This document shows, piece by piece, positions 1 through 64,000 of a DNA stretch of 64,000 nucleotides. Position numbers and translations under genes: made by a program. Origin of the DNA: Rhodospirillales bacterium (GTDB lineage Bacteria > Pseudomonadota > Alphaproteobacteria > Rhodospirillales > Shumkoniaceae). Each line of letters opens with the position of its first letter. Within the stretch, counting starts at the first letter, position 1. Location: positions 1-64,000 of the forward strand of contig JAHDSF010000008.1 of assembly GCA_018432935.1 (NCBI GenBank). The letters are read 5' to 3'. Below the pieces are notes generated by a model. The model was given only the letters and a program-made list of their open reading frames with translations, was not told the DNA's origin and searched no databases.

Positions 1-481
1 GTTCTTCAACCTGCGCAAGCTGAAGGGCGAGATGCAGGCGCTCGAGGAAGGCGATATGTCCGAGGACCATGTTGTCCGCATCGCCCAGAAGCTGCGGGTT
101 TCGGAAGAGGACGTGGTCAGCATGAACCGCCGCCTCGCCGGCCCCGACCATTCGCTCAACGCGCCGGTGCGCGAGGAAGGCGAAGGCGAGTGGCAGGACT
201 GGCTGCTCGACGAAGGACAGGACCAGGAAGAGCGGCTCGCCGACGATCAGGAGTTCCGCGTCCGCCGCAGGTTGCTGGCCGGGGCGCTGACGACGCTGAG
301 CGAGCGCGAACGCCACATCCTCAGCGAGCGGCGACTCAAGGAGGCGCCGGCGACGCTCGAGCATCTGAGTCAGCATTACGGCATCTCGCGCGAGCGGGTG
401 CGGCAGATCGAGGTCCGCGCCTTCGAGAAGATCCAGAAGTCGGTCCGCAACTCGATGCTCGAAAAGCAGCTCGGCCGGTAG
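1..481 (+). CDS. rpoH: RNA polymerase sigma-32 factor RpoH, 3' part
   Basis: This is the C-terminal ~159 codons of an alternative sigma factor, read from base 2 and open at the window edge. It directs core RNA polymerase to heat-shock promoters. The opening residues FFNLRKLKGE match the region 2.1-3 linker typical of RpoH. Region 4 follows, with TLSERERHIL and the helix-turn-helix ISRERVRQIEVRAFEKIQ near the end. The acidic stretch between (EGEGEWQDWLLDEGQDQEER) is the region 3 to 4 part of the sigma-32 family. RpoH is distinguished from RpoD by this linker and by the short C-terminus. A hairpin follows the stop. Confidence 0.93.
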   Translation, partial: FFNLRKLKGEMQALEEGDMSEDHVVRIAQKLRVSEEDVVSMNRRLAGPDHSLNAPVREEGEGEWQDWLLDEGQDQEERLADDQEFRVRRRLLAGALTTLSERERHILSERRLKEAPATLEHLSQHYGISRERVRQIEVRAFEKIQKSVRNSMLEKQLGR

Positions 482-495
482 TTTCTCGCAAAGAT

Positions 496-522
496 CGCTC
501 CGCGGCCGCCAGCCGCGGAGCG
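496..522 (+). terminator. Hairpin terminator after rpoH
   Basis: A perfect 10-bp stem (CGCTCCGCGG at 496-505, CCGCGGAGCG at 513-522) with a 7-base loop begins 14 bases after the rpoH stop. No T-run follows, so it may need Rho or act as a 3' end stabiliser. Confidence 0.6.
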
Positions 523-627
523 CCCCTCCGCCTCCATCAAAGGCATGTCGACGCTGCGGCCCCTGGCCAGCCGGCACGTGTATTGATAGTCTGCGCCGCG
601 CTGCTCATTCCGCGAGGTGCCATTGCC

Positions 628-1848
628 GTGTCGTCGACCGTCGAACGCCTGACCGGCGTGCCGCTGGCGGGCCAAGGGCCCGCGTTCCTGATGATGACCG
701 GGCATGCCGGCACCCACTGGGCGCAGGCAGCGTTCTACATCCTGCTGCCGTTCCTGGCGCGCGAACTCGACCTCTCGTACTCCGAGGTGGGGCAGCTGGT
801 CGCGGTGCTGAACGTCAGCTCGTTTCTGGCCAATTCCTTCAGCGGCGCCGTGGTCGACGTGCTGGGACGGAGGGTCGCCGTGCAGACGGCGGCGCTCGCC
901 GCCAATGCGGTCGCCATGTTCGCGATCGGCGCCTCGGGCAGCTTCCTCGGCCTTGCAGCCTGGGTGGCGGTGATGGGAACCGCGGTCAACGTCTGGCATC
1001 CGGCGGCGATCTCGTTCCTGTCCCAGCGCTACCCCGCCGCCAAGGGCTATGCCATGTCGGTGCACGTGCTCGGCGCCAATCTGGGGGACGCCCTGTCGCC
1101 GCTGGTCGCAGGCGCCCTCCTGGGCATTCTGTCGTGGCGCTCGACTGCGATGATCTCGGCAGCGCCGACGATGCTGATCGCGGTGGCCCTCGCCGTCACC
1201 CTCCTCGCCTCGGAACGCCGCGCCGCCGCCGGCAGGCAACAGATCTCCCTCGGCACCTATGTGCAGTCGCTGCGCGTGGTGTTGAAGAACCGGCTGGTGC
1301 TGGCGCTGTGCGCGACCGCCGGCTTCCGGTCGGTGACCCTGGTCGGCGTCTTCACCTTCCTGCCCCTCTATCTCAGCAATGTGATCCACATGGAGCCGCT
1401 GTGGATGGGGCTGACGCTGACCTTGATGCAGGCGGGCGGCATCGTCTCCTCGCCGATCGCCGGCGCCTGGTCGGACCGCATCGGCCGGCGTCGGGTGCTG
1501 ATGGCAGGCGTGACCCTGACCACCGTCGCCATCGTCGGCATGATCCTGGCGGGCGAAGGCCTGTTCCTGATCGCCGGAGTATCGCTGCTCGGCTTCGCCC
1601 TGTTCGGCGTCCGCGCGGTGATGCAGAGCTGGATGATGGAAACCGTGCCGGCGGGCATGGGCGGCACCGGGACCAGCCTGCTGTTCGGCACCCAGTCGGC
1701 GATGGGAACGCTGGCTCCGCTGATCGGCGGCGTGATCGCCGATCATTGGGGACTCGGCGCCGTGTTCTACATGCTGGCGGCGAGCATCCTGATCGCCAAC
1801 GTCATCGTCGTCCTGATCCCGCGTGATGCCGAGCGCAGACCCGCCTGA
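628..1848 (+). CDS. MFS transporter, FSR-like
   Basis: A 406-residue inner-membrane major facilitator with about 12 hydrophobic segments. The N-terminal GHAGTHWAQAAFYILLPFLA and DLSYSEVGQL resemble the fosmidomycin-resistance (FSR) subgroup. The loop 2-3 signature appears as GAVVDVLGRR, with a related GAWSDRIGRRR in the second half. I chose the GTG at 628 because GAGGTG lies about 10 bases upstream; ATG 691 is an alternative that would cut 21 residues. The frame stays open upstream only as a shadow of rpoH. The substrate cannot be read from the sequence. It converges on the next operon with 6 bases between stops. Confidence 0.85.
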   Translation: MSSTVERLTGVPLAGQGPAFLMMTGHAGTHWAQAAFYILLPFLARELDLSYSEVGQLVAVLNVSSFLANSFSGAVVDVLGRRVAVQTAALAANAVAMFAIGASGSFLGLAAWVAVMGTAVNVWHPAAISFLSQRYPAAKGYAMSVHVLGANLGDALSPLVAGALLGILSWRSTAMISAAPTMLIAVALAVTLLASERRAAAGRQQISLGTYVQSLRVVLKNRLVLALCATAGFRSVTLVGVFTFLPLYLSNVIHMEPLWMGLTLTLMQAGGIVSSPIAGAWSDRIGRRRVLMAGVTLTTVAIVGMILAGEGLFLIAGVSLLGFALFGVRAVMQSWMMETVPAGMGGTGTSLLFGTQSAMGTLAPLIGGVIADHWGLGAVFYMLAASILIANVIVVLIPRDAERRPA

Positions 1849-1854
1849 GCGGCC

Positions 1855-3198
1855 TCACGGCGTCAGGACCTGGCGGCGGCTGGCAGCGGCCAACCCCATC
1901 TGCTCCAGCCGCGTGACGGAGCGGCCGGCGCGGCGCTCGTTGGCCTCGAGTAGCTGAGGCAGCCACGCGTCGATGTCCTGCGATGGATTGCGCCCGACGA
2001 TCGCCACGACGTGGTTGCTGGCGGGCCCGCGCAGCCAGCGCGGAACCCTGGTCGTCGCGGTCAGCTCGGCGCCCGGCGCCAATGCGCCCTTCTGGATCAC
2101 CACGCTTTCCGGCTCGCCGCCGCCGGGCACGGTGCGGGCCACTGCCAGCCAAGCATAGGCCGCCTCCCCGCCCGCATTCCGCAGCCGGTACTCGATCGAG
2201 CACAGCCCCCTGCCCGAAGCCTCGGGCAGGGCTGCCGAAACCGGCTCGATCTGCGGCTTGGCATAACCGAAATCGATGGTCGTGCAGGTGGCGCCGTCCG
2301 GCGCCCGCAGCTCGGAAGCCGAAAGCTCGAAATCCTTCGTCTCCGGCCGGCGCAGGCGCGCATAAAGCAGGAACGCCTGGCGCGCCGCCACGCAGGACGC
2401 ACAGCCCTTCGCCTCGGCTGCTGACAATCCTTCCGCAACCTCCCGATAGCGCCCCTGGCCGGCAAGGGCCATCCACTCCTCGAACCCGGCATTCCACACG
2501 CTGCTCGCCGCGTAGGCGGCGCCCGCGACCATCAGGCCCAGCACTGCCGCGATGACGATCCTGCCCCGCCGGCGTGTCCCGGTTTCGGAGCGGGCCGGCG
2601 GCCGGGTGGGTCTTCCTGCCGGCGCGGGAACCCCAATCTGCAAGGTGCGGCAGATCTCCTCGATCCCCTCGCCGTGGACGAACCGGCACAGGCCGGCGGC
2701 CTCGAGCTCCCCTGCCAGCGCCTCGAACCCGTCGTCGGAAGCGTTGGCGGCCGGCAGCACGACGGTGGTGCGCACGCCCTCGCCCTTCAGCCTCTGCAAG
2801 AGCGGGCGCGCCTGCTCCAGCTTGTCGACGACGTTGGAGACCGCACCGACTTCCAGCTCGTGACTGACGGTCCCCGTGGTCAGATACGCCTCGGGCGCAC
2901 CGCGCCGCCCCAGCCGGCCTTCCGCGAGCAACGCATGGGCGAGAAACACGCCGAGCTGCCAGCTATGGCCGCTGGTGATCGCATGCGAGACGTCGAGCCG
3001 GTACACGGGGTGCCCGTAGTGACGGGCGATCACGCCGGTCGGGCGGCGGACGAAGGCGTCATAGGCGCCGCTGATCGGCAGCGCCGTCGCGGTGCCGTTG
3101 AGGCAGATGACGGAACGGACTTCCGGGTCCTCGGGCAGGACGCGCTGGATCTCCGAGGGCCCCGTCGTGGTGGCGATGAAGACGCGGACGCCGCTCAA
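1855..3198 (-). CDS. Membrane-anchored protein with divergent Lon-like (S16) domain
   Basis: A 447-residue protein, third in an operon of unknowns. Residues ~60-165 read like a Lon-type protease domain. SGHSWQLGVFLAHALL stands where Lon has DGPSAG. TTGTVSHELEVGAVSNVVDK stands where Lon has TGEITLRGRVLPIGGLKEK, and PAAN stands for PEEN. From Ser to TG and from TG to Lys the spacing equals Lon's apart from one four-residue loop insertion, so a Ser-Lys dyad is plausible. A basic patch and one membrane helix (~residues 213-235, AAVLGLMVAGAAYAA) follow, then about 200 unrecognised residues. The start is TTG 3198, overlapping the upstream stop (TTGA), with GGAGG 10 bases upstream. No ATPase domain is present. 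Confidence 0.6.
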   Translation of the reverse strand: MSGVRVFIATTTGPSEIQRVLPEDPEVRSVICLNGTATALPISGAYDAFVRRPTGVIARHYGHPVYRLDVSHAITSGHSWQLGVFLAHALLAEGRLGRRGAPEAYLTTGTVSHELEVGAVSNVVDKLEQARPLLQRLKGEGVRTTVVLPAANASDDGFEALAGELEAAGLCRFVHGEGIEEICRTLQIGVPAPAGRPTRPPARSETGTRRRGRIVIAAVLGLMVAGAAYAASSVWNAGFEEWMALAGQGRYREVAEGLSAAEAKGCASCVAARQAFLLYARLRRPETKDFELSASELRAPDGATCTTIDFGYAKPQIEPVSAALPEASGRGLCSIEYRLRNAGGEAAYAWLAVARTVPGGGEPESVVIQKGALAPGAELTATTRVPRWLRGPASNHVVAIVGRNPSQDIDAWLPQLLEANERRAGRSVTRLEQMGLAAASRRQVLTP

Positions 3199-3740
3199 CG
3201 AAGGTAAACCTCCGTATGCGGATCGCGCAGTCCGGCCACCAGATCAGACTCTTCGTCCACGAGAAGCTGGATGACGCGGTCCTGGGCATCGGGAAGCAAA
3301 TGCTTGTCGAGAGCTCCGGCCGCGGTCTTGACGAACAGCGCGGTCGGCATCGGTAACCCTTCGGGCTCCATCTCGATGATGACGTAGCACTGCCCGCTTA
3401 CCGCCTGGGAACGCCGGATGCGCAGCCGAAACCCCTCGCCTTCCCGGACCTCGACGTCACCCGAACTGGCGGCGGCGGCGCGCGGGAAATGGACGACGGC
3501 GGTCTTGGCCAACAGGCGGTCGAGGTCGCGGCGAAGGCGGGGGTCCCGCATCAAGGCGAGGCGTACGTCCTGATCGCGCAGACCGGGCGCCGCCGAAACG
3601 AAGGCGCGCAGGTCGGCGAAGCCGATCGCCCCGCCGTCGCTTTCGTCCCGGTCGAGAAGGGAATCCACCGAGGACAAGGCGGCAAAGGTCGCTTCCGCCG
3701 TGCGGCGCTGCGTCCTCGTCATGTCCTTCCACGCGACCAT
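3195..3740 (-). CDS. Hypothetical protein, middle gene of the S16 operon
   Basis: A 181-residue soluble protein with no family I recognise. The N-terminal ~75 residues look helical and acidic (LSSVDSLLDRDESDGG, then RDQDVRLALMRDPRLRRDLDRLL). The rest looks beta-rich (EVREGEGFRLRIRRSQAVSGQCYVIIEME). Its ATG overlaps the stop of the upstream gene as TAATG, with GGAGG eight bases before, and its TGA overlaps the start of the Lon-like gene. This spacing implies translational coupling and a shared role. It has no signal peptide or membrane segment and could be a partner or regulator of the two flanking proteins. Confidence 0.65.
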   Translation of the reverse strand: MVAWKDMTRTQRRTAEATFAALSSVDSLLDRDESDGGAIGFADLRAFVSAAPGLRDQDVRLALMRDPRLRRDLDRLLAKTAVVHFPRAAAASSGDVEVREGEGFRLRIRRSQAVSGQCYVIIEMEPEGLPMPTALFVKTAAGALDKHLLPDAQDRVIQLLVDEESDLVAGLRDPHTEVYLR

Positions 3741-5521
3741 TACCGGTCTCCTCCGTACAGAATCTCGAACTGCCGCGCGAACGCCGCGCGGTCGGCGGCG
3801 AACTGCCGCTCCCAGTCGGACTCCGGCAGCGGCAGCGAGTCCAGCCGTTCGAGGAAGGCGGCCAGGCGCTGCCGAAGATCGAGCATCGCCTTCGACCCCG
3901 CGGCGTGGCCTTCTTCGATCTCCGGCCGGTCGAGATCCTCCGCCCGGAACCCCTGGCGTGACACGGTGCGGAACGCTTTGCGCGTCTCCGCCAGCCAGGC
4001 GGACAACTCGGGACCTGCCCGCGTCGGGTCCTCGAGCAGGATTAGGAAACGATCAGAGACGGAATCCGCCCTGAGCAGGACAACATTTTCGGCGTAGCTG
4101 CGGTCGACGCCGAGGATCTCGGCGAGCGGCGCCATGTCGAGATCCGGCCGCAGCGCCACCAGGAGCCCCAGCGCCTCGCGGCTGCGGCAGCGTGCCAGGG
4201 CGTGGAAGGACGCCAGCAGCACTCGCCCGACATGCTCCTCCAGTTCGCGAAGCACGGTCTGGCGGGCCTCGTAGGTCTCGGCCGGCTGGTGCATCAATCG
4301 CGCGAGCTCACCGGCCGAAGCCTTGCGGCGCACCGCCTGGGTGATCTGCGCCTGGGCGGCTCCGAAAACTTCGCAGCGAAGCACCGACAGCGGCAACGCC
4401 AGGGCGCCGTCGCCGCTCTCCATCAGCAACGCGAGGTCCTGCTGTTCGCGTTTGTTGAGGAACTTGACGCCGGCGGTCGGCGGCGAATCCAGAACGGTCA
4501 GCGGGCTGCGGTATTCGTCGACGGTCTCCACCGCCTCCAGCACCGCTTCGGGGTCGACCTCACCGGCCTCGCGATCCGAACCGATCGGCAGCGCACCGTC
4601 GATCGCCAGCTTGGCCGTGGCCTGCTCGAGCGACTGGCGGAGCCGCAAAAAGGCCCGGAACACCGAGACGAAGGTCTTGAAGTCGAGCCCGTCCTCGGCC
4701 GCCTGCCCGGAATCCGAAATCCAGAACGCAAGCACCGCGGTGTCGTCGATGGCGCCGGCGTCGAACGACGGGCCGAAACGTTCCTCGAGGAAGGCGATCA
4801 GGCGGCGGAACTTACGCTGATTCTGCGCCGTCGGCAGGTGGTCCTTCAGGTAATCATAGAGCCGGCGGGCCAGGGCGGCGGCAGCCGCCGAGACCGAGGC
4901 GCGGGTCGGCGACTTGCCAACTCCACCGAGGATATCGTCGACGTCGGCGTAGCCAAGAGCGGTGACGAGAAACTCGACCAACGCCGCCAGGAACGGCATG
5001 CGTGCGTAAGAAACGGTGAAGATACCGTCGGGGTAGCGGATCTCCAGTCCCGTCTCGGTGGCACGGAGCGGACGGGTCCCGGCACGACGCAGGCCCTGCT
5101 GCACCCGGGCGCGGAAGATTCTCCCGCGGGCCAGACCGTCAGCCCAGAAAAAGCCTTCCCACCCGGGGCCTAGCAACTCGGCGGCGGTACCCAGGTGGCA
5201 AAGCTCGAGCAGTGCGGTGGCATACGAGCGGCAGGAGACCGCGCGAGCCAAGTCGCGGCAGACCTGCGCCGGGTAGCGCGGCTCTCCCAGGTACTCGGCA
5301 TCGGCAACCAGACGGAACGCCGCAACCAGCTCGGCGCTCTTGCCTGCCTCGAGGATGACGCTCTCTGCACTGACACTCGTCATCGAGAAGCCCCGAAATC
5401 CCAGCCGCCTATGGAATAGTCCCAGCTTTTGGCGATTCAAAGGCATTTCGGTTCGCGCGCGGCGATCAGTGAGCACGACGAGGAAGCCCGTCGCCCCCTT
5501 CTCTTCGAGCACCGCAGCCAC
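3740..5521 (-). CDS. Large hypothetical protein, first gene of the S16 operon
   Basis: Up to 593 residues, mostly helical, with no recognised domain. Landmarks are EAGKSAELVAAFRLVADAEYL near the start, KSPTRASVSAAAAALARRLYDYL in the middle and a helical C-terminal half (FLNKREQQDLALLM, then LRELEEHVGRVLLASFHALA). The GTG at 5521 gives the longest form. ATG 5446 and ATG 5383 (547 residues, GGGG upstream) are also possible; residues 1-46 read like the end of a GNAT acetyltransferase (LGLFHRRLGF), so 5383 may be the true start. There is no signal peptide or membrane helix, so it is probably cytoplasmic. It is coupled to the downstream gene by TAATG. Confidence 0.6.
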   Translation of the reverse strand: MAAVLEEKGATGFLVVLTDRRARTEMPLNRQKLGLFHRRLGFRGFSMTSVSAESVILEAGKSAELVAAFRLVADAEYLGEPRYPAQVCRDLARAVSCRSYATALLELCHLGTAAELLGPGWEGFFWADGLARGRIFRARVQQGLRRAGTRPLRATETGLEIRYPDGIFTVSYARMPFLAALVEFLVTALGYADVDDILGGVGKSPTRASVSAAAAALARRLYDYLKDHLPTAQNQRKFRRLIAFLEERFGPSFDAGAIDDTAVLAFWISDSGQAAEDGLDFKTFVSVFRAFLRLRQSLEQATAKLAIDGALPIGSDREAGEVDPEAVLEAVETVDEYRSPLTVLDSPPTAGVKFLNKREQQDLALLMESGDGALALPLSVLRCEVFGAAQAQITQAVRRKASAGELARLMHQPAETYEARQTVLRELEEHVGRVLLASFHALARCRSREALGLLVALRPDLDMAPLAEILGVDRSYAENVVLLRADSVSDRFLILLEDPTRAGPELSAWLAETRKAFRTVSRQGFRAEDLDRPEIEEGHAAGSKAMLDLRQRLAAFLERLDSLPLPESDWERQFAADRAAFARQFEILYGGDR

Positions 5522-5599
5522 AACGCCGAGCGCATGCTCGGCCTCTTGATGTGGCCCGAACAGCCGAAGGGTCGCGGATGGAAAACCTGCCGCGGCCGG

Positions 5600-6226
5600 T
5601 CAGCGGCGATCCGGGTTCGGCTCGGACGCGGCGTCCTCAGGCGCCGGCTCGGGGCTCGGGGCCGGCTCGGCGCGTTCGGCCGGCTGCGGCGGCGTTTCCG
5701 CGGCCGGCTCGCCGGCGACCGCTGTCTCGGCTTCCGCCGCGGGCTCGGCAGCGGCCGCTGTCTCGGGTCCCGGGGCGGGCTCGCCGTTGGCGTCGGGAAG
5801 TCCCTTCTCCAGCGGCAGTCCGGCACGCTTCCACGCCCGCATGCCGCCTTTCAGCACCGCGATGTTGCGGAAGCCTGCCCGCCTCAGCGCTCGCGCCGCA
5901 TGCGCCGCCGGCTGCTCGCCGGCACCGGCCAGGATCACGGGCAGTTCCTTGTACGGCTCGAGATCGGCCGCCAGCTGCTTCACCCGCGCCGAAAGCTCGG
6001 CAAGCGGCACGTTGATCGCGCCGGGAATGTGGCCGTCCTTGATCAGGTATTCGTGCTGACCGCGGAGGTCGATCACCACCTCGATATCGCCGAGATCGAG
6101 CCTGCGCTTGATGTCGCCCGCGTCGAGGAACGGCACCCCGGCGATCAGGCGCGGCGCGAACTTCCACGCCATCACCGCAAGCACCGCCAGGACGATGGTG
6201 AAGATGTCGCTGAATTGCTGATCCAC
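5600..6226 (-). CDS. Membrane-anchored rhodanese-like protein without catalytic Cys
   Basis: A 208-residue protein with an N-terminal membrane helix (residues ~8-28, TIVLAVLAVMAWKF). A rhodanese fold follows at ~35-130 (VIDLRGQHEYLIKDGHIPGA, GFRNIAVLKGGMRAWKRAG). The active-site loop, normally starting with Cys, reads VILAGAGEQPA, so Ala100 sits where the catalytic Cys should be. It should therefore not transfer sulfur and may instead bind or scaffold. The last ~75 residues are an Ala/Pro/Glu-rich low-complexity tail. The stop is in the same frame as the gene that follows. It has no obvious operon partner upstream. Confidence 0.8.
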   Translation of the reverse strand: MDQQFSDIFTIVLAVLAVMAWKFAPRLIAGVPFLDAGDIKRRLDLGDIEVVIDLRGQHEYLIKDGHIPGAINVPLAELSARVKQLAADLEPYKELPVILAGAGEQPAAHAARALRRAGFRNIAVLKGGMRAWKRAGLPLEKGLPDANGEPAPGPETAAAAEPAAEAETAVAGEPAAETPPQPAERAEPAPSPEPAPEDAASEPNPDRR

Positions 6227-6280
6227 GGCTGCAGCCCCCTGTCAGGTCCAGCGCCAGCTATAGCCACACCGGGGCTGCTG

Positions 6281-7642
6281 TCAATCGGTTCTCAGATCCT
6301 TGGCCCCGCGGAGGTCGGCGCCGGCGAGGCGGGCGCCGCGAAGATCGGCATCGCCGCAGCGGGCATCGACCAGAATCGCCCCGCTCAGGTTGGCGTCCCG
6401 CAGCGAGGCGCCGCTGAGGTCGGCGCCCTCGAGGTCGACGTTGCCGAGGTCGGCCCCGTCGAGGCAGGTCCTGATCAGCCGGGCATACTCGAGATTGGTG
6501 CGCCACAGGGCGCCCGCCTCGGCGAGGCTGCTGATCATCACCTCCTGAAGGCGGGCCCCGACCAGCACCGCCTCGTTGAGGACGGCACGCGCCATCCTGG
6601 CCCCCCGCAAATCCGCCCGCGCGAGGTCGGCCTGGCGGAGATCTGCGCAGGTGAGATCCGCCATCAGCAGCTCGGCCCGCGACAGGTTGGCTCCGCGCAG
6701 GACCGCGTACGACAGGTCCGCCGCCGAGAGGTTGACGCCACTGAGGTCCTGGCCGCTGAGGTCCACCTTCGAGAGGTCGGCCCGCTGCCCCTGCTTGCCG
6801 TTGGTCGAGATCCAGCGCGCGTGGTCGATCAGGATCTGGCGCAGCGAACGGTCGAGCCGCTCGAGCCGGCGGGCCATGCGCGCGTCCGAGAGGTCGACCT
6901 TGCTGAAGTCGACGCAGTCGAACACCGCACCCACCAGGTCGGCGCCGGTAAGGTCGGCGCGGTCGAGGATGGTGCGCGTGAAGTTGGCGCCGTGGAAGAT
7001 CGCGCCCTTCAGCTTGGCTTCGGTGAAGTCGGTGCCGTCGAGCACGCAGCCGGTGAAGTTCGCAAGGCTGAGATCGGCACGGACGAACTTGGTGTCGCGC
7101 AGGACGCAGTCGGAGAGGTCGGTCTGCACCACGAAGGCGTCCGACACCTTGGCCCGCGACAGGTCCGCCGATCGGAGGCTAGCGCGGTCGAGCGAAGCCG
7201 AGATCTCCTCGAACGACAGCGGCACCAGGTCCCCGCGCTTGGCCGACTTCAGCAGCATGCCTTCGCGGAGGTCGACCTCGACCATGTTGGCGCCGCCGAG
7301 GTTCGAGCCGCGCAGGCACGAGCCGCGCATGTCGGCCCGGTACAGGTTGGCCCCCGTCATCTCGGTAGCGCGGAGGTCGCAGGCGAACAAGTTGGCGCAC
7401 GAGAGATTGATCCCGGACAGCTTGGCGTTGGCCAGCTTGGCGCCGGTCAGGTTGGCCTGCGCCAGGTTGCGCCCGCCCAGATCCTGGTGCGACAGGTCGT
7501 ACAGCGTCAGGTTGGCCCGCGCGCCCTTGCCGTCACCGGCGACGAACGCCTCATGGCGCTCGACGATATCCTCGAGCTCGCGCCGCGAGATCGTCTTCCA
7601 CATCCCGTCGGTGTCGCCCAGCCCGTGGCGCGCCATACCCAT
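6281..7642 (-). CDS. Pentapeptide-repeat protein
   Basis: About 453 residues, most of them tandem A(D/N)LXX pentapeptides (for example ADLSQ-, ANLTGAKLANAKLSGINLS-type units) forming a right-handed beta-helix. The repeats run in two blocks split by a helical spacer with a basic RMARRLERLDRSLRQIL stretch. A short non-repeat head (MWKTISRRELEDIVERHE) precedes them. I chose ATG 7642 because GGGGAG lies just upstream; ATG 7636 is equally possible, and the frame is open to 7693. It has no signal peptide. Such proteins range from gyrase mimics to structural proteins; nothing here fixes the role. It is divergent from trmFO. Confidence 0.82.
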   Translation of the reverse strand: MGMARHGLGDTDGMWKTISRRELEDIVERHEAFVAGDGKGARANLTLYDLSHQDLGGRNLAQANLTGAKLANAKLSGINLSCANLFACDLRATEMTGANLYRADMRGSCLRGSNLGGANMVEVDLREGMLLKSAKRGDLVPLSFEEISASLDRASLRSADLSRAKVSDAFVVQTDLSDCVLRDTKFVRADLSLANFTGCVLDGTDFTEAKLKGAIFHGANFTRTILDRADLTGADLVGAVFDCVDFSKVDLSDARMARRLERLDRSLRQILIDHARWISTNGKQGQRADLSKVDLSGQDLSGVNLSAADLSYAVLRGANLSRAELLMADLTCADLRQADLARADLRGARMARAVLNEAVLVGARLQEVMISSLAEAGALWRTNLEYARLIRTCLDGADLGNVDLEGADLSGASLRDANLSGAILVDARCGDADLRGARLAGADLRGAKDLRTD

Positions 7643-7773
7643 CTGCTCCCCAAGAGTCGGATCCAGCTTAGAGCCGTTTGATGAAGAACGCATTGACGGC
7701 CGTCACACCCCTGTCGCGAAGGTGAAGTGCGACGGCCTTGGCGCCTGCACAGTTTGGGGCTATGTGATGGCCG

Positions 7774-9120
7774 ATGAACGATCCCACGCTATCGCCCGTC
7801 CACGTCGTCGGCGGCGGCCTCGCCGGGTGCGAAGCGGCGTGGCAACTCGCACGCCGCGGGGTGCCGGTCGTCCTGCACGAGATGAGGCCATTGCGCGCCA
7901 CCCCGGCCCACGTCACCGCCGGGCTCGCGGAATTGGTATGTTCCAACTCGTTCCGTTCCGACGACGCCGACTACAACGCGGTCGGCGTGCTGCACGCCGA
8001 GATGCGGCGCTGCGATTCCCTGATCCTGGCCATGGGGGATGCCCACAGGGTGCCGGCCGGCGGCGCGCTGGCGGTCGACCGCGAGGCCTTCAGCCGCGGC
8101 GTCCAGGAGGCGCTGGCGGGCCATCCCTTTGTTGAAGTTGTGCGCGAGGAGATTGCCGGACTCCCGAATCCTGCCTGGGATTCCGTGATCGTCGCCACCG
8201 GGCCCCTCACCTCGGCGCCGCTGGCCGAGGCGGTGCGCTCCCTGACCGGGGAGGATTCGCTGGCCTTCTTCGACGCCATCGCGCCGATCGTGCACAAGGA
8301 GACGATCGACTTCGACAAGGCCTGGTTCCAGTCGCGCTACGACAAGGGCGACGGCGCCGACTACATCAATTGCGCCATGGAGCGCGACCAGTACGAGGCG
8401 TTCGTCGACGCCCTGCTGGCGGCCGACAAGATCGCCTTCCACGAGTGGGAGAAGGACACACCCTATTTCGACGGCTGCCTGCCGATCGAGGTGATGGCCG
8501 AGCGCGGCCGCGACACCCTGGCCTTCGGGCCGATGAAGCCGGTCGGCCTGACCGACCCGCGCAACCCCGGCCGGCGCCCGTTCGCGGTGGTGCAGCTGCG
8601 CCAGGACAACGCCTTGGGCACCCTTTACAACATGGTCGGCTTCCAGACCAAGCTGAAGCACGGCGAGCAGGTCCGCATCTTCCGCACCATTCCCGGCCTG
8701 GAGCGGGCGGAGTTCGCGCGCTTGGGCGGCCTTCACCGCAATACTTTTCTCAACGGCCCCAAGGTACTGGACGGCACTCTTCGAGTTAGGGTGGAACCTC
8801 GGCTGCGATTCGCCGGCCAGATCACCGGCTGCGAGGGCTACGTCGAGAGCGCCGCCGTCGGGCTGATGGCCGGTCGCTTCGCCGCCGCCGAGCGCCTGGG
8901 CCAGCCCCCCGTCCCGCCGCCCGAGACGACCGCGCTGGGCGCCATCCTGCGCCACATCACCGGCGGCGCCGACGCCGCCACCTACCAGCCGATGAACGTC
9001 AACTTCGGCCTCTTCCCCCCGATCGACGCCCGCAATGAGCGCGGCCGCCCGCTCAAGGGCAAGGAGCGGAAGCAGGCGCTGGCGAAAAGGGCGCTGAGGG
9101 ATATCGGGGGGTGGAGATAG
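7774..9120 (+). CDS. trmFO: Methylenetetrahydrofolate-tRNA-(uracil-5-)-methyltransferase TrmFO
   Basis: A 448-residue flavoenzyme that makes ribothymidine at position 54 in the T-loop of tRNA, using methylenetetrahydrofolate and FADH2. The N-terminal [20 protein letters not shown] is the FAD dinucleotide-binding motif. [19 protein letters not shown] carries the conserved family Cys and is diagnostic. [20 protein letters not shown] and the C-terminal [20 protein letters not shown] are also characteristic, and the length is normal. It is cytoplasmic and stands alone, divergent from the pentapeptide-repeat gene with about 130 bases between them for two promoters. The start has only a weak ribosome site. 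Confidence 0.95.
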
Positions 9121-9241
9121 CCTCCAACAGGTTAAGATCGAGACATCAAATTCCTCCGCGACAGCCGCGGCCACGATTGACAATTTTTGCCAAAATCTCC
9201 AGATTCCCAGTGCACGCCATACGGCCGGAGGGAACCGCGGC

Positions 9242-9505
9242 ATGCCCACCATGAACGTCAGCCTCTCGCATGAGTTCATCGAATTTGTTGAGCGCGAGAC
9301 GGCGTCCGGCGAGTACGCCACCGCGAGCGAGGTGGTGCGCGACGCCTTGCGTCTGCTGCGCCGCGAGAAGGCGGCGCGGGAGGAGCGGCTGGCAATCCTG
9401 CGCCGCGAGGTCGGGGTCGGGATCGAGCAGGCCAGGGCGGGGCGGCTGTCGCAGCGCTCGGTGGCCGACGTCGCCGCAGCCGTCCGCCGCCGCGACGGCG
9501 AATGA
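9242..9505 (+). CDS. ParD-family antitoxin (type II)
   Basis: An 87-residue ribbon-helix-helix protein of the CC2985/ParD type. MNVSLSHEFIEFVERETASGEYATASEVVRDALRLL gives the beta strand and the two helices that bind operator DNA. The C-terminal half (RLAILRREVGVGIEQARAGRL) is the toxin-binding segment. GGAGGG sits about 10 bases before the ATG. The stop overlaps the toxin start (ATGA), the standard antitoxin-first order. By family precedent the complex should repress its own promoter in the 120 bases upstream. Confidence 0.88.
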   Translation: MPTMNVSLSHEFIEFVERETASGEYATASEVVRDALRLLRREKAAREERLAILRREVGVGIEQARAGRLSQRSVADVAAAVRRRDGE

Positions 9506-9861
9506 TGCGCCGCTACCGCCTCACCGAGGCGGCCGACGGCGATATCGTGGAGATCCTCGGCGAGAGCGCGCGAGTGTTCGGGCCGCAGCAGCGGGACGCC
9601 TACGCCCGCCTCATCGAGGAGGCCGTCGAGATGATCGCCGGCGAGCCCGAATGGCCCGCGTCGCGCGCTCGCGAGGAGCTCGGGCCGGGCGTGCGGTCGT
9701 TCCACATCGAGCTCGCCGCTGGCCGCCGCGGGGCAGCGTCCCATGCCGTTTACTACATGCGGGACAGGCTGGAGGATGGAAGCAACGGCATCGTCGTGCT
9801 GCGCATTCTCCATGAACGCATGGATCCCCTGCTGCACGACGTGCGGCAAGCCGAGGAATAG
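9502..9861 (+). CDS. ParE/RelE-superfamily toxin
   Basis: A 119-residue toxin partner. YRLTEAADGDIVEILGESARVFGPQQRDAYARLIEEAVEMIA matches the N-terminal strand and helical hairpin of ParE, and the C-terminal HAVYYMRD and IVVLRILHERMDP match the family end. ParE toxins usually poison DNA gyrase; RelE relatives cut mRNA, and the closing residues favour the ParE side. It starts inside the antitoxin stop; two consecutive ATGs make 9502 or 9505 possible. Length is slightly above the usual ~100 residues because of an inserted loop (LAAGRRGAAS). Confidence 0.87.
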   Translation: MMRRYRLTEAADGDIVEILGESARVFGPQQRDAYARLIEEAVEMIAGEPEWPASRAREELGPGVRSFHIELAAGRRGAASHAVYYMRDRLEDGSNGIVVLRILHERMDPLLHDVRQAEE

Positions 9862-9876
9862 CCAGAAGGACACACG

Positions 9877-10629
9877 ATGCCAGACTTCACCGGCAAGGTC
9901 GCGATCGTAACCGGGGCGACGGCGGGGATCGGCGAGGCGGTCGCGGGCGAGCTGTTCCTGCGCGGCGCCGCGGTGGTCATCGCCGGCCGCGACGAGGGGA
10001 AGGCGCATGCCGTCGCCCTCGGCCTCGACCCCACCGGCGAGCGGGCGGTTCCCTGCCGCTGCGACGTCCGCGACTGGCGTTCGGTGCAGGGCCTGGTCGA
10101 GACGACGCTCGCCCGCTTCGGCGCCCTGCAGCTGGCGGTCAACAACGCCGGCATCACCGGGCCGGCCGGGCTGGCCCTCCCCGACTGCCCGGTCGAGGCC
10201 TGGGAGGACGTCATCGCCACCGATCTTTCCGGCGTCTTCTACGGGCTCAAGTTCGAGATCCCGGCGATTCTCAGGAGCGGCGGCGGAGCCATCGTCAACA
10301 TGTCCTCGGCCAACGGGATGGTCGGGCTGCCGGGGATGGCCGCCTACACCGCGGCCAAGCACGGCATCGTCGGGCTGACCCGCTCGGCGGCACTCGAGTA
10401 CGCCGACCGCGGATTGCGGATCAACGCGGTCGGTCCCGGCTATGTCGACACCCCGCGCATGCGCGAGACCCCGCCCGAGCTTCTCTCCCGCTTCGCCGCC
10501 GCCCATCCGATGGGCCGGCTGGCGAGCCGCGAGGAGGTCGCCCGCCTGATCTCCTTCCTGCTGTCGGACGACAGCGGCTTCTCGACCGGCGGAGTCTACC
10601 CGGTCGACGGCGGCTACACGGCGCAGTAG
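9877..10629 (+). CDS. SDR family oxidoreductase
   Basis: A 250-residue classical short-chain dehydrogenase. The cofactor motif TGATAGIGEAVA (TGxxxGIG) is near the N-terminus, NNAG follows, and the catalytic Ser and YTAAK lie in MSSANG and AAYTAAKHG. The end (GGVYPVDGGYTAQ) is typical of the FabG/glucose-dehydrogenase-like group. The substrate is unknown. It starts 15 bases after the toxin stop, preceded by AGAAGG, so it could be cotranscribed with the toxin-antitoxin pair by chance. A strong hairpin follows. Confidence 0.85.
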   Translation: MPDFTGKVAIVTGATAGIGEAVAGELFLRGAAVVIAGRDEGKAHAVALGLDPTGERAVPCRCDVRDWRSVQGLVETTLARFGALQLAVNNAGITGPAGLALPDCPVEAWEDVIATDLSGVFYGLKFEIPAILRSGGGAIVNMSSANGMVGLPGMAAYTAAKHGIVGLTRSAALEYADRGLRINAVGPGYVDTPRMRETPPELLSRFAAAHPMGRLASREEVARLISFLLSDDSGFSTGGVYPVDGGYTAQ

Positions 10630-10669
10630 CCGCCGCCGATCCAGCGGAGCGGCGACCCATATGCAGGTA

Positions 10670-10708
10670 GGAGCGGCCGGCGTCCGCCCGCCGAGGCGCC
10701 GGCGCTCC
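10670..10708 (+). terminator. Imperfect GC-rich hairpin between SDR and EF-hand gene
   Basis: Arms 10670-10682 (GGAGCGGCCGGCG) and 10697-10708 (CGCCGGCGCTCC) pair with one bulged base around a 14-base loop. It may end the SDR transcript or shield the 5' leader of the next gene, whose ribosome site starts 12 bases later. Confidence 0.4.
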
Positions 10709-10730
10709 AAGCAGCGCAAAGGAGGTTTTG

Positions 10731-11138
10731 ATGGCACGACCGCTTCTCGCCCTGGCCACATCCGCTCTCGTCCTTGTCGGCGGCATGGCGCATGCCCAGC
10801 ATCATGAACCGGGGGAGCAGCCCGCTGCGCCGCCGCCCGCCCAGCAGGGGGCGGCCGGCATGGGCATGGGGCCGGGCATGATGCAGATGATGCAGCGCAG
10901 GATGGGCGGCCAGCACGGCCCCACGGGCGCCGGCATGATGGCCCATCGCGGCATGCTGCCGCTCATGTTCGCGATCATGGATGCGGACGGCGACGGCGCG
11001 CTCGCGCTCCAGGAGGTCCAGGACATCCACGCCCGCATCTTCAGGCACGTCGACGCCGACGGCAACGGCCGGGTGACCAAGGAGGAAATCGCGGCGTTCT
11101 TCGGCAGCGCCGGACCGGCCGCGCCAGTCGCCCGCTAG
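10731..11138 (+). CDS. Exported Met/His-rich EF-hand protein
   Basis: A 135-residue protein with a Sec signal peptide (MARPLLALATSALVLVGGMAHA) and likely cleavage after AHA. The next ~65 residues are rich in Met, His, Gly and Pro (for example MGMGPGMMQMMQRRMGG), a composition seen in copper-binding proteins. Two EF-hand loops close the protein: DADGDGALALQE and DADGNGRVTKEE, both with all ligands. It probably binds calcium in the periplasm, and the Met/His segment could bind copper. ATG 10731 follows AAAGGAGG by five bases, which decides the start. Confidence 0.8.
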   Translation: MARPLLALATSALVLVGGMAHAQHHEPGEQPAAPPPAQQGAAGMGMGPGMMQMMQRRMGGQHGPTGAGMMAHRGMLPLMFAIMDADGDGALALQEVQDIHARIFRHVDADGNGRVTKEEIAAFFGSAGPAAPVAR

Positions 11139-11247
11139 CTGACCTGGCCCTGGGCGGCTGACGTTCATCATTGCGTGTTCCTGGATTGCATCGTACCGTT
11201 ATGGTTGTCATCCTGAAATGGATCTGCAATCAGCGGAGGGACGATTG

Positions 11248-11793
11248 ATGCGCGGCATCCGGATCATGCTCGCCGCATTCCTCATCACCTTCTCCGGCGC
11301 CCGGGCGGAAATCGAGAAGCACGCAATCCCCGGCGGGCCCGGGCTTCAGCTCTACTGGTGGCCGAGGATCAACGCCGTCCAGGGCTGGCACCAGGACGAA
11401 CCTTACAGCTTCCACTATTCCGTCAAAGCCTTCGCCCCGGACGGCTTCACCTTCGAGGATGCCGAGGCCGTCATGTACGCCAAAGCCTCGTTCAAGCCGC
11501 GCCTGCCGGAGGTCCGCACGCTCGACGAATACATCGTTCATGAGCAGAAGACCTTCCTCGAGCAGAGCCCGGACGTGGTGGTCCGCGAGGAGGCCCCGCT
11601 GTCGACCGCCGACGGCAAGAGCCTGCCCACCTTTACCTTCTTCCCCAGGAGCGGGACCGGGAACTGGGAGCGCGTGTGCTACGGCGAGGAAGACGAATTC
11701 TTTCTGCTGTTCGCGATCAGTGCGCGCTCGGCGGAGGGCTTGCAGGAGGCTGCCGCAGTCTACGAGCGGTTCATCGCCGGCTATCGCGAGTGA
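11248..11793 (+). CDS. Exported hypothetical protein
   Basis: A 181-residue protein with a signal peptide (IMLAAFLITFSGARA). The mature part has no motif I recognise. It carries YWWPRINAVQGWHQDEPYSF near its start, and a C-terminal VCYGEEDEFFLLFAISARS that looks like the core of an alpha/beta fold. One Cys remains after cleavage. ATG 11248 has GGAGGG eight bases upstream; an upstream ATG at 11218 lacks a ribosome site and would spoil the signal peptide. It probably has its own promoter in the 100-base gap before it. Confidence 0.7.
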   Translation: MRGIRIMLAAFLITFSGARAEIEKHAIPGGPGLQLYWWPRINAVQGWHQDEPYSFHYSVKAFAPDGFTFEDAEAVMYAKASFKPRLPEVRTLDEYIVHEQKTFLEQSPDVVVREEAPLSTADGKSLPTFTFFPRSGTGNWERVCYGEEDEFFLLFAISARSAEGLQEAAAVYERFIAGYRE

Positions 11794-11808
11794 TTCGGTC
11801 AGACAGGC

Positions 11809-11840
11809 CCCGCCGCGGCGGCGTTCTGTCGCGCGGCGGG
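11809..11840. terminator. Bidirectional hairpin between convergent genes
   Basis: A perfect 9-bp stem (CCCGCCGCG at 11809-11817, CGCGGCGGG at 11832-11840) with a 14-base loop sits between the stops of two converging genes and could end both transcripts. Confidence 0.5.
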
Positions 11841-11853
11841 TTGCGGGCGCGGG

Positions 11854-12348
11854 TCAGGTCTGGTTTCGGGTGAAGACGACCTTGGTGTGGCCGTCGAACT
11901 CGTAACAGAACGGGCCCTTGCGGTCGTTACCCCACAAGTAGGCGAAGGTGACCCCGCGGGCGGTCCTGATCGTCTTCAGGAGATCCGCGAAGGCGACCGG
12001 GCTGAGGTTCTTCTCCTGACGGATCGCGAAGCTGGCCCTGTCCCCCACCTTCTTGAAGGGCTTGACCTCGCGGTCCATCTGGAGACCCGCCTCAATCAGA
12101 CGGCACACGTTTGCAATCCAGGCCTTGTTCATCGCCCGGAAGCCCACCGTTAGGTGGGTGATCTTGGTCGGCGCCTCGTGCTCGATCGCCAGCAGAGGCT
12201 CTTCCTGCGACTCGTCGTCGTCCCGGTCGGCCCCCCGCAGGCCGGGCGCGCGAGGATTGTTGTCCGCATCGAGGGTGGTGGTGCAGTTTTCTTGCCGATT
12301 TTTCAGGATTTCGATCATGTCGGGGGAGAACTCAATCACAAGATTCAT
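11854..12348 (-). CDS. Hypothetical protein with unusual composition
   Basis: A 164-residue protein without a recognised domain, signal peptide or membrane helix. The middle is acidic (GADRDDDESQEEP) and the rest looks alpha/beta (THLTVGFRAMNKAWIANVCRLIEAGLQMDREVKPF, then FADLLKTIRTARGVTFAYLWGNDRKG). It has more Asn, Thr and Lys than its neighbours, and its upstream 150 bases are clearly AT-richer than the surroundings. Both hint at recent transfer. It sits alone, ending against a hairpin shared with the opposing gene. Confidence 0.6.
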   Translation of the reverse strand: MNLVIEFSPDMIEILKNRQENCTTTLDADNNPRAPGLRGADRDDDESQEEPLLAIEHEAPTKITHLTVGFRAMNKAWIANVCRLIEAGLQMDREVKPFKKVGDRASFAIRQEKNLSPVAFADLLKTIRTARGVTFAYLWGNDRKGPFCYEFDGHTKVVFTRNQT

Positions 12349-12565
12349 GTCGAAATGACCTCCGTTGAAACCGCACCAAACCTAACAAAAGTCTTAGAAA
12401 AATTCCAGGTCACGCAAGAAACCTCGGCACCGAATTCTTTGCATCGGAAGTGTCTTCATTTTGCATCTTCTTTTCAGGCGAAGAGTCGGAATAGAACAAC
12501 GCAGACGAGCAGCCGGCCCAGCCCTGCAGGGCTTCAGTGCAGGTCCAACCTCTCCCAGGAAACGT
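12349..12565. other. AT-richer intergenic region
   Basis: About 215 bases separate the start of the 164-residue gene from the chemoreceptor terminator. The part at 12360-12500 is far richer in A and T than the window and should hold the promoter of the minus-strand gene. I see no further coding sequence in it. Confidence 0.5.
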
Positions 12566-12598
12566 GAAGAGGGGCGGCGATGCCCGCCGCCCCTCTTC
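12566..12598 (-). terminator. Strong hairpin terminator after the chemoreceptor gene
   Basis: A perfect 14-bp stem (12566-12579 with 12585-12598) closes a 5-base loop, starting about 50 bases past the chemoreceptor stop. On the minus strand it is followed by a short TTT, so it is a near-canonical intrinsic terminator. Confidence 0.75.
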
Positions 12599-12647
12599 CG
12601 GTCCCCGGCGCCCGGGGGTCTCCCGTCCGTCCCGAGCCCTGCCCCGC

Positions 12648-14336
12648 TCAGGCGGAGCGCACCCGACCGAGGAAGCTGGCGACCTCGCCGCGCAGCGCCT
12701 CCGACTGCTGGGAGAGCTGGGATGCCGCGGTGCGGATCATCTCGGCCGCAACCCCGGTCTCGGTGGCGGCCTGGCTGACGCCGCTGATGTTGGCCGAAAC
12801 CTCGTGGGTGCCCGCCGAGGCCTGCTCGGCGTTGCGCGCGATCTCCTTGGTCGCCGCCCCCTGCTCCTCGACCGCGGCCGCGATGGCCGAGGCGATCTTG
12901 TCGACCTCCTGGATGGTGGTCGTGATCGCCTTGATCGCCGACACCGCCTCCTGAGTCGAGCCCTGAACGCCCGAGATCTGGGCGGCGATCTCGTCGGTCG
13001 CCTTGGCGGTCTGGTTGGCGAGGTTCTTGACCTCGGATGCCACCACGGCGAAGCCCTTGCCCGCCTCTCCGGCCCGCGCCGCCTCGATGGTGGCGTTCAG
13101 GGCCAGGAGGTTGGTCTGCTCGGCAATGTCGGTGATCAGGCCGACCACCTCGCCGATCTTCTGCGCCGCCTCGGCAAGGCCCTGGATCTTGACATTGGTC
13201 TCTTCCGCCTGACGGACTGCGCCGGAGGCGACCATCGAGGCCTGCGACACCTGGCGGCTGATCTCGGCGACCGAGCTGGAAAGCTCCTCGGCAGCACTGG
13301 CGACCGTCTCGACGTTGGTCGACGCCTGCTCGGAAGCGGCGGCGACGGCGGTCGACTGCCGCGTCCCTTCCTCGGCCGTTGCCGCCATCTTGACCGCCGA
13401 TGTGTCGAGCTCGGAGGACGCCGCCGACACCTTTTCGACCACCTTGCCGACCGATGATTCGAATTGGTCGGCGAGCTGGCGCAGCATCTCCTTCTTCTCC
13501 GCCTCGGCACGCTTCTCGGCTTCCGCCTGCTGCTCGCGCAGGCGATCCATCTCGATCGTCTTCTCGAGGAACGTGGCCATCGCCCGCATCAGGTCGCCGA
13601 TCTCCGTCCTGGCGGTGGTCGCCTCCACCTTGACCGATTTGTCCCCCTCGGCCAGCCGCAGCATATCCTGGGCGAGCTGACCGATCCGGCGCGACATGCC
13701 GCGCGCAATGACGTACGACACGGCGCCGACGACCAGCAGCACGACGGCTCCCATCGCCAGGATGAAATAGAGGTTCCTCGCATAGGCGCTGTCGAGATCG
13801 TCGATGTAGAGGCCGGTGATGACGATCCAGCCCCAGCCTTCGAATTTCTTCCCGTAGCTCAGCTTCTCGACCGGGATCTCGGAGCCGGGGCGCGGCCACA
13901 GGTAGTCGACGAACGCTTCGCCGTTGCGGGTGGCGCTGTCGACCATCTCCTTGTTGAACAGCTTGCCGGCCTTGTCCTTGATGGCAAGGCGGTTCTGGCC
14001 GATCACGTTCTTGGTGATCGGATGCATCACCATGTCGCCCTTGAGGTCGAGGACGTAAAGGTAGTCCTTCTGGCCGTAGATCATGCCTCCAATCGCCGCC
14101 TTGGCGGCCTCCTCGGCCGCCTGGCGGGTCATCGCCCCCGACTTCTCCTTGGCCGCATAATCGCCCAGCACGCTCACGGCCGCCTCGACAATGTTACGAA
14201 GCTGCGCCTTGCGATCTTCCATCATCGTGTCACGCAGGGTATTGAGCTGAATAGCGGCGAGAACGGCGCCGCCAACGATGCTGACCAGGACGATCACCAA
14301 AAGCCGAGCGCCGATCTTGAACCGTTCCAACGACAT
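12648..14336 (-). CDS. Methyl-accepting chemotaxis protein with single Cache domain
   Basis: A 562-residue chemoreceptor. The first membrane helix is at ~10-30. A periplasmic sCache_2-type domain (~35-185) contains [20 protein letters not shown] and [19 protein letters not shown]. The second helix is at ~190-211 and HAMP at ~212-265, followed by a Glu/Lys/Arg coiled coil. The signalling hairpin centres on [19 protein letters not shown]. There is no C-terminal CheR/CheB-binding pentapeptide (it ends FLGRVRSA). The ligand is unknown; sCache domains often sense small carboxylates. No other chemotaxis gene is nearby, so it is an orphan receptor with its own terminator. Confidence 0.93.
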
Positions 14337-14608
14337 GGGCTGTAGCTCCGATAGTTGCCGTCGCGCAGGTTGTATTCCTTGCCGCGCAGGGCGACCGCCT
14401 TGCCGGGGAATACCTTAATATGTCTGTGCGTAGTAGTAGTAGTAATTTGGAGCAAATGCAACGGGAGAATGTCAATAGAGTAACATTTCTAAAGCCCGTC
14501 TCTTCCGTAAGCCTCCCTCCCGAGCCATTGTCCGCGAACGGCGCACCGCGGTACGATTCATCAGGGCCGGATGGCACGGCCCCGCCCTCCGTAGGCTGGG
14601 AGGCCGAT
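14337..14608. other. Divergent intergenic region with GTA microsatellite
   Basis: The 272 bases between the chemoreceptor and GYD genes are locally AT-rich (14410-14500) and should carry both promoters. They include five GTA units in a row at 14430-14444. An open frame from 14420 reads Ser repeats through this tract but has no ribosome site, so I do not treat it as coding. Confidence 0.5.
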
Positions 14609-14953
14609 ATGATTCCCTACATGATCCAATGGTCGTACGCGAGCGAGCAGGTCAAGGCGCTGGTCGAGAAGCCGCACGAACGCTCGGCCGAGTTCAGGAA
14701 GCTGGTCGAAGCGTTCGACGGCAGGCTGGTGTGCTACTACTTCGCGTTCGGTGACTTCGACGGGGTCGCCATCGCCGAGTTCCCCGACGACACCGCCTGC
14801 GCCGCCTGCATCCTGGCCGCCGCAGCCACCGGTGCGGGCCGCATCAGGACCTCGACACTGCTGTCGACCGACACCGCGGTCGAAGCGATGCGGCAGGCGC
14901 GCGCCGTCGAGCACGGCTATCGCACGCCGAGCGGCTACGCCAGCATAGGCTGA
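14609..14953 (+). CDS. GYD-domain protein
   Basis: A 114-residue protein of the GYD family, a ferredoxin-like alpha+beta fold usually found as small cytoplasmic proteins of unknown role. MIPYMIQWSYASEQVKALVEKPHERSAEFRKLVEAFDG and CYYFAFGDFDGVAIAEFPDD match the family, the latter covering the FGxYD position as FGDFD. ATG 14609 has GGGAGG five bases upstream; a longer frame starting at 14420 lacks this. It is a single gene. Confidence 0.8.
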   Translation: MIPYMIQWSYASEQVKALVEKPHERSAEFRKLVEAFDGRLVCYYFAFGDFDGVAIAEFPDDTACAACILAAAATGAGRIRTSTLLSTDTAVEAMRQARAVEHGYRTPSGYASIG

Positions 14954-14978
14954 AGCCTGCGCGCCGCAGCGGGCGCGA

Positions 14979-15743
14979 CTACCGCCCCTGGAACCGTCGC
15001 ATCGTCGCCTGGGCGGCGGGGTGGCGGGCGTCTTCGGCGTAGGCGCGGTTGGCCTCGGCATCCATCGCCTCGCAGCCGGCGGCCACGAGGGGCGCGAAAA
15101 ACCGCTTGGCAGAGGCCACCGCATGCGGCGGCAGCGCCGCCAGCCTCTGCGCATGCTCGATCGCCGCCTCGCGCGCCGGCGTACCGGAGGGTGCCAGCAG
15201 GTCAACCAGCGCCAACGCCTGGGCTTCGACCCCGTTCAGCGTCTCGGCGCCCCAGGCCAGGCGCCGCGCCGCCACCGGGCCGATCCGGTTGGCGAGGGTT
15301 TGCAGGCCGAACCCGGGCAGCCACCCCAGCGACACCTCGGGCAAACGCCAGCGGGCGTCGGGGGCGCTGATGACGAGGTCGCACGAGGCGGCCACGACGA
15401 GGCCGCCGCCCATCGCGAAGCCGTCGACCCCCGCCACCACCGGCTTCGCCATCAGGGCGATCGAGCGGCAGAAGGCGGCGATGCGCAAGTTCAACCGCGA
15501 CACGCTTTCCTCATCGGCTCCCGCGAACTCCTTGAGGTCGGCACCGGCACAGAAGCCGGGGGCGACAGCCGTCAGCACCACGGCATGCACCTCAGCGTCC
15601 GCCTCGAAACCGGCGAAGGCGGCAACGAGGACATCCAGAACCTCGGTCCCCAGGGCATTGCGGCGGTCGGGGCGGCTGATCGCCGCGACGGCGACGTCCC
15701 CTCTTCTGGATATTTCCACCATGCTCATAGGAACGTCTTTCAT
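14979..15743 (-). CDS. Enoyl-CoA hydratase/isomerase (crotonase family)
   Basis: A 254-residue crotonase-fold enzyme. The two oxyanion-hole segments are FCAGADLKEFAG and GFAMGGGLVVAASCDL. The usual catalytic Glu positions fall around RLPEVSLGWLPGFG, which retains the family Glu but has Gly-rich neighbours. It probably hydrates or isomerises a CoA thioester. The ATG at 15743 overlaps the CoA-transferase stop as TGATG, so the two are translationally coupled; ATG 15722 is an alternative. The upstream open frame is a shadow of the transferase. Confidence 0.88.
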   Translation of the reverse strand: MKDVPMSMVEISRRGDVAVAAISRPDRRNALGTEVLDVLVAAFAGFEADAEVHAVVLTAVAPGFCAGADLKEFAGADEESVSRLNLRIAAFCRSIALMAKPVVAGVDGFAMGGGLVVAASCDLVISAPDARWRLPEVSLGWLPGFGLQTLANRIGPVAARRLAWGAETLNGVEAQALALVDLLAPSGTPAREAAIEHAQRLAALPPHAVASAKRFFAPLVAAGCEAMDAEANRAYAEDARHPAAQATMRRFQGR

Positions 15744-17341
15744 GCTGTTGCTTTTGCTCTGAATTCTTCCGCGATCCCCATCGGCCGGTCGCGGAAGAGG
15801 CGGGGGTCCATCGCTTTCAGATCGGGCGCGACCCGGACCGGGAAGGCGATGCGGCCGAGGACGTCGCGCTCGAGCGAAACCCCGCGGGCGATCTCGGTCA
15901 TCACGAACCCGTCGTCGGCAAGCCGGAACACGGCGCGATCGGTGACGAACATCACCTCCTGACCGAGGCTGCGCGCATAAGGCCCGCTGAACGAGATCTG
16001 CTCGACGTCGTCGACCCACTTCCGCACCTTGCCGTCCCGCGCCAGCACCACGCCCGTGTCGCCGTCGGGACGGATGTCGAGGCCGCCGGCGGTCAAGGTT
16101 CCCGAAAAGACGACCTTGCGGGCGCCCTGGGTGATGTTGACGAAGCCGCCGACGCCGATCAGGTTCTTGCCGAACCGCGACACGTTGACGTTGCCGTGGC
16201 GGTCGACCTCGGCAAACGACAGGAACGCGATGTCGAGGCCGCCGCCGTCGTAGAAGTCGAACTGGTCGGGCTGGGCGTTCAGCATGTCGTAGTTGATGCC
16301 GGCCCCGGCGTCGCCGCCCGGCGCCGGCAGGCCGCCGATCACCCCCTGCTCCGCGGTCAGCGTCACCTCGCGCCAGAAACCCTCCTCGGCGGCGATCGAG
16401 GGAATCGCGTTGGAAATCCCGAAACCGATGTTGACCACCGCCCCCGGCGTCAGCTCCATGGCGCCGCGGCGACAGATCGCCTTGCGGATGTCGAAGGCGA
16501 CCGGCGGGAACTCGGCCTCCGGCGCCCGCATTCGGCCGGCGTAGGCGGCGCTGTACTTGGTGGCGTAGGTCTGCCACTGCTCGGGATCGACCACCAGATA
16601 GTCGACCAGCACCCCCGGCACGGTGACGGCGCGAGGATTGAGCGATCCGGCGGCGGCGACGCGCTGCACCTGGGCGATGACGATGCCGCCGCGCCGTTTC
16701 GCCAGCATGGCCACCGAGAAGTTCTCGCCGACGAAGGCCTCGTCCTCCATCGTGATGTTGCCGCGCTCGTCGGCGACGCTGCCGCGGATGACCGAGACGT
16801 CGACCGGGAACGGTTTGTAGAGCAGGTACTCCTCGCCCTTGATCTCGATCAACTCGACCAGGTCGTCGGTGCTGCAGGCGCTTTGCCGGCCGCCGCCGTG
16901 GCGGGGGTCGACGAAGGTGTGCAGGCCGACCTTGGTGATCAGGCCGGGGCGGCCGCCGGCCGCCTCGCGGGTCAGCTGAGCCAGCGCCCCCTGCGGCAGG
17001 GTATAGGCCTCGACCTTGTTCTCGTAGACCAGCTTCGCCACGGCCGGCGAGTTGGTGAGGCCGCTCGCCACCAGGCGGCGCAGCAGATCGGGATTGGCGA
17101 ACCTGTTGTAGCCCTGCTTGTCCCAGTCGCCGAGACAGACGGTCGAGACTGCCCAGATCTTGCGCGGATGTCCGGTCGCGGCGTGACGCTCGGCGATCGC
17201 GGCAATGATCGCCTCGGGCACCGCGTGGCCGCCGCCCGAGCCCCCGAAATAGACGCAGGCGCCGTCTTCGACCAGCGCCGCAGCCTCGGCTGCGCTGATG
17301 ATCCTGACGGCGCCCGAGACGTCACGCGCAGTCCTTTTCAC
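15740..17341 (-). CDS. Acyl-CoA:acetate/propionate CoA-transferase
   Basis: A 533-residue family I CoA-transferase with alpha and beta halves fused, like propionate CoA-transferase (Pct/YdiF). The glycine-rich CoA loop FGGSGGGHAVPEAI lies near the N-terminus. The catalytic Glu is in LTAEQGVIGGLPAPGG, matching ESGxxGG of the family. It exchanges CoA between short acyl-CoAs and free acids. The GTG at 17341 follows GGGGAG by nine bases. It lies between a TetR gene and a coupled crotonase, suggesting short-chain or branched acyl-CoA catabolism. Confidence 0.9.
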   Translation of the reverse strand: MKRTARDVSGAVRIISAAEAAALVEDGACVYFGGSGGGHAVPEAIIAAIAERHAATGHPRKIWAVSTVCLGDWDKQGYNRFANPDLLRRLVASGLTNSPAVAKLVYENKVEAYTLPQGALAQLTREAAGGRPGLITKVGLHTFVDPRHGGGRQSACSTDDLVELIEIKGEEYLLYKPFPVDVSVIRGSVADERGNITMEDEAFVGENFSVAMLAKRRGGIVIAQVQRVAAAGSLNPRAVTVPGVLVDYLVVDPEQWQTYATKYSAAYAGRMRAPEAEFPPVAFDIRKAICRRGAMELTPGAVVNIGFGISNAIPSIAAEEGFWREVTLTAEQGVIGGLPAPGGDAGAGINYDMLNAQPDQFDFYDGGGLDIAFLSFAEVDRHGNVNVSRFGKNLIGVGGFVNITQGARKVVFSGTLTAGGLDIRPDGDTGVVLARDGKVRKWVDDVEQISFSGPYARSLGQEVMFVTDRAVFRLADDGFVMTEIARGVSLERDVLGRIAFPVRVAPDLKAMDPRLFRDRPMGIAEEFRAKATA

Positions 17342-17410
17342 GCTGCGATCTCCCCTTGAAGCAAGAAACCATCCCCGACCTACTCCCGTCCGCCGGACCT
17401 TTCAATGGCT

Positions 17411-18046
17411 TCACCGTCTGCGGGCGGCCTCGACCAGGGCACGGATCGTCCATCGCTTCACCTCGCGGGCCTCGGCGTCGTCGAGATCGAGGACGTCGCG
17501 GAACACCACCCGCGCCTCGGAGCCGATGACCAGGGCAAGGGCCCGCTTCAGCATCTTCAGGGTGGCCGGGGTGAATTGCCGGTGGGCGGGAGCAAGAGCC
17601 GCCTCGATGAGAGGCGTGCGGCGATTCTGGCGGATCGGGAACGCCCCGTCCCCTCCGGCGCTCCGTTCCAGCGAGTGCGCCAGCATCAGCCGCAGACCCG
17701 GCTCGTTATCCAGGATCATCGCGTGCAGCGCCGCCTCCACCTTCTCCAGCCGGGCTATCGGGTCTTCCGCCGGCCCGTCGGCGAACAGCACCTCCGGCTC
17801 GGGCACCGCGATATCGAGGGCGGCCTCGACCAGCAGCGCCTCGACGCTGGGGAAATAGCGATAGGCGGTCGCCCGCGAAACCAGGGCCTCCTCCGCCACC
17901 TCTTCCAGGCTTGGCGTTCGCCCGCGTCGGGCCAGCCGCGCTGCCGCCCGGAGCAGATCCTTGCGAGTCCTCATCCTTTGGTTAGGTCTTATTTTCGTCG
18001 CAGTTTCAGCCAATTGTTGCGATCTCCTCGCTGTTTTCTTTAGCAT
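17411..18046 (-). CDS. TetR-family transcriptional regulator
   Basis: Up to 211 residues. The N-terminal DNA-binding domain reads KDLLRAAARLARRGRTPSLEEVAEEALVSRATAYRYFPSVEALL, with the YRYF/FxS helix-turn-helix signature. The C-terminal ligand domain is not recognisable. ATG 18046 gives the full frame; ATG 17974 would trim 24 residues. It lies directly upstream of the CoA-transferase and crotonase on the same strand, so it probably controls them. Candidate half-sites lie upstream of the preceding gene. Confidence 0.88.
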   Translation of the reverse strand: MLKKTARRSQQLAETATKIRPNQRMRTRKDLLRAAARLARRGRTPSLEEVAEEALVSRATAYRYFPSVEALLVEAALDIAVPEPEVLFADGPAEDPIARLEKVEAALHAMILDNEPGLRLMLAHSLERSAGGDGAFPIRQNRRTPLIEAALAPAHRQFTPATLKMLKRALALVIGSEARVVFRDVLDLDDAEAREVKRWTIRALVEAARRR

Positions 18047-18101
18047 CCCTCCCAGGGTGCGCTGCTCGCCCCGCCGGCAAGCAACGCCCCAAGGGGAGGT
18101 T

Positions 18102-18533
18102 TCAGGCAGGCTCCGCCTGCGGCAACTGCCGGATCACGGCGGCAAGGTCGATCCACACGTTCTCGCGTCGGATGGTGCCGCCCTCGGCGAACTCGATCAC
18201 GTGCAGCAGGCGGAATTCGAGCGGACGGTTCCTGCCTTCGATGCCGAACGGGCGTCCCGGCGCCCGGCCCCGCCACACCGACTCATCGACCAGGAAACCG
18301 TCGCCGTAAAGGCGGCGCAGCGACGTCACCTGGCCATCGGAAAGGTCGGAGAAAAGAGCCTCGTAGAATGGCCGCGCCGCGTCGCGGCCGTGGGTCGGCC
18401 CGCCCGGCATGCCGACGATGTCGTGTTCGGCATCGGGATCCAGGGTCGCCAGCACGCCCTCGATATCGTCCCTTGCCTCGAATCCAAAGTGCTCGTCCAT
18501 CCGTGCATCCATCTCTTCGCGGCTCATGGTCAT
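18102..18533 (-). CDS. SnoaL-like/NTF2-fold protein
   Basis: A 143-residue protein of the nuclear-transport-factor-2 fold, similar to SnoaL-like polyketide cyclases. MDEHFGFEARDDIEGVLATLDPDAEHDIVGMPGGPTHGRDAARPFYEALF covers the first helices and strand, and FRLLHVIEFAEGGTIRRENVWIDLAAVIRQL the sheet. The substrate is unknown. ATG 18533 is preceded by GGGAGGA at seven bases, which decides it over 18584. It is first in the minus-strand set SnoaL-TetR-CoA transferase-crotonase. Confidence 0.8.
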   Translation of the reverse strand: MTMSREEMDARMDEHFGFEARDDIEGVLATLDPDAEHDIVGMPGGPTHGRDAARPFYEALFSDLSDGQVTSLRRLYGDGFLVDESVWRGRAPGRPFGIEGRNRPLEFRLLHVIEFAEGGTIRRENVWIDLAAVIRQLPQAEPA

Positions 18534-18576
18534 GGCTCGGTCCTCCCGTTGGGGTTCGTTGATGGCGGGCACATAA

Positions 18577-18611
18577 TGAGACACCGATCTCGTTTCAATA
18601 TAGGAGTCTCA
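18577..18611. promoter_or_regulatory. Candidate TetR operator with three half-sites
   Basis: TGAGAC (18577-18582), GTTTCA (18592-18597) and GTCTCA (18606-18611) form nested inverted repeats. TGAGAC and GTCTCA are exact complements; the middle site differs by one base. They lie in the 182-base gap between divergent genes, upstream of the operon that encodes the TetR protein. Confidence 0.4.
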
Positions 18612-18715
18612 CTTTCTTGTCACCTCGGCCAAACCAGCGCCGCCGCTCGACGTCGGAGGCGGATCGGCGTACACTGATGCTAATGGTCTGAAATCGTTCA
18701 CAAGAAGGCGCCCCC

Positions 18716-20074
18716 GTGGCCCGCGAACACGCGCCGGACGAGTTCTCCGAAGGGTTGAGCCCCTCAGGGAGGGCTTCCCCAGCCCCAGGGCAGGTGCGCG
18801 GTCGGAGGATATCCTTCGTCCTCAGCGTCTTTGCCATTCTCGCCGCCACCGTGGTCGGGGTGGTGGCGACGCTGACCGGGTACACGCACTTCGCGGCAAG
18901 CGAGGCCACCGAGGCGATGGCGCAGCAGCTGCTTGACCGGACGACGGCCGCGGTCGCGGCCCGGATCGAGCGTCATCTGCTTCCGGCGGCCAGCCTCGCC
19001 GATATGGCCTCGGCGCTGCCCACGGTTGCCTCGGCGCCCGACCTTCTGATCCATCCCGTCGCTTGGCAGCTGATGCGCGCGGAGTCGGAATTCCGCTCCG
19101 TCTACTCGGCCTACATCGGCTTTGCCGACGGCCGCTTCTATCAGGTTATCTCGCTCGACGCGGCCGGGGGGCAGGCCCGAACGGCGCACGACGCGCCTGC
19201 CGCGGCGCGCTTCCTGCAACGTACCATCCTGCCCCGCGCCGACGGCAAGCGAATGCAGCTCTGGAGCTTCCTCGGCGAGGACCGGCGGCTGCTGGATTCC
19301 TGGGTCGACGCCGAAGCCGACTTCGATCCCCGCCAGCGTCCCTGGTACGTCTCCGCGATGGCCCGGGAAGCTCAGGTCATGACCGCCCTCTACACCTTCC
19401 ACAGCCTCGGCCTGCCCGGCTTCACCCTGGCGCAGCGGTTCGATGGCGACGTTCCCGGGGTATTCGGGGTCGATGTCACGTCGGCCGATCTGTCGCATTT
19501 CCTGCAGTCGGTACTGCCCACCGTCAAGGCACGGATGGCAATCTTCGATGAGGCAGGAAGCATCGTCGCGGCACCCGGGTATTCGGCCGACCTCCTAGCG
19601 AGGCGCGGCAGCCCGGCGACCCTCGTGGTGCCGGCCGCCAAACTCGGCGATCCCGTCATGGCCGAGCTGATCGCCGGAGTGCCCGAGAAGGGCTCGCCCC
19701 GGGTCGCCGGCAGGTCGTCCGACGGCCGCCATCTGCTGAGCGTTGCGGCGATCGATGCCGGTCCGGCGGCACGCCTGTACGTGGGCCTGGTGGCCCCGGT
19801 GTCCGACTTCGTCGCGCCTCTGGAAACGATGCGCAACCGCGGCCTCGCGTTTGTAGCCCTGTTCCTGCTGATCGGCCTGCCCCTCGTCTACGTGGTGGCG
19901 CGCCGCATGTCGCGCGCCCTGCTTGATGTGGCCGGTCAGATCCGCTGTCTGCCGCAACCCGGCCGGGAGGACATCGTCGTTCAGTCCTTCGTCAAGGAGA
20001 TCAACATGCTTGCCGAAGCGCTTGCCGACGCAAGAGAATCTTTGACCGCAGCAAGACGCAAGGCCGATCAGTGA
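18716..20074 (+). CDS. Cache-domain membrane sensor lacking an output domain
   Basis: A 452-residue protein with a cytoplasmic head, a membrane helix (~32-55), a large periplasmic dCache-like region (~60-365, with QLMRAESEFRSVYSAYIGFADG, DFDPRQRPWYVSAM and FGVDVTSADLSHFL), a second helix (~372-394) and a short HAMP-like end (ARRMSRALLDVAGQI). It then stops: no kinase, GGDEF, HD-GYP or chemoreceptor module follows. DPRQRPWY is the ligand-pocket signature of Cache sensors. The GTG at 18716 has AAGAAGG upstream. It overlaps the solute-binding-protein gene by four bases. Confidence 0.85.
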   Translation: MAREHAPDEFSEGLSPSGRASPAPGQVRGRRISFVLSVFAILAATVVGVVATLTGYTHFAASEATEAMAQQLLDRTTAAVAARIERHLLPAASLADMASALPTVASAPDLLIHPVAWQLMRAESEFRSVYSAYIGFADGRFYQVISLDAAGGQARTAHDAPAAARFLQRTILPRADGKRMQLWSFLGEDRRLLDSWVDAEADFDPRQRPWYVSAMAREAQVMTALYTFHSLGLPGFTLAQRFDGDVPGVFGVDVTSADLSHFLQSVLPTVKARMAIFDEAGSIVAAPGYSADLLARRGSPATLVVPAAKLGDPVMAELIAGVPEKGSPRVAGRSSDGRHLLSVAAIDAGPAARLYVGLVAPVSDFVAPLETMRNRGLAFVALFLLIGLPLVYVVARRMSRALLDVAGQIRCLPQPGREDIVVQSFVKEINMLAEALADARESLTAARRKADQ

Positions 20075-21468
20075 TAACCCGGCGTCGCCTGCTGGAGGTC
20101 TCGATGGGCGCGGCGCTCGCCTGCCGCAGTGCCGCAGCGCGAGCCGACGACGGAACTCTCGAACTGTGGACCAGCGAGACCGAGCCGGTACGGCTCGCCA
20201 CCATGAACTATCTTGCCGCCGCCTATCGGGCATGGGCGGACGGCCCGCGGATCGTCATCCGCAGCATCGACGAGCACCGGATCGTCGGGGCCGTGCTGCA
20301 GGCTCCGCCGCATCAGCGTCCCGACATCGTCAACACGGCGGGCGATCTGCTGCTGTCGCTCGACCGGCTTGGCCTCGCCGACCAGAGCGCCCAGGCCGAG
20401 GTGGTGTCCCGGGTGGGCGCCTTGCGGTTCTTCCCGGGCGTCCTCGCCGGCTTCCGCCTTGCCGACGGGGCAATCGCCGCCATCCCCTTCCACGGCTGGC
20501 CGCAGGTGCTGTGGTACCGGCGCCATTGGTTCGAAGATGCAGGGCTTTCGCCTCCTGACACCATCGCCGCGCTGGAGCGCGCCGTCGCTGTCCTTCACCG
20601 CCCCGACCGGGGCCGGGTCGGCATCGTGCTCGGCACCGACGACGGTCATTACACCCAACAGTTCTTCGCCCAGCTCGCGCGGACCCATGGAGCCCGCCTG
20701 TTCCTCGCCGATGGCACGCCCCATCTCGATACGCCGGAGGTGCGCGAGGCGCTCGCCTGCTATGCCCGACTGGCCGCCTTCGGTCCGCCCGGCCAGCACA
20801 ACTGGCGGGCGCGCGACTGGTATCTCCGGGGTCGCGCCGCGGTCATGGTCTACTCGACCCTGATCATGGACGACCTGGCGCTGTCCTCGGTGGCAGCAGG
20901 CTCGCTGCGGGGCGCGAGCTTCCCCGGCCTCGACCCCGCTCCCTTCGATCCCGGGCTGGTTGCCGGTACCGGCCAGGTCACCAATGTCGCCGGCGTCGCG
21001 GAAGGCGTGTACGCCGCCATCAACGGGCTCGGCGTGACCGCCCTGGACCCTGCGCGCAGCGCCGCCGCGGTCCGTTTCATCGAGTTCCTGTTCCGCCCCG
21101 ACGCCTACATCGTCTGGCTGCACATGTCGCCCGGGGGCATGTTGCCGGTGCTGCAGGGGGTGGCGGAATCCGATGCCTTCCTGCGCGATCCGGCAGGAGT
21201 CCTGCAACGTTTCGGCCGCGCCCGTATCAAGGCGCTGGCCGAGGCGCTCGCTCTGCCCGGCGCGTTCTCGCACTGGGGCGGCAGAGTGGTGCCCGAAGCC
21301 GGGACCGCCTACGCCGACGGCCTGGTGTCCCGGATGGTCGTCCGCGTCCTCGACGGGGCCGACCCGGCGGCCAGCGCCGCCGCCGCCCAAAGCGAGGCGG
21401 AGGAGCTGCTGCAGGAATCGGCCTCGTCGGGCAGCGCCCTGCGGCGGCAGGCGCCGACGGTTCCCTAA
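20071..21468 (+). CDS. Tat-exported extracellular solute-binding protein, family 1
   Basis: A 465-residue periplasmic binding protein of the ABC sugar/oligomer type. The signal MITRRRLLEVSMGAALACRSAAARA holds a twin-arginine motif (TRRRLL), unlike the usual Sec route. The mature body has ELWTSETEPVR, AAIPFHGWPQVLWYRRHWFEDAGL (the family's W-Y-x-K/R-D hinge region) and GRAAVMVYST. No permease or ATPase gene accompanies it. Its ATG overlaps the Cache sensor stop, so it may present ligand to that sensor rather than to a transporter. Confidence 0.85.
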   Translation: MITRRRLLEVSMGAALACRSAAARADDGTLELWTSETEPVRLATMNYLAAAYRAWADGPRIVIRSIDEHRIVGAVLQAPPHQRPDIVNTAGDLLLSLDRLGLADQSAQAEVVSRVGALRFFPGVLAGFRLADGAIAAIPFHGWPQVLWYRRHWFEDAGLSPPDTIAALERAVAVLHRPDRGRVGIVLGTDDGHYTQQFFAQLARTHGARLFLADGTPHLDTPEVREALACYARLAAFGPPGQHNWRARDWYLRGRAAVMVYSTLIMDDLALSSVAAGSLRGASFPGLDPAPFDPGLVAGTGQVTNVAGVAEGVYAAINGLGVTALDPARSAAAVRFIEFLFRPDAYIVWLHMSPGGMLPVLQGVAESDAFLRDPAGVLQRFGRARIKALAEALALPGAFSHWGGRVVPEAGTAYADGLVSRMVVRVLDGADPAASAAAAQSEAEELLQESASSGSALRRQAPTVP

Positions 21469-21498
21469 CGCTCCTGCAAGACCGGCTCTCCTGCGTGC

Positions 21499-22581
21499 TC
21501 AGCCGAGGCCGACCGGCCTCGCCGCCGGAAGACGGCCGGGATCGAATGGCGCCAGGTCGACGGAGGCGGCGGCGCCGTCGACGATCAACTCCGCGAGCGC
21601 CTCGCCGGTCGCGGGGGCGTTCAGGATGCCCCATACGCTGTGGCCGGTGGCGAGGTAGGCGCCTTCCACCCCCGGCACCCTGCCGATCAGCGGCAAGCCG
21701 TCCGCCGTCACCGGCCGGAAGCAGGCCTGGGCGGCCACCACCTTCGCCCGGCCAAGCACCGGGGAGAAGCCGGTGCACATCGCGTGCAGGCGTTCCAGCG
21801 CGCCGGGGTCCGGGCCGACCTCGGCCGGGTCGAGCGGCACCGTGCTCCGGCTCGAGATGGCGCAGACATAGGTGGTGCCGTCCGGCCGCGGGAAGATTTC
21901 CGGGGCGTAGCCCGAACCGTCGACGTCGCGTTCCTCCAGGAACACGGCCTCGGCCGGCAGGTTGGCCTCGAACACCATGCTGTGACCCTTGAGGCCGAAC
22001 ACGGCCGGCACGGGAAGCCAGCCGGAAGCCAGCACCGACCACGGCCCCATCGCGACGACAAGTGCGTCCGCCTCCAGCGGGGCCCCGTCGACGCCGACGC
22101 CGATCACCTTCCCTCCCTTGACGACAATGCCTGTGATCTCACCCCGGCGCAGGCTCGCTCCACCCTTCCGGCCAGCCTCCATCAAGGCGCCGGTGAAGGC
22201 GCCGGGAAGGACCTGGGCGGTGGTATCGGGGCCGCCGAGAAGCCGGCTGATGGTCACCCGCTTCCCCAGCCAGTCGGGGCGGCGGATGCCGCCGCTCAGG
22301 CGCAGGCCGGAGAACCCGCCATAGGTGGTCATGCGGCGGTATCCCCACGCCTCTCCGCCCAGCGTCTCCGCCAGCTCGGCATGGAGGGCGAAGCTGCGGC
22401 GCGCCAGTGCCTGCAGCGGCGTGCCGTCGCACCAGTCGAGCGCCAGGAAGCCACCGGACTTGCCGGACGCCGCGCAGGCCGTGCCCGTTCTCTCGACGAC
22501 CTCCACCCCGATGCCACGGCGGCTCAGGGACCAGGCGACCGCAGCACCGATCACGCCTCCGCCGCAGACCACGACCCGCAT
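21499..22581 (-). CDS. FAD-dependent oxidoreductase, DadA/glycine-oxidase type
   Basis: A 360-residue amine oxidase-like flavoprotein. MRVVVCGGGVIGAAVAWSL is the FAD-binding Rossmann motif, followed by GVEVVERTG. SGKSGGFLALDWCDG and the C-terminal RPVTADGLPLIGRVPGVEGAYLATGHSVWGI with APATGEALAELI match DadA/glycine oxidase relatives. It should oxidise a secondary or D-amine, using oxygen or a quinone. ATG 22581 is chosen because it starts the Rossmann motif; upstream frame is non-coding shadow. It converges on the solute-binding-protein gene with 30 bases between. Confidence 0.85.
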   Translation of the reverse strand: MRVVVCGGGVIGAAVAWSLSRRGIGVEVVERTGTACAASGKSGGFLALDWCDGTPLQALARRSFALHAELAETLGGEAWGYRRMTTYGGFSGLRLSGGIRRPDWLGKRVTISRLLGGPDTTAQVLPGAFTGALMEAGRKGGASLRRGEITGIVVKGGKVIGVGVDGAPLEADALVVAMGPWSVLASGWLPVPAVFGLKGHSMVFEANLPAEAVFLEERDVDGSGYAPEIFPRPDGTTYVCAISSRSTVPLDPAEVGPDPGALERLHAMCTGFSPVLGRAKVVAAQACFRPVTADGLPLIGRVPGVEGAYLATGHSVWGILNAPATGEALAELIVDGAAASVDLAPFDPGRLPAARPVGLG

Positions 22582-22695
22582 GCATGACCTCGTGCCGCTG
22601 CCGTCCCAGCTCTCGATATGGGGAGCCCGACCCGCTTGGTGCGGCCGCCGCGCCTCGCCATCTCGAAGATACCAGCCGGGGCAAAGGAGGACGTC

Positions 22696-23028
22696 GTGAC
22701 ACAGCCGAGGATCGCCCGCATCTGGCGAGGCCGGACCGCCGCCGCCAGGGCGGAGGAGTACGCCCGCTACCTGTTCGAGGTCGGGGTCAAGCCGCTGGCC
22801 GAGAAGGCCCTGGGCGTGCAGATGCTGCGCGAAGACCGCGACGGCGAGACCGAGTTCATGACCATCTCGTACTGGGAGAGCGTCGAGGCGATGTCGCGCT
22901 TCGCCGGCCCCGACCCGCGCCGCATCCACCACCTGGAGCGGGACGCCGAGTTCCTGATCGAGCTGCCGGCGGGCGTCCAGGTGCTGGAGATCGTGGACAC
23001 CCTGGGCCGGGTCGGTGAGAAGGGCTGA
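22696..23028 (+). CDS. Antibiotic-biosynthesis-monooxygenase-like protein
   Basis: A 110-residue dimeric alpha+beta barrel protein of the ABM type. RIARIWRGRTAAARAEEYARYLFEVGVKPL and EFMTISYWESVEAMSRFAGPDP match the family. Relatives are small oxygenases or unassigned stress proteins. The GTG at 22696 follows AAAGGAGG by five bases, so I prefer it to the ATG at 22618. Divergent from the flavin oxidase, and 94 bases ahead of pepN. Confidence 0.78.
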   Translation: MTQPRIARIWRGRTAAARAEEYARYLFEVGVKPLAEKALGVQMLREDRDGETEFMTISYWESVEAMSRFAGPDPRRIHHLERDAEFLIELPAGVQVLEIVDTLGRVGEKG

Positions 23029-23122
23029 GTGGTTCAGCCTCATCTCCCCCTTTTTCCGGAAGGGCTTGCTCCCAGCCCAAGACTGCTCGATATCTGCGGT
23101 TGCCGGACGACAAGAGGGACAA

Positions 23123-25783
23123 ATGAGCAGCGAAACGCCGAAGACCATCCGCCGCGAGGACTACCGCGCGCCCGACTACCGCATCGAGACGGTCGAACTG
23201 GAGTTCGATCTCGCCGAGGACGTCACCCGCGTGAAGGCGCGGCTGCGCGTGCGCAGGAACGGCGACGAGGTGCGGCCGCTGGTGCTGGACGGGGACGAGG
23301 TCGAACTGGTGGCGCTGGCCCTCGACGGCCGGCGGCTGGGAGAAGGCGAGTACCGCCTGGACGACAGCAGCCTCACCATCCCGGAACCTCCCGAGGCGTT
23401 CACGCTCGACATCGAGACGGCGGTCTGTCCCGCCGCCAACACCAAGCTTTCCGGGCTCTACGTGTCGAAGGGCGTGTTCTGCACCCAGTGCGAGGCCGAG
23501 GGCTTTCGCCGCATCACCTTCTTCCTCGACCGGCCCGACGTGCTGGCGGTCTACCGCACCACCATCCGCGCCGAGAGGGCGAAGTGCCCGGTGCTGCTGT
23601 CGAACGGCAACCTGGTGGAGGAAGGTGCGCTTGCCGACGGCCGCCACTTCGCCGTCTGGCATGACCCCTTCCCCAAGCCGAGCTACCTGTTCGCGCTGGT
23701 CGCCGGCGACCTTACCTGCCGCGAGGACAGCTTCGTCACCCGATCCGGCCGCGAGGTGGCCTTGCGGATCTTCTGCGAGCACGGCAAGGAGGAGCGCACC
23801 GCCCACGCCATGAACTCGCTGAAGCGGGCGATGCGCTGGGACGAGGACCGGTTCGGTTTCGAATACGACCTCGACCTCTTCAACATCGTCGCCGTCAGTG
23901 ATTTCAACATGGGCGCGATGGAGAACAAAAGCCTCAACGTCTTCAACGACAAGGCCATCCTCGCCGACCCCGAGACCGCCACCGACGCCGACTACGCCTA
24001 CATCGACAAGGTCGTCGCGCACGAGTACTTCCACAACTGGACCGGCGACCGCATCACCTGCCGCGACTGGTTCCAGCTCAGCCTGAAGGAAGGACTGACG
24101 GTCTTCCGCGACCAGGAGTATTCGTCGGACACCCGCTCGCGCCCGGTCGAGCGCATCCACGACGTGCGCGGACTGCGCGGCCGCCAGTTCATCGAGGACG
24201 CGGGCCCCCTCGCCCACCCGGTGCGCCCCGATTCCTACATCGAGATCAATAACTTCTACACCGCCACCGTGTACGACAAGGGCGCCGAGGTGATCCGCAT
24301 GATGCACAGCATCCTCGGCGAGGACGGCTTCCAGAAGGGAATGCGGCTGTACGTCGAGCGTCACGACGGCGAGGCCGCCACCTGCGACGATTTCGTCGCT
24401 GCGATGGAGGACGCCAACGACGCCGACCTCGGCCAGTTCACGCTATGGTACAGCCAGGCCGGAACGCCCGAGGTGACCGTCGAGGGCCGCTACGAGGATG
24501 GCGCCTATGCGCTGACCCTCGAGCAGCGCCTGCGCCCGACGCCGGGCCAGCCCGACAAGAAGCCGATGCACATCCCGATCGCGGTCGGCCTGCTGGACGC
24601 CCAGGGAAGCGGCATCCCGCTGCGCCTCGAAGGCGAGCCCGCCGGCGCCGCGGCGACCACCCGCGTGCTGCCGTTGAGCGAGCCGCGCCAGAGCTTCCGT
24701 TTTCCCGGCGTGCCGGAGCCGCGTGCGCTGTCGGTCAACCGTACCTTCTCGGCGCCGATCAACATCCGCCACGCGCAGAGCGGGGCCGAACGCGCCTTCC
24801 TGATGGCACATGACGAAGATCCTTTCGCCCGCTGGGAGGCCGGCCAGCAGTTCGCGACCGAGCTGCTGCTGAAGCGCGCCAGCGGCGACGCCTCGCCCTT
24901 CGATCCCGCCTTCGTCGAGGCCGTCGGGCATATTCTGGACGACGGGCGGCTCGACCCCGCGTTCGCCGCCGAGGCGATCTCGTTGCCCGGCGAGGACTAC
25001 CTGGCGGAAAGGATGGCAGTCGTCGACGTCGAGGCCGTCCATGCCGCGCGGGAGGCGCTACGGCAGGAGGTGGCAACGGCGCTGCGGCACCTTCTCGTGC
25101 GCGTCTTCGAGGCCAACCGCCAGACCGGCCCCTACAGCCCGGACCCGGCGCAAAGCGGTCGGCGCGCGTTGAAGAACGCCGCCCTCGGCTTCCTCGGCGC
25201 GCTCGCCGGCAGGGATGGCGAGCTGCGCGGGCTGATCTCCGGCCAGTTCCGCGAGGCGGGCAACATGACCGACCGCATCGCCGCCCTGCGGATCCTGGTC
25301 GACCTCGATGCGCCCGAACGGCAGGACGCGCTGGAGGCGTTCTACGACCGTTTCCGCGACGAGCCGCTGGCGCTCGACAAGTGGTTCGCCCTGCAGGCGG
25401 TGTCGGCCTTGCCCGACACCCTTTCGCGGGTCGAGGGGCTGCTGTCGCACCCCGCGTTCTCGATCAGGAACCCGAACAAGGTGCGGGCCCTGGTCGGCAG
25501 CTTCACCGCCGCCAACCCCTTGCGCTACCACGCCGGCGATGGCTCCGGGTATGCCTTCCACGCCGAACGCACGCTCGAGCTCGACCCGGTCAATCCGCAG
25601 GTGGCGGCACGCCTGCTGGCCCCGCTGGGGCGCTGGCGGCGCTTCGACCAGGGCCGCCAGGCGAAGATGAAGGAGGCGCTGAACCGCATTCTCCGCGCCC
25701 CCAAGTTGTCGCGCGACGTCTATGAGATCGCTTCCAAGTCGCTGGGCACGCGAAGAGGGGGTATCCTGTCTACGGGTCGGTAG
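23123..25783 (+). CDS. pepN: Aminopeptidase N (M1 family)
   Basis: An 886-residue zinc metallopeptidase that removes N-terminal residues from peptides in the cytoplasm. The exopeptidase motif GAMENKSLNVF and the zinc site VVAHEYFHNWTGDRIT (HExxH, with the third Glu in SLKEGLTVFRDQEY) are both intact. The N-terminal beta domain and the long helical C-terminal domain ending in YEIASKSLG are typical of the proteobacterial PepN type, and the length is normal. ATG 23123 follows AGAGGG. It lies 94 bases after the ABM gene and 15 bases before the deaminase gene. Confidence 0.96.
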   Translation: MSSETPKTIRREDYRAPDYRIETVELEFDLAEDVTRVKARLRVRRNGDEVRPLVLDGDEVELVALALDGRRLGEGEYRLDDSSLTIPEPPEAFTLDIETAVCPAANTKLSGLYVSKGVFCTQCEAEGFRRITFFLDRPDVLAVYRTTIRAERAKCPVLLSNGNLVEEGALADGRHFAVWHDPFPKPSYLFALVAGDLTCREDSFVTRSGREVALRIFCEHGKEERTAHAMNSLKRAMRWDEDRFGFEYDLDLFNIVAVSDFNMGAMENKSLNVFNDKAILADPETATDADYAYIDKVVAHEYFHNWTGDRITCRDWFQLSLKEGLTVFRDQEYSSDTRSRPVERIHDVRGLRGRQFIEDAGPLAHPVRPDSYIEINNFYTATVYDKGAEVIRMMHSILGEDGFQKGMRLYVERHDGEAATCDDFVAAMEDANDADLGQFTLWYSQAGTPEVTVEGRYEDGAYALTLEQRLRPTPGQPDKKPMHIPIAVGLLDAQGSGIPLRLEGEPAGAAATTRVLPLSEPRQSFRFPGVPEPRALSVNRTFSAPINIRHAQSGAERAFLMAHDEDPFARWEAGQQFATELLLKRASGDASPFDPAFVEAVGHILDDGRLDPAFAAEAISLPGEDYLAERMAVVDVEAVHAAREALRQEVATALRHLLVRVFEANRQTGPYSPDPAQSGRRALKNAALGFLGALAGRDGELRGLISGQFREAGNMTDRIAALRILVDLDAPERQDALEAFYDRFRDEPLALDKWFALQAVSALPDTLSRVEGLLSHPAFSIRNPNKVRALVGSFTAANPLRYHAGDGSGYAFHAERTLELDPVNPQVAARLLAPLGRWRRFDQGRQAKMKEALNRILRAPKLSRDVYEIASKSLGTRRGGILSTGR

Positions 25784-25798
25784 TCTCAGGGGGGCTTC

Positions 25799-26269
25799 AT
25801 GACTCACGAAGACTTCATGCGGCGGGCGATCGCGCTCAGCCGCGAGCACATGCGGGCCGGCGAGGGTGGGCCGTTCGGCGCCGTGATCGTCAGGGACGGC
25901 AGGATCGTCGGCGAGGGCTGGAACCAGGTGGTGGCAGATTGCGACCCCACCGCCCATGCCGAGATCACCGCCATCCGCGACGCCTGCCGGCGGCTCGGCA
26001 CCTTCGACCTGACGGGGGCCGAGATCTACACCAGCTGCGAGCCCTGCCCGATGTGCCTGGCGGCCATCTACTGGGCGAAGCTCGCCCGCATCTGGTACGC
26101 CAATGCCTCCGCCGACGCCGCCGCCATCGGCTTTGCCGACGCCTTCCTGTACCGCGAGCTCGCGGCCCCCGCCGCCGGCCGTTCGGTGCCCGCCGCCCGC
26201 CTGCTCGGCAACGAGGCCAAGGTGGTGTTCGACGAGTGGTCCGCAATGCCCGACAAAGTGCCGTACTAG
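25799..26269 (+). CDS. Nucleoside/guanine deaminase (GuaD-like)
   Basis: A 156-residue zinc deaminase of the cytidine deaminase superfamily. The zinc ligands are in PTAHAEITAI (HAE) and TSCEPCPMC (PCxxC). The C-terminal segment IGFADAFLYRELAAP and the terminal KVPY resemble bacterial guanine deaminase GuaD rather than TadA, and the body GGPFGAVIVRDGRIVGEGWNQV fits. It should turn guanine to xanthine. GGGGGG lies just upstream of the ATG, 15 bases after pepN, so the two may be cotranscribed. Confidence 0.85.
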   Translation: MTHEDFMRRAIALSREHMRAGEGGPFGAVIVRDGRIVGEGWNQVVADCDPTAHAEITAIRDACRRLGTFDLTGAEIYTSCEPCPMCLAAIYWAKLARIWYANASADAAAIGFADAFLYRELAAPAAGRSVPAARLLGNEAKVVFDEWSAMPDKVPY

Positions 26270-26289
26270 TCCGCAGCGGCTCCGACTGA

Positions 26290-26421
26290 GACGCCTTCGA
26301 ACGACTGGTCTGGATGTGGGCCGCCGAGGGCGCGCGTCCCGATCGTTGGGATAGCCTCGGCACGGCGCTCTCCGTTCTTGGCGCCGTGATCATCATCTTC
26401 GGGCCGCGCGACGGCCAGTGA
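26290..26421 (+). pseudogene. Remnant of a YnfA/UPF0060 membrane protein (C-terminus only)
   Basis: Between the deaminase and ABC genes an open frame of about 43 codons ends in a normal stop at 26419. It reads [20 protein letters not shown], then [16 protein letters not shown]. This is the hallmark end of the ~108-residue UPF0060/YnfA small membrane protein (EGxRPDRWDxxGxxxxLxGxxxIxxGPR). An in-frame TGA at 26287 cuts it off and the first three membrane helices are missing. It is a decayed fragment, not a working gene. Confidence 0.75.
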
Positions 26422-26509
26422 CCCTTCCACCTGCCGCCGACGCAGACTGCGTGCCCGTGCCTCGTTGTTCCAGGGCTGGAGTGCCTATATTGGGAGACGA
26501 GAGGGATTC

Positions 26510-28339
26510 ATGGATGGTTCTACGATCTCCGGCTCGGCTTCGCGGCACGGGCGACGGCTGCGACGGCTCGACCCGGCGGAAGCGCCGCTGGGACGCGGCT
26601 TCCTGCCCTGGATGTGGTTCGCGGTCAGGCCGTACCGGCTGACTTTCTTCGCCGTCACAGCGGTCATGGTCCTGCGGCATTCGGTAGCCGCCGGCATCCC
26701 CCTCTTCTTCTCGTACTTCGTGGGCGTTGTCGCCAGCGGTGGGATGGGCTTTGGCGAGGCGATCACGGCCTCGCTGCCTTACGTCGGCCTGTTCGCGCTG
26801 TTCCTCGGCACCATCGCGGTGCTCTATCCCGCCCACGCCATGACCGACCTCGCCACCCGCGGGCTCGGCATGTACGCCCTCGACCGCATGATCGCCATGG
26901 ACACCGCCTGGCACGAGGATCGCGCCAGCGGCGCCAAGGGGCAGAAGGTCAACAAGGGCCGGGAATCGTTCAAGACCCTGCTCGACACCTTCTTCTGGGC
27001 GCTGTTGGCCCAGATCGGGCTGTTCGTCTCGCTGGCCGCCTCGGTAGAGGTCCTCGACGTACCGGGGCTCTTCTACGTGCTGTACCTGCTGTTCGGTCTC
27101 ACCTATGTCGCCGGGGCGGTGCTCACTCTGCCGCTTCTGCGCCGCCGCTACGACCGCTTCTACGCCGCAGTCGAGGAGCTGTTCGCGAACGTCTACGATT
27201 TCCTGTCCTCGGTCACGACGATCAAGATCTTCACTCTCGAGCGGCCCATTCTCCGGCGCGCGCGCTCGGTCGAACTGGCCGGCCACGATGCCGGTCGCCA
27301 GTTGTTCCGCTTCCAGGCATTGCGCTGGATGGGGCTCAACCTCGGCGCCGGGCTGTGGATCACGGTGATCTTCGTGGTCGCGCTGCGGATGGCCACTGCA
27401 GGGACGATGACACTGGAAGCGTTCACCCTGGTGCTGATGTTCACCGTCGGCGCCTGGATGCGTTTCGAGTGGCTGGCCTACGAACTGAACTCTCTGGTCG
27501 AGGCCTATTCCGGGTTCCGCCGCCTGACCGAGACCTTGGCCGATGCCCGCGACGCCGCCGAAGCGCCCGACTCGCACAGGGGCGAGCCGTTCACGCCCAG
27601 CCGCGGCACGATCTCGTTCGAGAATGTCTCGTTCGCCTACAAGCAGGGCTCCGACCCGGTGGTCACCGACCTCACGCTGCGGATCCCCCAGGGACAGCGG
27701 GTCGGCCTGGTCGGGCCGTCGGGCGCCGGCAAGTCCACCCTGCTCAAGCTCCTGCTGGCCCTCTACGCGCCCGACGAGGGCACCTTGCGCGTCGACGGCC
27801 GCGAGGTGGCGAGGCTCGACGTCCGCGGCTACCGCCGCGCCTTCGGCGTCATCCCGCAGGACCCGGCGATCTTCAACATGAGCCTGATGGACAACATCCG
27901 CTTCGCCCGCCCCGAGGCCAGCGAGGACGAGGTGATCGCCGCCGCCAAGGCCGCCCACGCGCACGACTTCATCTCGGCGTACCCCGCGGGCTACGACACC
28001 ATCGCCGGCGAGCGCGGGATCGTGCTGTCGGGAGGGCAGCGGCAGCGCATCGCGATCGCCCGTGCGGTCCTGCGCGACGCCCCCATCGTCATCCTCGACG
28101 AGGCGACCAGCGCCCTCGATTCGGAAACCGAACGCCTGGTACAGCGAAGCCTGGAGACGCTGTTCCGAGGCCGCACCGTCATCGCCATTGCCCACCGTCT
28201 GTCCACCCTGGCGCGGTTCGAGCGGATCGTGGTGATGGACGGCGGCCGCATCGTCGAAGACGGCCCCCACCACACCCTGATCGCCACAGCGGGCCTCTAC
28301 GCCCGCCTGTGGGGGCTCCAGGCGCAAGCGGCGGAGTGA
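26510..28339 (+). CDS. ABC transporter, fused permease/ATPase
   Basis: A 609-residue half-transporter of the ABCB/MsbA exporter type, working as a homodimer in the inner membrane. About six membrane helices lie at ~35-330. The ATPase follows with Walker A GPSGAGKST, signature LSGGQRQRIAIARA, Walker B IVILDEATSALD and the switch His in AIAHRLSTLA. The substrate is unknown. The start is ATG 26510 with GAGAGGG upstream; the frame is open 15 codons earlier. The SDR gene follows 54 bases downstream. Confidence 0.93.
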   Translation: MDGSTISGSASRHGRRLRRLDPAEAPLGRGFLPWMWFAVRPYRLTFFAVTAVMVLRHSVAAGIPLFFSYFVGVVASGGMGFGEAITASLPYVGLFALFLGTIAVLYPAHAMTDLATRGLGMYALDRMIAMDTAWHEDRASGAKGQKVNKGRESFKTLLDTFFWALLAQIGLFVSLAASVEVLDVPGLFYVLYLLFGLTYVAGAVLTLPLLRRRYDRFYAAVEELFANVYDFLSSVTTIKIFTLERPILRRARSVELAGHDAGRQLFRFQALRWMGLNLGAGLWITVIFVVALRMATAGTMTLEAFTLVLMFTVGAWMRFEWLAYELNSLVEAYSGFRRLTETLADARDAAEAPDSHRGEPFTPSRGTISFENVSFAYKQGSDPVVTDLTLRIPQGQRVGLVGPSGAGKSTLLKLLLALYAPDEGTLRVDGREVARLDVRGYRRAFGVIPQDPAIFNMSLMDNIRFARPEASEDEVIAAAKAAHAHDFISAYPAGYDTIAGERGIVLSGGQRQRIAIARAVLRDAPIVILDEATSALDSETERLVQRSLETLFRGRTVIAIAHRLSTLARFERIVVMDGGRIVEDGPHHTLIATAGLYARLWGLQAQAAE

Positions 28340-28393
28340 CGGCGGCTCCCGGCCGGTCTACCCTGGCGCGTCGTTCCGATGACGGGGGCTCCC

Positions 28394-29137
28394 ATGACGA
28401 AGACACTCGCAGGCAAGGTCGCGCTGGTCACCGGCGGCTCGCGCGGCATCGGCGCCGCCATCGCGAAGCGGCTGGCCGCGGAAGGCGCCGCCGTCGCGCT
28501 CACCTATTCCGCCTCGCCCGATCGGGCGGACGAGGTGGTGCGCGCGATCGAAGCCGCCGGGGGCAGGGCGCGCGCGATCCAGGCCGATGCCACCGACGCG
28601 GCGGCGATCAAGGCCGCCGTCGACGCCTCCGCGGCCGCCTTCGGCGGCCTCCACGTGCTGGTCAACAACGCCGGCATCGCCGAGGTCGGCAAGCTCGAGG
28701 AATTTGCCCTCTCCGACTTCGATCGGCTGTTCGCGATCAACGTGCGCGCCGTCTTCGTCACCACCCAGGAAGCCCTGCGCCACATGAAGGAGGGCGGACG
28801 CATCATCAACATCGGCAGCATGAACAGCGACTCCGTTCCGGCTGCCGAGCTGACCGTCTACTCTGCCTCCAAGGGAGCGGTGGCGGCGATGACGCGCGGC
28901 ATGGCGCGCGACCTGGCGCGGCGCGGCATCACCGTCAACAACGTCCAGCCGGGCCCGATCGACACCGACATGAACCCCGCCGACAGCGACTACGCCGATC
29001 GCATGCGCAGGCGCGTCGCCCTGCGCCGCTACGGAACCGCCGACGAGGTCGCCGGCTTGGTCGCCTTCCTGGCCGGCCCCGAGGCCGGCTTCATCACCGG
29101 CGCCGGTTTCAAGGTGGACGGCGGAATGACGGCATGA
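28394..29137 (+). CDS. SDR family oxidoreductase (FabG-like)
   Basis: A 247-residue classical SDR. TGGSRGIGAAIA binds the cofactor, NNAG follows, and the active site is in INIGSMNSD with YSASK. The NADPH-favouring Ser-Arg in GGSRGIG and LTYSAS fits the FabG/3-oxoacyl reductase group. QPGPIDTDMNP and FITGAGFKVDGG end the fold. ATG 28394 follows GGGGG; ATG 28379 would add five residues. It converges with the methyltransferase gene, with only three bases between stops. Confidence 0.85.
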   Translation: MTKTLAGKVALVTGGSRGIGAAIAKRLAAEGAAVALTYSASPDRADEVVRAIEAAGGRARAIQADATDAAAIKAAVDASAAAFGGLHVLVNNAGIAEVGKLEEFALSDFDRLFAINVRAVFVTTQEALRHMKEGGRIINIGSMNSDSVPAAELTVYSASKGAVAAMTRGMARDLARRGITVNNVQPGPIDTDMNPADSDYADRMRRRVALRRYGTADEVAGLVAFLAGPEAGFITGAGFKVDGGMTA

Positions 29138-29140
29138 GCA

Positions 29141-29926
29141 TCACCGCGGCGCCGGCGCCGCGGCGGCCGGTCGCACCAGGTGCGCCGCAAAAGCCGGCAG
29201 GCGCCTGAACGCCAGGTGAACGCCCTCGGACTGGGTGGCAAGGTTGAATCCGCGGGCGCGGAACATCAGCGCCAGCGAGCGGCGCGAGTGGATTCCGATA
29301 TGCCCGTTGCGCGGTCCGACGTACCACCAGCCCAATCCGATCCGGTCGAAATCCTCCGGCTGCAGGAGGGTCGTGAACAGGACCACGCCGTCCTCGTCGA
29401 GGAAGGACAACAGATCGTCCAGCGCCTCGTATGGCCGGTGGACGTGCTCCAGCACCTCGAACGCGGTCACCAGGTTGGCCCTGACGGCGGGCCGCTCGCC
29501 CGCCCCGGTGAGGGGATCGTAGCCCCACGCCTGGTAGCCGAGACCTCGCAGCACCTCGACGAACCTGCCATTGCCGCCGCCGTAATCGAGCGCCCGGATC
29601 ACCGCCTTGTGGTTGCGGAATACCTGGTCCATCGCCCGGGCATCCCGCGACGGACGGACCTCAACGACATCCGGATCGACGGTGGCATAGTCGGCGTTGT
29701 AGATGCGCTGCCGGAAGTCGTCCGGACTCCATGCGCGGAATCCGTCGGCGAACAGGAATCCGCATTGCGGACAGCGGTGGTAGTAGATGGGAATGCCGGA
29801 TAGCGGGAGACGCTTGCGCATCACTTCGATGCAGCTCTTGTGGAAATCGACCACCCCATAGAGGCCGGCCGATGCGCCGCAGATCCAGCAGGCGGCTTGC
29901 GGCGAGGCGATCGCGTGCATGACCAC
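29141..29926 (-). CDS. Class I SAM-dependent methyltransferase with N-terminal zinc-binding cysteines
   Basis: A 261-residue methyltransferase. Cys13-x-x-Cys16 and Cys52-x-x-Cys55 (RCPQCGFLFA) suggest a zinc-ribbon head. The SAM motif reads ALDYGGGNGRFVEVLRGLG, followed by GYDPLTG, and LVTAFEVLEHVHRP is a typical motif II. The layout resembles the C-methyltransferases and related enzymes that carry a zinc head before the Rossmann domain. The substrate is unknown, though surface-sugar methylation is one possibility. It is a single gene. Confidence 0.8.
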   Translation of the reverse strand: MVMHAIASPQAACWICGASAGLYGVVDFHKSCIEVMRKRLPLSGIPIYYHRCPQCGFLFADGFRAWSPDDFRQRIYNADYATVDPDVVEVRPSRDARAMDQVFRNHKAVIRALDYGGGNGRFVEVLRGLGYQAWGYDPLTGAGERPAVRANLVTAFEVLEHVHRPYEALDDLLSFLDEDGVVLFTTLLQPEDFDRIGLGWWYVGPRNGHIGIHSRRSLALMFRARGFNLATQSEGVHLAFRRLPAFAAHLVRPAAAAPAPR

Positions 29927-30052
29927 AGCCCTTCAGGTGCCGAGGCTGCCGGTACCGGCGCTCGGCCTCCGAGCGGATGGTAGAGAGTTTTTGCGGCCGA
30001 CGGAACACGTCCTTGGTGTCGGTCTGGCGTTGCGGCGAGCCGCCCGGAGGCC

Positions 30053-30223
30053 CCGAACAGTTCCGGCCAGATCGCGTTCTACATGATCGAACAGTTCAAG
30101 GCCTACCGCGACGGCAGGCGCAGCCATCCGGTCATGAACGTCATCGCCAAGCCGCTCACCGGCGCCGATATCGACGATCTCGCGGCTTGGTATTCGGCCA
30201 TTCCGGTGGCGGTGACGCTGCCA
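30053..30223 (+). pseudogene. C-terminal remnant of a class I cytochrome c
   Basis: Fifty-seven codons read PNSSGQIAFYMIEQFKAYRD, then GRRSHPVMNVIAKPLTGADI and DDLAAWYSAIP. This is the end of a small c553/c4-type cytochrome (GQxxxYxxxQLxxFRDGxR, ADIxDLAAYYAS), including the axial Met of PVM. The N-terminal heme motif CxxCH is absent from all three upstream frames within 100 bases. No start codon with a ribosome site leads into it. It is read as a decayed gene fragment; its end runs toward dapB-like stop on the other strand. Confidence 0.65.
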
Positions 30224-30238
30224 TGGGGCGCACCAAAG

Positions 30239-31048
30239 TCACACGGGACGGTCGCCGAACAGCAGGGTATCGAGGCCGCGGATCAGGCCCGTGCTCTCGA
30301 CCACCCGGCGGGCGGCCAACAGGGTCCCGGCGACGAACGGCTCGCCCGCCGCAATGGTTTCGTGACGGAGCGACAACCGCTCCAGCCCGTGGCCGAACAC
30401 CACCTCGACGGCGCTGGCGAAGCCGGGCAGGCGGATCGAATGGCACTGCACGCCGTCGACGGTGGCGCCGCGGGCATCGCGGGCGCCGTGGGTATCGGCG
30501 ATCGGATGAACGATGTGGGGCCGCCGCACCGCCGCCATCCGTTCCGCCAGTTCGCGGGCGGTACCGCTGGGCGAATCCGGCTTGTCCGCCTTGTTGAAGT
30601 CGATCACCTCCCACTGCTCCAGGTGGCGTGCCGCGAACAGCGCAAAGTGCTGCAGCAGCGCCGCTGTCAGGCAGAAGTTGCCGGTTGCCACGCCGACCCC
30701 GCGGGCGCGGGCCAGGGCATCGATCTCCTCGAAGTCGCGGGCGGTCACCCCGGTCGTACCGAGGACCACCGAGGCTCCCTTGGCGATCGCCGCCCGCACG
30801 TGGACCACCGCCGCGGCGGGCGAGGTGTAGTCGATCAGGAGGTCGGCGGGCGTCTGCAAAGCCTCGTCCAGGGTAGCCTGCACCGCCACGCCGCAGCGCC
30901 CGCTGCCGATCGCCTCCCCGAGGTCTCTCCCTTTGGCGCCGCGGGCAACCGCCGCCACCAGTTCGAAATCGACGTCGGCCATGAGGGCGGGCGCCAGCAG
31001 CCGGCCCACCGCCCCGGTCGCCCCGGCCAGACAGACCCTGATCGCCAT
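30239..31048 (-). CDS. DapB-like dihydrodipicolinate reductase, catalytic His pair missing
   Basis: A 269-residue protein with the DapB fold. AGATGAVGRLLAPAL binds NAD(P)H, VVLGTTGVT is the second nucleotide motif, and KPDSPSGTARELAERM matches the K-x-D-A-P-S-G-T substrate loop. The canonical E-x-H-H-x-x-K catalytic motif here reads IDFNKADK, so Asn152 and Lys153 replace the two His. It may use another substrate or be a paralogue with altered chemistry; if it is the only DapB the cell has, lysine synthesis depends on a variant site. The ATG follows GGAAGGAG. Nothing in the context links it to lysine genes. Confidence 0.75.
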   Translation of the reverse strand: MAIRVCLAGATGAVGRLLAPALMADVDFELVAAVARGAKGRDLGEAIGSGRCGVAVQATLDEALQTPADLLIDYTSPAAAVVHVRAAIAKGASVVLGTTGVTARDFEEIDALARARGVGVATGNFCLTAALLQHFALFAARHLEQWEVIDFNKADKPDSPSGTARELAERMAAVRRPHIVHPIADTHGARDARGATVDGVQCHSIRLPGFASAVEVVFGHGLERLSLRHETIAAGEPFVAGTLLAARRVVESTGLIRGLDTLLFGDRPV

Positions 31049-31206
31049 GCTTCTTCTCCTTCCGTGGCTGACGCGTGAACCGCTAGCACACCTGCCGGCG
31101 GCACGCCAAGCATCGCCCCTTCGCGCGCGGGATCTTTGCCGGATTGCGGCGACGGAGTATCATTTGCACCTCTTTCGGGCAGGCTCTGAAAAACGGGAGT
31201 GCTGTC

Positions 31207-31845
31207 ATGCGCACCAGGTCGCTCGTGCTCGGAGTTGCCGTCGCCGCCGGAATCGCCTGCACGCCGTTCGTGGGGTACGCGGACTCGGTTGTCGACGCAT
31301 GGAGCGGAATCGCTTCGCCCCCGGCGCCGGCAGTCTCCCCGGTCAAGGTCGACAGGGCGAAGACCGCCTTTCTGGTCCTCGACATCGAGGAGGCGACCTG
31401 CAACGACAAGGTGCGCCCGCGCTGCGTAGACAGCGTTCCCGCGATCGCGGACTTCCTGGCCAAGGCCCGCGCCGCCGGCATGATGGTGGCGCACAGCAAC
31501 ACCGGCCGCGGCTCGCCCGAGACGATCCTGCCGCAGGCCAAGCCGGCCGCCGGCGAGCCGGTGGTCAAGGCGAGCGTCGACAAGTTCCTGGGCACCGAAC
31601 TCGATGCCGCCCTCAAGGCGAAGGAGGTCGAGACCGTCATCGTCTGCGGCACCGCTGCCCACGGTGCGGTGCTCCATACCGCCACCGCCGCGGCGCAGCG
31701 GCGGTACGGTCTCGTCCTGCCGGTGGACTGCCTGTCGGCCGAGGACCTGTTCACAGAGAAGGCGTCGGTGTGGGTCCTGCTCAACGGGCCGGCAACGCGC
31801 CAGCGGATCCGGCTGACAACACTGTCGGCGATCACCATCGAGTAA
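31207..31845 (+). CDS. Exported isochorismatase-fold protein lacking the catalytic Cys
   Basis: A 212-residue protein with a signal peptide (LVLGVAVAAGIACTPFVGYADS). The fold of cysteine hydrolases is clear: FLVLDIEEAT gives the Asp59 position, VVKASVDKFLGTELDAAL the Lys region, and VETVIVCGTAAHGAVLHTA the Cys loop. In active members this last segment is GxxTxxCVxxTA; here Ala154 replaces the Cys. It is therefore unlikely to hydrolyse and may bind a ligand in the periplasm. ATG 31207 with GGGAGTG upstream gives the signal peptide; a longer frame from 31144 does not. Confidence 0.75.
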   Translation: MRTRSLVLGVAVAAGIACTPFVGYADSVVDAWSGIASPPAPAVSPVKVDRAKTAFLVLDIEEATCNDKVRPRCVDSVPAIADFLAKARAAGMMVAHSNTGRGSPETILPQAKPAAGEPVVKASVDKFLGTELDAALKAKEVETVIVCGTAAHGAVLHTATAAAQRRYGLVLPVDCLSAEDLFTEKASVWVLLNGPATRQRIRLTTLSAITIE

Positions 31846-31861
31846 CCTGCTGGCAGGCTAC
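31842..31861. terminator. Compact hairpin covering both convergent stop codons
   Basis: GTAACCTGC (31842-31850) pairs with GCAGGCTAC (31853-31861) around a two-base turn with one mismatch. It overlaps the stop of the isochorismatase-like gene and the stop of the opposing Pmp3 gene, and TTCTT follows on the plus strand. Confidence 0.4.
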
Positions 31862-32016
31862 TTCTTAACGATCACCCACACCGCATGGATGATCCCGGGA
31901 ATGTAGCCGAGGATGGTCAGCAGGATGTTGAGCCAGAAGTGCAGGCCGATGCCGACCTGCAGGAACACGCCGAGGGGCGGAAGCACGATCGCCAGAATGA
32001 TGCGGATGACGTCCAC
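31858..32016 (-). CDS. Pmp3/YqaE-family small membrane protein
   Basis: A 52-residue protein made of two membrane helices: VIRIILAIVLPPLGVFLQVGI and NILLTILGYIPGIIHAVWVIVKK. The proline-rich PPLGVFLQVG and GYIPGIIHA are the family signature. Homologues affect membrane potential and salt tolerance. The GTG at 32016 is preceded by GGAGGG at five bases, giving the family's normal length; the ATG 17 codons upstream does not. Confidence 0.85.
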   Translation of the reverse strand: MDVIRIILAIVLPPLGVFLQVGIGLHFWLNILLTILGYIPGIIHAVWVIVKK

Positions 32017-32181
32017 GTTGTCCCTCCAATGGCTGATGGGGCCGGCGCACCCGAAGAAAGCGCGCAATGCGTCGCCGCCCGGACTGTCAACACGCCCCGC
32101 TCGTGCTCAAATGTAAGTGGCGCCCGCAGTCGCCGCCACAAATGCGGCGTCGCGGCTTCCAATGGACAAGGAGACCAGTTC

Positions 32182-32403
32182 ATGACGCGATGCGTAGTTG
32201 TTGTCCTGGCCTGCCTACCTTTGCTCGCCGCTTGCGGCGCGAACAAGGCTGATCGCGCGCTGAGCGGTGGCGCCATGGGGGCCGGCATCGGCATCCTGGG
32301 CGGTCCGATCGGTGTCCTGGTCGGCGCCGGCGCCGGTGCCGCAGCCGGTGCGCTCACCAATCCGGAGCAGGTCGATCTCGGCGAGCCGGTGTGGCGGCGC
32401 TGA
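32182..32403 (+). CDS. Small lipoprotein with glycine-zipper segment
   Basis: A 73-residue lipoprotein. The signal ends in a lipobox (LLAAC) with the lipid-modified Cys at ~19. The next part is a glycine zipper (GGAMGAGIGILGGPIGVLVGAGAGAA), which can insert in or span a membrane. The end is polar. ATG 32182 follows AAGGAG. It ends exactly against the stop of the opposing phosphoesterase gene (TGATCA). Similar entries are annotated as osmotic-stress or YMGG-like lipoproteins. Confidence 0.75.
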   Translation: MTRCVVVVLACLPLLAACGANKADRALSGGAMGAGIGILGGPIGVLVGAGAGAAAGALTNPEQVDLGEPVWRR

Positions 32404-33327
32404 TCAGGCTTTCCCCCGCCGCAAGGTGATATGGACAACCTCGCCGCGGCTGAAGAAGCGCAGAGGCGGCTTGCCGACGCCGGCCCCTGACGTGGTGTAG
32501 CCCTGGAGCCCGCCCAGCCTCCAGGCGTCCCTGGCAAAGCGGCGGCCGCCGTCGCAGGCGGTGACCAGCGGAACGCCGCCCGGCAGGCAGATCTGGCCGC
32601 CGTGGGTGTGGCCGGACAGGTAGAGCCGGACGCCCGCGTCGGCCGCGGCGTGCACCACCTCGGGCGAATGCACGAGAAGGATTCGGAAGCCATCGGGTCC
32701 GTGGCGGATCGCCTGCAATGCATCCTCGGTGCAGAAGCGGTGCACGTCGTCGGTACCGGTGATGTGCAGCTGCTCCTCGCCGCGGGCGATCGCGAGATGG
32801 TCGTTGACCAGGACGCGGATGCCGAGGGCGGCAAGCGCATCCGCCATGTCGCTGCGGTCGTGGTTGCCGAGAACGGCGAGAATCCCCAGCCGGCTTCGCA
32901 CCCGCTGCACGATCGGCGCCAGGAGCGCCGCAGTTGTCGCCGCCGAGGGCGTTCCCTTGTGCTGGAAGTCACCGGTCGCCACGGCAAGGTCGACCGGAAC
33001 CTCGGCCACCAGCTCGCCGACTCGATCGATCAGCCCCGGGAGGGTGCCGGCATGAAGATCCGAAAGGTGCAGGATGGTGAAGCCCTCGAAGGCCGGAGGC
33101 AGATCGGGGAAGGCGAAGCTCAGCGTGCGCAGCCGCACGTCGAGGGCATTGCGGGTCCCGCGATCGTAGACGGGCAGCCGCTTGACGAGCGGCTCGGCGA
33201 ACGACAGCAGTTCGCTCAGCCCACCGGAACGGCGTCTGCCCCGAGCGGTGTGGCGCCAAGGCGACTCTTCCATTTCGCGGCGGCGGAGCCGCCAGCGTTC
33301 ACTCAGGAAGGAACCCGAAACGCTCAC
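32404..33327 (-). CDS. Calcineurin-like metallophosphoesterase
   Basis: A 307-residue protein with all metallophosphoesterase motifs: LHLSDLHAG, ATGDFQHKG, LGNHDRSD and SGHTHGGQICLPGG. This is the YaeI/UDP-2,3-diacylglucosamine-hydrolase-like branch, usually membrane-associated phosphodiesterases. No clear membrane helix is seen; the N-terminal ~60 residues are basic (ERWRLRRREM, ARGRRRSGG). It starts at GTG 33327 with AAAGGAA upstream; ATG 33273 is an alternative. The natural substrate is unknown. Confidence 0.85.
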   Translation of the reverse strand: MSVSGSFLSERWRLRRREMEESPWRHTARGRRRSGGLSELLSFAEPLVKRLPVYDRGTRNALDVRLRTLSFAFPDLPPAFEGFTILHLSDLHAGTLPGLIDRVGELVAEVPVDLAVATGDFQHKGTPSAATTAALLAPIVQRVRSRLGILAVLGNHDRSDMADALAALGIRVLVNDHLAIARGEEQLHITGTDDVHRFCTEDALQAIRHGPDGFRILLVHSPEVVHAAADAGVRLYLSGHTHGGQICLPGGVPLVTACDGGRRFARDAWRLGGLQGYTTSGAGVGKPPLRFFSRGEVVHITLRRGKA

Positions 33328-33439
33328 TGCATTTCCTTTTTGCTTCGTTCCAACAAGGTGGGGGCAGCGGGCGCCGCTCTCCGTCGCCCATGAGGGGAGA
33401 CGCCGGGCGCGGGAGGCTTAACCCGTCGCGGGTACGCGC

Positions 33440-34198
33440 CTACTCCTCGTAGATCATTTTCACGGTCATGCCGCCGTCGACGACCAGATTCTGGCCGGTC
33501 ACGAAGGGCGCGCTCTCGGCCAGAAAGACGCAAGCCTCGGCGACGTCCTCGGGCACACCCACGCGCCCGACTGGGTGCTGCTCGCAATCGCGCTCGGAAT
33601 GCGCCGGCTTATGCGCCCGTGCCGAATACTGCCAATCGGCCGTTTCGATCCAGCCCGGGCTGACGCAGTTGACGCGAATCCGCTGCGGTCCCAGGCTGAT
33701 CGCCATGGCATGGGTGAGCGCCACGATGCCGCCCTTGGTGGCCGAATACGCCTCGGTTCCCGGCTCGGACATGAAGGCGCGGGTCGAGGCGATGTTGACG
33801 ATCGCGCCACCCTGCCCGCGCGCCGCCATGCAGCGCGCCGCCGCCTGCGAGCATAGGAAGGTGCCGCGCAGATTGACGGCGACGACGCGGTCGAAATCCT
33901 CGGCGGTGAGCTCCAGGAACGGCGCCCGGCGTCCGATCCCGGCGTTGTTGACCAGGACGTCGGGGCAGCCCAGCTCGGCCGCGGTCCGCTCCATCCAGCG
34001 GCCGATGTCGGCGGGGGTGCCGACGTCCGCGGTCTCGTGGATCGCCGGCAGGCCCAGCCTGTGGATCGCGTCCACCACCTCTGCCCCCGCGTCATCGGCG
34101 GGGTCGGCGATCGACACGGCATAACCTCTGGTCGCAAACGCATAGGCGACGGCGCGCCCGATTCCCTGGGCGCCGCCCGTGACCGCGATCACCTTCAT
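33440..34198 (-). CDS. SDR family oxidoreductase
   Basis: A 252-residue classical SDR. TGGAQGIGRAVA binds NAD(P), an Asp after the second strand (SIADPADDAG) suggests NAD preference, NNAGIG follows, and the catalytic residues are in VNIASTRAF and YSATK. The terminal FVTGQNLVVDGGMTVKMIYEE is typical of the glucose/ribitol dehydrogenase group. It is a lone gene; the phosphoesterase follows on the same strand, 112 bases later. The substrate is unknown. Confidence 0.86.
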   Translation of the reverse strand: MKVIAVTGGAQGIGRAVAYAFATRGYAVSIADPADDAGAEVVDAIHRLGLPAIHETADVGTPADIGRWMERTAAELGCPDVLVNNAGIGRRAPFLELTAEDFDRVVAVNLRGTFLCSQAAARCMAARGQGGAIVNIASTRAFMSEPGTEAYSATKGGIVALTHAMAISLGPQRIRVNCVSPGWIETADWQYSARAHKPAHSERDCEQHPVGRVGVPEDVAEACVFLAESAPFVTGQNLVVDGGMTVKMIYEE

Positions 34199-34282
34199 CG
34201 TCGCCCTCCTGCCGCTCCGCCACGAGATGGCCTGTCACGCGCGCCGGCGCAACCGCAAGGCCGCCCCCCCGGAGCCGCCCCC

Positions 34283-34501
34283 TCAAGCCCGCTTGATGGT
34301 CTTGATCGGGCCCCGCGGCATGCCCGAGCGCTCGGCGATCTCGCGATCCTGCTCCTCGATGAAACCGCGCGCCGGCGCGTCGCCCTCGAAGCCGCCCAAC
34401 AGGCTGCTCGGTACGCGGCGATTCGAGGTTCGGGTGCCGTCCTGGTACTCGACGTTGAAGAGAACGAACTCGGCCTTCGATTTCTGCTTCTTCTGGCCCA
34501 T
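34283..34501 (-). CDS. Small basic hypothetical protein
   Basis: A 72-residue protein starting MGQKKQKSKAEFVLFNVEY, then QDGTRTSNRRVPSSLLGG, and ending in GMPRGPIKTIKRA. It has no recognised domain, signal or membrane helix. GGAGG lies five bases before ATG 34501, and the frame matches the sense codon bias, so it looks real although short. Its 5' side faces the nuclease gene across 267 bases. Confidence 0.65.
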   Translation of the reverse strand: MGQKKQKSKAEFVLFNVEYQDGTRTSNRRVPSSLLGGFEGDAPARGFIEEQDREIAERSGMPRGPIKTIKRA

Positions 34502-34536
34502 GGATACCTCCGCCGACGCCGATGCGTCGAAAAGCC

Positions 34537-34570
34537 GAGGCCCCGCCAAGGCGGTGCCTGACAGGGCCTC
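34537..34570. repeat. Nested inverted repeat upstream of small gene
   Basis: GAGGCCC (34537-34543) pairs with GGGCCTC (34564-34570), with CCGCC/GGCGG (34543-34547, 34550-34554) nested inside. It could form a hairpin in the leader of the minus-strand small gene or mark a regulatory site. The rest of the 267-base gap shows no coding sequence. Confidence 0.35.
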
Positions 34571-34768
34571 CTTTGGTAAAGCGGGGGGCACGCTACCATC
34601 CGCCGCCGGCCGAACGCAACCCGGACGTGATCCCGCAACCGGGAAGCGGCGGCCCGGGTGCAGCCACACCTTCGGAGAGGGCCAGAATCCGCCGGGTATG
34701 GCCCCTACGCCGGGATTGCCTCCCCCTCCCGCCCTGCCGCCATAATCGGGGTCACCGGACGGAGGACG

Positions 34769-35740
34769 ATGACCATGGAGCGGGATTTCGGCCGTTATCT
34801 GCTCAGCGTCATGGAGCGCGACATCGACCTCCTGCTAATGGAGGAGTTTCACGTCTCGTCGGAGTTCGTGACCTGGTTCAGCGTGCTGGCGGGCGTTGCG
34901 GATGCCGAGTTCGACGGTGCCTGGCACAGCGTCTCGGACCAGGACGGCGAGACAGACCTCCTGCTGCGTGTGCGCTGCGGCCACGAGCGGATCGCGATCC
35001 TCATCGAAAACAAGGTTGCTGCGCCCCAACGGCCCCTGCAGGATGAGCGGTACCATCTCCGGGCCGCGCGAGCCCGAGAGGCCGGCCTGTACGAGCGCCA
35101 CATCGTATGTGTCTGCGCGCCAAGCTGGTACCTGCAGCGCTTACGCGCCGAAAGCCTTTATCAGAGCCGGGTGCCTTACGAGTCGATACGTGACTGGTAT
35201 GCCTCCCAACCCGGACCGCGTGCGGCGTGGCGCCGCCGCATTATCGAGGAGGCGATCGACCAGAGCCGCCGCGGATACACCTTGATCGAAAGCTCGGCCA
35301 AGACCGCGTTCCATCGTCAGTACTGGGACTACGTGCGGAAGCGACATCCCTCCTTCGTCATTCGCAGGCCGACGCCCAAGGGCGCGAAATCGCACTGGAT
35401 GCATCTGAAGACGCGGGACATGCCCGAGAAGGTCATCCTGTCCCACAAGAACGACATGGGCTGCCTAGACCTCTCCTTCCGAGGCACTCGGGTGACGCAG
35501 CTTCTTGCCGTCAGGACCGACTGGCCGGAGGGCATCATCGCCCGGCAGTGCGGCAAGTCTGCGGTGCTGCGGATCCTGGTCCCGATCCTCGATATGGAAT
35601 CCAGCCTGGAAACCCAGGAAGCGGCCCTGGAAGTGGTGCTCTCTGCGACCCGCCGGCTGACGCCCTTCTCCCGCATCCTGGAGCATCCGCAGGGGCGTCG
35701 GCTTGCAGGCTCTTCATCGTCACCCAATGTGGCTGAATAG
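34769..35740 (+). CDS. PD-(D/E)XK nuclease superfamily protein
   Basis: A 323-residue protein. The N-terminal ~150 residues fit the PD-(D/E)XK nuclease fold: SDQDGETDLLLRV gives the Asp, IAILIENKVAAPQ gives the E-x-K, and RPLQDERYHLRAA supplies the following Q and R/Y helix. The C-terminal half (RTDWPEGIIARQCGKS and onward) is unrecognised. Relatives with this core are found in defence systems and restriction enzymes, and the catalytic residues are intact. The start has two candidates after GGAGG: ATG 34769 (3-base spacing) and 34775 (9 bases), the second being better spaced. No methylase or other defence gene is next to it. Confidence 0.75.
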   Translation: MTMERDFGRYLLSVMERDIDLLLMEEFHVSSEFVTWFSVLAGVADAEFDGAWHSVSDQDGETDLLLRVRCGHERIAILIENKVAAPQRPLQDERYHLRAARAREAGLYERHIVCVCAPSWYLQRLRAESLYQSRVPYESIRDWYASQPGPRAAWRRRIIEEAIDQSRRGYTLIESSAKTAFHRQYWDYVRKRHPSFVIRRPTPKGAKSHWMHLKTRDMPEKVILSHKNDMGCLDLSFRGTRVTQLLAVRTDWPEGIIARQCGKSAVLRILVPILDMESSLETQEAALEVVLSATRRLTPFSRILEHPQGRRLAGSSSSPNVAE

Positions 35741-35806
35741 CGTTTGCCCGCTCTACCGGCAATCCTGATCGTGGTCCGACGGTGAAGGGAGACGTCCCGT
35801 TGCGCG

Positions 35807-36847
35807 TCACGTGAACGCCACGACCACCGACCCGGCATAGAGAAGCAGCACGAGCACGCTTTCCCAGCCGATGTTGGCAAGGCCCCGCTCCTGGCGCCGC
35901 AGCATGCCGAGGAGAAGCACGCCGGTCATCAGGATGGCGAGGACCGCCGTGAAGACGTTGTCCTGACCGAACTCGTGGTAGATCGACCCCTTGCGGTAGA
36001 ACACGTCGCCGGCGGCAAGGAACAGGACCTCGAACGCGTTGCCACCGATGATGTCGCCCACCGCCAGGCTGACGGCGCCGATCCGCACCGCCGCAATCGC
36101 CGTCACCAGTTCCGGCAGCGAATTCGAGACCGCCGCGAACACCGTGCCGACGGCCGTCTCCGACAGATCGGACAGGGCGACGATCGCGATGCTCGCCTCG
36201 CCGATCACGTAGCCGGCAATCCCGGTGACGGCCGCGTACAGTGCGAAAGCCGCCCACAGCCGCGCCATGCTCCTGCCCCTCGTCTCGGGATGGGGTTCCT
36301 GCGCGGACTCGTCCTGGGTCGAGCGGGTCCGCACCGGCGACCACATCGGCTCAGACCGGATCCGGGTCAGAAGACGCACCCCGAAACCGTAAATCACGAA
36401 CAGCAGGACCGATGCCGGATGGACGTGCCACACGGTCACCTCTGGCGTCGACATGGCGAGCAGAGGGATCGTCAGCATGCTCACCAGCAGCGTCGCCTGC
36501 GCCAGCCCGGTGACGCTGGCCGCGGCGTGCTCGAGATTGGCCTTGCGGTAGGCGAGGTCGGCCAGGGCCAGGAAGCTCGTCTGCACCGTCAGGCCGCCCA
36601 GAGCGTTGCCGATGGCCAGTCCCGAGTATCCCTGCCAGGCCGTCGCCATCGACGTGATGATCCCGGGCAGGCTGGTACTGCCGCCCACGAACAGAGCCCC
36701 GGCGACGATCTCGCCCATGCCGGTGCGGTCGGCGAGAGCATCGGCCAAATGGGCCAGCTTGGTTCCCGCGACGGCGATCGCCAGGGCAGCTCCGGCGAAG
36801 ACCGCGATGACCACGGCCAGAGAAGTCTGGGAAAGATCGATCAGCAT
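35807..36847 (-). CDS. Sodium/calcium exchanger (CaCA superfamily)
   Basis: A 346-residue membrane protein with about 10 helices and two inverted alpha repeats. Repeat 2 is standard: SNSLPELVTAIAAV holds the ion-binding Glu, and DIIGGNAFEVLF the second half. Repeat 1 is altered: GGSTSLPGIITSMATA has Gly62 where a Glu normally binds calcium. The central loop (residues ~165-195) is basic. The exchange ion is therefore uncertain, and transport may be impaired or use other cations. ATG 36847 is the start; no ribosome site was obvious. Confidence 0.82.
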   Translation of the reverse strand: MLIDLSQTSLAVVIAVFAGAALAIAVAGTKLAHLADALADRTGMGEIVAGALFVGGSTSLPGIITSMATAWQGYSGLAIGNALGGLTVQTSFLALADLAYRKANLEHAAASVTGLAQATLLVSMLTIPLLAMSTPEVTVWHVHPASVLLFVIYGFGVRLLTRIRSEPMWSPVRTRSTQDESAQEPHPETRGRSMARLWAAFALYAAVTGIAGYVIGEASIAIVALSDLSETAVGTVFAAVSNSLPELVTAIAAVRIGAVSLAVGDIIGGNAFEVLFLAAGDVFYRKGSIYHEFGQDNVFTAVLAILMTGVLLLGMLRRQERGLANIGWESVLVLLLYAGSVVVAFT

Positions 36848-37039
36848 CTACGGGGCTGCCGCCCCGGGCATCCGCTCGTCTGCTCCTGGCATGCCCCGGG
36901 CATCGCCTCCTCCGTCCGGCCGGCCGTCCACCCCTCCTCCATGTGGTGCCTGTGAGAGGAATTGCCCGGTCGAGACTCGAGGGTCGCTGCCGTTGTCCCA
37001 TGTTAATGCGGCGGCATGGCCGATCCGCATAATGGCGCC

Positions 37040-38131
37040 ATGGAACGATTGGCCATCAACAGGGTTTCCGCGGCGGCGTTCACCATCCCGACCGATCACC
37101 CCGAGGCGGACGGAACGCTGGCCTGGGATTCGACCACTCTGGTCGCGGCGTTCGTCGACTGCGCCGGCACGACCGGGCTGGGCTATACCTACAGCGACCG
37201 GGCGGCCGCTCTTCTGATCAACGACAAGCTGGGGACAATCGTGGCCGGCCGCGACCCCCTCGCCATCGCCGAAATCAGCGCTGCGATGCAGGCGGCCGTT
37301 CGCAATATCGGCCGCTGCGGGATCGCGGCGGCGGCGATTTCGGCGGTCGACTTCGCGTTGTGGGACCTCAAGGCCAAGCTGCTCGAGCGTCCCCTGATCG
37401 ATCTGCTGGGGGCGGTTCGAAATGGCGTGACGGTGTACGGCAGCGGCGGCTTCACTTCGTACCCGTTCGACCGCCTCCAGAACCAGCTCGCCGGCTGGAC
37501 CGCCCAGGGGATCGACCGGGTCAAGATGAAGGTGGGCTCGCAGCCCGCCGAGGACCCGCAGCGCGTCCGCGCGGCACGGCAGGCGATCGGACCTGCGGCG
37601 GGACTGATGGTCGACGCCAACAGCGCCTACTCCCGCAAGCAGGCGCTGGCGGCCGCCGAACGCTTCGCGGAGGACGACGTCGTCTGGTTCGAGGAGCCGG
37701 TGACGTCCGACGATCTCGACGGGCTGCGTCTGCTGCGCGACCGCGCCCCAGCCGCGATGGAGACCGCGGCCGGCGAATACGGGTACAACCTGACCGACGC
37801 CCGCAGGATGCTGCAGGCGGATGCGGTCGACGTGCTGCAGGCGGATGCGACCCGCTGCCTGGGTCCATCCGGATTCCTCGCGATCGCGGAACTCTGCCGC
37901 GCATTCGGGCTGCCCCTGTCGGCCCATACCGCGCCCAGCCTGCACCTGCACCTCTGCTGCGCCGCGCCGGCGGCGCGGGACATCGAGTACTTCCACGACC
38001 ACGCGCGGATCGAGCACATGCTGTTCGACGGCGCCGCCACCCCCGAGAACGGCGTCATCCGTCCCGACCTCTCCCGCCCCGGATTGGGGCTGGCCTTCAA
38101 GGAGGCGGACGCGCGCCGGTTTGCCAGCTGA
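37040..38131 (+). CDS. Enolase-superfamily enzyme (mandelate racemase/muconate lactonizing type)
   Basis: A 363-residue enzyme (371 from ATG 37016). The capping domain is N-terminal. The barrel carries the base motif RVKMKVG (K-x-K), metal ligands in MVDANSAYS, WFEEPVTSDDL and GEYGYNL, and a C-terminal His in SAHTAPSLHLHL. These are the residues for proton abstraction from a carboxylate substrate. The exact substrate is not readable; acid-sugar dehydratase, muconate cycloisomerase and racemase functions all use this frame. It lies 20 bases upstream of a PPC-domain gene. Confidence 0.87.
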   Translation: MERLAINRVSAAAFTIPTDHPEADGTLAWDSTTLVAAFVDCAGTTGLGYTYSDRAAALLINDKLGTIVAGRDPLAIAEISAAMQAAVRNIGRCGIAAAAISAVDFALWDLKAKLLERPLIDLLGAVRNGVTVYGSGGFTSYPFDRLQNQLAGWTAQGIDRVKMKVGSQPAEDPQRVRAARQAIGPAAGLMVDANSAYSRKQALAAAERFAEDDVVWFEEPVTSDDLDGLRLLRDRAPAAMETAAGEYGYNLTDARRMLQADAVDVLQADATRCLGPSGFLAIAELCRAFGLPLSAHTAPSLHLHLCCAAPAARDIEYFHDHARIEHMLFDGAATPENGVIRPDLSRPGLGLAFKEADARRFAS

Positions 38132-38150
38132 ACAACGAAGGGAAGACACC

Positions 38151-38582
38151 ATGAAAGGCAGAATGATCAACGAGGGCCCGCCCCGCACCTTCGTCGTCGT
38201 CTTCGACAAGGGCGACGAGGTGATCCAGGGCCTGCTGCGGTTTGCCGAAGAGCACGACCTGACGGCCAGCGAGCTGACCGGGCTCGGCGCCTTCAGCAGC
38301 TGCGTGCTCGGCTACTTCGACTGGGAGCGCAAGGACTACAACCGCATCCGCATCGACGAGCAGGTCGAGGTATTGGCCTTCATCGGCAACATCACGACCA
38401 AGGACGGCAAGCACAAGCTGCACCCCCATGTCGTCGTCGGCAAATCCGACGGCACCGCGCACGGCGCCCACCTTCTCGAGGCGCAGGTCCGACCGACACT
38501 CGAGGTCGTGATCAATGAAAGCCCGCGACACCTCGAGCGCCGCGAGGACCCTGAAACCGGCCTCCCCCTCATCGCCCTGTGA
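38151..38582 (+). CDS. PPC/DUF296-domain protein
   Basis: A 143-residue protein of the PPC/DUF296 family, trimeric alpha/beta proteins that include plant AT-hook proteins. PPRTFVVVFDKGDEVIQGLLRFAEEHDLTASELTGLGAF, then KLHPHVVVGKSDGTAHGAHLLEAQVRPTLEVVINE, match the family core, including the conserved His-rich strand. Bacterial members are small, possibly metal- or nucleotide-binding. ATG 38151 follows AAGGGAAG. Its 3' end overlaps the opposing GMC gene by 14 bases. Confidence 0.85.
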   Translation: MKGRMINEGPPRTFVVVFDKGDEVIQGLLRFAEEHDLTASELTGLGAFSSCVLGYFDWERKDYNRIRIDEQVEVLAFIGNITTKDGKHKLHPHVVVGKSDGTAHGAHLLEAQVRPTLEVVINESPRHLERREDPETGLPLIAL

Positions 38583-40236
38583 CGGACGGGCGCCCGCGGC
38601 GGCCCGCCAGCTCGCCGCGGGCGGCCAGGGCCGCCATGCGGTCGCCGATCCGCAGCGCCAGAGCCTGGATGGTGAGCGACGGATTGACTCCGCCTGCGGT
38701 GGGGAACAGCGAGCCGTCGCAGATCCACAGGTTCGGGATGTCCCAGGTGCGGCCGTCGCTGTCGGTCACGCTGTCGCGTTCGTCGTCGCCCATGCGACAC
38801 CCCCCCATGAGGTGCGCGGTGCCGCCTTCGCTCCAGCTGTCGCGCGCGCCCGCAGCGTGCATCATGTCGGTCATGAAGCGGATCGAGTGCGCCGCCAGGC
38901 GTTTGTCGTTGTCGCAGTTGCCGTAGGTCACCTTCGCGATCGGAAGGCCGTACTCGTCTTCTTCCTCCGCCAGCTCGACCCGGTTGCTCTCCTGCGGCAA
39001 CGTCTCGCCGACGATCTTCAGCCCGGCCATGCGGTTGTAGAGCATCATCCGGTTGCGCAGCGCAATGCCCCAGACGCCGTGCTTGACGGCGACGCTGTTC
39101 GCCCATTCCGCAGGCATCGGCCCCTGGCTCATGATCGCATACCCGCCATCGAAATCCTTGCCGTCGTCCGCGTAGTTCCAGTGCTCGGTCAAGGCCAGCG
39201 AGGGAGGGCCCTTGTTCCACCGGATCTCCTCGTCCATGGTCCCCCAGACGGCGTGATTCGCATGCGTCATCAGGTACTTGCCGACCATGCCGCTGCTGTT
39301 GGCGAGACCGTCCGGAAAGGCCGGACAGGCGGAGTTCAGGAGCAGCCGCGGCGTCTCGACCGAATAGCCGGCGACGACCACGTTGCGCGCCCGCTGCCGC
39401 CGCCACTCGCCTTCGCGATGGTAGACGACGCCGGTCACCAGGCCGTCGCCGCCGATCTCGACCCGCCCGGCCATCGCGAGGTCGCGGATCTCGGCGCCGG
39501 CCTGGATGGCCCGCGGAATCCAGACCGTCAGCGCCGACTGCTTGGCGTTGGTCGAACAACCGAACTTGCAGAACCCGCGGTAGACGCAGGGATGGGCCAT
39601 CCCGCGCGGCGCCGATACCGTCGCCAGCGGGGTCGGCGCCCACGAGATCCCCAGTGCTTCCGCTCCCCGCGCCAGCACCAGCCCGGCCGCGTTCACCGGA
39701 TGGGGGCGGTAGGGGTATCGCTTCCTGGGCGGCCCCCACGGGAAGTCGACCGGGCCGGAGATCTTCAGCGCCTCCTCGACCTGTTCGTAGTACGGCTCGA
39801 TCTCGGGCCACGCGATCGGCCAATCCCGGGCATAACCCAGCAGCGAACGCGCTTTCAGCCATTCCGGACGGAAGCGCAGCGAGACCATCTGGAAATGGAC
39901 CGTGCTGCCGCCGACCGCCTTGCCGCTGTTGTTGCTGCCGAAGGAGATCGGGTCCTCGCCGCCGGAGATCCGCTCGTCCCGCCAGTACAGCTTGGCCTGC
40001 TCGGTCTCGTCGGACGCGAAGTCCTCGAGCGGACGCCAGAAGGGCCCGGCATCCAGGGCCACCACCGAGAAGCCCCGTTCGGCCAGCGCGCAGGCGAGCG
40101 TGCCGCCGCCGGCGCCGGTGCCGACGATCAGGAAATCCACCGCCTCGTCGTCGCGGAACATGCGCATCGGCACCCAGCCGCCACGCCGGAACACGTCGGG
40201 CGCCTGGCCGTCCCTTGCCCGGGGGCGATCGGGCAT
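38569..40236 (-). CDS. GMC-family oxidoreductase, gluconate-dehydrogenase large-subunit-like
   Basis: A 555-residue flavoprotein. VDFLIVGTGAGGGTLACALAE binds FAD. FGSNNSGKAVGGSTVHF and MGGCRMGDDERDSVTD, then GSLFPTAGGVNPSLTIQALA, are GMC C-terminal signatures. RGFCKFGCSTNAKQS has the Cys pair common in membrane-bound alcohol/gluconate dehydrogenase flavoproteins. It should oxidise a sugar or alcohol and pass electrons to the respiratory chain. ATG 40236 overlaps the small-subunit stop as TGATG. No cytochrome c subunit is encoded, unlike in the classical trimer. Confidence 0.88.
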   Translation of the reverse strand: MPDRPRARDGQAPDVFRRGGWVPMRMFRDDEAVDFLIVGTGAGGGTLACALAERGFSVVALDAGPFWRPLEDFASDETEQAKLYWRDERISGGEDPISFGSNNSGKAVGGSTVHFQMVSLRFRPEWLKARSLLGYARDWPIAWPEIEPYYEQVEEALKISGPVDFPWGPPRKRYPYRPHPVNAAGLVLARGAEALGISWAPTPLATVSAPRGMAHPCVYRGFCKFGCSTNAKQSALTVWIPRAIQAGAEIRDLAMAGRVEIGGDGLVTGVVYHREGEWRRQRARNVVVAGYSVETPRLLLNSACPAFPDGLANSSGMVGKYLMTHANHAVWGTMDEEIRWNKGPPSLALTEHWNYADDGKDFDGGYAIMSQGPMPAEWANSVAVKHGVWGIALRNRMMLYNRMAGLKIVGETLPQESNRVELAEEEDEYGLPIAKVTYGNCDNDKRLAAHSIRFMTDMMHAAGARDSWSEGGTAHLMGGCRMGDDERDSVTDSDGRTWDIPNLWICDGSLFPTAGGVNPSLTIQALALRIGDRMAALAARGELAGRRGRPSVTGR

Positions 40237-40844
40237 CAATCCTCGATCGGGGCTTCCCACGGATCGCTCTCCTCGAATCCCATGCGCACATAGCCGCGCG
40301 GCGACGCGGGGCCACCGAATCCGATTTCGTCCCAGGCCGCAGGGTGGGCGTAGTAGATGTGAACCGCCGCCGACAGCAGGATATCCAGGAAGAAGCGCTT
40401 CGGCGGGATCCTCGCCCAGCCCTCCGCCTGCACCTCTCCGTTCTGGATCGCAGCCAGGACCGCATCCTGGGAGTCGGGGCCGAGGGCCGCAAAGCCGGCA
40501 TCGTGGCGGCGCCATGCCTCCTCGTCGATCGCCGCGGCGGCGATCCGCCAGGTTTCCCGTTGCGGCGGGAATGCGGCGATGCGGTAGCCGTCGCGCTGAT
40601 CGCGCGCCAGCTTGTCGTCGAGCCACGGCAGGATCGGGATCGGCTCGGCGCGATCGGGCTGGGGGATCAGGCGCGCGAAGACGGCTTCCAGGACAAGCCA
40701 TTCGGCAATGCCGAAGAAGCGCCGTTCGGGAACGCCATCGAGACGCTTCGCGACGACCTCGCGCGTTCGGTCGTTCCACGACGGCGACAACCGCTTGTCG
40801 AGGACGCGGTAGCCGGGATACGGGGGCCTGCGAAGCTCTTCCAT
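40236..40844 (-). CDS. Gluconate 2-dehydrogenase subunit-3-like protein
   Basis: A 202-residue protein of the gluconate 2-dehydrogenase subunit 3 family. ERRFFGIAEWLVLEAVFARLIPQPD and FFLDILLSAAVHIYYAHPAAWDEIGFGGPASPRGYVRMG are the family landmarks. This small subunit usually has a Tat signal; here none is visible, so export may depend on the partner. It lies one base after the duplicated membrane protein gene and overlaps the GMC gene, in the standard small-large pair. Confidence 0.85.
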   Translation of the reverse strand: MEELRRPPYPGYRVLDKRLSPSWNDRTREVVAKRLDGVPERRFFGIAEWLVLEAVFARLIPQPDRAEPIPILPWLDDKLARDQRDGYRIAAFPPQRETWRIAAAAIDEEAWRRHDAGFAALGPDSQDAVLAAIQNGEVQAEGWARIPPKRFFLDILLSAAVHIYYAHPAAWDEIGFGGPASPRGYVRMGFEESDPWEAPIED

Positions 40845-40845
40845 C

Positions 40846-41823
40846 TCAAAGCTCCTCGTTCCTCAGGGCGAGCGCCGCGAATCCGGCCAAGGCCAGCCCG
40901 GAGAAGCTGGGGGGCGCCGCCAGGGGCGGGCCGCTCAAGACGTTCTGGCTGAAGTTCGCCCAGCCGCCCATGTTGCGGCTGACGCCGTAGGAGTGGAAGA
41001 CCATCCCCAACGGACCCAGCACAGCCGTTGCGCCGAGCAGGGAGGCGAGGGCGCCATCGAGCTTCCCCGGCCACGCGGCCTCGGCCAGCAGCCCCGCGGC
41101 CGCCAAGCCGGGAATGGCGATTGGCAGGTACATGAAGCGGTTCTGATAGCTGCCGCGGAAGTGCAACAGCGCGACCTCGGCGATGTTGCCGCCAAGGCCG
41201 ATCGCGGTCACCAATGCCACCGCTTCGCCCGGCGGCGGCCGCGATCTCGGGAAACCGCGTCCCGCCGCCATCAGGCCGAACACGCCTGCCAGCGCAAGAG
41301 CCGCCGGTGCCCCGGCCGGAGCGCCATAGAACAGCCGATCCCATCTCAGCCGGCCGGGCTTCTTCATCAGATTCCAGGCGTGGAAGCCGACGCCCGCGAG
41401 CCCGGTCACGACAGCCGACCGGAAGGCGACCGCGGGAAGCCGGCCGGAGCGGCCCGTCAGACCGGCAGCCGCCCCGGCAAGCCCGGCTGCCGCGATCGTC
41501 GGCGCGACGTACATCGCCCGATTCCGATACAGCCCCCGGTAATGCTCGAGACCGCTATCGCCGAGCACGCTCAGCGACAGCAGCGCCGACGAACTGTAAA
41601 GGAGACGCTGCGGTGACGGCTTCCGCCTTCTGCTCCCGCGGGCCGGCGTGATCAGCCTGCCCAGCAGCATGCCCGCCCCCAGCACGATCGCCGTCCCGGC
41701 AAGCAGGCGGGCGGTCGAACCGTAAAGGGGAGAGGTACGCCGGCTCGGTTCGGGCGGGCGACGCCGCGGAACGAGGGCGCCTCCCGTCTGCCTTGCTTCT
41801 CCTGCCGGCATCGACCGAGCCAT
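40846..41823 (-). CDS. Internally duplicated membrane protein, putative heme b anchor
   Basis: A 325-residue protein with a basic head and about eight hydrophobic segments. Two ~130-residue halves are related: EHYRGLYRNRAMYVAPTI (from 93) and LHFRGSYQNRFMYLPIAI (from 220), then FHAWN (147) and FHSYG (276). Each half thus has two His (94 and 148; 221 and 277), the pattern expected for two bis-His b hemes. It has no family I can name. It is gapped by two bases from the ThDP gene and by one base from subunit 3, so it is surely cotranscribed and may anchor the GMC enzyme. Confidence 0.6.
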   Translation of the reverse strand: MARSMPAGEARQTGGALVPRRRPPEPSRRTSPLYGSTARLLAGTAIVLGAGMLLGRLITPARGSRRRKPSPQRLLYSSSALLSLSVLGDSGLEHYRGLYRNRAMYVAPTIAAAGLAGAAAGLTGRSGRLPAVAFRSAVVTGLAGVGFHAWNLMKKPGRLRWDRLFYGAPAGAPAALALAGVFGLMAAGRGFPRSRPPPGEAVALVTAIGLGGNIAEVALLHFRGSYQNRFMYLPIAIPGLAAAGLLAEAAWPGKLDGALASLLGATAVLGPLGMVFHSYGVSRNMGGWANFSQNVLSGPPLAAPPSFSGLALAGFAALALRNEEL

Positions 41824-41825
41824 CG

Positions 41826-43613
41826 CTACTTCTTTCGCAGGAAGCCGCTCAGGCTCTCCTTGAACGACTGGAGCACGATGTCGAACGCCTCGGGGTCGCC
41901 TTTCAGGATCGATTGCGCGTACTTCTTCGCCTGCTCCATCTTGATGTGTGGCGGAAGCGGCGGCACGTTCGGATCGGTCACCGCGTCGATAACGCAGGGA
42001 CGCTGTGCCTTCAAAGCCTCGTCCCAGGCGGGGCCGATGTCCGCCGGCCTTTCGACCCGGATCCCGTGCAATCCGACGAGCTGGGCATAGGCGGCGTAGT
42101 TGAACCCGTAGACCTCCTGGGATTCCTCATATCTCGGGTCACCACCGAGCACGCGCTGTTCCCAGGTCACCTGGTTGAGATCATTGTTGTTGAGGACCAA
42201 TACCACCAGACGGGGGTCCTTCCACTGCTTCCAGTACCGCGCGACCGAAATCAGCGCGCTGTTGCCGAGCATCTGCATCGCCCCGTCGCCGACCAGGGCG
42301 ATCGAGACCCGCTCCGGGAACGCCATCTTGGCCGCCAGGGCGTAAGGGATCGCCGGACACATGGTCGCCAGGGTGCCGGAAAGGCTCGCCTTCATGCCGC
42401 GCCGGATCTTCATGTTTCGGGCGAACCAGTTGGCGACGCTGCCGGAATCGGCCGAGATGATGCAGTTGTCGGGTAGGCGCGAGGATAGCTCCCACAGCAC
42501 CCGCTGCGGATTGATCGGATCGGCTTCGACCATCGAGCGGTTCTCGATCACCTCCCACCAGTCACGGATCCCTTTCTCCAGTTCCTCGCGCCAGCTTCGG
42601 TCTTCCTTGCGCTTCAGCAGGGGGATCAGCGCCCGCAGGGTGGCTGCGCTCTCGCCGACCAGCGGCACCTCCATGGGATAGCGGATGCTCAGCATGCGGC
42701 CATCGATGTCGATCTGGACGCCCCGCGCCTGCCCCTCGGGCGGCAGGTACTCCGAATACGGAAAGCTGGAGCCGACCATCAACAGGGTGTCGCAGCCGTT
42801 CATCAGCTCCCAGCTCGGCTTGGTACCCAAGAGGCCGATTTGGCCGGTGACGAACGGCAGCTCGTCGGGCACGGCGGCGCGCCCGAGCAGCGCCTTCGCC
42901 ACGCCCGCGCCCAGGATCTCGGCCACCTCGATGACCTCGTCGGTGGCCTCCAGCGCGCCGGCGCCCACCAGCATCGCCACTTTCTTGCCCTCGTTGAGAA
43001 CGGCAGCGGCGCGGCGGAGGTCGGCTTCCACGGGTACGACCTTGGGCGCGGAGTAGCCGATCCCCGAGTGGATGGTGCCGTGGGCGCGGGGAGGCTTGGT
43101 CACCGCCTCCGCCTGCTGCACGTCATTGGGGATGATGATGCAGGTCACCGTCCGTTCGGCGAGCGCGATCCGCATCGCCCGGTCGACCAGATGTCGGATC
43201 TGGGAGGCCTCGTTCGCCCGGTGGACGTAGCTGCCCGCCACGTCCTTGAACAGCGTCTCGAGCTGGACCTCCTGCTGGTAGTGGCCGCCCAGCGCCGCCC
43301 GGTCCTGCTGGCCGACGATGGCGACGACCGGCGCGTGGTCGAGATTGGCATCGTAGAGACCGTTGAGCAGGTGGATGGCGCCCGGTCCGGAGGTCGCCAT
43401 GCAAACCCCGACCTGCCCTGTATACTTGGCATGGGCGCAGGCGGCGAACGCGGCGCTTTCCTCGTGCACCATCTGGATGAATTCGAACCGGTCTCCGGCG
43501 CGCCCTAGCGCACCCAGGATGCCGTTGATCCCATCACCCGGGAAACCGAAGATGCGCTTCACGCCCCAAGCTTCGAGCCGATCGAGCATGAAATCGGCAG
43601 CGGTCTGAGCCAT
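41826..43613 (-). CDS. Thiamine-diphosphate enzyme, pyruvate oxidase/dehydrogenase-like
   Basis: A 595-residue ThDP enzyme of the PoxB/acetolactate synthase family. GVKRIFGFPGDGINGILGAL begins the Pyr domain, with MVHEESAAFAA holding the catalytic Glu. The PP domain has ALVGDGAMQMLGNSALISVARYW, then LVLNNNDLNQ, the GDG(x)nN cofactor motif. It lacks the C-terminal lipid-binding helix of PoxB; it ends FLRKK. It probably decarboxylates pyruvate or another 2-keto acid. ATG 43613 has GGAGT at eight bases upstream. It leads the four-gene operon. Confidence 0.88.
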   Translation of the reverse strand: MAQTAADFMLDRLEAWGVKRIFGFPGDGINGILGALGRAGDRFEFIQMVHEESAAFAACAHAKYTGQVGVCMATSGPGAIHLLNGLYDANLDHAPVVAIVGQQDRAALGGHYQQEVQLETLFKDVAGSYVHRANEASQIRHLVDRAMRIALAERTVTCIIIPNDVQQAEAVTKPPRAHGTIHSGIGYSAPKVVPVEADLRRAAAVLNEGKKVAMLVGAGALEATDEVIEVAEILGAGVAKALLGRAAVPDELPFVTGQIGLLGTKPSWELMNGCDTLLMVGSSFPYSEYLPPEGQARGVQIDIDGRMLSIRYPMEVPLVGESAATLRALIPLLKRKEDRSWREELEKGIRDWWEVIENRSMVEADPINPQRVLWELSSRLPDNCIISADSGSVANWFARNMKIRRGMKASLSGTLATMCPAIPYALAAKMAFPERVSIALVGDGAMQMLGNSALISVARYWKQWKDPRLVVLVLNNNDLNQVTWEQRVLGGDPRYEESQEVYGFNYAAYAQLVGLHGIRVERPADIGPAWDEALKAQRPCVIDAVTDPNVPPLPPHIKMEQAKKYAQSILKGDPEAFDIVLQSFKESLSGFLRKK

Positions 43614-43945
43614 CGCAGGACTCCTTCTTCCCGTTATCGCGGCGGTTTCACAGCTGAACCGAACGCTCCGACGCTTCGGTTTGCGCGAATGAAGGCGGCA
43701 CCAGACTGCCGCTCGCGACCTGCGGGCCGCGGCGCAGGAACGCCCGACATCCGCAGGTGATCGCAGCATCATCGCCGGATGCTCGGCGTTCGGCCTTAAC
43801 CTGGGTTAAGGGGCCGCGCGATTATGGCGCCTCCTTCGGCGTACCCCCGGAGGAAGACTGTGCCCGCGCACTTCCGGTCCGGACGAATCGCAGCCCCGCT
43901 TCGTCAGTCGAACAGGAGGACTGAAACTCGTGGGAGCCTGCGGCC
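43614..43945. other. Divergent promoter region of the ThDP operon and exoD
   Basis: The 332 bases hold no gene I can support. They contain the palindrome at 43794-43811 and, just after it, an AT-rich GCGCGATTATGGCG stretch that could be a promoter toward exoD. The ThDP gene leader runs the other way. Confidence 0.55.
43794..43811. promoter_or_regulatory. Perfect palindrome, candidate operator
   Basis: CCTTAACC (43794-43801) and GGTTAAGG (43804-43811) are exact inverted repeats around a TG centre. The outer bases GGCC and GGCC extend it with a two-base insertion. AT-rich arms in such a GC-rich genome, placed between divergent operons, make a dimeric repressor or activator site likely. Confidence 0.55.
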
Positions 43946-44531
43946 ATGAACTCCGACGACGACGTGCACAGCCTCGATCAGGTGCTGACCCGGATCGCCG
44001 AAGCGGGCGGAGAGCACAACGTCTGTGTCGGCGATCTGCTCGAGGACATCGGTCAGCGCTCGTTCGGACCGCTGCTTCTCATCCCCAGCCTGATCATCGT
44101 TTCACCGATCAGCGGCATTCCCGGGGCGCCGACGCTGGCCGCCGTCATGATCGCCACCGTCGCCGTCCAGATGCTGATCGGGCGACGCTGCCTGTGGCTG
44201 CCGAAAGCGCTCCAGCGCCGCTGCCTCAACCGGGACAAGCTGGGCAAGGCCGTGGCGTTTCTCCGGCCGGCGGCCGGCGTCGTCGACCGGCTGATCCGCC
44301 CCCGGCTGACCGTCCTCACGCGCGGGGCGTTCGCCCGCTTGATCGCAGCGGCGTGCCTGCTGATCAGCCTGCTGATGCCGCCGCTCGAATTGGTGCCGAT
44401 GGCCAACAGCCTGACCGCGGCCGCCATCGCCGCGTACTCGCTTGCCATCGTGGCAAACGACGGCCTGCTGGTCATTGCTGCCTTGACCGTCACGGCAGCC
44501 GGAGTGGGTCGCGGGCGCCGCCGTCCTGTAG
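43946..44531 (+). CDS. ExoD-family exopolysaccharide synthesis protein, apparent 3' frameshift
   Basis: A roughly 195-residue membrane protein of the ExoD family. HSLDQVLTRIAEAGGEHNVCVGDLLEDIGQRSFGPLLLIPSLI, then PISGIPGAPTLAAVMI, match ExoD, followed by three hydrophobic segments. ExoD is needed for exopolysaccharide in rhizobia. The frame from ATG 43946 has no stop for another 1.3 kb, running antisense to the SDR gene. Removing one base near 44500 gives a hydrophobic end WVAGAAVL and a stop at 44529, as expected for ExoD. I therefore give the corrected end. Either a sequencing error or a true indel is possible. Confidence 0.65.
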
Positions 44532-44551
44532 CGGGCCGCCAGTCCGATCCG

Positions 44552-45550
44552 CTACGCCAGCAGGGCCCCCAGGACGGCGAAAACGGCGACGGTCAACACG
44601 AAGGCCGAAACGACCGCGACAATCCACGGCCGGCGCTCGAAGGCGAACTGCCGGCTGACCTTCCGGGCGCGAGCCGAGAACGCGCCACGGGTCGCGTGCA
44701 GGCCCTCGAGCGGAGCAAACAGGTTGTCGCGACGATCGCCCGCCACGACGTCCCCGGTCATCTGTCCGTCCCAGGCTTTTCTCGCCATGTAGCGGTCGAG
44801 CAGCGCGGGCGCGATGCGATTGCCGAGGATCGCTTGGACGGTCGAGAACCCCACCCAGTATTCGCGGCGCGGGTGGTCGGCCGCAAAGACGATGGCCCGC
44901 GCGGCAACCTCCGGCTGGAAGATTGGCGGGATCGGCTGCGGCGTCCGTTCCATCCGGGTCCGCGCCCACGAGAACTGCGGGGTGTTGAGCGCCGGCATGT
45001 GCACGACCGAAAGCCGGATCGGGCTGCCGTCGTGGATGAGCTCGCAGCGCAGCGAGTCGGTGAAACCCCGGATCGCCGCCTTCGAGGCGCAATAGGCCGA
45101 TTGCAGAGGGACCGACCGGTAGGCGAGCGCCGAGCCGACCTGGACGATGGTGCCGCGGCCGCGGCGCCGCATGCGCGTCAGCGCCTCCATGGTGCCGTGG
45201 ACGGTGCCGAGGAAGACGACCCTCGCGACCTGGTCGAATTCCGGCGCGGTCATCACGGCGACCGGGGCCAGCATCGTCACCATCGCGGAGTTCACCCACA
45301 CGTCGGGAGGCCCGAGATCGTCCTCGATCCCCGACGCCGCATCGGCCAGGGCTGCCGGGTCCCCAACGTCGGCCGCTCGCCATGCAGCGCGGCCGCCTTC
45401 GCGGGTGATCTCGCGGCAGGCGTCCTCCAGCCCAGCGGCACTGCGCGCGATCAGGCCGACCCGATCGCCGCGGCGCGCGAAGGCAAGCGCCGTGGCTCGC
45501 CCGACGCCCGCGGACGCCCCGGTGATCACGACCGTTCTCTCCGAGACCAT
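44552..45550 (-). CDS. SDR family oxidoreductase with C-terminal membrane helix
   Basis: A 332-residue SDR. TGASAGVGRATALAFARRGD binds the cofactor, and the active site is in VQVGSALAYRS with YCASK. A C-terminal extension of ~80 residues ends in a hydrophobic helix (WIVAVVSAFVLTVAVFAVLGALLA), so the enzyme is likely tail-anchored. Its usual NNAG reads VNSAMV. ATG 45550 follows GGAGG by five bases; the GTG at 45553 is next to it. Divergent from the GH15 gene; the same pairing of an SDR and GH15 enzyme occurs in other proteobacteria. Confidence 0.85.
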   Translation of the reverse strand: MVSERTVVITGASAGVGRATALAFARRGDRVGLIARSAAGLEDACREITREGGRAAWRAADVGDPAALADAASGIEDDLGPPDVWVNSAMVTMLAPVAVMTAPEFDQVARVVFLGTVHGTMEALTRMRRRGRGTIVQVGSALAYRSVPLQSAYCASKAAIRGFTDSLRCELIHDGSPIRLSVVHMPALNTPQFSWARTRMERTPQPIPPIFQPEVAARAIVFAADHPRREYWVGFSTVQAILGNRIAPALLDRYMARKAWDGQMTGDVVAGDRRDNLFAPLEGLHATRGAFSARARKVSRQFAFERRPWIVAVVSAFVLTVAVFAVLGALLA

Positions 45551-45680
45551 CACGTCCTCCTGGCGGAAGCGGCGGGGACTCTTAGGATGGGATCCGACCG
45601 CCGCCGTTTCGATGCGGGGTTGCGAAACTCGCCCCGCACCATCACGTCGCAGAGACCTATCGCGGTACGGGAGACGCGTT

Positions 45681-47471
45681 CTGACACGGCGGATCGAAGA
45701 CTACGCGCTGATCGGGGACTGCGAGACTGCGGCACTCGTCGGGGCCGACGGCTCGATCGATTGGCTGTGCTGGCCGCGCTTCGATTCGGCGGCCTGCTTC
45801 GCCTGCCTGATCGGACAACCCGAGAACGGCCGCTGGCTTCTCGCGCCTGAAGGCGAAGCCGAGACGACCCGCCGCTACTGTCCCGACACGATGATCCTGG
45901 AGACGACCTTCCGGAACCGCCAGGGCGTGGTGAAGATCGTCGATTTCATGCCCCTACGCGACGAGGCATCCAATCTGGTGCGGATCGTAGAGGGCCTTGC
46001 GGGCAACGTCGACATGGTGATGCACCTGGCCCCAAGGTTCGACTACGGCCGGCTCCGCCCGTGGACCAGAGGCGACGACCAACGATCCGTTGAGGCCCTG
46101 GTCGGGCCCGACGCCCTGACGCTTTGGACCGACGTCCCGGTTTCCTGCGCCGACGGCACGATCAAGACGCGGTTCACGACCTCAACCGGCTCGAAGGCGG
46201 CGTTCGTGCTTGCCTACAGGGGCTCGCACCTGCCGGCACCGCGACCCATCGATCCCCATGCCGCGAGGGACGCCACCGAGGACTTCTGGCGGAAATGGGC
46301 GTCACGCTGTCGTTACGAAGGGAGGTGGCGCGATGCCGTCGTCCGTTCGTACCTGACCCTCAAGGCGCTGACCTACCGACCGACGGGAGGCATCGTCGCC
46401 GCCCCCACCACGTCGCTGCCGGAGAAGCCCGGCGGCATCCGCAACTGGGATTACCGCTATTGCTGGCTTCGCGACGCGACCATGACCCTGATGGCCCTGA
46501 TGGACGCCGGCTACTACGATGAGGCGGCGGCATGGCGGGACTGGCTGCTGCGCGCGGTCGCCGGCAATCCCGAGAGGATGCAGATCGTCTACGGCCTCGC
46601 CGGCGAGCAGCGGCTGACGGAATGGAACGCGGAGTGGCTCGACGGCTACCGGGGATCGCGGCCGGTCACGGTCGGCAACGCCGCCTTCGAGCAGCACCAG
46701 AACGACATCTTCGGAGAGGTGGCGGACGCCTTGCACCAGGCCCGCGCGGGCGGACTGCGGCACAGCGACGTCGAGTGGGAGATCGAGAAGGGCCTGCTTC
46801 GCCACCTCGAACGCGCCTGGCCCAAGCCCGACCAGGGGATCTGGGAGAGTCGGGGACCGCTGCGGCTGTTCACCCATTCAAAGGTCATGGCGTGGGTCGC
46901 GTTCGACCGCGCCGTCCACGATGCAGATCGCTACGGCCTGCCGGGGCCCGTCGACCGCTGGCGCGCACTGCGAAAGACGATCCATGCCGAAATCTGCAGC
47001 CGGGGCTTCGATCCGGAGTTGGGCAGCTTCGTGCGCTCGTACGGATCGAAATGCCTCGACGCCAGCCTGCTGATGATCCCTCTGGTGGGGTTCCTGCCCC
47101 CGGACGACCCCAGGGTCCTTGGCACCGTGCGTGCAATCCGGCAGCGGCTGACCGTCAATGGGCTCCTTCTGCGCTACGATCCGGAGCGGTCCGACGACGG
47201 CCTGCCCGGCCAGGAAGGGGCCTTTTTCGCCTGCAACTTCTGGCTGGCCGACAATCTCATCCTGGGGGGGCGACGCGAGGACGGGCTGGCGCTGTTCGAA
47301 CGGCTGCTGTCGCTGCGCAACGACGTCGGCCTGCTGTCGGAGGAATGCGATCCCGCGACCGGGCGGATGCTCGGCAACTTCCCCCAGGCGCTTTCCCACC
47401 TCGCCCTGGTGCAGACCGCCAAGAACCTCGTCGACACGCACGGCCCGGCCGCCCGCCGGGCCGAAGGTTGA
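45681..47471 (+). CDS. Glycoside hydrolase family 15 protein (glucoamylase/trehalase-like)
   Basis: A 596-residue GH15 enzyme. An N-terminal beta domain (YALIGDCETAALVGADGSID) precedes the alpha/alpha barrel. The barrel carries the family motifs RNWDYRYCWLRDATMTL, GLAGEQRLTEWNAEWLDGYR and GIWESRGPLRLFTHSKVM, the last with the acid Glu, and a second catalytic Glu in DGLPGQEGAFFACNFWL. It hydrolyses alpha-glucosides or trehalose. No ATG fits the family start; CTG 45681 after GGGAGA is the best candidate, otherwise ATG 45612. It is cytoplasmic, with no signal peptide. Confidence 0.88.
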   Translation: MTRRIEDYALIGDCETAALVGADGSIDWLCWPRFDSAACFACLIGQPENGRWLLAPEGEAETTRRYCPDTMILETTFRNRQGVVKIVDFMPLRDEASNLVRIVEGLAGNVDMVMHLAPRFDYGRLRPWTRGDDQRSVEALVGPDALTLWTDVPVSCADGTIKTRFTTSTGSKAAFVLAYRGSHLPAPRPIDPHAARDATEDFWRKWASRCRYEGRWRDAVVRSYLTLKALTYRPTGGIVAAPTTSLPEKPGGIRNWDYRYCWLRDATMTLMALMDAGYYDEAAAWRDWLLRAVAGNPERMQIVYGLAGEQRLTEWNAEWLDGYRGSRPVTVGNAAFEQHQNDIFGEVADALHQARAGGLRHSDVEWEIEKGLLRHLERAWPKPDQGIWESRGPLRLFTHSKVMAWVAFDRAVHDADRYGLPGPVDRWRALRKTIHAEICSRGFDPELGSFVRSYGSKCLDASLLMIPLVGFLPPDDPRVLGTVRAIRQRLTVNGLLLRYDPERSDDGLPGQEGAFFACNFWLADNLILGGRREDGLALFERLLSLRNDVGLLSEECDPATGRMLGNFPQALSHLALVQTAKNLVDTHGPAARRAEG

Positions 47472-47518
47472 CCTTCACGAAGGGCACCGGGCGATAGCGG
47501 CCGGTTGGCGGAACCTCG

Positions 47519-48415
47519 TCATACGGCCTCGTCATAGCTGAGGCTCCAGCCCGCTCCGATGTACCAGCATCGCCCCGGCGTGGCGGGCCGTCTCCAGCGA
47601 AGGCTCCGTATAAACTCGATGCCGCCATTCTCGAAGGCGGTCTTCAGCGCCGCGCTCTCGGCGTGCGGTTCCGCCAGGAGGCCTTCCGCGTAGACGAAAT
47701 AGGCCGGTCCGAGCCATTCGGCGGCGAAGCCCTGCTCAAGCCGCTCGATGCGCAGTCCTGCCCCGTGAAGCGTATGCGTGCCCCCGCCCCGGCTTGGCCG
47801 GGGAACGCCGAGGGGAAAGATGAGGCGGCCACCCGGTACGAGATGCTCGACCCAGGCCGGCGCGGGGTGCTGCACCAGGAAATTGACGTAGACGCAGTCG
47901 ACCCGCTCTCTCGGCCACTCGGCGCCGTCGCCCTGGACGACAGTGACATTGGTGAGGCGTGCCAGGTTGCTGCTGGCGCTTTCGGCCAGGGCGGGATCGA
48001 GCTCAACCGCCAGAACGTGGCCTTCGTCACCGACGACGTGCGCCATCAACGCGCTGTAGTAGCCTGCGCCGGCGCCGACATGGGCGACGCGGTCGCCCCG
48101 CTTCAACCCCGCGCGATGCAGCCACCTCGCATGCAACGACGGCGAACCGTTGTTGACCCCCCGTTCCGGGGAAAGGGCGAGGTTGATATCCTGATAGACC
48201 AGGACCGGATCGCAACTCGGAAGAACGCGGTAGTCGCCGAACGGTGTGAGCCTGAGCCAGGGAGGCGCCCCCAGGAAGCCTTCGCGAGGGACCGTCGCCA
48301 ACGCATCCTCCAGGCCGGGATCGCTCTCGACACCGGCGAGGGCAAGCATCTGCTTGGCATAGGCCCGGCGGATCATCGACAGGGCATGTTCGTCAAACGC
48401 GCTGCCGCCGGCCAT
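47519..48415 (-). CDS. PCMT-like methyltransferase
   Basis: A 298-residue methyltransferase related to protein-L-isoaspartate O-methyltransferase. MIRRAYAKQMLALAGVESDPGLEDALATVPREGFLG is a PCMT-like head. SLHARWLHRAGLKRGDRVAHVGAGAGYYSALMAHVVG binds SAM, followed by VLAVELDPALAESA and TVVQGDGAEWP. The family's usual GTGSGY here reads GAGAGYY. The C-terminal part is longer than in Pcm and unassigned. The target could be an isoaspartyl residue or a small molecule. Convergent with GH15. Confidence 0.78.
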   Translation of the reverse strand: MAGGSAFDEHALSMIRRAYAKQMLALAGVESDPGLEDALATVPREGFLGAPPWLRLTPFGDYRVLPSCDPVLVYQDINLALSPERGVNNGSPSLHARWLHRAGLKRGDRVAHVGAGAGYYSALMAHVVGDEGHVLAVELDPALAESASSNLARLTNVTVVQGDGAEWPRERVDCVYVNFLVQHPAPAWVEHLVPGGRLIFPLGVPRPSRGGGTHTLHGAGLRIERLEQGFAAEWLGPAYFVYAEGLLAEPHAESAALKTAFENGGIEFIRSLRWRRPATPGRCWYIGAGWSLSYDEAV

Positions 48416-48546
48416 TCAGGACCTCCGACAGAAGACGGCACTGCCGCAGCCGGCAGCCGAGGAGCGGCCGCCACTCTTAACAGCGCGGAAGAATAGTCCT
48501 ACTGTCATGATCGACAACAAGCTGATGCAGGTTCCGGAGAACAGAT

Positions 48547-48960
48547 ATGAGCTCACCCGTGTCGGTATTCGAGTACGACCTTGATGTCGTCCCGGCCGAC
48601 ATCGACGACATGGGTCACGTCAACAACGCGGTGTATCTGAAGTGGGTACAGACGGCAGTGCTCCGCCACTGGCGCCGCCTTGCCCCCAAGGACGCGGTCG
48701 CCACGCGACTCTGGGTCGCCCTGAAGCACGAAATCCGATACGTCCACCCGGCATTCCTAAACGACCATGTGGTGGTTCGGGCGGCGCTGAAGAACCTGCG
48801 GGGCGCCCGCGCCTTCTACGAGACGATGATCAACCGCGGCGACGAGGTCCTTGCCGTCGTCGAGAGCTGCTGGTGCTGCCTCGATTCCGCAACCAGGAAG
48901 CCGGCCCGGCTCGCGCGTGACGTCGTCGCGCGGTTCCTGCCAGGTTCGAAGAACGCCTGA
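48547..48960 (+). CDS. Acyl-CoA thioesterase, hotdog fold
   Basis: A 137-residue 4HBT-type hotdog thioesterase. The active-site segment VPADIDDMGHVNNAVYLKWVQ (D-x-x-GHVNN-x-x-Y) is complete. The rest (RYVHPAFLNDHVVVRAALKNLRGARAFYETMI) supplies the sheet. It hydrolyses CoA or ACP thioesters. The ATG at 48547 has a weak site (GGAGAACAGAT), and the gene lies 26 bases upstream of cobU. Confidence 0.85.
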   Translation: MSSPVSVFEYDLDVVPADIDDMGHVNNAVYLKWVQTAVLRHWRRLAPKDAVATRLWVALKHEIRYVHPAFLNDHVVVRAALKNLRGARAFYETMINRGDEVLAVVESCWCCLDSATRKPARLARDVVARFLPGSKNA

Positions 48961-48986
48961 AGGGACACGGTGCGGAGACGCGACGG

Positions 48987-49496
48987 ATGCTGACCCTCGT
49001 TCTCGGCGGCGCCCGCTCGGGCAAGAGCCGTCTTGCCCAGGAGTTGGCCGAGTCCCTTGCCCCCAGCCGGGTCTACGTTGCCACCGCCGAACCGCTCGAC
49101 GAGGAAATGCAACGGCGGATCGCCAGGCATCGGGCGGACCGGGGGCCGAGTTGGCGAACCATCGAGGCCCCGACCGATCTGATGGGGGCCCTTGATGCGG
49201 CGCGCCCCGGCGAGGCCATCCTGATCGATTGTCTGACCCTGTGGCTATCCAACCTGTTCGGACAGGACATGGATTGGGAAGCCCAGCTTGCCGGCCTGAT
49301 CGAGCACCTGCGCCACCTCGACAATCCGGTCGTGATGGTCTCCAACGAGATCGGTCTCGGCCTGGTGCCGGAGACCAAGCTGGGGCGGGATTTCCGCGAC
49401 GCCCAGGGCCGGCTCAACCAGCGCGTGGCCGCCGTCTGCGGTCGTGTCGCCTTCGTCGCCGCGGGCCTTCCCCTCTGGCTCAAGGGCAGCGCCTGA
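48987..49496 (+). CDS. cobU: Adenosylcobinamide kinase/guanylyltransferase
   Basis: A 169-residue bifunctional enzyme that phosphorylates adenosylcobinamide and then transfers GMP to it (CobP in the Pseudomonas scheme). LVLGGARSGKSRLAQELAE is the P-loop. RIARHRADRGPSWRTIEAP holds the guanylylated His position, and ILIDCLTLWLSNLF and VSNEIGLGLVPETKLGRDFRDAQGRLNQ are diagnostic. The gene is on the plus strand, facing the long minus-strand cobalamin operon, and overlaps its last gene by 17 bases. Confidence 0.95.
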   Translation: MLTLVLGGARSGKSRLAQELAESLAPSRVYVATAEPLDEEMQRRIARHRADRGPSWRTIEAPTDLMGALDAARPGEAILIDCLTLWLSNLFGQDMDWEAQLAGLIEHLRHLDNPVVMVSNEIGLGLVPETKLGRDFRDAQGRLNQRVAAVCGRVAFVAAGLPLWLKGSA

Positions 49497-50475
49497 ACGC
49501 CTCCGCCACCCTTCTCAGGGCTGCTGCGTCCGCCGGAAGTCCGACGCGCAGAATCCCGGGATCGTCCGCAAACCGGCGAACATAGATGCCGCGACGGGCA
49601 AGCTCTTCCCAGGTGCGGCCGGCGTCTGCGACCCGCGCCAGGGCGAACAGGGCGGTACCGCCGACGATCTCGGCACCGGCTTCACGCAGGGCGTCGCAGA
49701 CCTCGCGGCTCCAGCTCTGCAGCCGTTGCCGCGCCGCTTCGATCCAGGCGGCGTCGCCATAGATCCGGGTACCGATCTCCAGCGCGGGCCCGGAAACCGA
49801 CCAATGCCCGGAGAATTCCCGCCAGTGCGCCAGCAACTCGGGCGGTCCGAGAAGAGCGCCCAGGCGGAGGCCGGCCAGCCCGAAGAACTTGCCCGCCGAT
49901 CGCAGCACGACCAGACCCGGGGTTCCGGCCGCATCGCTCATCGACTGCGCCGGATCAAGATCGATGAACGCCTCGTCGACGATCAGGGTGCCGCCATGGG
50001 CTCGCGTCCGGACCAGAAGCTCTTCCATGCCTGCTCGCGGCCGCAGCCGCCCGTCCGGATTGTTCGGGTTGACGACGACCAGGACGTCGACCTCGTCGGC
50101 CAGATCCGCCGGATCCTCGGCAAGGACGATCTCGCGCCCGCTCTCCCGCCAGGCCGCCGCGTGATCGGCGTAGGAGAAGCGGGCCAGCCCGATCCGCCGT
50201 CCGCCAATCCAGCGCGGCAGCTGGCGGATCACCAGTTCGCTGCCCGGCGTCGGCGCCACGGCCGAAGCCACCGCGCCCCATGCCGCACCCATCGCGGCGC
50301 GACACTCATCGACCAGCGATGCCGTCGGCAATGCATGCAGGCATTCGGCAGAGACGGAGAGATCGGGATAGGCGAACGGGCTGATGCCGGTCGAAAGATC
50401 GAGCCAGGGCTCCGGCGCCTCGGGGAAAAGCCGCCTGACGACGTCCAAAGCACCGCCGTGGGACAGCTCGGTCAT
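49480..50475 (-). CDS. cobD: L-threonine-O-3-phosphate decarboxylase
   Basis: A 331-residue PLP enzyme (CobC in the Pseudomonas scheme, CobD in Salmonella) that makes aminopropanol phosphate, the linker of the nucleotide loop. LSHGGALDVV and WLDLSTGISPFAYP open the fold, VVVNPNNPDGR binds PLP, and SAGKFFGLAGLRLG carries the Schiff-base Lys. GGGAGG lies nine bases before ATG 50475, which overlaps the cbiB stop (ATGA). It is last in the operon. Confidence 0.92.
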   Translation of the reverse strand: MTELSHGGALDVVRRLFPEAPEPWLDLSTGISPFAYPDLSVSAECLHALPTASLVDECRAAMGAAWGAVASAVAPTPGSELVIRQLPRWIGGRRIGLARFSYADHAAAWRESGREIVLAEDPADLADEVDVLVVVNPNNPDGRLRPRAGMEELLVRTRAHGGTLIVDEAFIDLDPAQSMSDAAGTPGLVVLRSAGKFFGLAGLRLGALLGPPELLAHWREFSGHWSVSGPALEIGTRIYGDAAWIEAARQRLQSWSREVCDALREAGAEIVGGTALFALARVADAGRTWEELARRGIYVRRFADDPGILRVGLPADAAALRRVAEAFRRCP

Positions 50476-51416
50476 GTCCGGATTCCTCCCGCGGCGAGCA
50501 GCGCGGCCAGAAGCGCCATCGCGCCGGCATAGAACCGCAGCGCCCGGAACACGTCGCCGGCGCCGGGGTCGCGGCCCGCCGGGTTGACCCAGGGATCGTC
50601 GGTGGTCCGCCCGTCGTAGACGCGGGGCCCGGAAAGCCGGACATCGAGCGCCCCTGCCATCGCGCTTTCCGGCCAGCCGGCATTGGGCGAGCGGTGCTTT
50701 CCGGCATCGGCAAGGATTACCGATGCGACCTTCGGAATGCGCAGCGGCCGCAGGACCAGAAACAGCAGGGCGGTCGCGCGAGCCGGGATCAGGTTGGCCA
50801 CATCGTCGAGGCGGGCCGCGAACTTGCCGAAGGCCTCGAAGCGCTGGGTCCGGTAGCCGATCATCGAATCGAGGGTATTGATCGCCTTGTACACGGCCAC
50901 GCCGGGAACGCCGAGAACCAGCCCCCACAGCACCGGCGCGACCACCCCGTCGGAGGTGTTCTCCGCCAGCGTCTCTATGGCGGCGCGGGCGATTCCCGGG
51001 GCTTCGAGCGTCTCGGTGTTGCGTCCGACGATGCGCGAGACCGCCTCGCGGCCCGCCGCCACGTCGCCCTCTCCGAGAGGAACGGCGACCGCACGGACGT
51101 GATCGTACAGGCTGCGGGTCGAAAGCAGGCTTGCCGCGATGACGACCCGGACCGCGTCCCCTGCCAACGATCGGGGCAGCAGGTGATCGAGGACTCCCAC
51201 GGCCAGCCCGGTCGCCGCGATGACCAGCAGGACCGTTGCCGCCCCTCCGGCCAGCCGCCGTCGGCGCGAGCCGGTGTTGAGCCGTCGCTCCAGGGCAGAG
51301 ATCATGCCTCCAATCCACGTCACCGGGTGGCCGATCCGTCGCAACAGCCAGTCGGGCCAGCCGGTCGCGGCTTCCAGCGCCACGGCCAGGCAGAGGATCC
51401 ACGGCAGGCTCAGCAT
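50472..51416 (-). CDS. cbiB: Adenosylcobinamide-phosphate synthase
   Basis: A 314-residue membrane enzyme (CbiB; called CobD in Pseudomonas) that joins aminopropanol phosphate to adenosylcobyric acid. GHPVTWIGGMISALERRLN begins the family, followed by RNTETLEAPGIARAAIETLAENTSDGVVAPVLWG and YKAINTLDSMIGYRTQRFEAFGKFAARLDDVANLIPAR. About four to five membrane helices. It overlaps the phosphatase upstream and the decarboxylase downstream. The upstream extension of the open frame is a shadow. Confidence 0.95.
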   Translation of the reverse strand: MLSLPWILCLAVALEAATGWPDWLLRRIGHPVTWIGGMISALERRLNTGSRRRRLAGGAATVLLVIAATGLAVGVLDHLLPRSLAGDAVRVVIAASLLSTRSLYDHVRAVAVPLGEGDVAAGREAVSRIVGRNTETLEAPGIARAAIETLAENTSDGVVAPVLWGLVLGVPGVAVYKAINTLDSMIGYRTQRFEAFGKFAARLDDVANLIPARATALLFLVLRPLRIPKVASVILADAGKHRSPNAGWPESAMAGALDVRLSGPRVYDGRTTDDPWVNPAGRDPGAGDVFRALRFYAGAMALLAALLAAGGIRT

Positions 51417-51940
51417 TGCTCGGGCTCCAGTCGGTGGACCGAGCCGTAAGGCACCGGATGGCTCCATGCCCCCGGGTCCCGGCAGTCTGCGGCCAGGGCG
51501 CATCGGATGACCCCTGCATGGCAGACGATCAGCACCCGCTCGTCGAGACGCCCGTAAGCGGCGAGGCCCGCCCGAACCCGGCGCACGAACCGGCCGACGC
51601 TTTCGCCCCCGTGGTCGCGGAAGCGAAGGAAATCGGCGGCCCAGCGATCCAGCGCCTCGGCCCCGATCTCGGCCCAGGGACGGCCTTCCCAGGAACCGAA
51701 GTCCATTTCCGCCAGCGCCGGATCCGTCGCTACCGGCAGACCGCGCTCCCCGCCGATGTGCTCGGCCAGCCGACAGCAGCGCTTCAGGGGCGAGGAGACG
51801 ATGCGGTCGCAAGGCGGCGCCACGGCCAGCACCGCCGCCGCCTCGCACCCGAAGCTGTCGGCGACGTCGAGATCGAGGCGGCCGTAGCAGACCCCCTCCG
51901 CGACGGCAACCCGGGTGTGGCGCACCAGCGTCACCGACAT
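51410..51940 (-). CDS. Histidine phosphatase, alpha-ribazole phosphatase-like
   Basis: A 176-residue phosphoglycerate-mutase-fold phosphatase. VTLVRHTRVAVAEG has the RH of the active site in the RHxR form, FGSWEGRPWAEI follows, and VLIVCHAGVIRCAL carries the second His. Its place between cobS and cbiB suggests it removes the phosphate from alpha-ribazole phosphate (CobC of Salmonella). It overlaps both neighbours, so it is translationally coupled. Confidence 0.85.
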   Translation of the reverse strand: MSVTLVRHTRVAVAEGVCYGRLDLDVADSFGCEAAAVLAVAPPCDRIVSSPLKRCCRLAEHIGGERGLPVATDPALAEMDFGSWEGRPWAEIGAEALDRWAADFLRFRDHGGESVGRFVRRVRAGLAAYGRLDERVLIVCHAGVIRCALAADCRDPGAWSHPVPYGSVHRLEPEQC

Positions 51941-52689
51941 GCCAGCACCCCCAGCAGCACCGCCACCTCCCCCATCTGCTGCAGGCCGCCCAGGCAGTCC
52001 CCGGTGTAGCCGCCCAGGCGCCGCTCGTAGAGACGGCGGGTAATCCCGTGCAGCAGCCCGAAGACCACGGCGACCGAAAGCAGCTCCGTTGCGCCGCCCA
52101 TCGCCCAGACGAGGCCGGCGAAAACCGCCGCGTAGGCGATGATGAACGGGATCCGACCGCTTCGTGCCTCACCTTCTATCGATTTACCGAGGCCCCGGTC
52201 GCTGGCGGGCCGGCTGCCGACGACGGCCAGCAGCGGCGCGAGCCGGCTCAGCCCGTGCATGACGACAAGCACCATCGGCACGTCGTCGGGCTCGATCGAT
52301 GCGAGGGCCGCCACCTTGAGGCCGATCAGCAGGACCAGCCCGAGGACGCCGAACGCCCCGGTCCTGCTGTCGCGCATGATCTCCAAGGTGCGCGCTTTGT
52401 CCCCCCCGGCACCCAGCCCGTCGCAGAGGTCGGCAAAGCCGTCCTCGTGCAGGCCTCCGGTCAACAGCGCCCCGAGGGCCACGATCAGCACCGCCGCCAC
52501 CGGCTGCGGGAAGATCGGCGACAGCGCCAGCCACGCCGCCGCCAGCACCCCGCCGAGGATCAGGCCGACGACGGGATAGTAGCGCACGGCCGCGGCGAAC
52601 CGCGCGGCGGTGTGCTCCACTCCCCACGGCACCGGCAGCCGGGTAAAGAACCGGAGTGCGGTGGCGAATATGGCCAGTTCCTCGCGCAC
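51931..52689 (-). CDS. cobS: Cobalamin-5'-phosphate synthase
   Basis: A 252-residue inner-membrane protein that joins adenosylcobinamide-GDP to alpha-ribazole. FFTRLPVPWG and the metal-binding GGLHEDGFADLCDGLGAGGDKARTLEIMRDSRTGAFG match CobS. Five or six membrane helices. It ends inside the start of the phosphatase gene and starts seven bases after cobT. Confidence 0.94.
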   Translation of the reverse strand: MREELAIFATALRFFTRLPVPWGVEHTAARFAAAVRYYPVVGLILGGVLAAAWLALSPIFPQPVAAVLIVALGALLTGGLHEDGFADLCDGLGAGGDKARTLEIMRDSRTGAFGVLGLVLLIGLKVAALASIEPDDVPMVLVVMHGLSRLAPLLAVVGSRPASDRGLGKSIEGEARSGRIPFIIAYAAVFAGLVWAMGGATELLSVAVVFGLLHGITRRLYERRLGGYTGDCLGGLQQMGEVAVLLGVLACR

Positions 52690-52696
52690 GTCCTCC

Positions 52697-53716
52697 TCAC
52701 CCCGCCTTGCTGACGCCGGCCGATGCGAAGCTTGCCATGTCGTTGACCATGGCCGCCGCCGCCTTCAGCAGGGGCCATGCCAGCACCGCACCGGTCCCCT
52801 CGCCCAGCCGCATGTCGAGATGCAGCAGCGGCTTGACCTTCAGGGCAGCGAGAACATGCCGGTGTCCGGCCTCGTCCGACTGATGGGAGAAGACGAGGTA
52901 GTCGCGCAGGTTCGGCGCCAGGCCGAGGGCGACGAGCGCCGCCGCCGTCGCGATGAAGCCGTCCACCAGAACGACCTTGCCCGACCGGGCCGCGCCGATC
53001 ATGCCGCCCGCCATGCCCGCCACCTCGAAGCCGCCGTATTCGCGAAGCGCACCGAAGGCGTCCAGGCTGCCGGTCCGCGCCGCGGCGCGTTCCAGGACCG
53101 CCCGCTTGCGGTCGAGAACGCCGCCCGTCACCCCAGTTCCGCGCCCCGTGACATCGGCCACGGGAAGATCGGTCAGCTTGTGCGCAAGCAGGGTCGCGCT
53201 GGATGTGTTGCCGATCCCCATCTCGCCGAAGGCGGCAGCCTCCCCCGGCATGGCAGCCCCGATCTCGATGCCGGCGTTCAGGGCATGCTCGGCCTGGTCG
53301 GCGCGCATCGCCGGTCCGTGCAGGAAATTGGCGGTTCCCGCTCCGGCGCGCCGGGGGATCAGATCGGGGTGGCTCAGGGGTTCCCCGGCGATACCGGCGT
53401 CGACCACCAGCACGGACACGCCGTTGGTCCGCGCGAAGACGTTGGCCGCAGCCCCTCCCGCCAGGAAGTTCAGGACCATCTGCGGCGTGACCTCCTGGGG
53501 GAAGGCCGAGACGCCCTCGGCCACGATGCCGTGGTCGCCTGCGAAGATGGCCAGGCCGCAGCTTTCCATCCGCGGCGACAGCGTTCCCTGAACGCGGCAG
53601 ATCTGCTTGGCCAGAATTTCGATGACGCCAAGCGACCCCAGCGGCTTGGTCTTGAGGTCGATCCTGGCCTGGATTTCCGCATCGATTTCGCCGGATACGG
53701 CGGGTACTGCGAACAT
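52697..53716 (-). CDS. cobT: Nicotinate-nucleotide--dimethylbenzimidazole phosphoribosyltransferase
   Basis: A 339-residue enzyme that makes alpha-ribazole phosphate from dimethylbenzimidazole. KTKPLGSLGVIE opens the domain, FAGDHGIVAEGVSAFPQEVT and GEMGIGNTSSAT are family motifs, and the catalytic Glu lies in RLGEGTGAVLAWPLL. The length is normal. It starts 16 bases after cobB and precedes cobS by seven. No bluB-type dimethylbenzimidazole gene is visible nearby. Confidence 0.95.
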   Translation of the reverse strand: MFAVPAVSGEIDAEIQARIDLKTKPLGSLGVIEILAKQICRVQGTLSPRMESCGLAIFAGDHGIVAEGVSAFPQEVTPQMVLNFLAGGAAANVFARTNGVSVLVVDAGIAGEPLSHPDLIPRRAGAGTANFLHGPAMRADQAEHALNAGIEIGAAMPGEAAAFGEMGIGNTSSATLLAHKLTDLPVADVTGRGTGVTGGVLDRKRAVLERAAARTGSLDAFGALREYGGFEVAGMAGGMIGAARSGKVVLVDGFIATAAALVALGLAPNLRDYLVFSHQSDEAGHRHVLAALKVKPLLHLDMRLGEGTGAVLAWPLLKAAAAMVNDMASFASAGVSKAG

Positions 53717-53732
53717 GAATCTTCTGCTCCGA

Positions 53733-55028
53733 TCATCTCGTTCCGATCACATGGGCGAACGACCCCATCACGCGGCCGTGCCGCGCCCCCATGAACCCGA
53801 GGTCGTTTCCCTCGCTGTCCCACGCGCGGAACAGCGGCAGCGTGCCGGCCTCGGTCTTGCCAAGGCTGGCATAGTGGAACTCGTGGCCCGTCAGGTCCCC
53901 CGCCCACGGTCCGTCCCCCAGCGGCTTCAGCCTGCGATAGCCGAGGTGAAGCCGCGGCGTTTCCAGGCTGGTCTCGACCGGCAGCAGCCCGAGCATGGGA
54001 TGGCGCTCGCCGCCCGCGAGCGTCAATCCGCGGCCCATCACCATGAAGCCGCCGCACTCGCCGAAGACGACGGCGCCCCGCGCAGCAGCCGCCAGCATGC
54101 CTTCCCGGAATCCCTGGCGGCCGGACAGCATCCCGGCGTGCAGTTCCGGATATCCCCCCGGAAGGTACACGGCGTCCGCCTCGCCCGGCCCCTGGTCGCC
54201 GAGCGGCGAGAAGAAGGACAGCTCCGCCCCGCTCGTCCGCCAGCCGTCGAGAAGGTGCGGGTAGAGGAACGAGAAGGCGCCGTCGCGGGCCACCGCGATC
54301 CGCTGGCCAAGCGGTGGCAGCGAAGCGGCACCCCCCGTCGCCTCGAACGGGCGCGCGGCAGCCAGCAGCGCGTCAAGGTCGAGGCACTGTTCGACAACTC
54401 CGGCTGCGCCGTCCAGGAAGCGCTCCAGGTCCTCGCGCTCGTGGGCCTGCACCAGACCGAGATGGCGCGATGGGGTTTCCAGGCCCGCCAGCCGCGGGAC
54501 CGCGCCGAAGACGGGATAGCCCAGCGCGGCGACGGCCCGGACGATCATCCCGGCGTGGCGCTCAGAGCCGACGCGGTTGAGGATCACCCCGGCGATCGCG
54601 ACGTCGTCGCGGAAGCGGTCCAGGCCGAGGACGACCGAGGCGGCGGTCTGCCCCTGTTTCGCCACGTCGAGGATCAGCACCACCGGGATGCCGAGGATGG
54701 CGGCGAGGTCGGCGGTGCTGCCTCGGCCGAACGGCGCATCGGCGTCGGGCGCGCCGTCATGAAGCCCCATCGCCCCCTCGACGACCAGCAGATCGCCCGG
54801 TCCCCCGGCGAGGGTACGGATCTGCGCCGGGGTCATCGCCCAGCCGTCAAGGCTCACGCAGGGCCGTCCGGTGGCGGCGGCATGGAATTGCGGGTCGATG
54901 TAGTCGGGGCCGCTCTTGGCCGAGCGCAGGCCGATGCCGCGGCGCCGCAGGGCGCGCAGGATGCCGAGCGTCAGCATGGTCTTGCCGGCCCCCGAGTGGG
55001 GGGCCGAGATGACCAGGCCGCCGCTCAC
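53733..55028 (-). CDS. cobB: Cobyrinate a,c-diamide synthase
   Basis: A 431-residue glutamine-dependent amidotransferase that amidates the a and c acetate chains. SAPHSGAGKTMLTLGILRAL is the P-loop with SGPDYIDPQFH, typical of CobB/CbiA. The glutaminase domain has VVFGECGGFMVMGRGL with the nucleophilic Cys, and HEFHYASL with His. GTG 55028 overlaps the cobM stop (GTGA). In this long frame the codons before 55028 are cobM shadow. Confidence 0.94.
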   Translation of the reverse strand: MSGGLVISAPHSGAGKTMLTLGILRALRRRGIGLRSAKSGPDYIDPQFHAAATGRPCVSLDGWAMTPAQIRTLAGGPGDLLVVEGAMGLHDGAPDADAPFGRGSTADLAAILGIPVVLILDVAKQGQTAASVVLGLDRFRDDVAIAGVILNRVGSERHAGMIVRAVAALGYPVFGAVPRLAGLETPSRHLGLVQAHEREDLERFLDGAAGVVEQCLDLDALLAAARPFEATGGAASLPPLGQRIAVARDGAFSFLYPHLLDGWRTSGAELSFFSPLGDQGPGEADAVYLPGGYPELHAGMLSGRQGFREGMLAAAARGAVVFGECGGFMVMGRGLTLAGGERHPMLGLLPVETSLETPRLHLGYRRLKPLGDGPWAGDLTGHEFHYASLGKTEAGTLPLFRAWDSEGNDLGFMGARHGRVMGSFAHVIGTR

Positions 55029-55801
55029 CGCCCGTCCTCCGCCTTCCGGAAGGGACGCAGCACATGGGCGGCCTGCGGATCGTAAAGGGCTGAATCCCGG
55101 AACTCCGAGGCGGCCAGGGCACGGCCGACGAAGACCAGCGCCGTGCGGGTGATCTTGGCCTCCCGCACCTCGTCCGCGATGTCGGCCAGAGTCCCGCGGA
55201 TCAGGCGCTGGTCGGGCCAGCCGACGCGGTAAGCCACCACCACCGGGCAATCGGCGCCGTAGAGCGGCTCCAGCTCGCGGCGGATGTGGGCAAGGTTGCG
55301 CACCGAGAGGTGGATGACCAGCGTTGCCCGCGCCCGGCCGAGCGTCGCCAGGTCCTCCCCCTCGGGCATCGCAGAGGCCTGCATGGCGGTGCGGGTCAGG
55401 ATCACCGTCTGCGCCACCCCGGGGATGGTCAGTTCCCGTCCCAGTGCAGCAGCGGCGGCTGCATAGGCGGGCACGCCGGGGACGATCTCGTAGCCGATCC
55501 CCAGCGCCTCCAGGCGCCGGATCTGCTCGGCGATGGCGCCGTACAGCGAGGGGTCGCCCGAATGCACCCGTGCCACGTCCTGCCCGTGGCGGTGAGCGGT
55601 CGCCATCTCCTCGATGATCTCGTCGAGCACCATCGGCGCGGTATCGAGAACCCGCGCACCTGCCGGGGCGCAGGCGACGATCTCGGGCGGCACCAGCGAG
55701 CCGGCGTACAGGCAGACCGGGCAGCGTTCGATCAGCCGCCGCCCCTTGACGGTGATGAGGTCGGGATCTCCCGGCCCCGCCCCGATGAAATGGACGGTCA
55801 T
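55025..55801 (-). CDS. cobM: Precorrin-4 C11-methyltransferase
   Basis: A 258-residue SAM methylase of the precorrin family. VHFIGAGPGDPDLITVKGRRLIERC is the start, VHSGDPSLYGAIAEQIRRLE and GIGYEIVPGVPAYAAAAAALGRELTIPGV the core, and TVILTRTA the strand. It ends in DPQAAHVLRPFRK. It adds the methyl at C11 before ring contraction is completed. ATG 55801 overlaps the upstream stop (ATGA). Confidence 0.94.
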   Translation of the reverse strand: MTVHFIGAGPGDPDLITVKGRRLIERCPVCLYAGSLVPPEIVACAPAGARVLDTAPMVLDEIIEEMATAHRHGQDVARVHSGDPSLYGAIAEQIRRLEALGIGYEIVPGVPAYAAAAAALGRELTIPGVAQTVILTRTAMQASAMPEGEDLATLGRARATLVIHLSVRNLAHIRRELEPLYGADCPVVVAYRVGWPDQRLIRGTLADIADEVREAKITRTALVFVGRALAASEFRDSALYDPQAAHVLRPFRKAEDGR

Positions 55802-57621
55802 GCGCCTTCCTTTCCCGGCCGCTCCTCGATACGGACGGCATAGCCGCGCGGCGTGAACATCCGCAGCCCGCCGGCGGTCTCGATCAGGCGTGTCTGGCTC
55901 GATCCCACCAGGACCACGGTCAGCATGTCCACCTCGTCGGTCCGCAGCGTCTCCAGGGTCCGGAATTCGAGGCTCTCGCCGGGTCGCCCGAGGCGGGCGG
56001 CGAGCAACACCGGCGTCTCGGCGGGACGGGATTGCAGCAGCATGCCGCGGGCCTTGTCCAGCAGTTCCCGGCGCGTCTTCGAGACCGGGTTGTAGAACGC
56101 GATCACGAAATCGCCGGCCGCCGCCGCCTCGACGCGCCGCAGGATGGTCTCGCGCGGGGTCAGCAGGTCGGACAACGAGATCGCGCAGAAGTCGTGCCCG
56201 ATGGGAGCCCCGGCCCGCGCCGCCGCCGCCTGGAAGGCCGAGATGCCGGGTGTCGAGACGACCTCGACCCTTCTCGCCCGCGCCGACACGCCGCCTTCGG
56301 CCTCGGGACGGGCGAGCAGCTCGTAGACCAGCGCGCCCATGGCGTAGATCCCGGCATCGCCCGAGCAGACCAGCGCCACGTCCAATCCCTCTCCGGCGCG
56401 TTCCAGGGCATAGCGGCAGCGGTCGGTCTCGCCGCCCAACGGGAAGTCGCGGCGCGGCTTGCCGACGGCGACCGGCCCCAGCAGGTCGATGTAGGGAGCG
56501 TACCCGACCAGTTCGTCAGCGCGGTGAACCCAGTCCGATGCCTCGGGCGAACGCCAGTCCGCCTGGCCGGGCCCGGTCGAGACCAGCATCACCTTGCCAC
56601 GCTTGCGGCCCCGCAGTTCGGTGATGGGCGCGGGCGCCAAGCCCAGAGCGCAGGTCGCTCGGGCGGTCTTGCGTTTGGCCACGACAAGCCGGGCGTGTGC
56701 CCCGCCGCCCGCCAGGGCGGCGGCCTCTGCCACCCCGTGGCAGCCGGTCTCGGCGAACACGGTTTCGGACGGGTTCTCCAGACGGCTCCGCTCTTGCTCC
56801 AGTTCGGCTGCGGAGAACAGCCTCAGCGGCAGTCCGAGGCGTTCGGCAAGGTCGAGCACGGCCGGCTCGTCCGCCTTCAGATCGATCGAGAACACGCCCG
56901 CAACCGCGTGCGGGTCTATCCCGGCGTCCGCGAGCGTCGTTGCAGCCAGTCCCGCCAACTCTTCGAGCGGACAACCGCGCGAGCAGCCGACCCCGAGGGT
57001 GGCACGCAGAGGGAAGTATTGCAGCGCTCCATCCGTGCGCGGCGCCATGGCGACGGCGACCGTCTCCGCACCGTCCGCGCCCGGGGCGCACGGCAGAGAC
57101 TTGAGCCATGGCGCCTGATCGACGTCCTCGCCGTCGAGGAACACCCGTCCCCCGGCCAGCAGCGCCGCCGAGACGACCTTGGCTCGCGCGCGGTCGCCCA
57201 GCCGCCATCCCGGCGGCGGGTCGTCGAGGGCGACGCCGAAGCGGACATCCCCGGCGGTCGTCACCGCCGCCATGCCGCCGAGCGCCTCGGCCACGCGGCC
57301 CGCCAGACGGTTGCCGCCCCGATGGCCGCCGAGCAGGGGGACCACGATCCGGCCGTCGTCGGAAACCGCCAGCACCGGCGGCTCGCAGCGTTTGTCGCCC
57401 AGCACCGGCGCCAGGACGCGGATCAGGATCGCGGCTGCGCAGATCCCGACCACGGGACGGCCGGCCAGGAACAGCGTGCGGACTGTTTCGCCCGTGTCCT
57501 CGAAGGCATGGCCCTCGCTGCCGCCCCGGACGAACAGCTCCCCGCCGACGGCGTCGACGATGCGCCGCGCGGCGTCCAGGCCGGACGGGCCGAGGCAGAG
57601 CACCGCCGGATTCATGTCCAT
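55798..57621 (-). CDS. cobJ: CbiG/CobE-CobJ fusion (precorrin-3B C17-methyltransferase)
   Basis: A 607-residue fusion. Residues ~1-190 are CbiG-like (VGICAAAILIRVLAPVLGDKRCEPPVLAVSDDGRIVVPLLGGHRGGN). Residues ~195-345 match the CbiG C-terminal/CobE domain (LGVGCSRGCPLEELAGLA, FSIDLKADEPAVLDLA). The rest is CobJ (VSTGPGQADWRSPEASDWVHRADELVGYAPYIDLL, then CSGDAGIYAMGALVYELL). It methylates C17 with ring contraction; CbiG opens the lactone. ATG 57621 and 57615 are both possible, the latter overlapping the cobI stop. Confidence 0.92.
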   Translation of the reverse strand: MDMNPAVLCLGPSGLDAARRIVDAVGGELFVRGGSEGHAFEDTGETVRTLFLAGRPVVGICAAAILIRVLAPVLGDKRCEPPVLAVSDDGRIVVPLLGGHRGGNRLAGRVAEALGGMAAVTTAGDVRFGVALDDPPPGWRLGDRARAKVVSAALLAGGRVFLDGEDVDQAPWLKSLPCAPGADGAETVAVAMAPRTDGALQYFPLRATLGVGCSRGCPLEELAGLAATTLADAGIDPHAVAGVFSIDLKADEPAVLDLAERLGLPLRLFSAAELEQERSRLENPSETVFAETGCHGVAEAAALAGGGAHARLVVAKRKTARATCALGLAPAPITELRGRKRGKVMLVSTGPGQADWRSPEASDWVHRADELVGYAPYIDLLGPVAVGKPRRDFPLGGETDRCRYALERAGEGLDVALVCSGDAGIYAMGALVYELLARPEAEGGVSARARRVEVVSTPGISAFQAAAARAGAPIGHDFCAISLSDLLTPRETILRRVEAAAAGDFVIAFYNPVSKTRRELLDKARGMLLQSRPAETPVLLAARLGRPGESLEFRTLETLRTDEVDMLTVVLVGSSQTRLIETAGGLRMFTPRGYAVRIEERPGKEGA

Positions 57622-58313
57622 GCGCCTTCCCCCTTCGACACGATCACCAGCGCGAAATACGAGGGCTCGTTCGGGGCGTCGGCCAGCCGGCAGATGCGCT
57701 GGTCGGGCCAGGTCGCGCGCTCGACGAACCCGGCCTTCTCCGCAAGGCCCAGCTCGTCCAGGACGCGGCGAAGCTTGGCGAAGTTCCGCCCCAGCTTCAT
57801 GATCACCGCGGCATCCGCCGCCGCGATCCGCTCGCGGAGCACCGGTTCGGCCAGGGTCGCCGGCAGCACGGTCAGGGTCCCGTCGCGGGCGCACAGCGGC
57901 TGCCCGAGGGCGGCCGCGCCGGCCATCGGCGAGGCGATACCCGGCACGATCTCGATCGCGGCCGTTCCGGCCAGCCGCGCCTGCAGATAGATGAAGGACC
58001 CGTAGAACAGCGGGTCGCCCTCGCACAGCACGACCACGTCCCGGCCCTCATCCAGCACGCCCGCGATCCGCGCGGCGGCGGCATCATAGGCGGCGCCGAC
58101 GGCTTCGGGGCCGGCGCGCATCGGCATCGAAATTGCGATCTCGTGGGCGCCTTCCGCGATGAACCCGGCGGCGATGGTACGGGCCATGCTGCCCCCCTCG
58201 CCGTTGACCATGTAGGCCACGTGGCGGGCCTGCCGGATCAGCGACGCCGCCTTGAGCGTCAGCAGCTGCGGATCGCCAGGCCCGACCCCGACGCCGAAAA
58301 GCCTGCCGCTCAT
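57612..58313 (-). CDS. cobI: Precorrin-2 C20-methyltransferase
   Basis: A 233-residue SAM methylase. GVGVGPGDPQLLTLKAASLIRQARHVAYM is the N-terminal loop. LCEGDPLFYGSFIYLQARLAG and IVPGIASPMAGAAALGQPLCARDGTLTVLPATL are the family core, and IMKLGRNFAKLRRVLDELG the acceptor-site segment. It adds methyl at C20. ATG 58313 overlaps the cobL stop (ATGA), which decides it over the longer ATG at 58328. Confidence 0.94.
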   Translation of the reverse strand: MSGRLFGVGVGPGDPQLLTLKAASLIRQARHVAYMVNGEGGSMARTIAAGFIAEGAHEIAISMPMRAGPEAVGAAYDAAAARIAGVLDEGRDVVVLCEGDPLFYGSFIYLQARLAGTAAIEIVPGIASPMAGAAALGQPLCARDGTLTVLPATLAEPVLRERIAAADAAVIMKLGRNFAKLRRVLDELGLAEKAGFVERATWPDQRICRLADAPNEPSYFALVIVSKGEGAWT

Positions 58314-59503
58314 TTGCCGCAGCTCCATTGCGTGACCGGCATCGAGGGACGCCAGGCATGGCGGCGCCCGACCGCATCGAGAGTCTGGATGGCGATCCGC
58401 CGCAACTCGCCGCCGAGCTGCCGGTGACAGGCGGCAAGCACGATCTCCGCTTCCTGGGTGACGGCGTTGCCGACGATGCGGCCGTGGGGCCCCAGCCGCG
58501 CCCACACCCTCTCGACGAGTCCCTGATCGAGAGCGCCGCCAAAGAACACTGCGTTCGGGTCCTCCCGGCACGCCAGGATGCCGGCCGCCTCGCCCTCGAT
58601 CCACTCGATCTCGGTGCCGCCCAGGCGCCGCGCGTTGTCGCGGGCCAGGACCAGCCGCTCGGCATCCCGGTCGATGGCGACGGCCCGCGCGCCGGATGCA
58701 CCCCGCACCCACTCGATGGCCACCGAGCCGGCGCCGCAGCCGATGTCCCACAGCAGCTCGCCAGGCATCGGACGCAGCATGGCGAGCGTGACGGCGCGGA
58801 TCTCGCGCTTGGTGATCTGGCCGTCGTGGACGTACTGCCCGTTCGCCAACCCCGGCGTGCGACCGCAGGGCTGAAGCGCCGCGGCCGCCCTGCACGTCAC
58901 CGCCAGCACGTGGAAGTCCGCAACCGGCCGGTCCCAGTCGTCGGCGCGGCCGTCAATGAGGCTTTCTTCGGCGCCACCAAGGTGGGACAGCACCGTGATC
59001 GCGGAAGCGCCGAAGCCGCTCTCGCGCAGAAACGCCGCCACCTCGCGCGGGCTTTCCCGGTCGCGGCCGAGTAGCAGAAGCCGCTGTCCGTCGCCCAGCA
59101 GCGGCGAGATCCTTTCGACCGGACGGCCATGAATCGTTTCGCAGGCGACCTCCTGCAGCGCCCACTGCATGCGGCTCGCAGCAAGCTGATACGACGAAAG
59201 CTGCGGGTGGAAGCGCAGGCGCTCGGGCGGAAACGCGCCGGCGATCAGGCTGCCGGCGGAATACCAGAGCGGGTCGCCGGTGGCGATCACCGCGATCCGT
59301 CGCCCCTCGTGGGCGCGGATCAGGTCGGTCATCGCCGAGATCGGGCGCGGCCAGGCGATCGTCTCGGCGGCCAGGCCGGGCAGGCGGTCAAACAGACGCC
59401 GCGAGCCGATCACGACGTCCGCCTTTTCGAGAGCCTCGCGGGCCCCAAGTGACAGGCTTTGCATGCCGTCGTCGCCGACGCCGATGATGTGCACCGGAAT
59501 CAT
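58310..59503 (-). CDS. cobL: Precorrin-6Y C5,15-methyltransferase (decarboxylating)
   Basis: A 397-residue two-domain enzyme. The N-terminal methylase (IIGVGDDGMQSLSLGAREALEKADVVIGSRRLFD) adds C5 methyl. The C-terminal domain (LLWDIGCGAGSVAIEWVRGAS) adds C15 methyl and decarboxylates the C12 acetate. Both are fused, as in aerobic CobL. ATG 59503 overlaps the cobH stop (ATGA). Codons upstream are non-coding shadow. Confidence 0.94.
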   Translation of the reverse strand: MIPVHIIGVGDDGMQSLSLGAREALEKADVVIGSRRLFDRLPGLAAETIAWPRPISAMTDLIRAHEGRRIAVIATGDPLWYSAGSLIAGAFPPERLRFHPQLSSYQLAASRMQWALQEVACETIHGRPVERISPLLGDGQRLLLLGRDRESPREVAAFLRESGFGASAITVLSHLGGAEESLIDGRADDWDRPVADFHVLAVTCRAAAALQPCGRTPGLANGQYVHDGQITKREIRAVTLAMLRPMPGELLWDIGCGAGSVAIEWVRGASGARAVAIDRDAERLVLARDNARRLGGTEIEWIEGEAAGILACREDPNAVFFGGALDQGLVERVWARLGPHGRIVGNAVTQEAEIVLAACHRQLGGELRRIAIQTLDAVGRRHAWRPSMPVTQWSCGK

Positions 59504-60138
59504 GTCGGCTCCTCCACGCCGCCTTCGGTGACGGCGTTGAGCGCGGCCGCCGCCATCGCCGAGCCGCCGCGCCGGCCGAGCAGCGTCAGGAACGGAATGC
59601 CCCGCGGGTTGGCGGCAAGCTCCGCCTTGCTCTCGGCAGCGCCGACGAAGCCGACGGGAAAGGCCAGAATGGCGGCCGGGCGCGGCCACCCCTCGTCGAG
59701 CCGCTCCAGCAGGTGGAACAGCGCCGTCGGAGCGTTGCCGATGACGACGACAGCGCCTTCGATGTGCTCGCGCCAAAGCTCGACCCCGGCTGCAGAGCGG
59801 GTCGTCCCCAGACTGCGGGCCACCCCGGCGGTACGCGGATCGTTGAGGCGCACCTCGACGGGGTTGCCGTCCAGGCGGCGGCGCATGATTCCCGCCGCCA
59901 CCATCTCGCTGTCGCAGAGGACCGGCGCTCCCGCCGCCAGGGCCGCCCGCGCAGCGGCGGCGATGTCCTCGGAGTACGCGAGGTCGGCGGCCAGGTCCGT
60001 CATGCCGCAGGCGTGCATCAGGCGGATCGCGACCGGTCGCAGACCTTCCGGCACGGCCGGGAGATCCGCCTCCGCCGCGATCAACTCGAACGAGCGGCGA
60101 TAGATCTCCCGCGCGTCCCTTTCGTAGGCGAGGGTCAC
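59500..60138 (-). CDS. cobH: Precorrin-8X methylmutase
   Basis: A 212-residue enzyme that moves the methyl from C11 to C12 to give hydrogenobyrinate. RRSFELIAAEADLPAVPEGLRPVAIRLMHACGMTDLA contains the catalytic His (H43). GNAPTALFHLLERLDEGWPRPAAILAFPVGFVGAAESK and GIPFLTLLGRRGGSAMAAAALNA are conserved. The GTG at 60138 overlaps the cbiX stop (GTGA). Confidence 0.95.
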   Translation of the reverse strand: MTLAYERDAREIYRRSFELIAAEADLPAVPEGLRPVAIRLMHACGMTDLAADLAYSEDIAAAARAALAAGAPVLCDSEMVAAGIMRRRLDGNPVEVRLNDPRTAGVARSLGTTRSAAGVELWREHIEGAVVVIGNAPTALFHLLERLDEGWPRPAAILAFPVGFVGAAESKAELAANPRGIPFLTLLGRRGGSAMAAAALNAVTEGGVEEPT

Positions 60139-61250
60139 GGCTGCCTCACCCGCTTGCGCACGCTCTCGGGGCCGTGCGGATGACGGGCCTGCGGATAGGG
60201 CGGATGATGGGCGTGGGAATGGCCATGATCATGATGCTCGTGATCATGGTCGTGCCCATGATGATGGTGGTGGCTATGGGCACCGCCCTCCTCGCCTTCC
60301 GGCGGAAGCTTGCAGACACCGGTGCAGAAGTCGTCGCAGTCCGGACAATCCTCGACCCGCCGACCCGGCGCGTTCGCGCCCTGGCCCTCGACGTGATGAT
60401 GGTGGGATTCCTGCACCATCCCGACCTCCGCCTCGAACCCCAACACCTGGGCGCGGTACTTGCACATGGCGCAGTTCATGGCATTGCCGCCGGTGGTGAT
60501 TTCCCGCACCCGCTCGGCGAGGGTCTCGATCACCAGAGGATGATCGTTGAGGTACTGGGCCTTCTGGAATTCGATGTGCGGATGCCTTGCCGCCGCCTCG
60601 CGGGTGAAGCCGTAGATGCGGTCGACCAGCACCCCCGTGAACAGGAAGTACGGAAACACGATGACCCTTGGATAGCCGAGCCGGGCCACGTGCTCGAGGC
60701 AAGGCTCCACCAGGGGAAAGGTGAAGCCGGAGAAGCCGACCTCGACCCAGCCGAAGCCCATCCCTTCCTGCAGCATGCGGGCGATCTTGAAGACGTTCGA
60801 GTTGGCATCCGGGTCCGAGGCGCCGCGGCCGATGACGACCAGGCAGGTCTCGTAGAGCGAGCGTTCGCCCCACTTCGCATTGGCGGCGTCGACCGCCGCC
60901 CGGATGCGATCGGCCGCGGCGGCGATCATCTTCGGATCGACGTCCAGTTCCCGGCCGTATTCGACCTTGACGCCGCAGGTCCTGGCATAGGTGTTGAGGA
61001 CTGTCGGGATGTCGTTCTTGGCGTGCATGGCGGCAAACAGCATGCCCGGCACAGCCAGAATGTGATCGCAGCCCTGCCGGCGCAGGTTGTCGAGGCCCGC
61101 CCGGATCACGGGATTGGCGAACTCAAGATAGCCGTAGTCCACGGGCACGCCGGGAAAGTGGGCCTTCAGACGCTCGGCGATGACGGCGAATTCATCGACC
61201 GCTTTCTGGGAGCGCGAGCCGTGCCCGCAGACCATGATACCGGTTTTCAC
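60135..61250 (-). CDS. cbiX: Sirohydrochlorin cobaltochelatase, long form (CbiX-L) with metal-binding tail
   Basis: A 371-residue cobaltochelatase. The two CbiX halves start MVCGHGSRSQKAVDEF and LVVIGRGASDPDANSNVFKIARMLQEGMGFGWVEVGFSGFT, with metal-site His in the first. A C-terminal MNCAMCKYRAQVLGFE and CPDCDDFCTGVCKL give Cys clusters likely to bind an Fe-S centre or metal. A His-rich tail (HSHHHHHGHDHDHEHHDHGH) follows, probably storing cobalt or nickel. It inserts cobalt early, into sirohydrochlorin. It is 62 bases downstream of cobQ. Confidence 0.92.
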   Translation of the reverse strand: MKTGIMVCGHGSRSQKAVDEFAVIAERLKAHFPGVPVDYGYLEFANPVIRAGLDNLRRQGCDHILAVPGMLFAAMHAKNDIPTVLNTYARTCGVKVEYGRELDVDPKMIAAAADRIRAAVDAANAKWGERSLYETCLVVIGRGASDPDANSNVFKIARMLQEGMGFGWVEVGFSGFTFPLVEPCLEHVARLGYPRVIVFPYFLFTGVLVDRIYGFTREAAARHPHIEFQKAQYLNDHPLVIETLAERVREITTGGNAMNCAMCKYRAQVLGFEAEVGMVQESHHHHVEGQGANAPGRRVEDCPDCDDFCTGVCKLPPEGEEGGAHSHHHHHGHDHDHEHHDHGHSHAHHPPYPQARHPHGPESVRKRVRQP

Positions 61251-61312
61251 TGCTCATCCTTTCGATTCTGGTTTTGGCCTCCGGCTTGGATCGGCCGCCG
61301 CCAAACGCTCTC

Positions 61313-62797
61313 TCAGCCCCGCAGGACATCCAAAGGACCCCGAACGGGGCAAAGCTTCAGCATCGCGTCAACGTCGAGATGCGCCTCGATATGTCCGGCC
61401 AGCGCCTCCAGGGTCCGGTCCACACCGTCGCCGAACGACAGCCCCCCGGAACGCCGGCCAAAGCCCCGCAGGAACGCCGCCCGGAACGTGTCCGAGGCGA
61501 AGCACCCGTGCAGATAGGTCCCCATCACCCGCCCGCCGGCCGAGATCGCGCCCTCGGGGTGGCCGTCCACCTCGAACAGGGGGCGTTGCCGGTCCGGACC
61601 GTCGGTCTGACCGAGATGGATTTCGTAGCCCTCGACCGGGGCGCCGCTCGCAACATGGACAGCGGCGGTCCGCCCCAGGGTCTTGGCCGGGGACATGACC
61701 GTCTCGACGTCGAGAAGGGCGAGCCCGCCGACCGAACGCTCGGCGCCCTCCAGCCCTTCCGGATCGTCTATCGCTTTGCCCAGCATCTGATAGCCGCCAC
61801 AGATGCCGAGCACCGCGCCCCCCCGACGCAAGTGCGCCGTCAGGTCGACGTCCCAGCCCTGTGCCCGGAAGAACCGCAGATCGGCGATCGTCGACTTCGT
61901 ACCGGGCAGGATCACCAGATCGGCGTCGCCCGGCAGCGCGCTCCCCGGGCGGACCAGGGTCAGCCGCACCTCCGGCTCGGTGCGCAGGGGGTCGAGATCG
62001 TCGAAGTTGGCGATCCGAGAGAACACCGGCACGGCGACGTGGAAGCCGCCTCGCCCGCCGCCGTCCCGGAGATCGAGCGCATCCTCGGCAGGCAGCCGTA
62101 CCGCCTCGGCGAACCAGGGCAGCACCCCGAACCCCGGCCAGCCGGTGCGCCGCTCGATCTCCGCGTAGCCGTCCTGGAACAGTTCGGGCTGGCCGCGGAA
62201 TTTGTTGATCAGGAAGCCCCTCACGCGCGCGCTGTCGGCCGGCGCCAGGACCTCCCGGGTCCCGACCACCTGGGCGATGACCCCGCCCCGGTCGATGTCG
62301 CCGATCAGGACGACCGGCAGCTCGGCTGCCTCGGCGAAGCCCATGTTGGCGATGTCGCCGGCGCGGAGATTGGTCTCCGCCGGCGATCCGGCGCCCTCGA
62401 CGAGCACGATGTCGGCATCCGCTCCAAGCCGCTCGAAGCTTTCCAGCGCCCTGGCCAGCAGGCAAGACTTCTTGTGCCCGTACTCGCGCGCCCGCATGCG
62501 GCCGAACACTGCGCCCTGAACCACGACCTGCGCGCCGGTATCGCTCTCGGGCTTCAGCAGCACGGGGTTCATATCGACCGTGGCCTCGCGGCGGCAGGCG
62601 AGGGCCTGGAGCGCCTGCGCCCGCCCGATCTCGCCCCCCTCTACGGTCACGGCGGCGTTGTTCGACATGTTCTGCGGCTTGAAGGGGGCGACCCGCAGGC
62701 CACGGTTGGACAGGGCGCGGCACACGCCCGCGACAACCAGGGACTTGCCGACGTTGGAGCCGGTTCCCTGGAACATGATCGCGGGCGCGCGCGCCAT
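61313..62797 (-). CDS. cobQ: Cobyric acid synthase
   Basis: A 494-residue glutamine-dependent amidotransferase that amidates chains b, d, e and g. [21 protein letters not shown] is the P-loop, [27 protein letters not shown] is diagnostic, and the glutaminase has [16 protein letters not shown] and [11 protein letters not shown]. Length is normal. ATG 62797 overlaps the cobO stop (TGATG). The upstream open frame is cobO shadow. Confidence 0.95.
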
Positions 62798-63411
62798 CAG
62801 TACTCTACCCCGGCCTGCGCCATGATCCCTGAGCGGAACGGATGCTTGACCACCACCATGTCGGTGACGAGATCGGCGACCTCGATCAGTTCCGGCTTGG
62901 CGTTGCGTCCGGTGAGAACGACGTGGGTCAGCGGCGGCTTCTCGGTTGCCAGGAAATCCAGGACCTCGGCCAACGGAATGTAGTCGTAACGCAGCGCGAT
63001 GTTGATCTCGTCGAGCAGCACCATGCAGTTGCGCTCGTCGCGGATCAGCTCCTTTGCCTTTTCCCAGGCCTTGGCCGCCATTTCCATGTCGCGGGCCTTG
63101 TCCTGGGTCTCCCAGGTGAATCCCTCGCCCATGGCGTGGAACTCGCACAGATCGGCGAACCGCTCGGTGATCAGCGTCCTTTCGCCGGATTCCATCGCGC
63201 CCTTGATGAACTGCACGACGGCGCAGCGCTTCCCGTGAGCGATGTGGCGGAAGATCATGCCGAAGGCCGCCGAGGATTTCCCCTTCCCGGTGCCCGTATG
63301 GACGATGACGAGGCCCTTCGTCTGGGTCTTGGTCGCCATGATCTTGTCCCGCGCGGCCTTCTTCTTGGCCATCTTCTGGGTGTGGCGGTCGAGGTCGGCC
63401 CTATCCGTCAT
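62797..63411 (-). CDS. cobO: Cob(I)yrinic acid a,c-diamide adenosyltransferase
   Basis: A 204-residue CobO/BtuR-type enzyme that adds the adenosyl ligand. [26 protein letters not shown] is the P-loop and [15 protein letters not shown] follows. [12 protein letters not shown] and [21 protein letters not shown] are conserved. ATG 63411 has GGGAGA seven bases upstream and overlaps the cobN stop by 11 bases; the longer frame from 63546 is shadow. Confidence 0.94.
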
Positions 63412-64000
63412 GACGGTCTCCCTGTTCCAGAAATGCCCGCGCCGAGTTGGAGAGCGGACGCCACATCCCCCGCTCGATGGCTTCCAGCAGCCGCTGCCTG
63501 ATCTCCGCCAGAGCGGCGGGATTGTGCTCGGCGATGAATCCCGCACGCTCCGGGTTCTCGACGAACTCGCGATAGACCAGATCGAAATGGTGGCTCTTCA
63601 CCGCATGGGTCGTCGCCGCGAAGGCGAACAGGTAATCGACCGTCGCCGCGATCTCGAACGCGCCTTTGTAGCCGTGCCGCATCACGCCTGCGATCCACTT
63701 CGGATTGACCACCCGGGCCCGCATGACCCGGCTGATCTCCTCGTCCAGGGTGCGGATGACCGGCCGCTCGGGCCGCGAGTGGTCGTTGTGGTAGATCCTG
63801 GGCGCCGTTCCCTTGAGATGGGCGACGGCGGCGGCGAGACCGCCTTCGAACTGGTAGTAGTCGTCGGAATCGAGCAGGTCGTGCTCGCGGTTGTCCTGGT
63901 TGTGGACAACCCCGTCGCTGTCGGCAAGACGACGTTCGAAGGCATCGCGCGCGCCTTCCCCAGCGGCGCCGTGGCCGTAGACGTAGCCGCCCCATTCCAG
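63401..64000 (-). CDS. cobN: Aerobic cobaltochelatase subunit CobN, 3' part
   Basis: The last ~199 codons of CobN, the large Mg-chelatase-H-like subunit of the late cobaltochelatase; the 5' end lies beyond the window. GGYVYGHGAAGEGARDAFERRL, then DDYYQFEGGLAAAVAHLKG and SRPERPVIRTLDEEISRVMRARVVNPKWIAGVMRHGYKGAFE, are the conserved C-terminal region. It ends [14 protein letters not shown]. The stop at 63401 overlaps cobO. Partner subunits CobS/CobT of the aerobic complex were not seen here. Confidence 0.93.
   Translation of the reverse strand: MEWGGYVYGHGAAGEGARDAFERRLADSDGVVHNQDNREHDLLDSDDYYQFEGGLAAAVAHLKGTAPRIYHNDHSRPERPVIRTLDEEISRVMRARVVNPKWIAGVMRHGYKGAFEIAATVDYLFAFAATTHAVKSHHFDLVYREFVENPERAGFIAEHNPAALAEIRQRLLEAIERGMWRPLSNSARAFLEQGDRHDG

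Follow-up and report, generated by a model that had tools for sequence, protein, structure and literature searches.

In the window, the 64,000-nucleotide stretch of a Rhodospirillales bacterium (contig JAHDSF010000008.1) that was analysed as a whole, a Cache sensor gene and the solute-binding protein (SBP) gene that it overlaps probably represent an SBP-coupled Cache adenylate cyclase receptor that lost its output on this lineage. The missing output is, judging from gene comparison, a loss on the window's lineage and not the design of the unit, because the sensor carries an adenylate cyclase in all six other genomes that possess a close SBP. The unit descends from SBP-coupled Cache adenylate cyclases and resembles them, but it is not a member of this receptor class in this genome since the output is absent, that is, the Guanylate_cyc domain of a class III adenylate cyclase receptor is lacking from the window's sensor.

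Layout of the locus and architecture of the two proteins

Both genes lie on the forward strand. The sensor gene (18716..20074; protein P0001, 452 aa) begins with a GTG codon 7 nt behind AAGAAGG (18702..18708), a likely ribosome-binding site recognised by eye, and its product shares 43% identity with the sensor portion of a Cache-adenylate cyclase found in its relative G002. Its stop codon and the start of the SBP gene (20071..21468; P0002, 465 aa) share the tetranucleotide GTGA (20071..20074). This four-base overlap, noted in the original prediction, is exact, as are the coordinates, the strand and the lengths of the two genes. Because the SnoaL-like, TetR and CoA transferase genes upstream are on the minus strand and the next gene after the SBP, a FAD oxidoreductase assigned by Pfam (DAO; 21499-22707, minus strand), is convergent, the pair stands alone.

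Hydropathy places transmembrane helices at residues 32-50 (18809..18865; helix 34-99 in the structure model) and 377-395 (19844..19900) of the sensor, and together with the model it defines an extracytoplasmic ligand domain between them. This periplasmic dCache domain spans residues 61-372 approximately (18896..19831), as delimited by the model, its fold matches (Z about 19-21) and alignment. A HAMP-like segment with its linker follows (residues 397-446, 19904..20053, by alignment), and the protein finishes with TAARRKADQ (20045..20071), the presumed site of the lost cyclase according to alignment and a shuffle test. The sensor indeed ends soon after its second helix and carries no output domain, as had been proposed: 57 residues remain past the helix and Pfam finds no such domain. 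The Cache domain itself is detected by Pfam below threshold (dCache_1, E=0.0011, 19 bits against a gathering cut-off of 45), and relatives likewise fall under the cut-off with 30.3 and 20.4 bits. The AlphaFold2 model, however, is that of a clear dCache (pLDDT 82.4, pTM 0.71), which matches PscC (6mni; Z 20.9 over 231 residues, rmsd 3.0), with further matches to Mlp24 (6ios, Z 20.4) and to CtaA, PctA and 7k5n (Z about 19-20). Residues 353-593 of PDB 5ere, a 540-residue 'extracellular ligand binding receptor' that is possibly a natural binding-protein/Cache fusion, also match the Cache model (Z 17.2).

The dCache receptors PctA, CtaA, Mlp24 and 7k5n, the last a proline-bound Aeromonas diguanylate cyclase with the same DFDPRxRPWY stretch as the sensor, share its fold but differ from it in having chemotaxis or GGDEF outputs, and their structures show direct binding of the ligand without an SBP. 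Parts of two reports (PMC11245519, PMC10104139) define the motif of amino-acid dCache receptors in PctA as Y121, R126, W128, Y129, Y144 and D173. The corresponding places are occupied in the sensor by F203, R208, W210, Y211, Y226 and D253, as assigned from spacing and sequence alignment and not from superposition; R, W, Y, Y and D are thus kept, and Y121 is replaced by F203, as in proline-bound 7k5n. Among the neighbours of 20 class-level Cache-cyclase loci, an Asp/Glu racemase appears at two and a sodium:dicarboxylate symporter (SDF) at three. Amino acids or dicarboxylates would fit as putative small ligands of the Cache domain, whereas the SBP belongs to a sugar-binding type.

The SBP passes the Pfam SBP_bac_1 model (52.2 bits, cut-off 26) as well as SBP_bac_8. 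By sequence profile its closest solved relatives are YcjN-type sugar-binding proteins (8ula, YcjN 8vqk and 7v09), which belong to ABC importers according to the entry title, while the SBP described here has no permease. As had been suggested, the protein lacks transporter partners: no ABC-importer permease or ATPase gene lies alongside, and the 121 ABC-permease (PF00528) matches of the genome are all off the window's contig, C15. Nor does the genome hold a closely related SBP with a transporter, the next SBPs matching partly with E about 1e-7. Tat leaders follow a consensus of the S/T-R-R-x-F-L-K type. The Tat-type signal that had been claimed is visible by eye as TRRRLLE and an ARA site in the leader MITRRRLLEVSM...ARA when set against this consensus; export itself is only predicted. 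This twin-arginine leader (MITRRRLLEVSMGAALACRSAAARAD, 20071..20148) has counterparts in the SBPs of G002, G041, G606 and G604, which also start with RR; within the best-supported clade, each of the five SBPs has an RR leader.

Intact relatives and probable loss of the cyclase

Sensor matches were obtained in 21 genomes among 60 relatives. The best homologues come from G002, a member of the same family (43% identity), and from G041, Roseospirillum parvum (38%); they measure 772 and 778 aa and carry a Guanylate_cyc domain after the HAMP segment, with the stretches FTD, KFIGD and NMAAR, which we take to be class III catalytic motifs. The SBP homologues of these genomes (53% and 50%, respectively) start inside the cyclase stop codon, in ATGA, which compares with the GTGA of the window. 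When the search was extended to the 317 genomes of the order, a close SBP was found in seven, the window's included, and in all seven it lies directly behind the sensor. A lack of conservation would have spoken against the pair, and the opposite was observed. A cyclase separates sensor and SBP in six of the seven (G002, G041, G604, G606, G610 and G635) and is absent only from the window; in G635 the sensor is split over two ORFs and Guanylate_cyc was found in the split gene. Therefore, the description of the sensor as lacking an output holds for this genome and not for its family.

The six Cache-HAMP-class III adenylate cyclase loci share with the window the sensor family, the SBP directly behind and short junctions: the overlap is 4 nt long in the window and in both G002 and G041, possibly also in G604 (where the value comes from ORF coordinates, the alternative start being an ATG whose first base is the final base of the stop), and it is 1 nt in G606. 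They differ in that the relatives keep the cyclase and, where aligned, the usual HAMP spacing, the window having neither. In phylogenetic trees the window groups with G002 for the SBP (99/99) and, more weakly, for the sensor (93/93), and loss on the window's branch is therefore the simplest reading; the loss is known from a single genome of the genus. A scan of contigs with the sensor alone gave 94 pattern matches and no relative, and the same scan with the SBP alignment gave two relatives. The SBP relatives detected by profile at L088 and L095 adjoin membrane proteins (MalF/MalG-type permeases by eye) and no sensor. Two of the receptor loci have additional SBP or SBP-like genes in their surroundings. 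In G002 an SBP-ATPase-permease set precedes the receptor pair in the same direction (L067:4922-8987), and an SBP-like ORF with a HAMP-GAF-HD-GYP-like ORF (by eye) lies just before the Rhodospira Cache-cyclase/SBP pair (L076:2270-5553), a locus that would contain two SBP-receptor units in a row.

The alignment locates the break. The window's sensor stops matching its relatives at the SL of the linker, which leaves its nine last residues for the C-terminus of the cyclase. TAARRKADQ matched the C-termini of the four close cyclases better than 98% of shuffles (shuffle fraction 0.018), but the resemblance is weak against all 47 cyclases (fraction 0.109), and the fraction against the linker is 0.46. 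The lengths suggest that about 290-310 codons were deleted in frame from within the gene, which would have removed the cyclase and left the reading frame and the 4-nt overlap in place. Sensor matches with E <= 1e-40 occur in 111 of the 317 genomes of the order, and among the matches listed only the window spans the sensor to the end of HAMP (3-425 of 432) in a frame shorter than 540 aa. Of the other short frames listed (G644:C20, G590:C2, G569:C119, G597, G548:C103 and G488), the first two (L162 and L163) were inspected as candidate output-less relatives and discarded, since in each a frameshift has broken the sensor and its second half is encoded by a separate ORF. At class level (385 genomes, 85 with a match) no other frame shorter than 500 aa covers the Cache part, all of them covering the cyclase side only. 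One 362-aa ORF with only dCache_1, situated directly downstream of a Cache-cyclase (L211:2724-3812), is maybe a second output-less sensor or else a frameshifted gene. An output domain just missed by frameshift, which would have undermined the original prediction, was also considered for the window itself and rejected, along with a displaced domain: the SBP starts in the sensor stop and the next gene is convergent, leaving no room at the locus, and the six Guanylate_cyc matches of the genome are all off contig C15.

From these comparisons, the ancestor would have been a two-gene receptor operon composed of a membrane dCache-HAMP-adenylate cyclase and a translationally coupled, secreted SBP without a transporter. 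By analogy with NspS-MbaA, the loaded SBP, a small ligand in the Cache pocket, or both, would alter the Cache domain of the intact relatives and set cAMP production. On the window's lineage, the in-frame deletion of the cyclase would have spared the stop codon, the overlap shared with the SBP gene and, probably, the final codons. The remnant may still capture ligand, with no known way to make a signal.

State of the remnant and alternative readings

In an alignment of 23 sensors, the window's is alone in lacking three residues of the first HAMP helix and in having two extra ones in the connector, indels that are present in none of the 22 relatives, and it carries A439 where 21 of these 22 have M. 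The Cache part retains 39 of 47 conserved positions (those kept in at least 16 of the 22 other sensors), compared to 28-43 of 45-48 in the others; a decay of the sensor by substitution, which was considered, is not seen in these counts. Unique substitutions in HAMP (four in the window and two in G002) show no significant excess, and in the distal Cache module they amount to 15 in the window versus five in G002 (p=0.04, uncorrected for the five regions tested). On the basis of these Cache conserved-position counts and of the HAMP indel and substitution counts, the outside of the protein seems preserved apart from some drift, and spacing on the inside seems free. Most likely, the protein is a stump of a receptor that has retained its outside half and in which signalling no longer constrains the inside half. 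It counts against this reading that both ORFs are intact and that the Cache domain looks constrained, as would be expected of a functional protein no less than after a recent loss, and that the substitution excess lies in the distal Cache module instead of the HAMP.

The original prediction held that the pair may be a ligand-capture and sensing unit that signals through another protein. The coupling between the Cache sensor and SBP genes has turned out to be real and conserved, and no support was obtained for signalling through another protein. That the output-less sensor acts in trans by helix pairing with some other receptor, kinase or cyclase seems distinctly unlikely. Two intact and coupled genes, a conserved Cache domain and six other Guanylate_cyc proteins in the genome speak for it; yet the genome has no paralogous sensor, these other cyclases have a sensor or architecture of their own (CHASE2 twice, SAM-AAA, multi-helix and others), the window alone has a changed spacing in the HAMP, through which the signal would have to pass, and the relatives signal in cis. 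The search for a separate partner, which had been recommended, revealed neither a paralogous receptor nor a detached cyclase of the family, since none of the six PF00211 proteins has the family's sensor or an exposed matching linker. Retention of the pair for its outside half, with the membrane-anchored Cache and the SBP working as a ligand buffer or decoy or feeding a transporter encoded elsewhere, is in keeping with the conservation of both and the loss of the output, and 121 permease matches exist elsewhere in the genome; however, none of the genome's transporters comes with an SBP closely related to this one and no precedent was found, and this possibility is considered unlikely. A technical origin of the truncation, in which the true gene has a cyclase and the draft lost about 1 kb by an assembly or sequencing error, is highly improbable. 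The assembly is a draft of 59 contigs and the comparison covers this one genome of the genus, but a random collapse would rarely stay in frame, end on a correctly placed stop and retain the 4-nt overlap, and the HAMP indels, some 26-36 codons ahead of the junction, point to divergence once the cyclase had been lost.

Solute-binding proteins behind Cache-cyclases

Pairing with an SBP extends beyond the close relatives of the window. Within the order, 19 of 47 sampled Cache-cyclase loci have an SBP directly downstream, 14 of the DctP family and five of the SBP_bac_1/8 type, which are not 19 independent events, as some come from the same genome or genus and many loci from two genera. The 47 loci comprise 35 from a set of 40 plus 12 further ones, and exclude L160 (split sensor; SBP and cyclase counted apart) and L162, L163, L178 and L195, where no cyclase was found; the neighbour of L178, which is not an SBP, is among the 29 downstream proteins scanned. 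For some neighbours the choice followed a simple ORF score and may have hit the wrong frame, as with L068:11309, which was replaced by the known SBP. As a control, the best 25 of the 52 families recorded for 28 upstream neighbours include one SBP_bac_5 and no DctP. Outside the order, SBP and DctP profiles detected no pairing at the 20 class-level Cache-cyclase loci, and no SBP was present among the ten downstream ORFs of such loci scanned by Pfam.

The 14 DctP pairs (L109, L110, L117, L164-L169, L171, L173, L174, L176 and L196), distributed over 13 genomes, have no DctM on the same contig except in G543, a single-contig genome in which the nearest DctM lies some 348 kb off; in G507, not a single DctM match was obtained. 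Like the window's family, they combine the same type of receptor with an SBP directly downstream, here of the TRAP type and with no DctM nearby; unlike the window, their SBP is of an unrelated family and the cyclase is present. DctP-paired Cache-adenylate cyclases are thus a candidate class of SBP-cAMP receptors. The broader idea that the order holds an undescribed class in which transporter-free SBPs (SBP_bac_1 or DctP type) control Cache adenylate cyclases, and that in this organism an output-less version has been retained together with its SBP for a new role, as a ligand-gated competitor or adaptor, appears quite improbable as a whole.

The nearest known arrangement is NspS-MbaA of Vibrio cholerae and Sinorhizobium meliloti, in which NspS is a polyamine-type SBP and MbaA a GGDEF-EAL protein acting on c-di-GMP. 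In both cases a binding protein akin to transporter SBPs is dedicated to the two-helix membrane receptor encoded next to it, and the receptor makes or breaks a second messenger. In place of GGDEF-EAL, the relatives described here carry an adenylate cyclase, and the window is left without any output; the SBPs differ as well, polyamine-type in NspS versus SBP_bac_1 with an RR leader here. The window thus pairs a receptor gene with an SBP gene that has no transporter of its own, and lacks the cytoplasmic output domain of an NspS-MbaA-type system. The SBP-receptor coupling is putative at the protein level here, as is SBP-Cache contact in any member of the family. The relevant passages of a 2022 survey (PMC9602780) name chemoreceptors, sensor kinases, diguanylate cyclases/phosphodiesterases and Ser/Thr kinases as SBP-switched receptors, with no adenylate cyclases listed in them. 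No SBP-controlled adenylate cyclase was found in the literature searched (mostly open literature, including parts of PMC9602780 and PMC5812351), which is not proof that such a receptor is new. If true, the receptor class of this order would provide cAMP signalling with an input from SBPs. Because the operon is conserved in Roseospirillum parvum, which is in culture, the idea of an SBP-driven cAMP receptor can be tested directly there, and the window supplies for comparison with the intact form a version whose output was deleted naturally.

Some neighbouring genes of other Cache receptors were recorded in the same survey. An SBP_bac_3 gene (L111:6229-6996) and a Peripla_BP_5 gene (L119:6111-7439) lie just upstream of Cache receptors whose output is HD-GYP by eye. 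A cyclic-nucleotide-binding protein is encoded directly downstream of a Cache-cyclase at L103:6182-6607, and this domain occurs in two of the 29 downstream neighbours.
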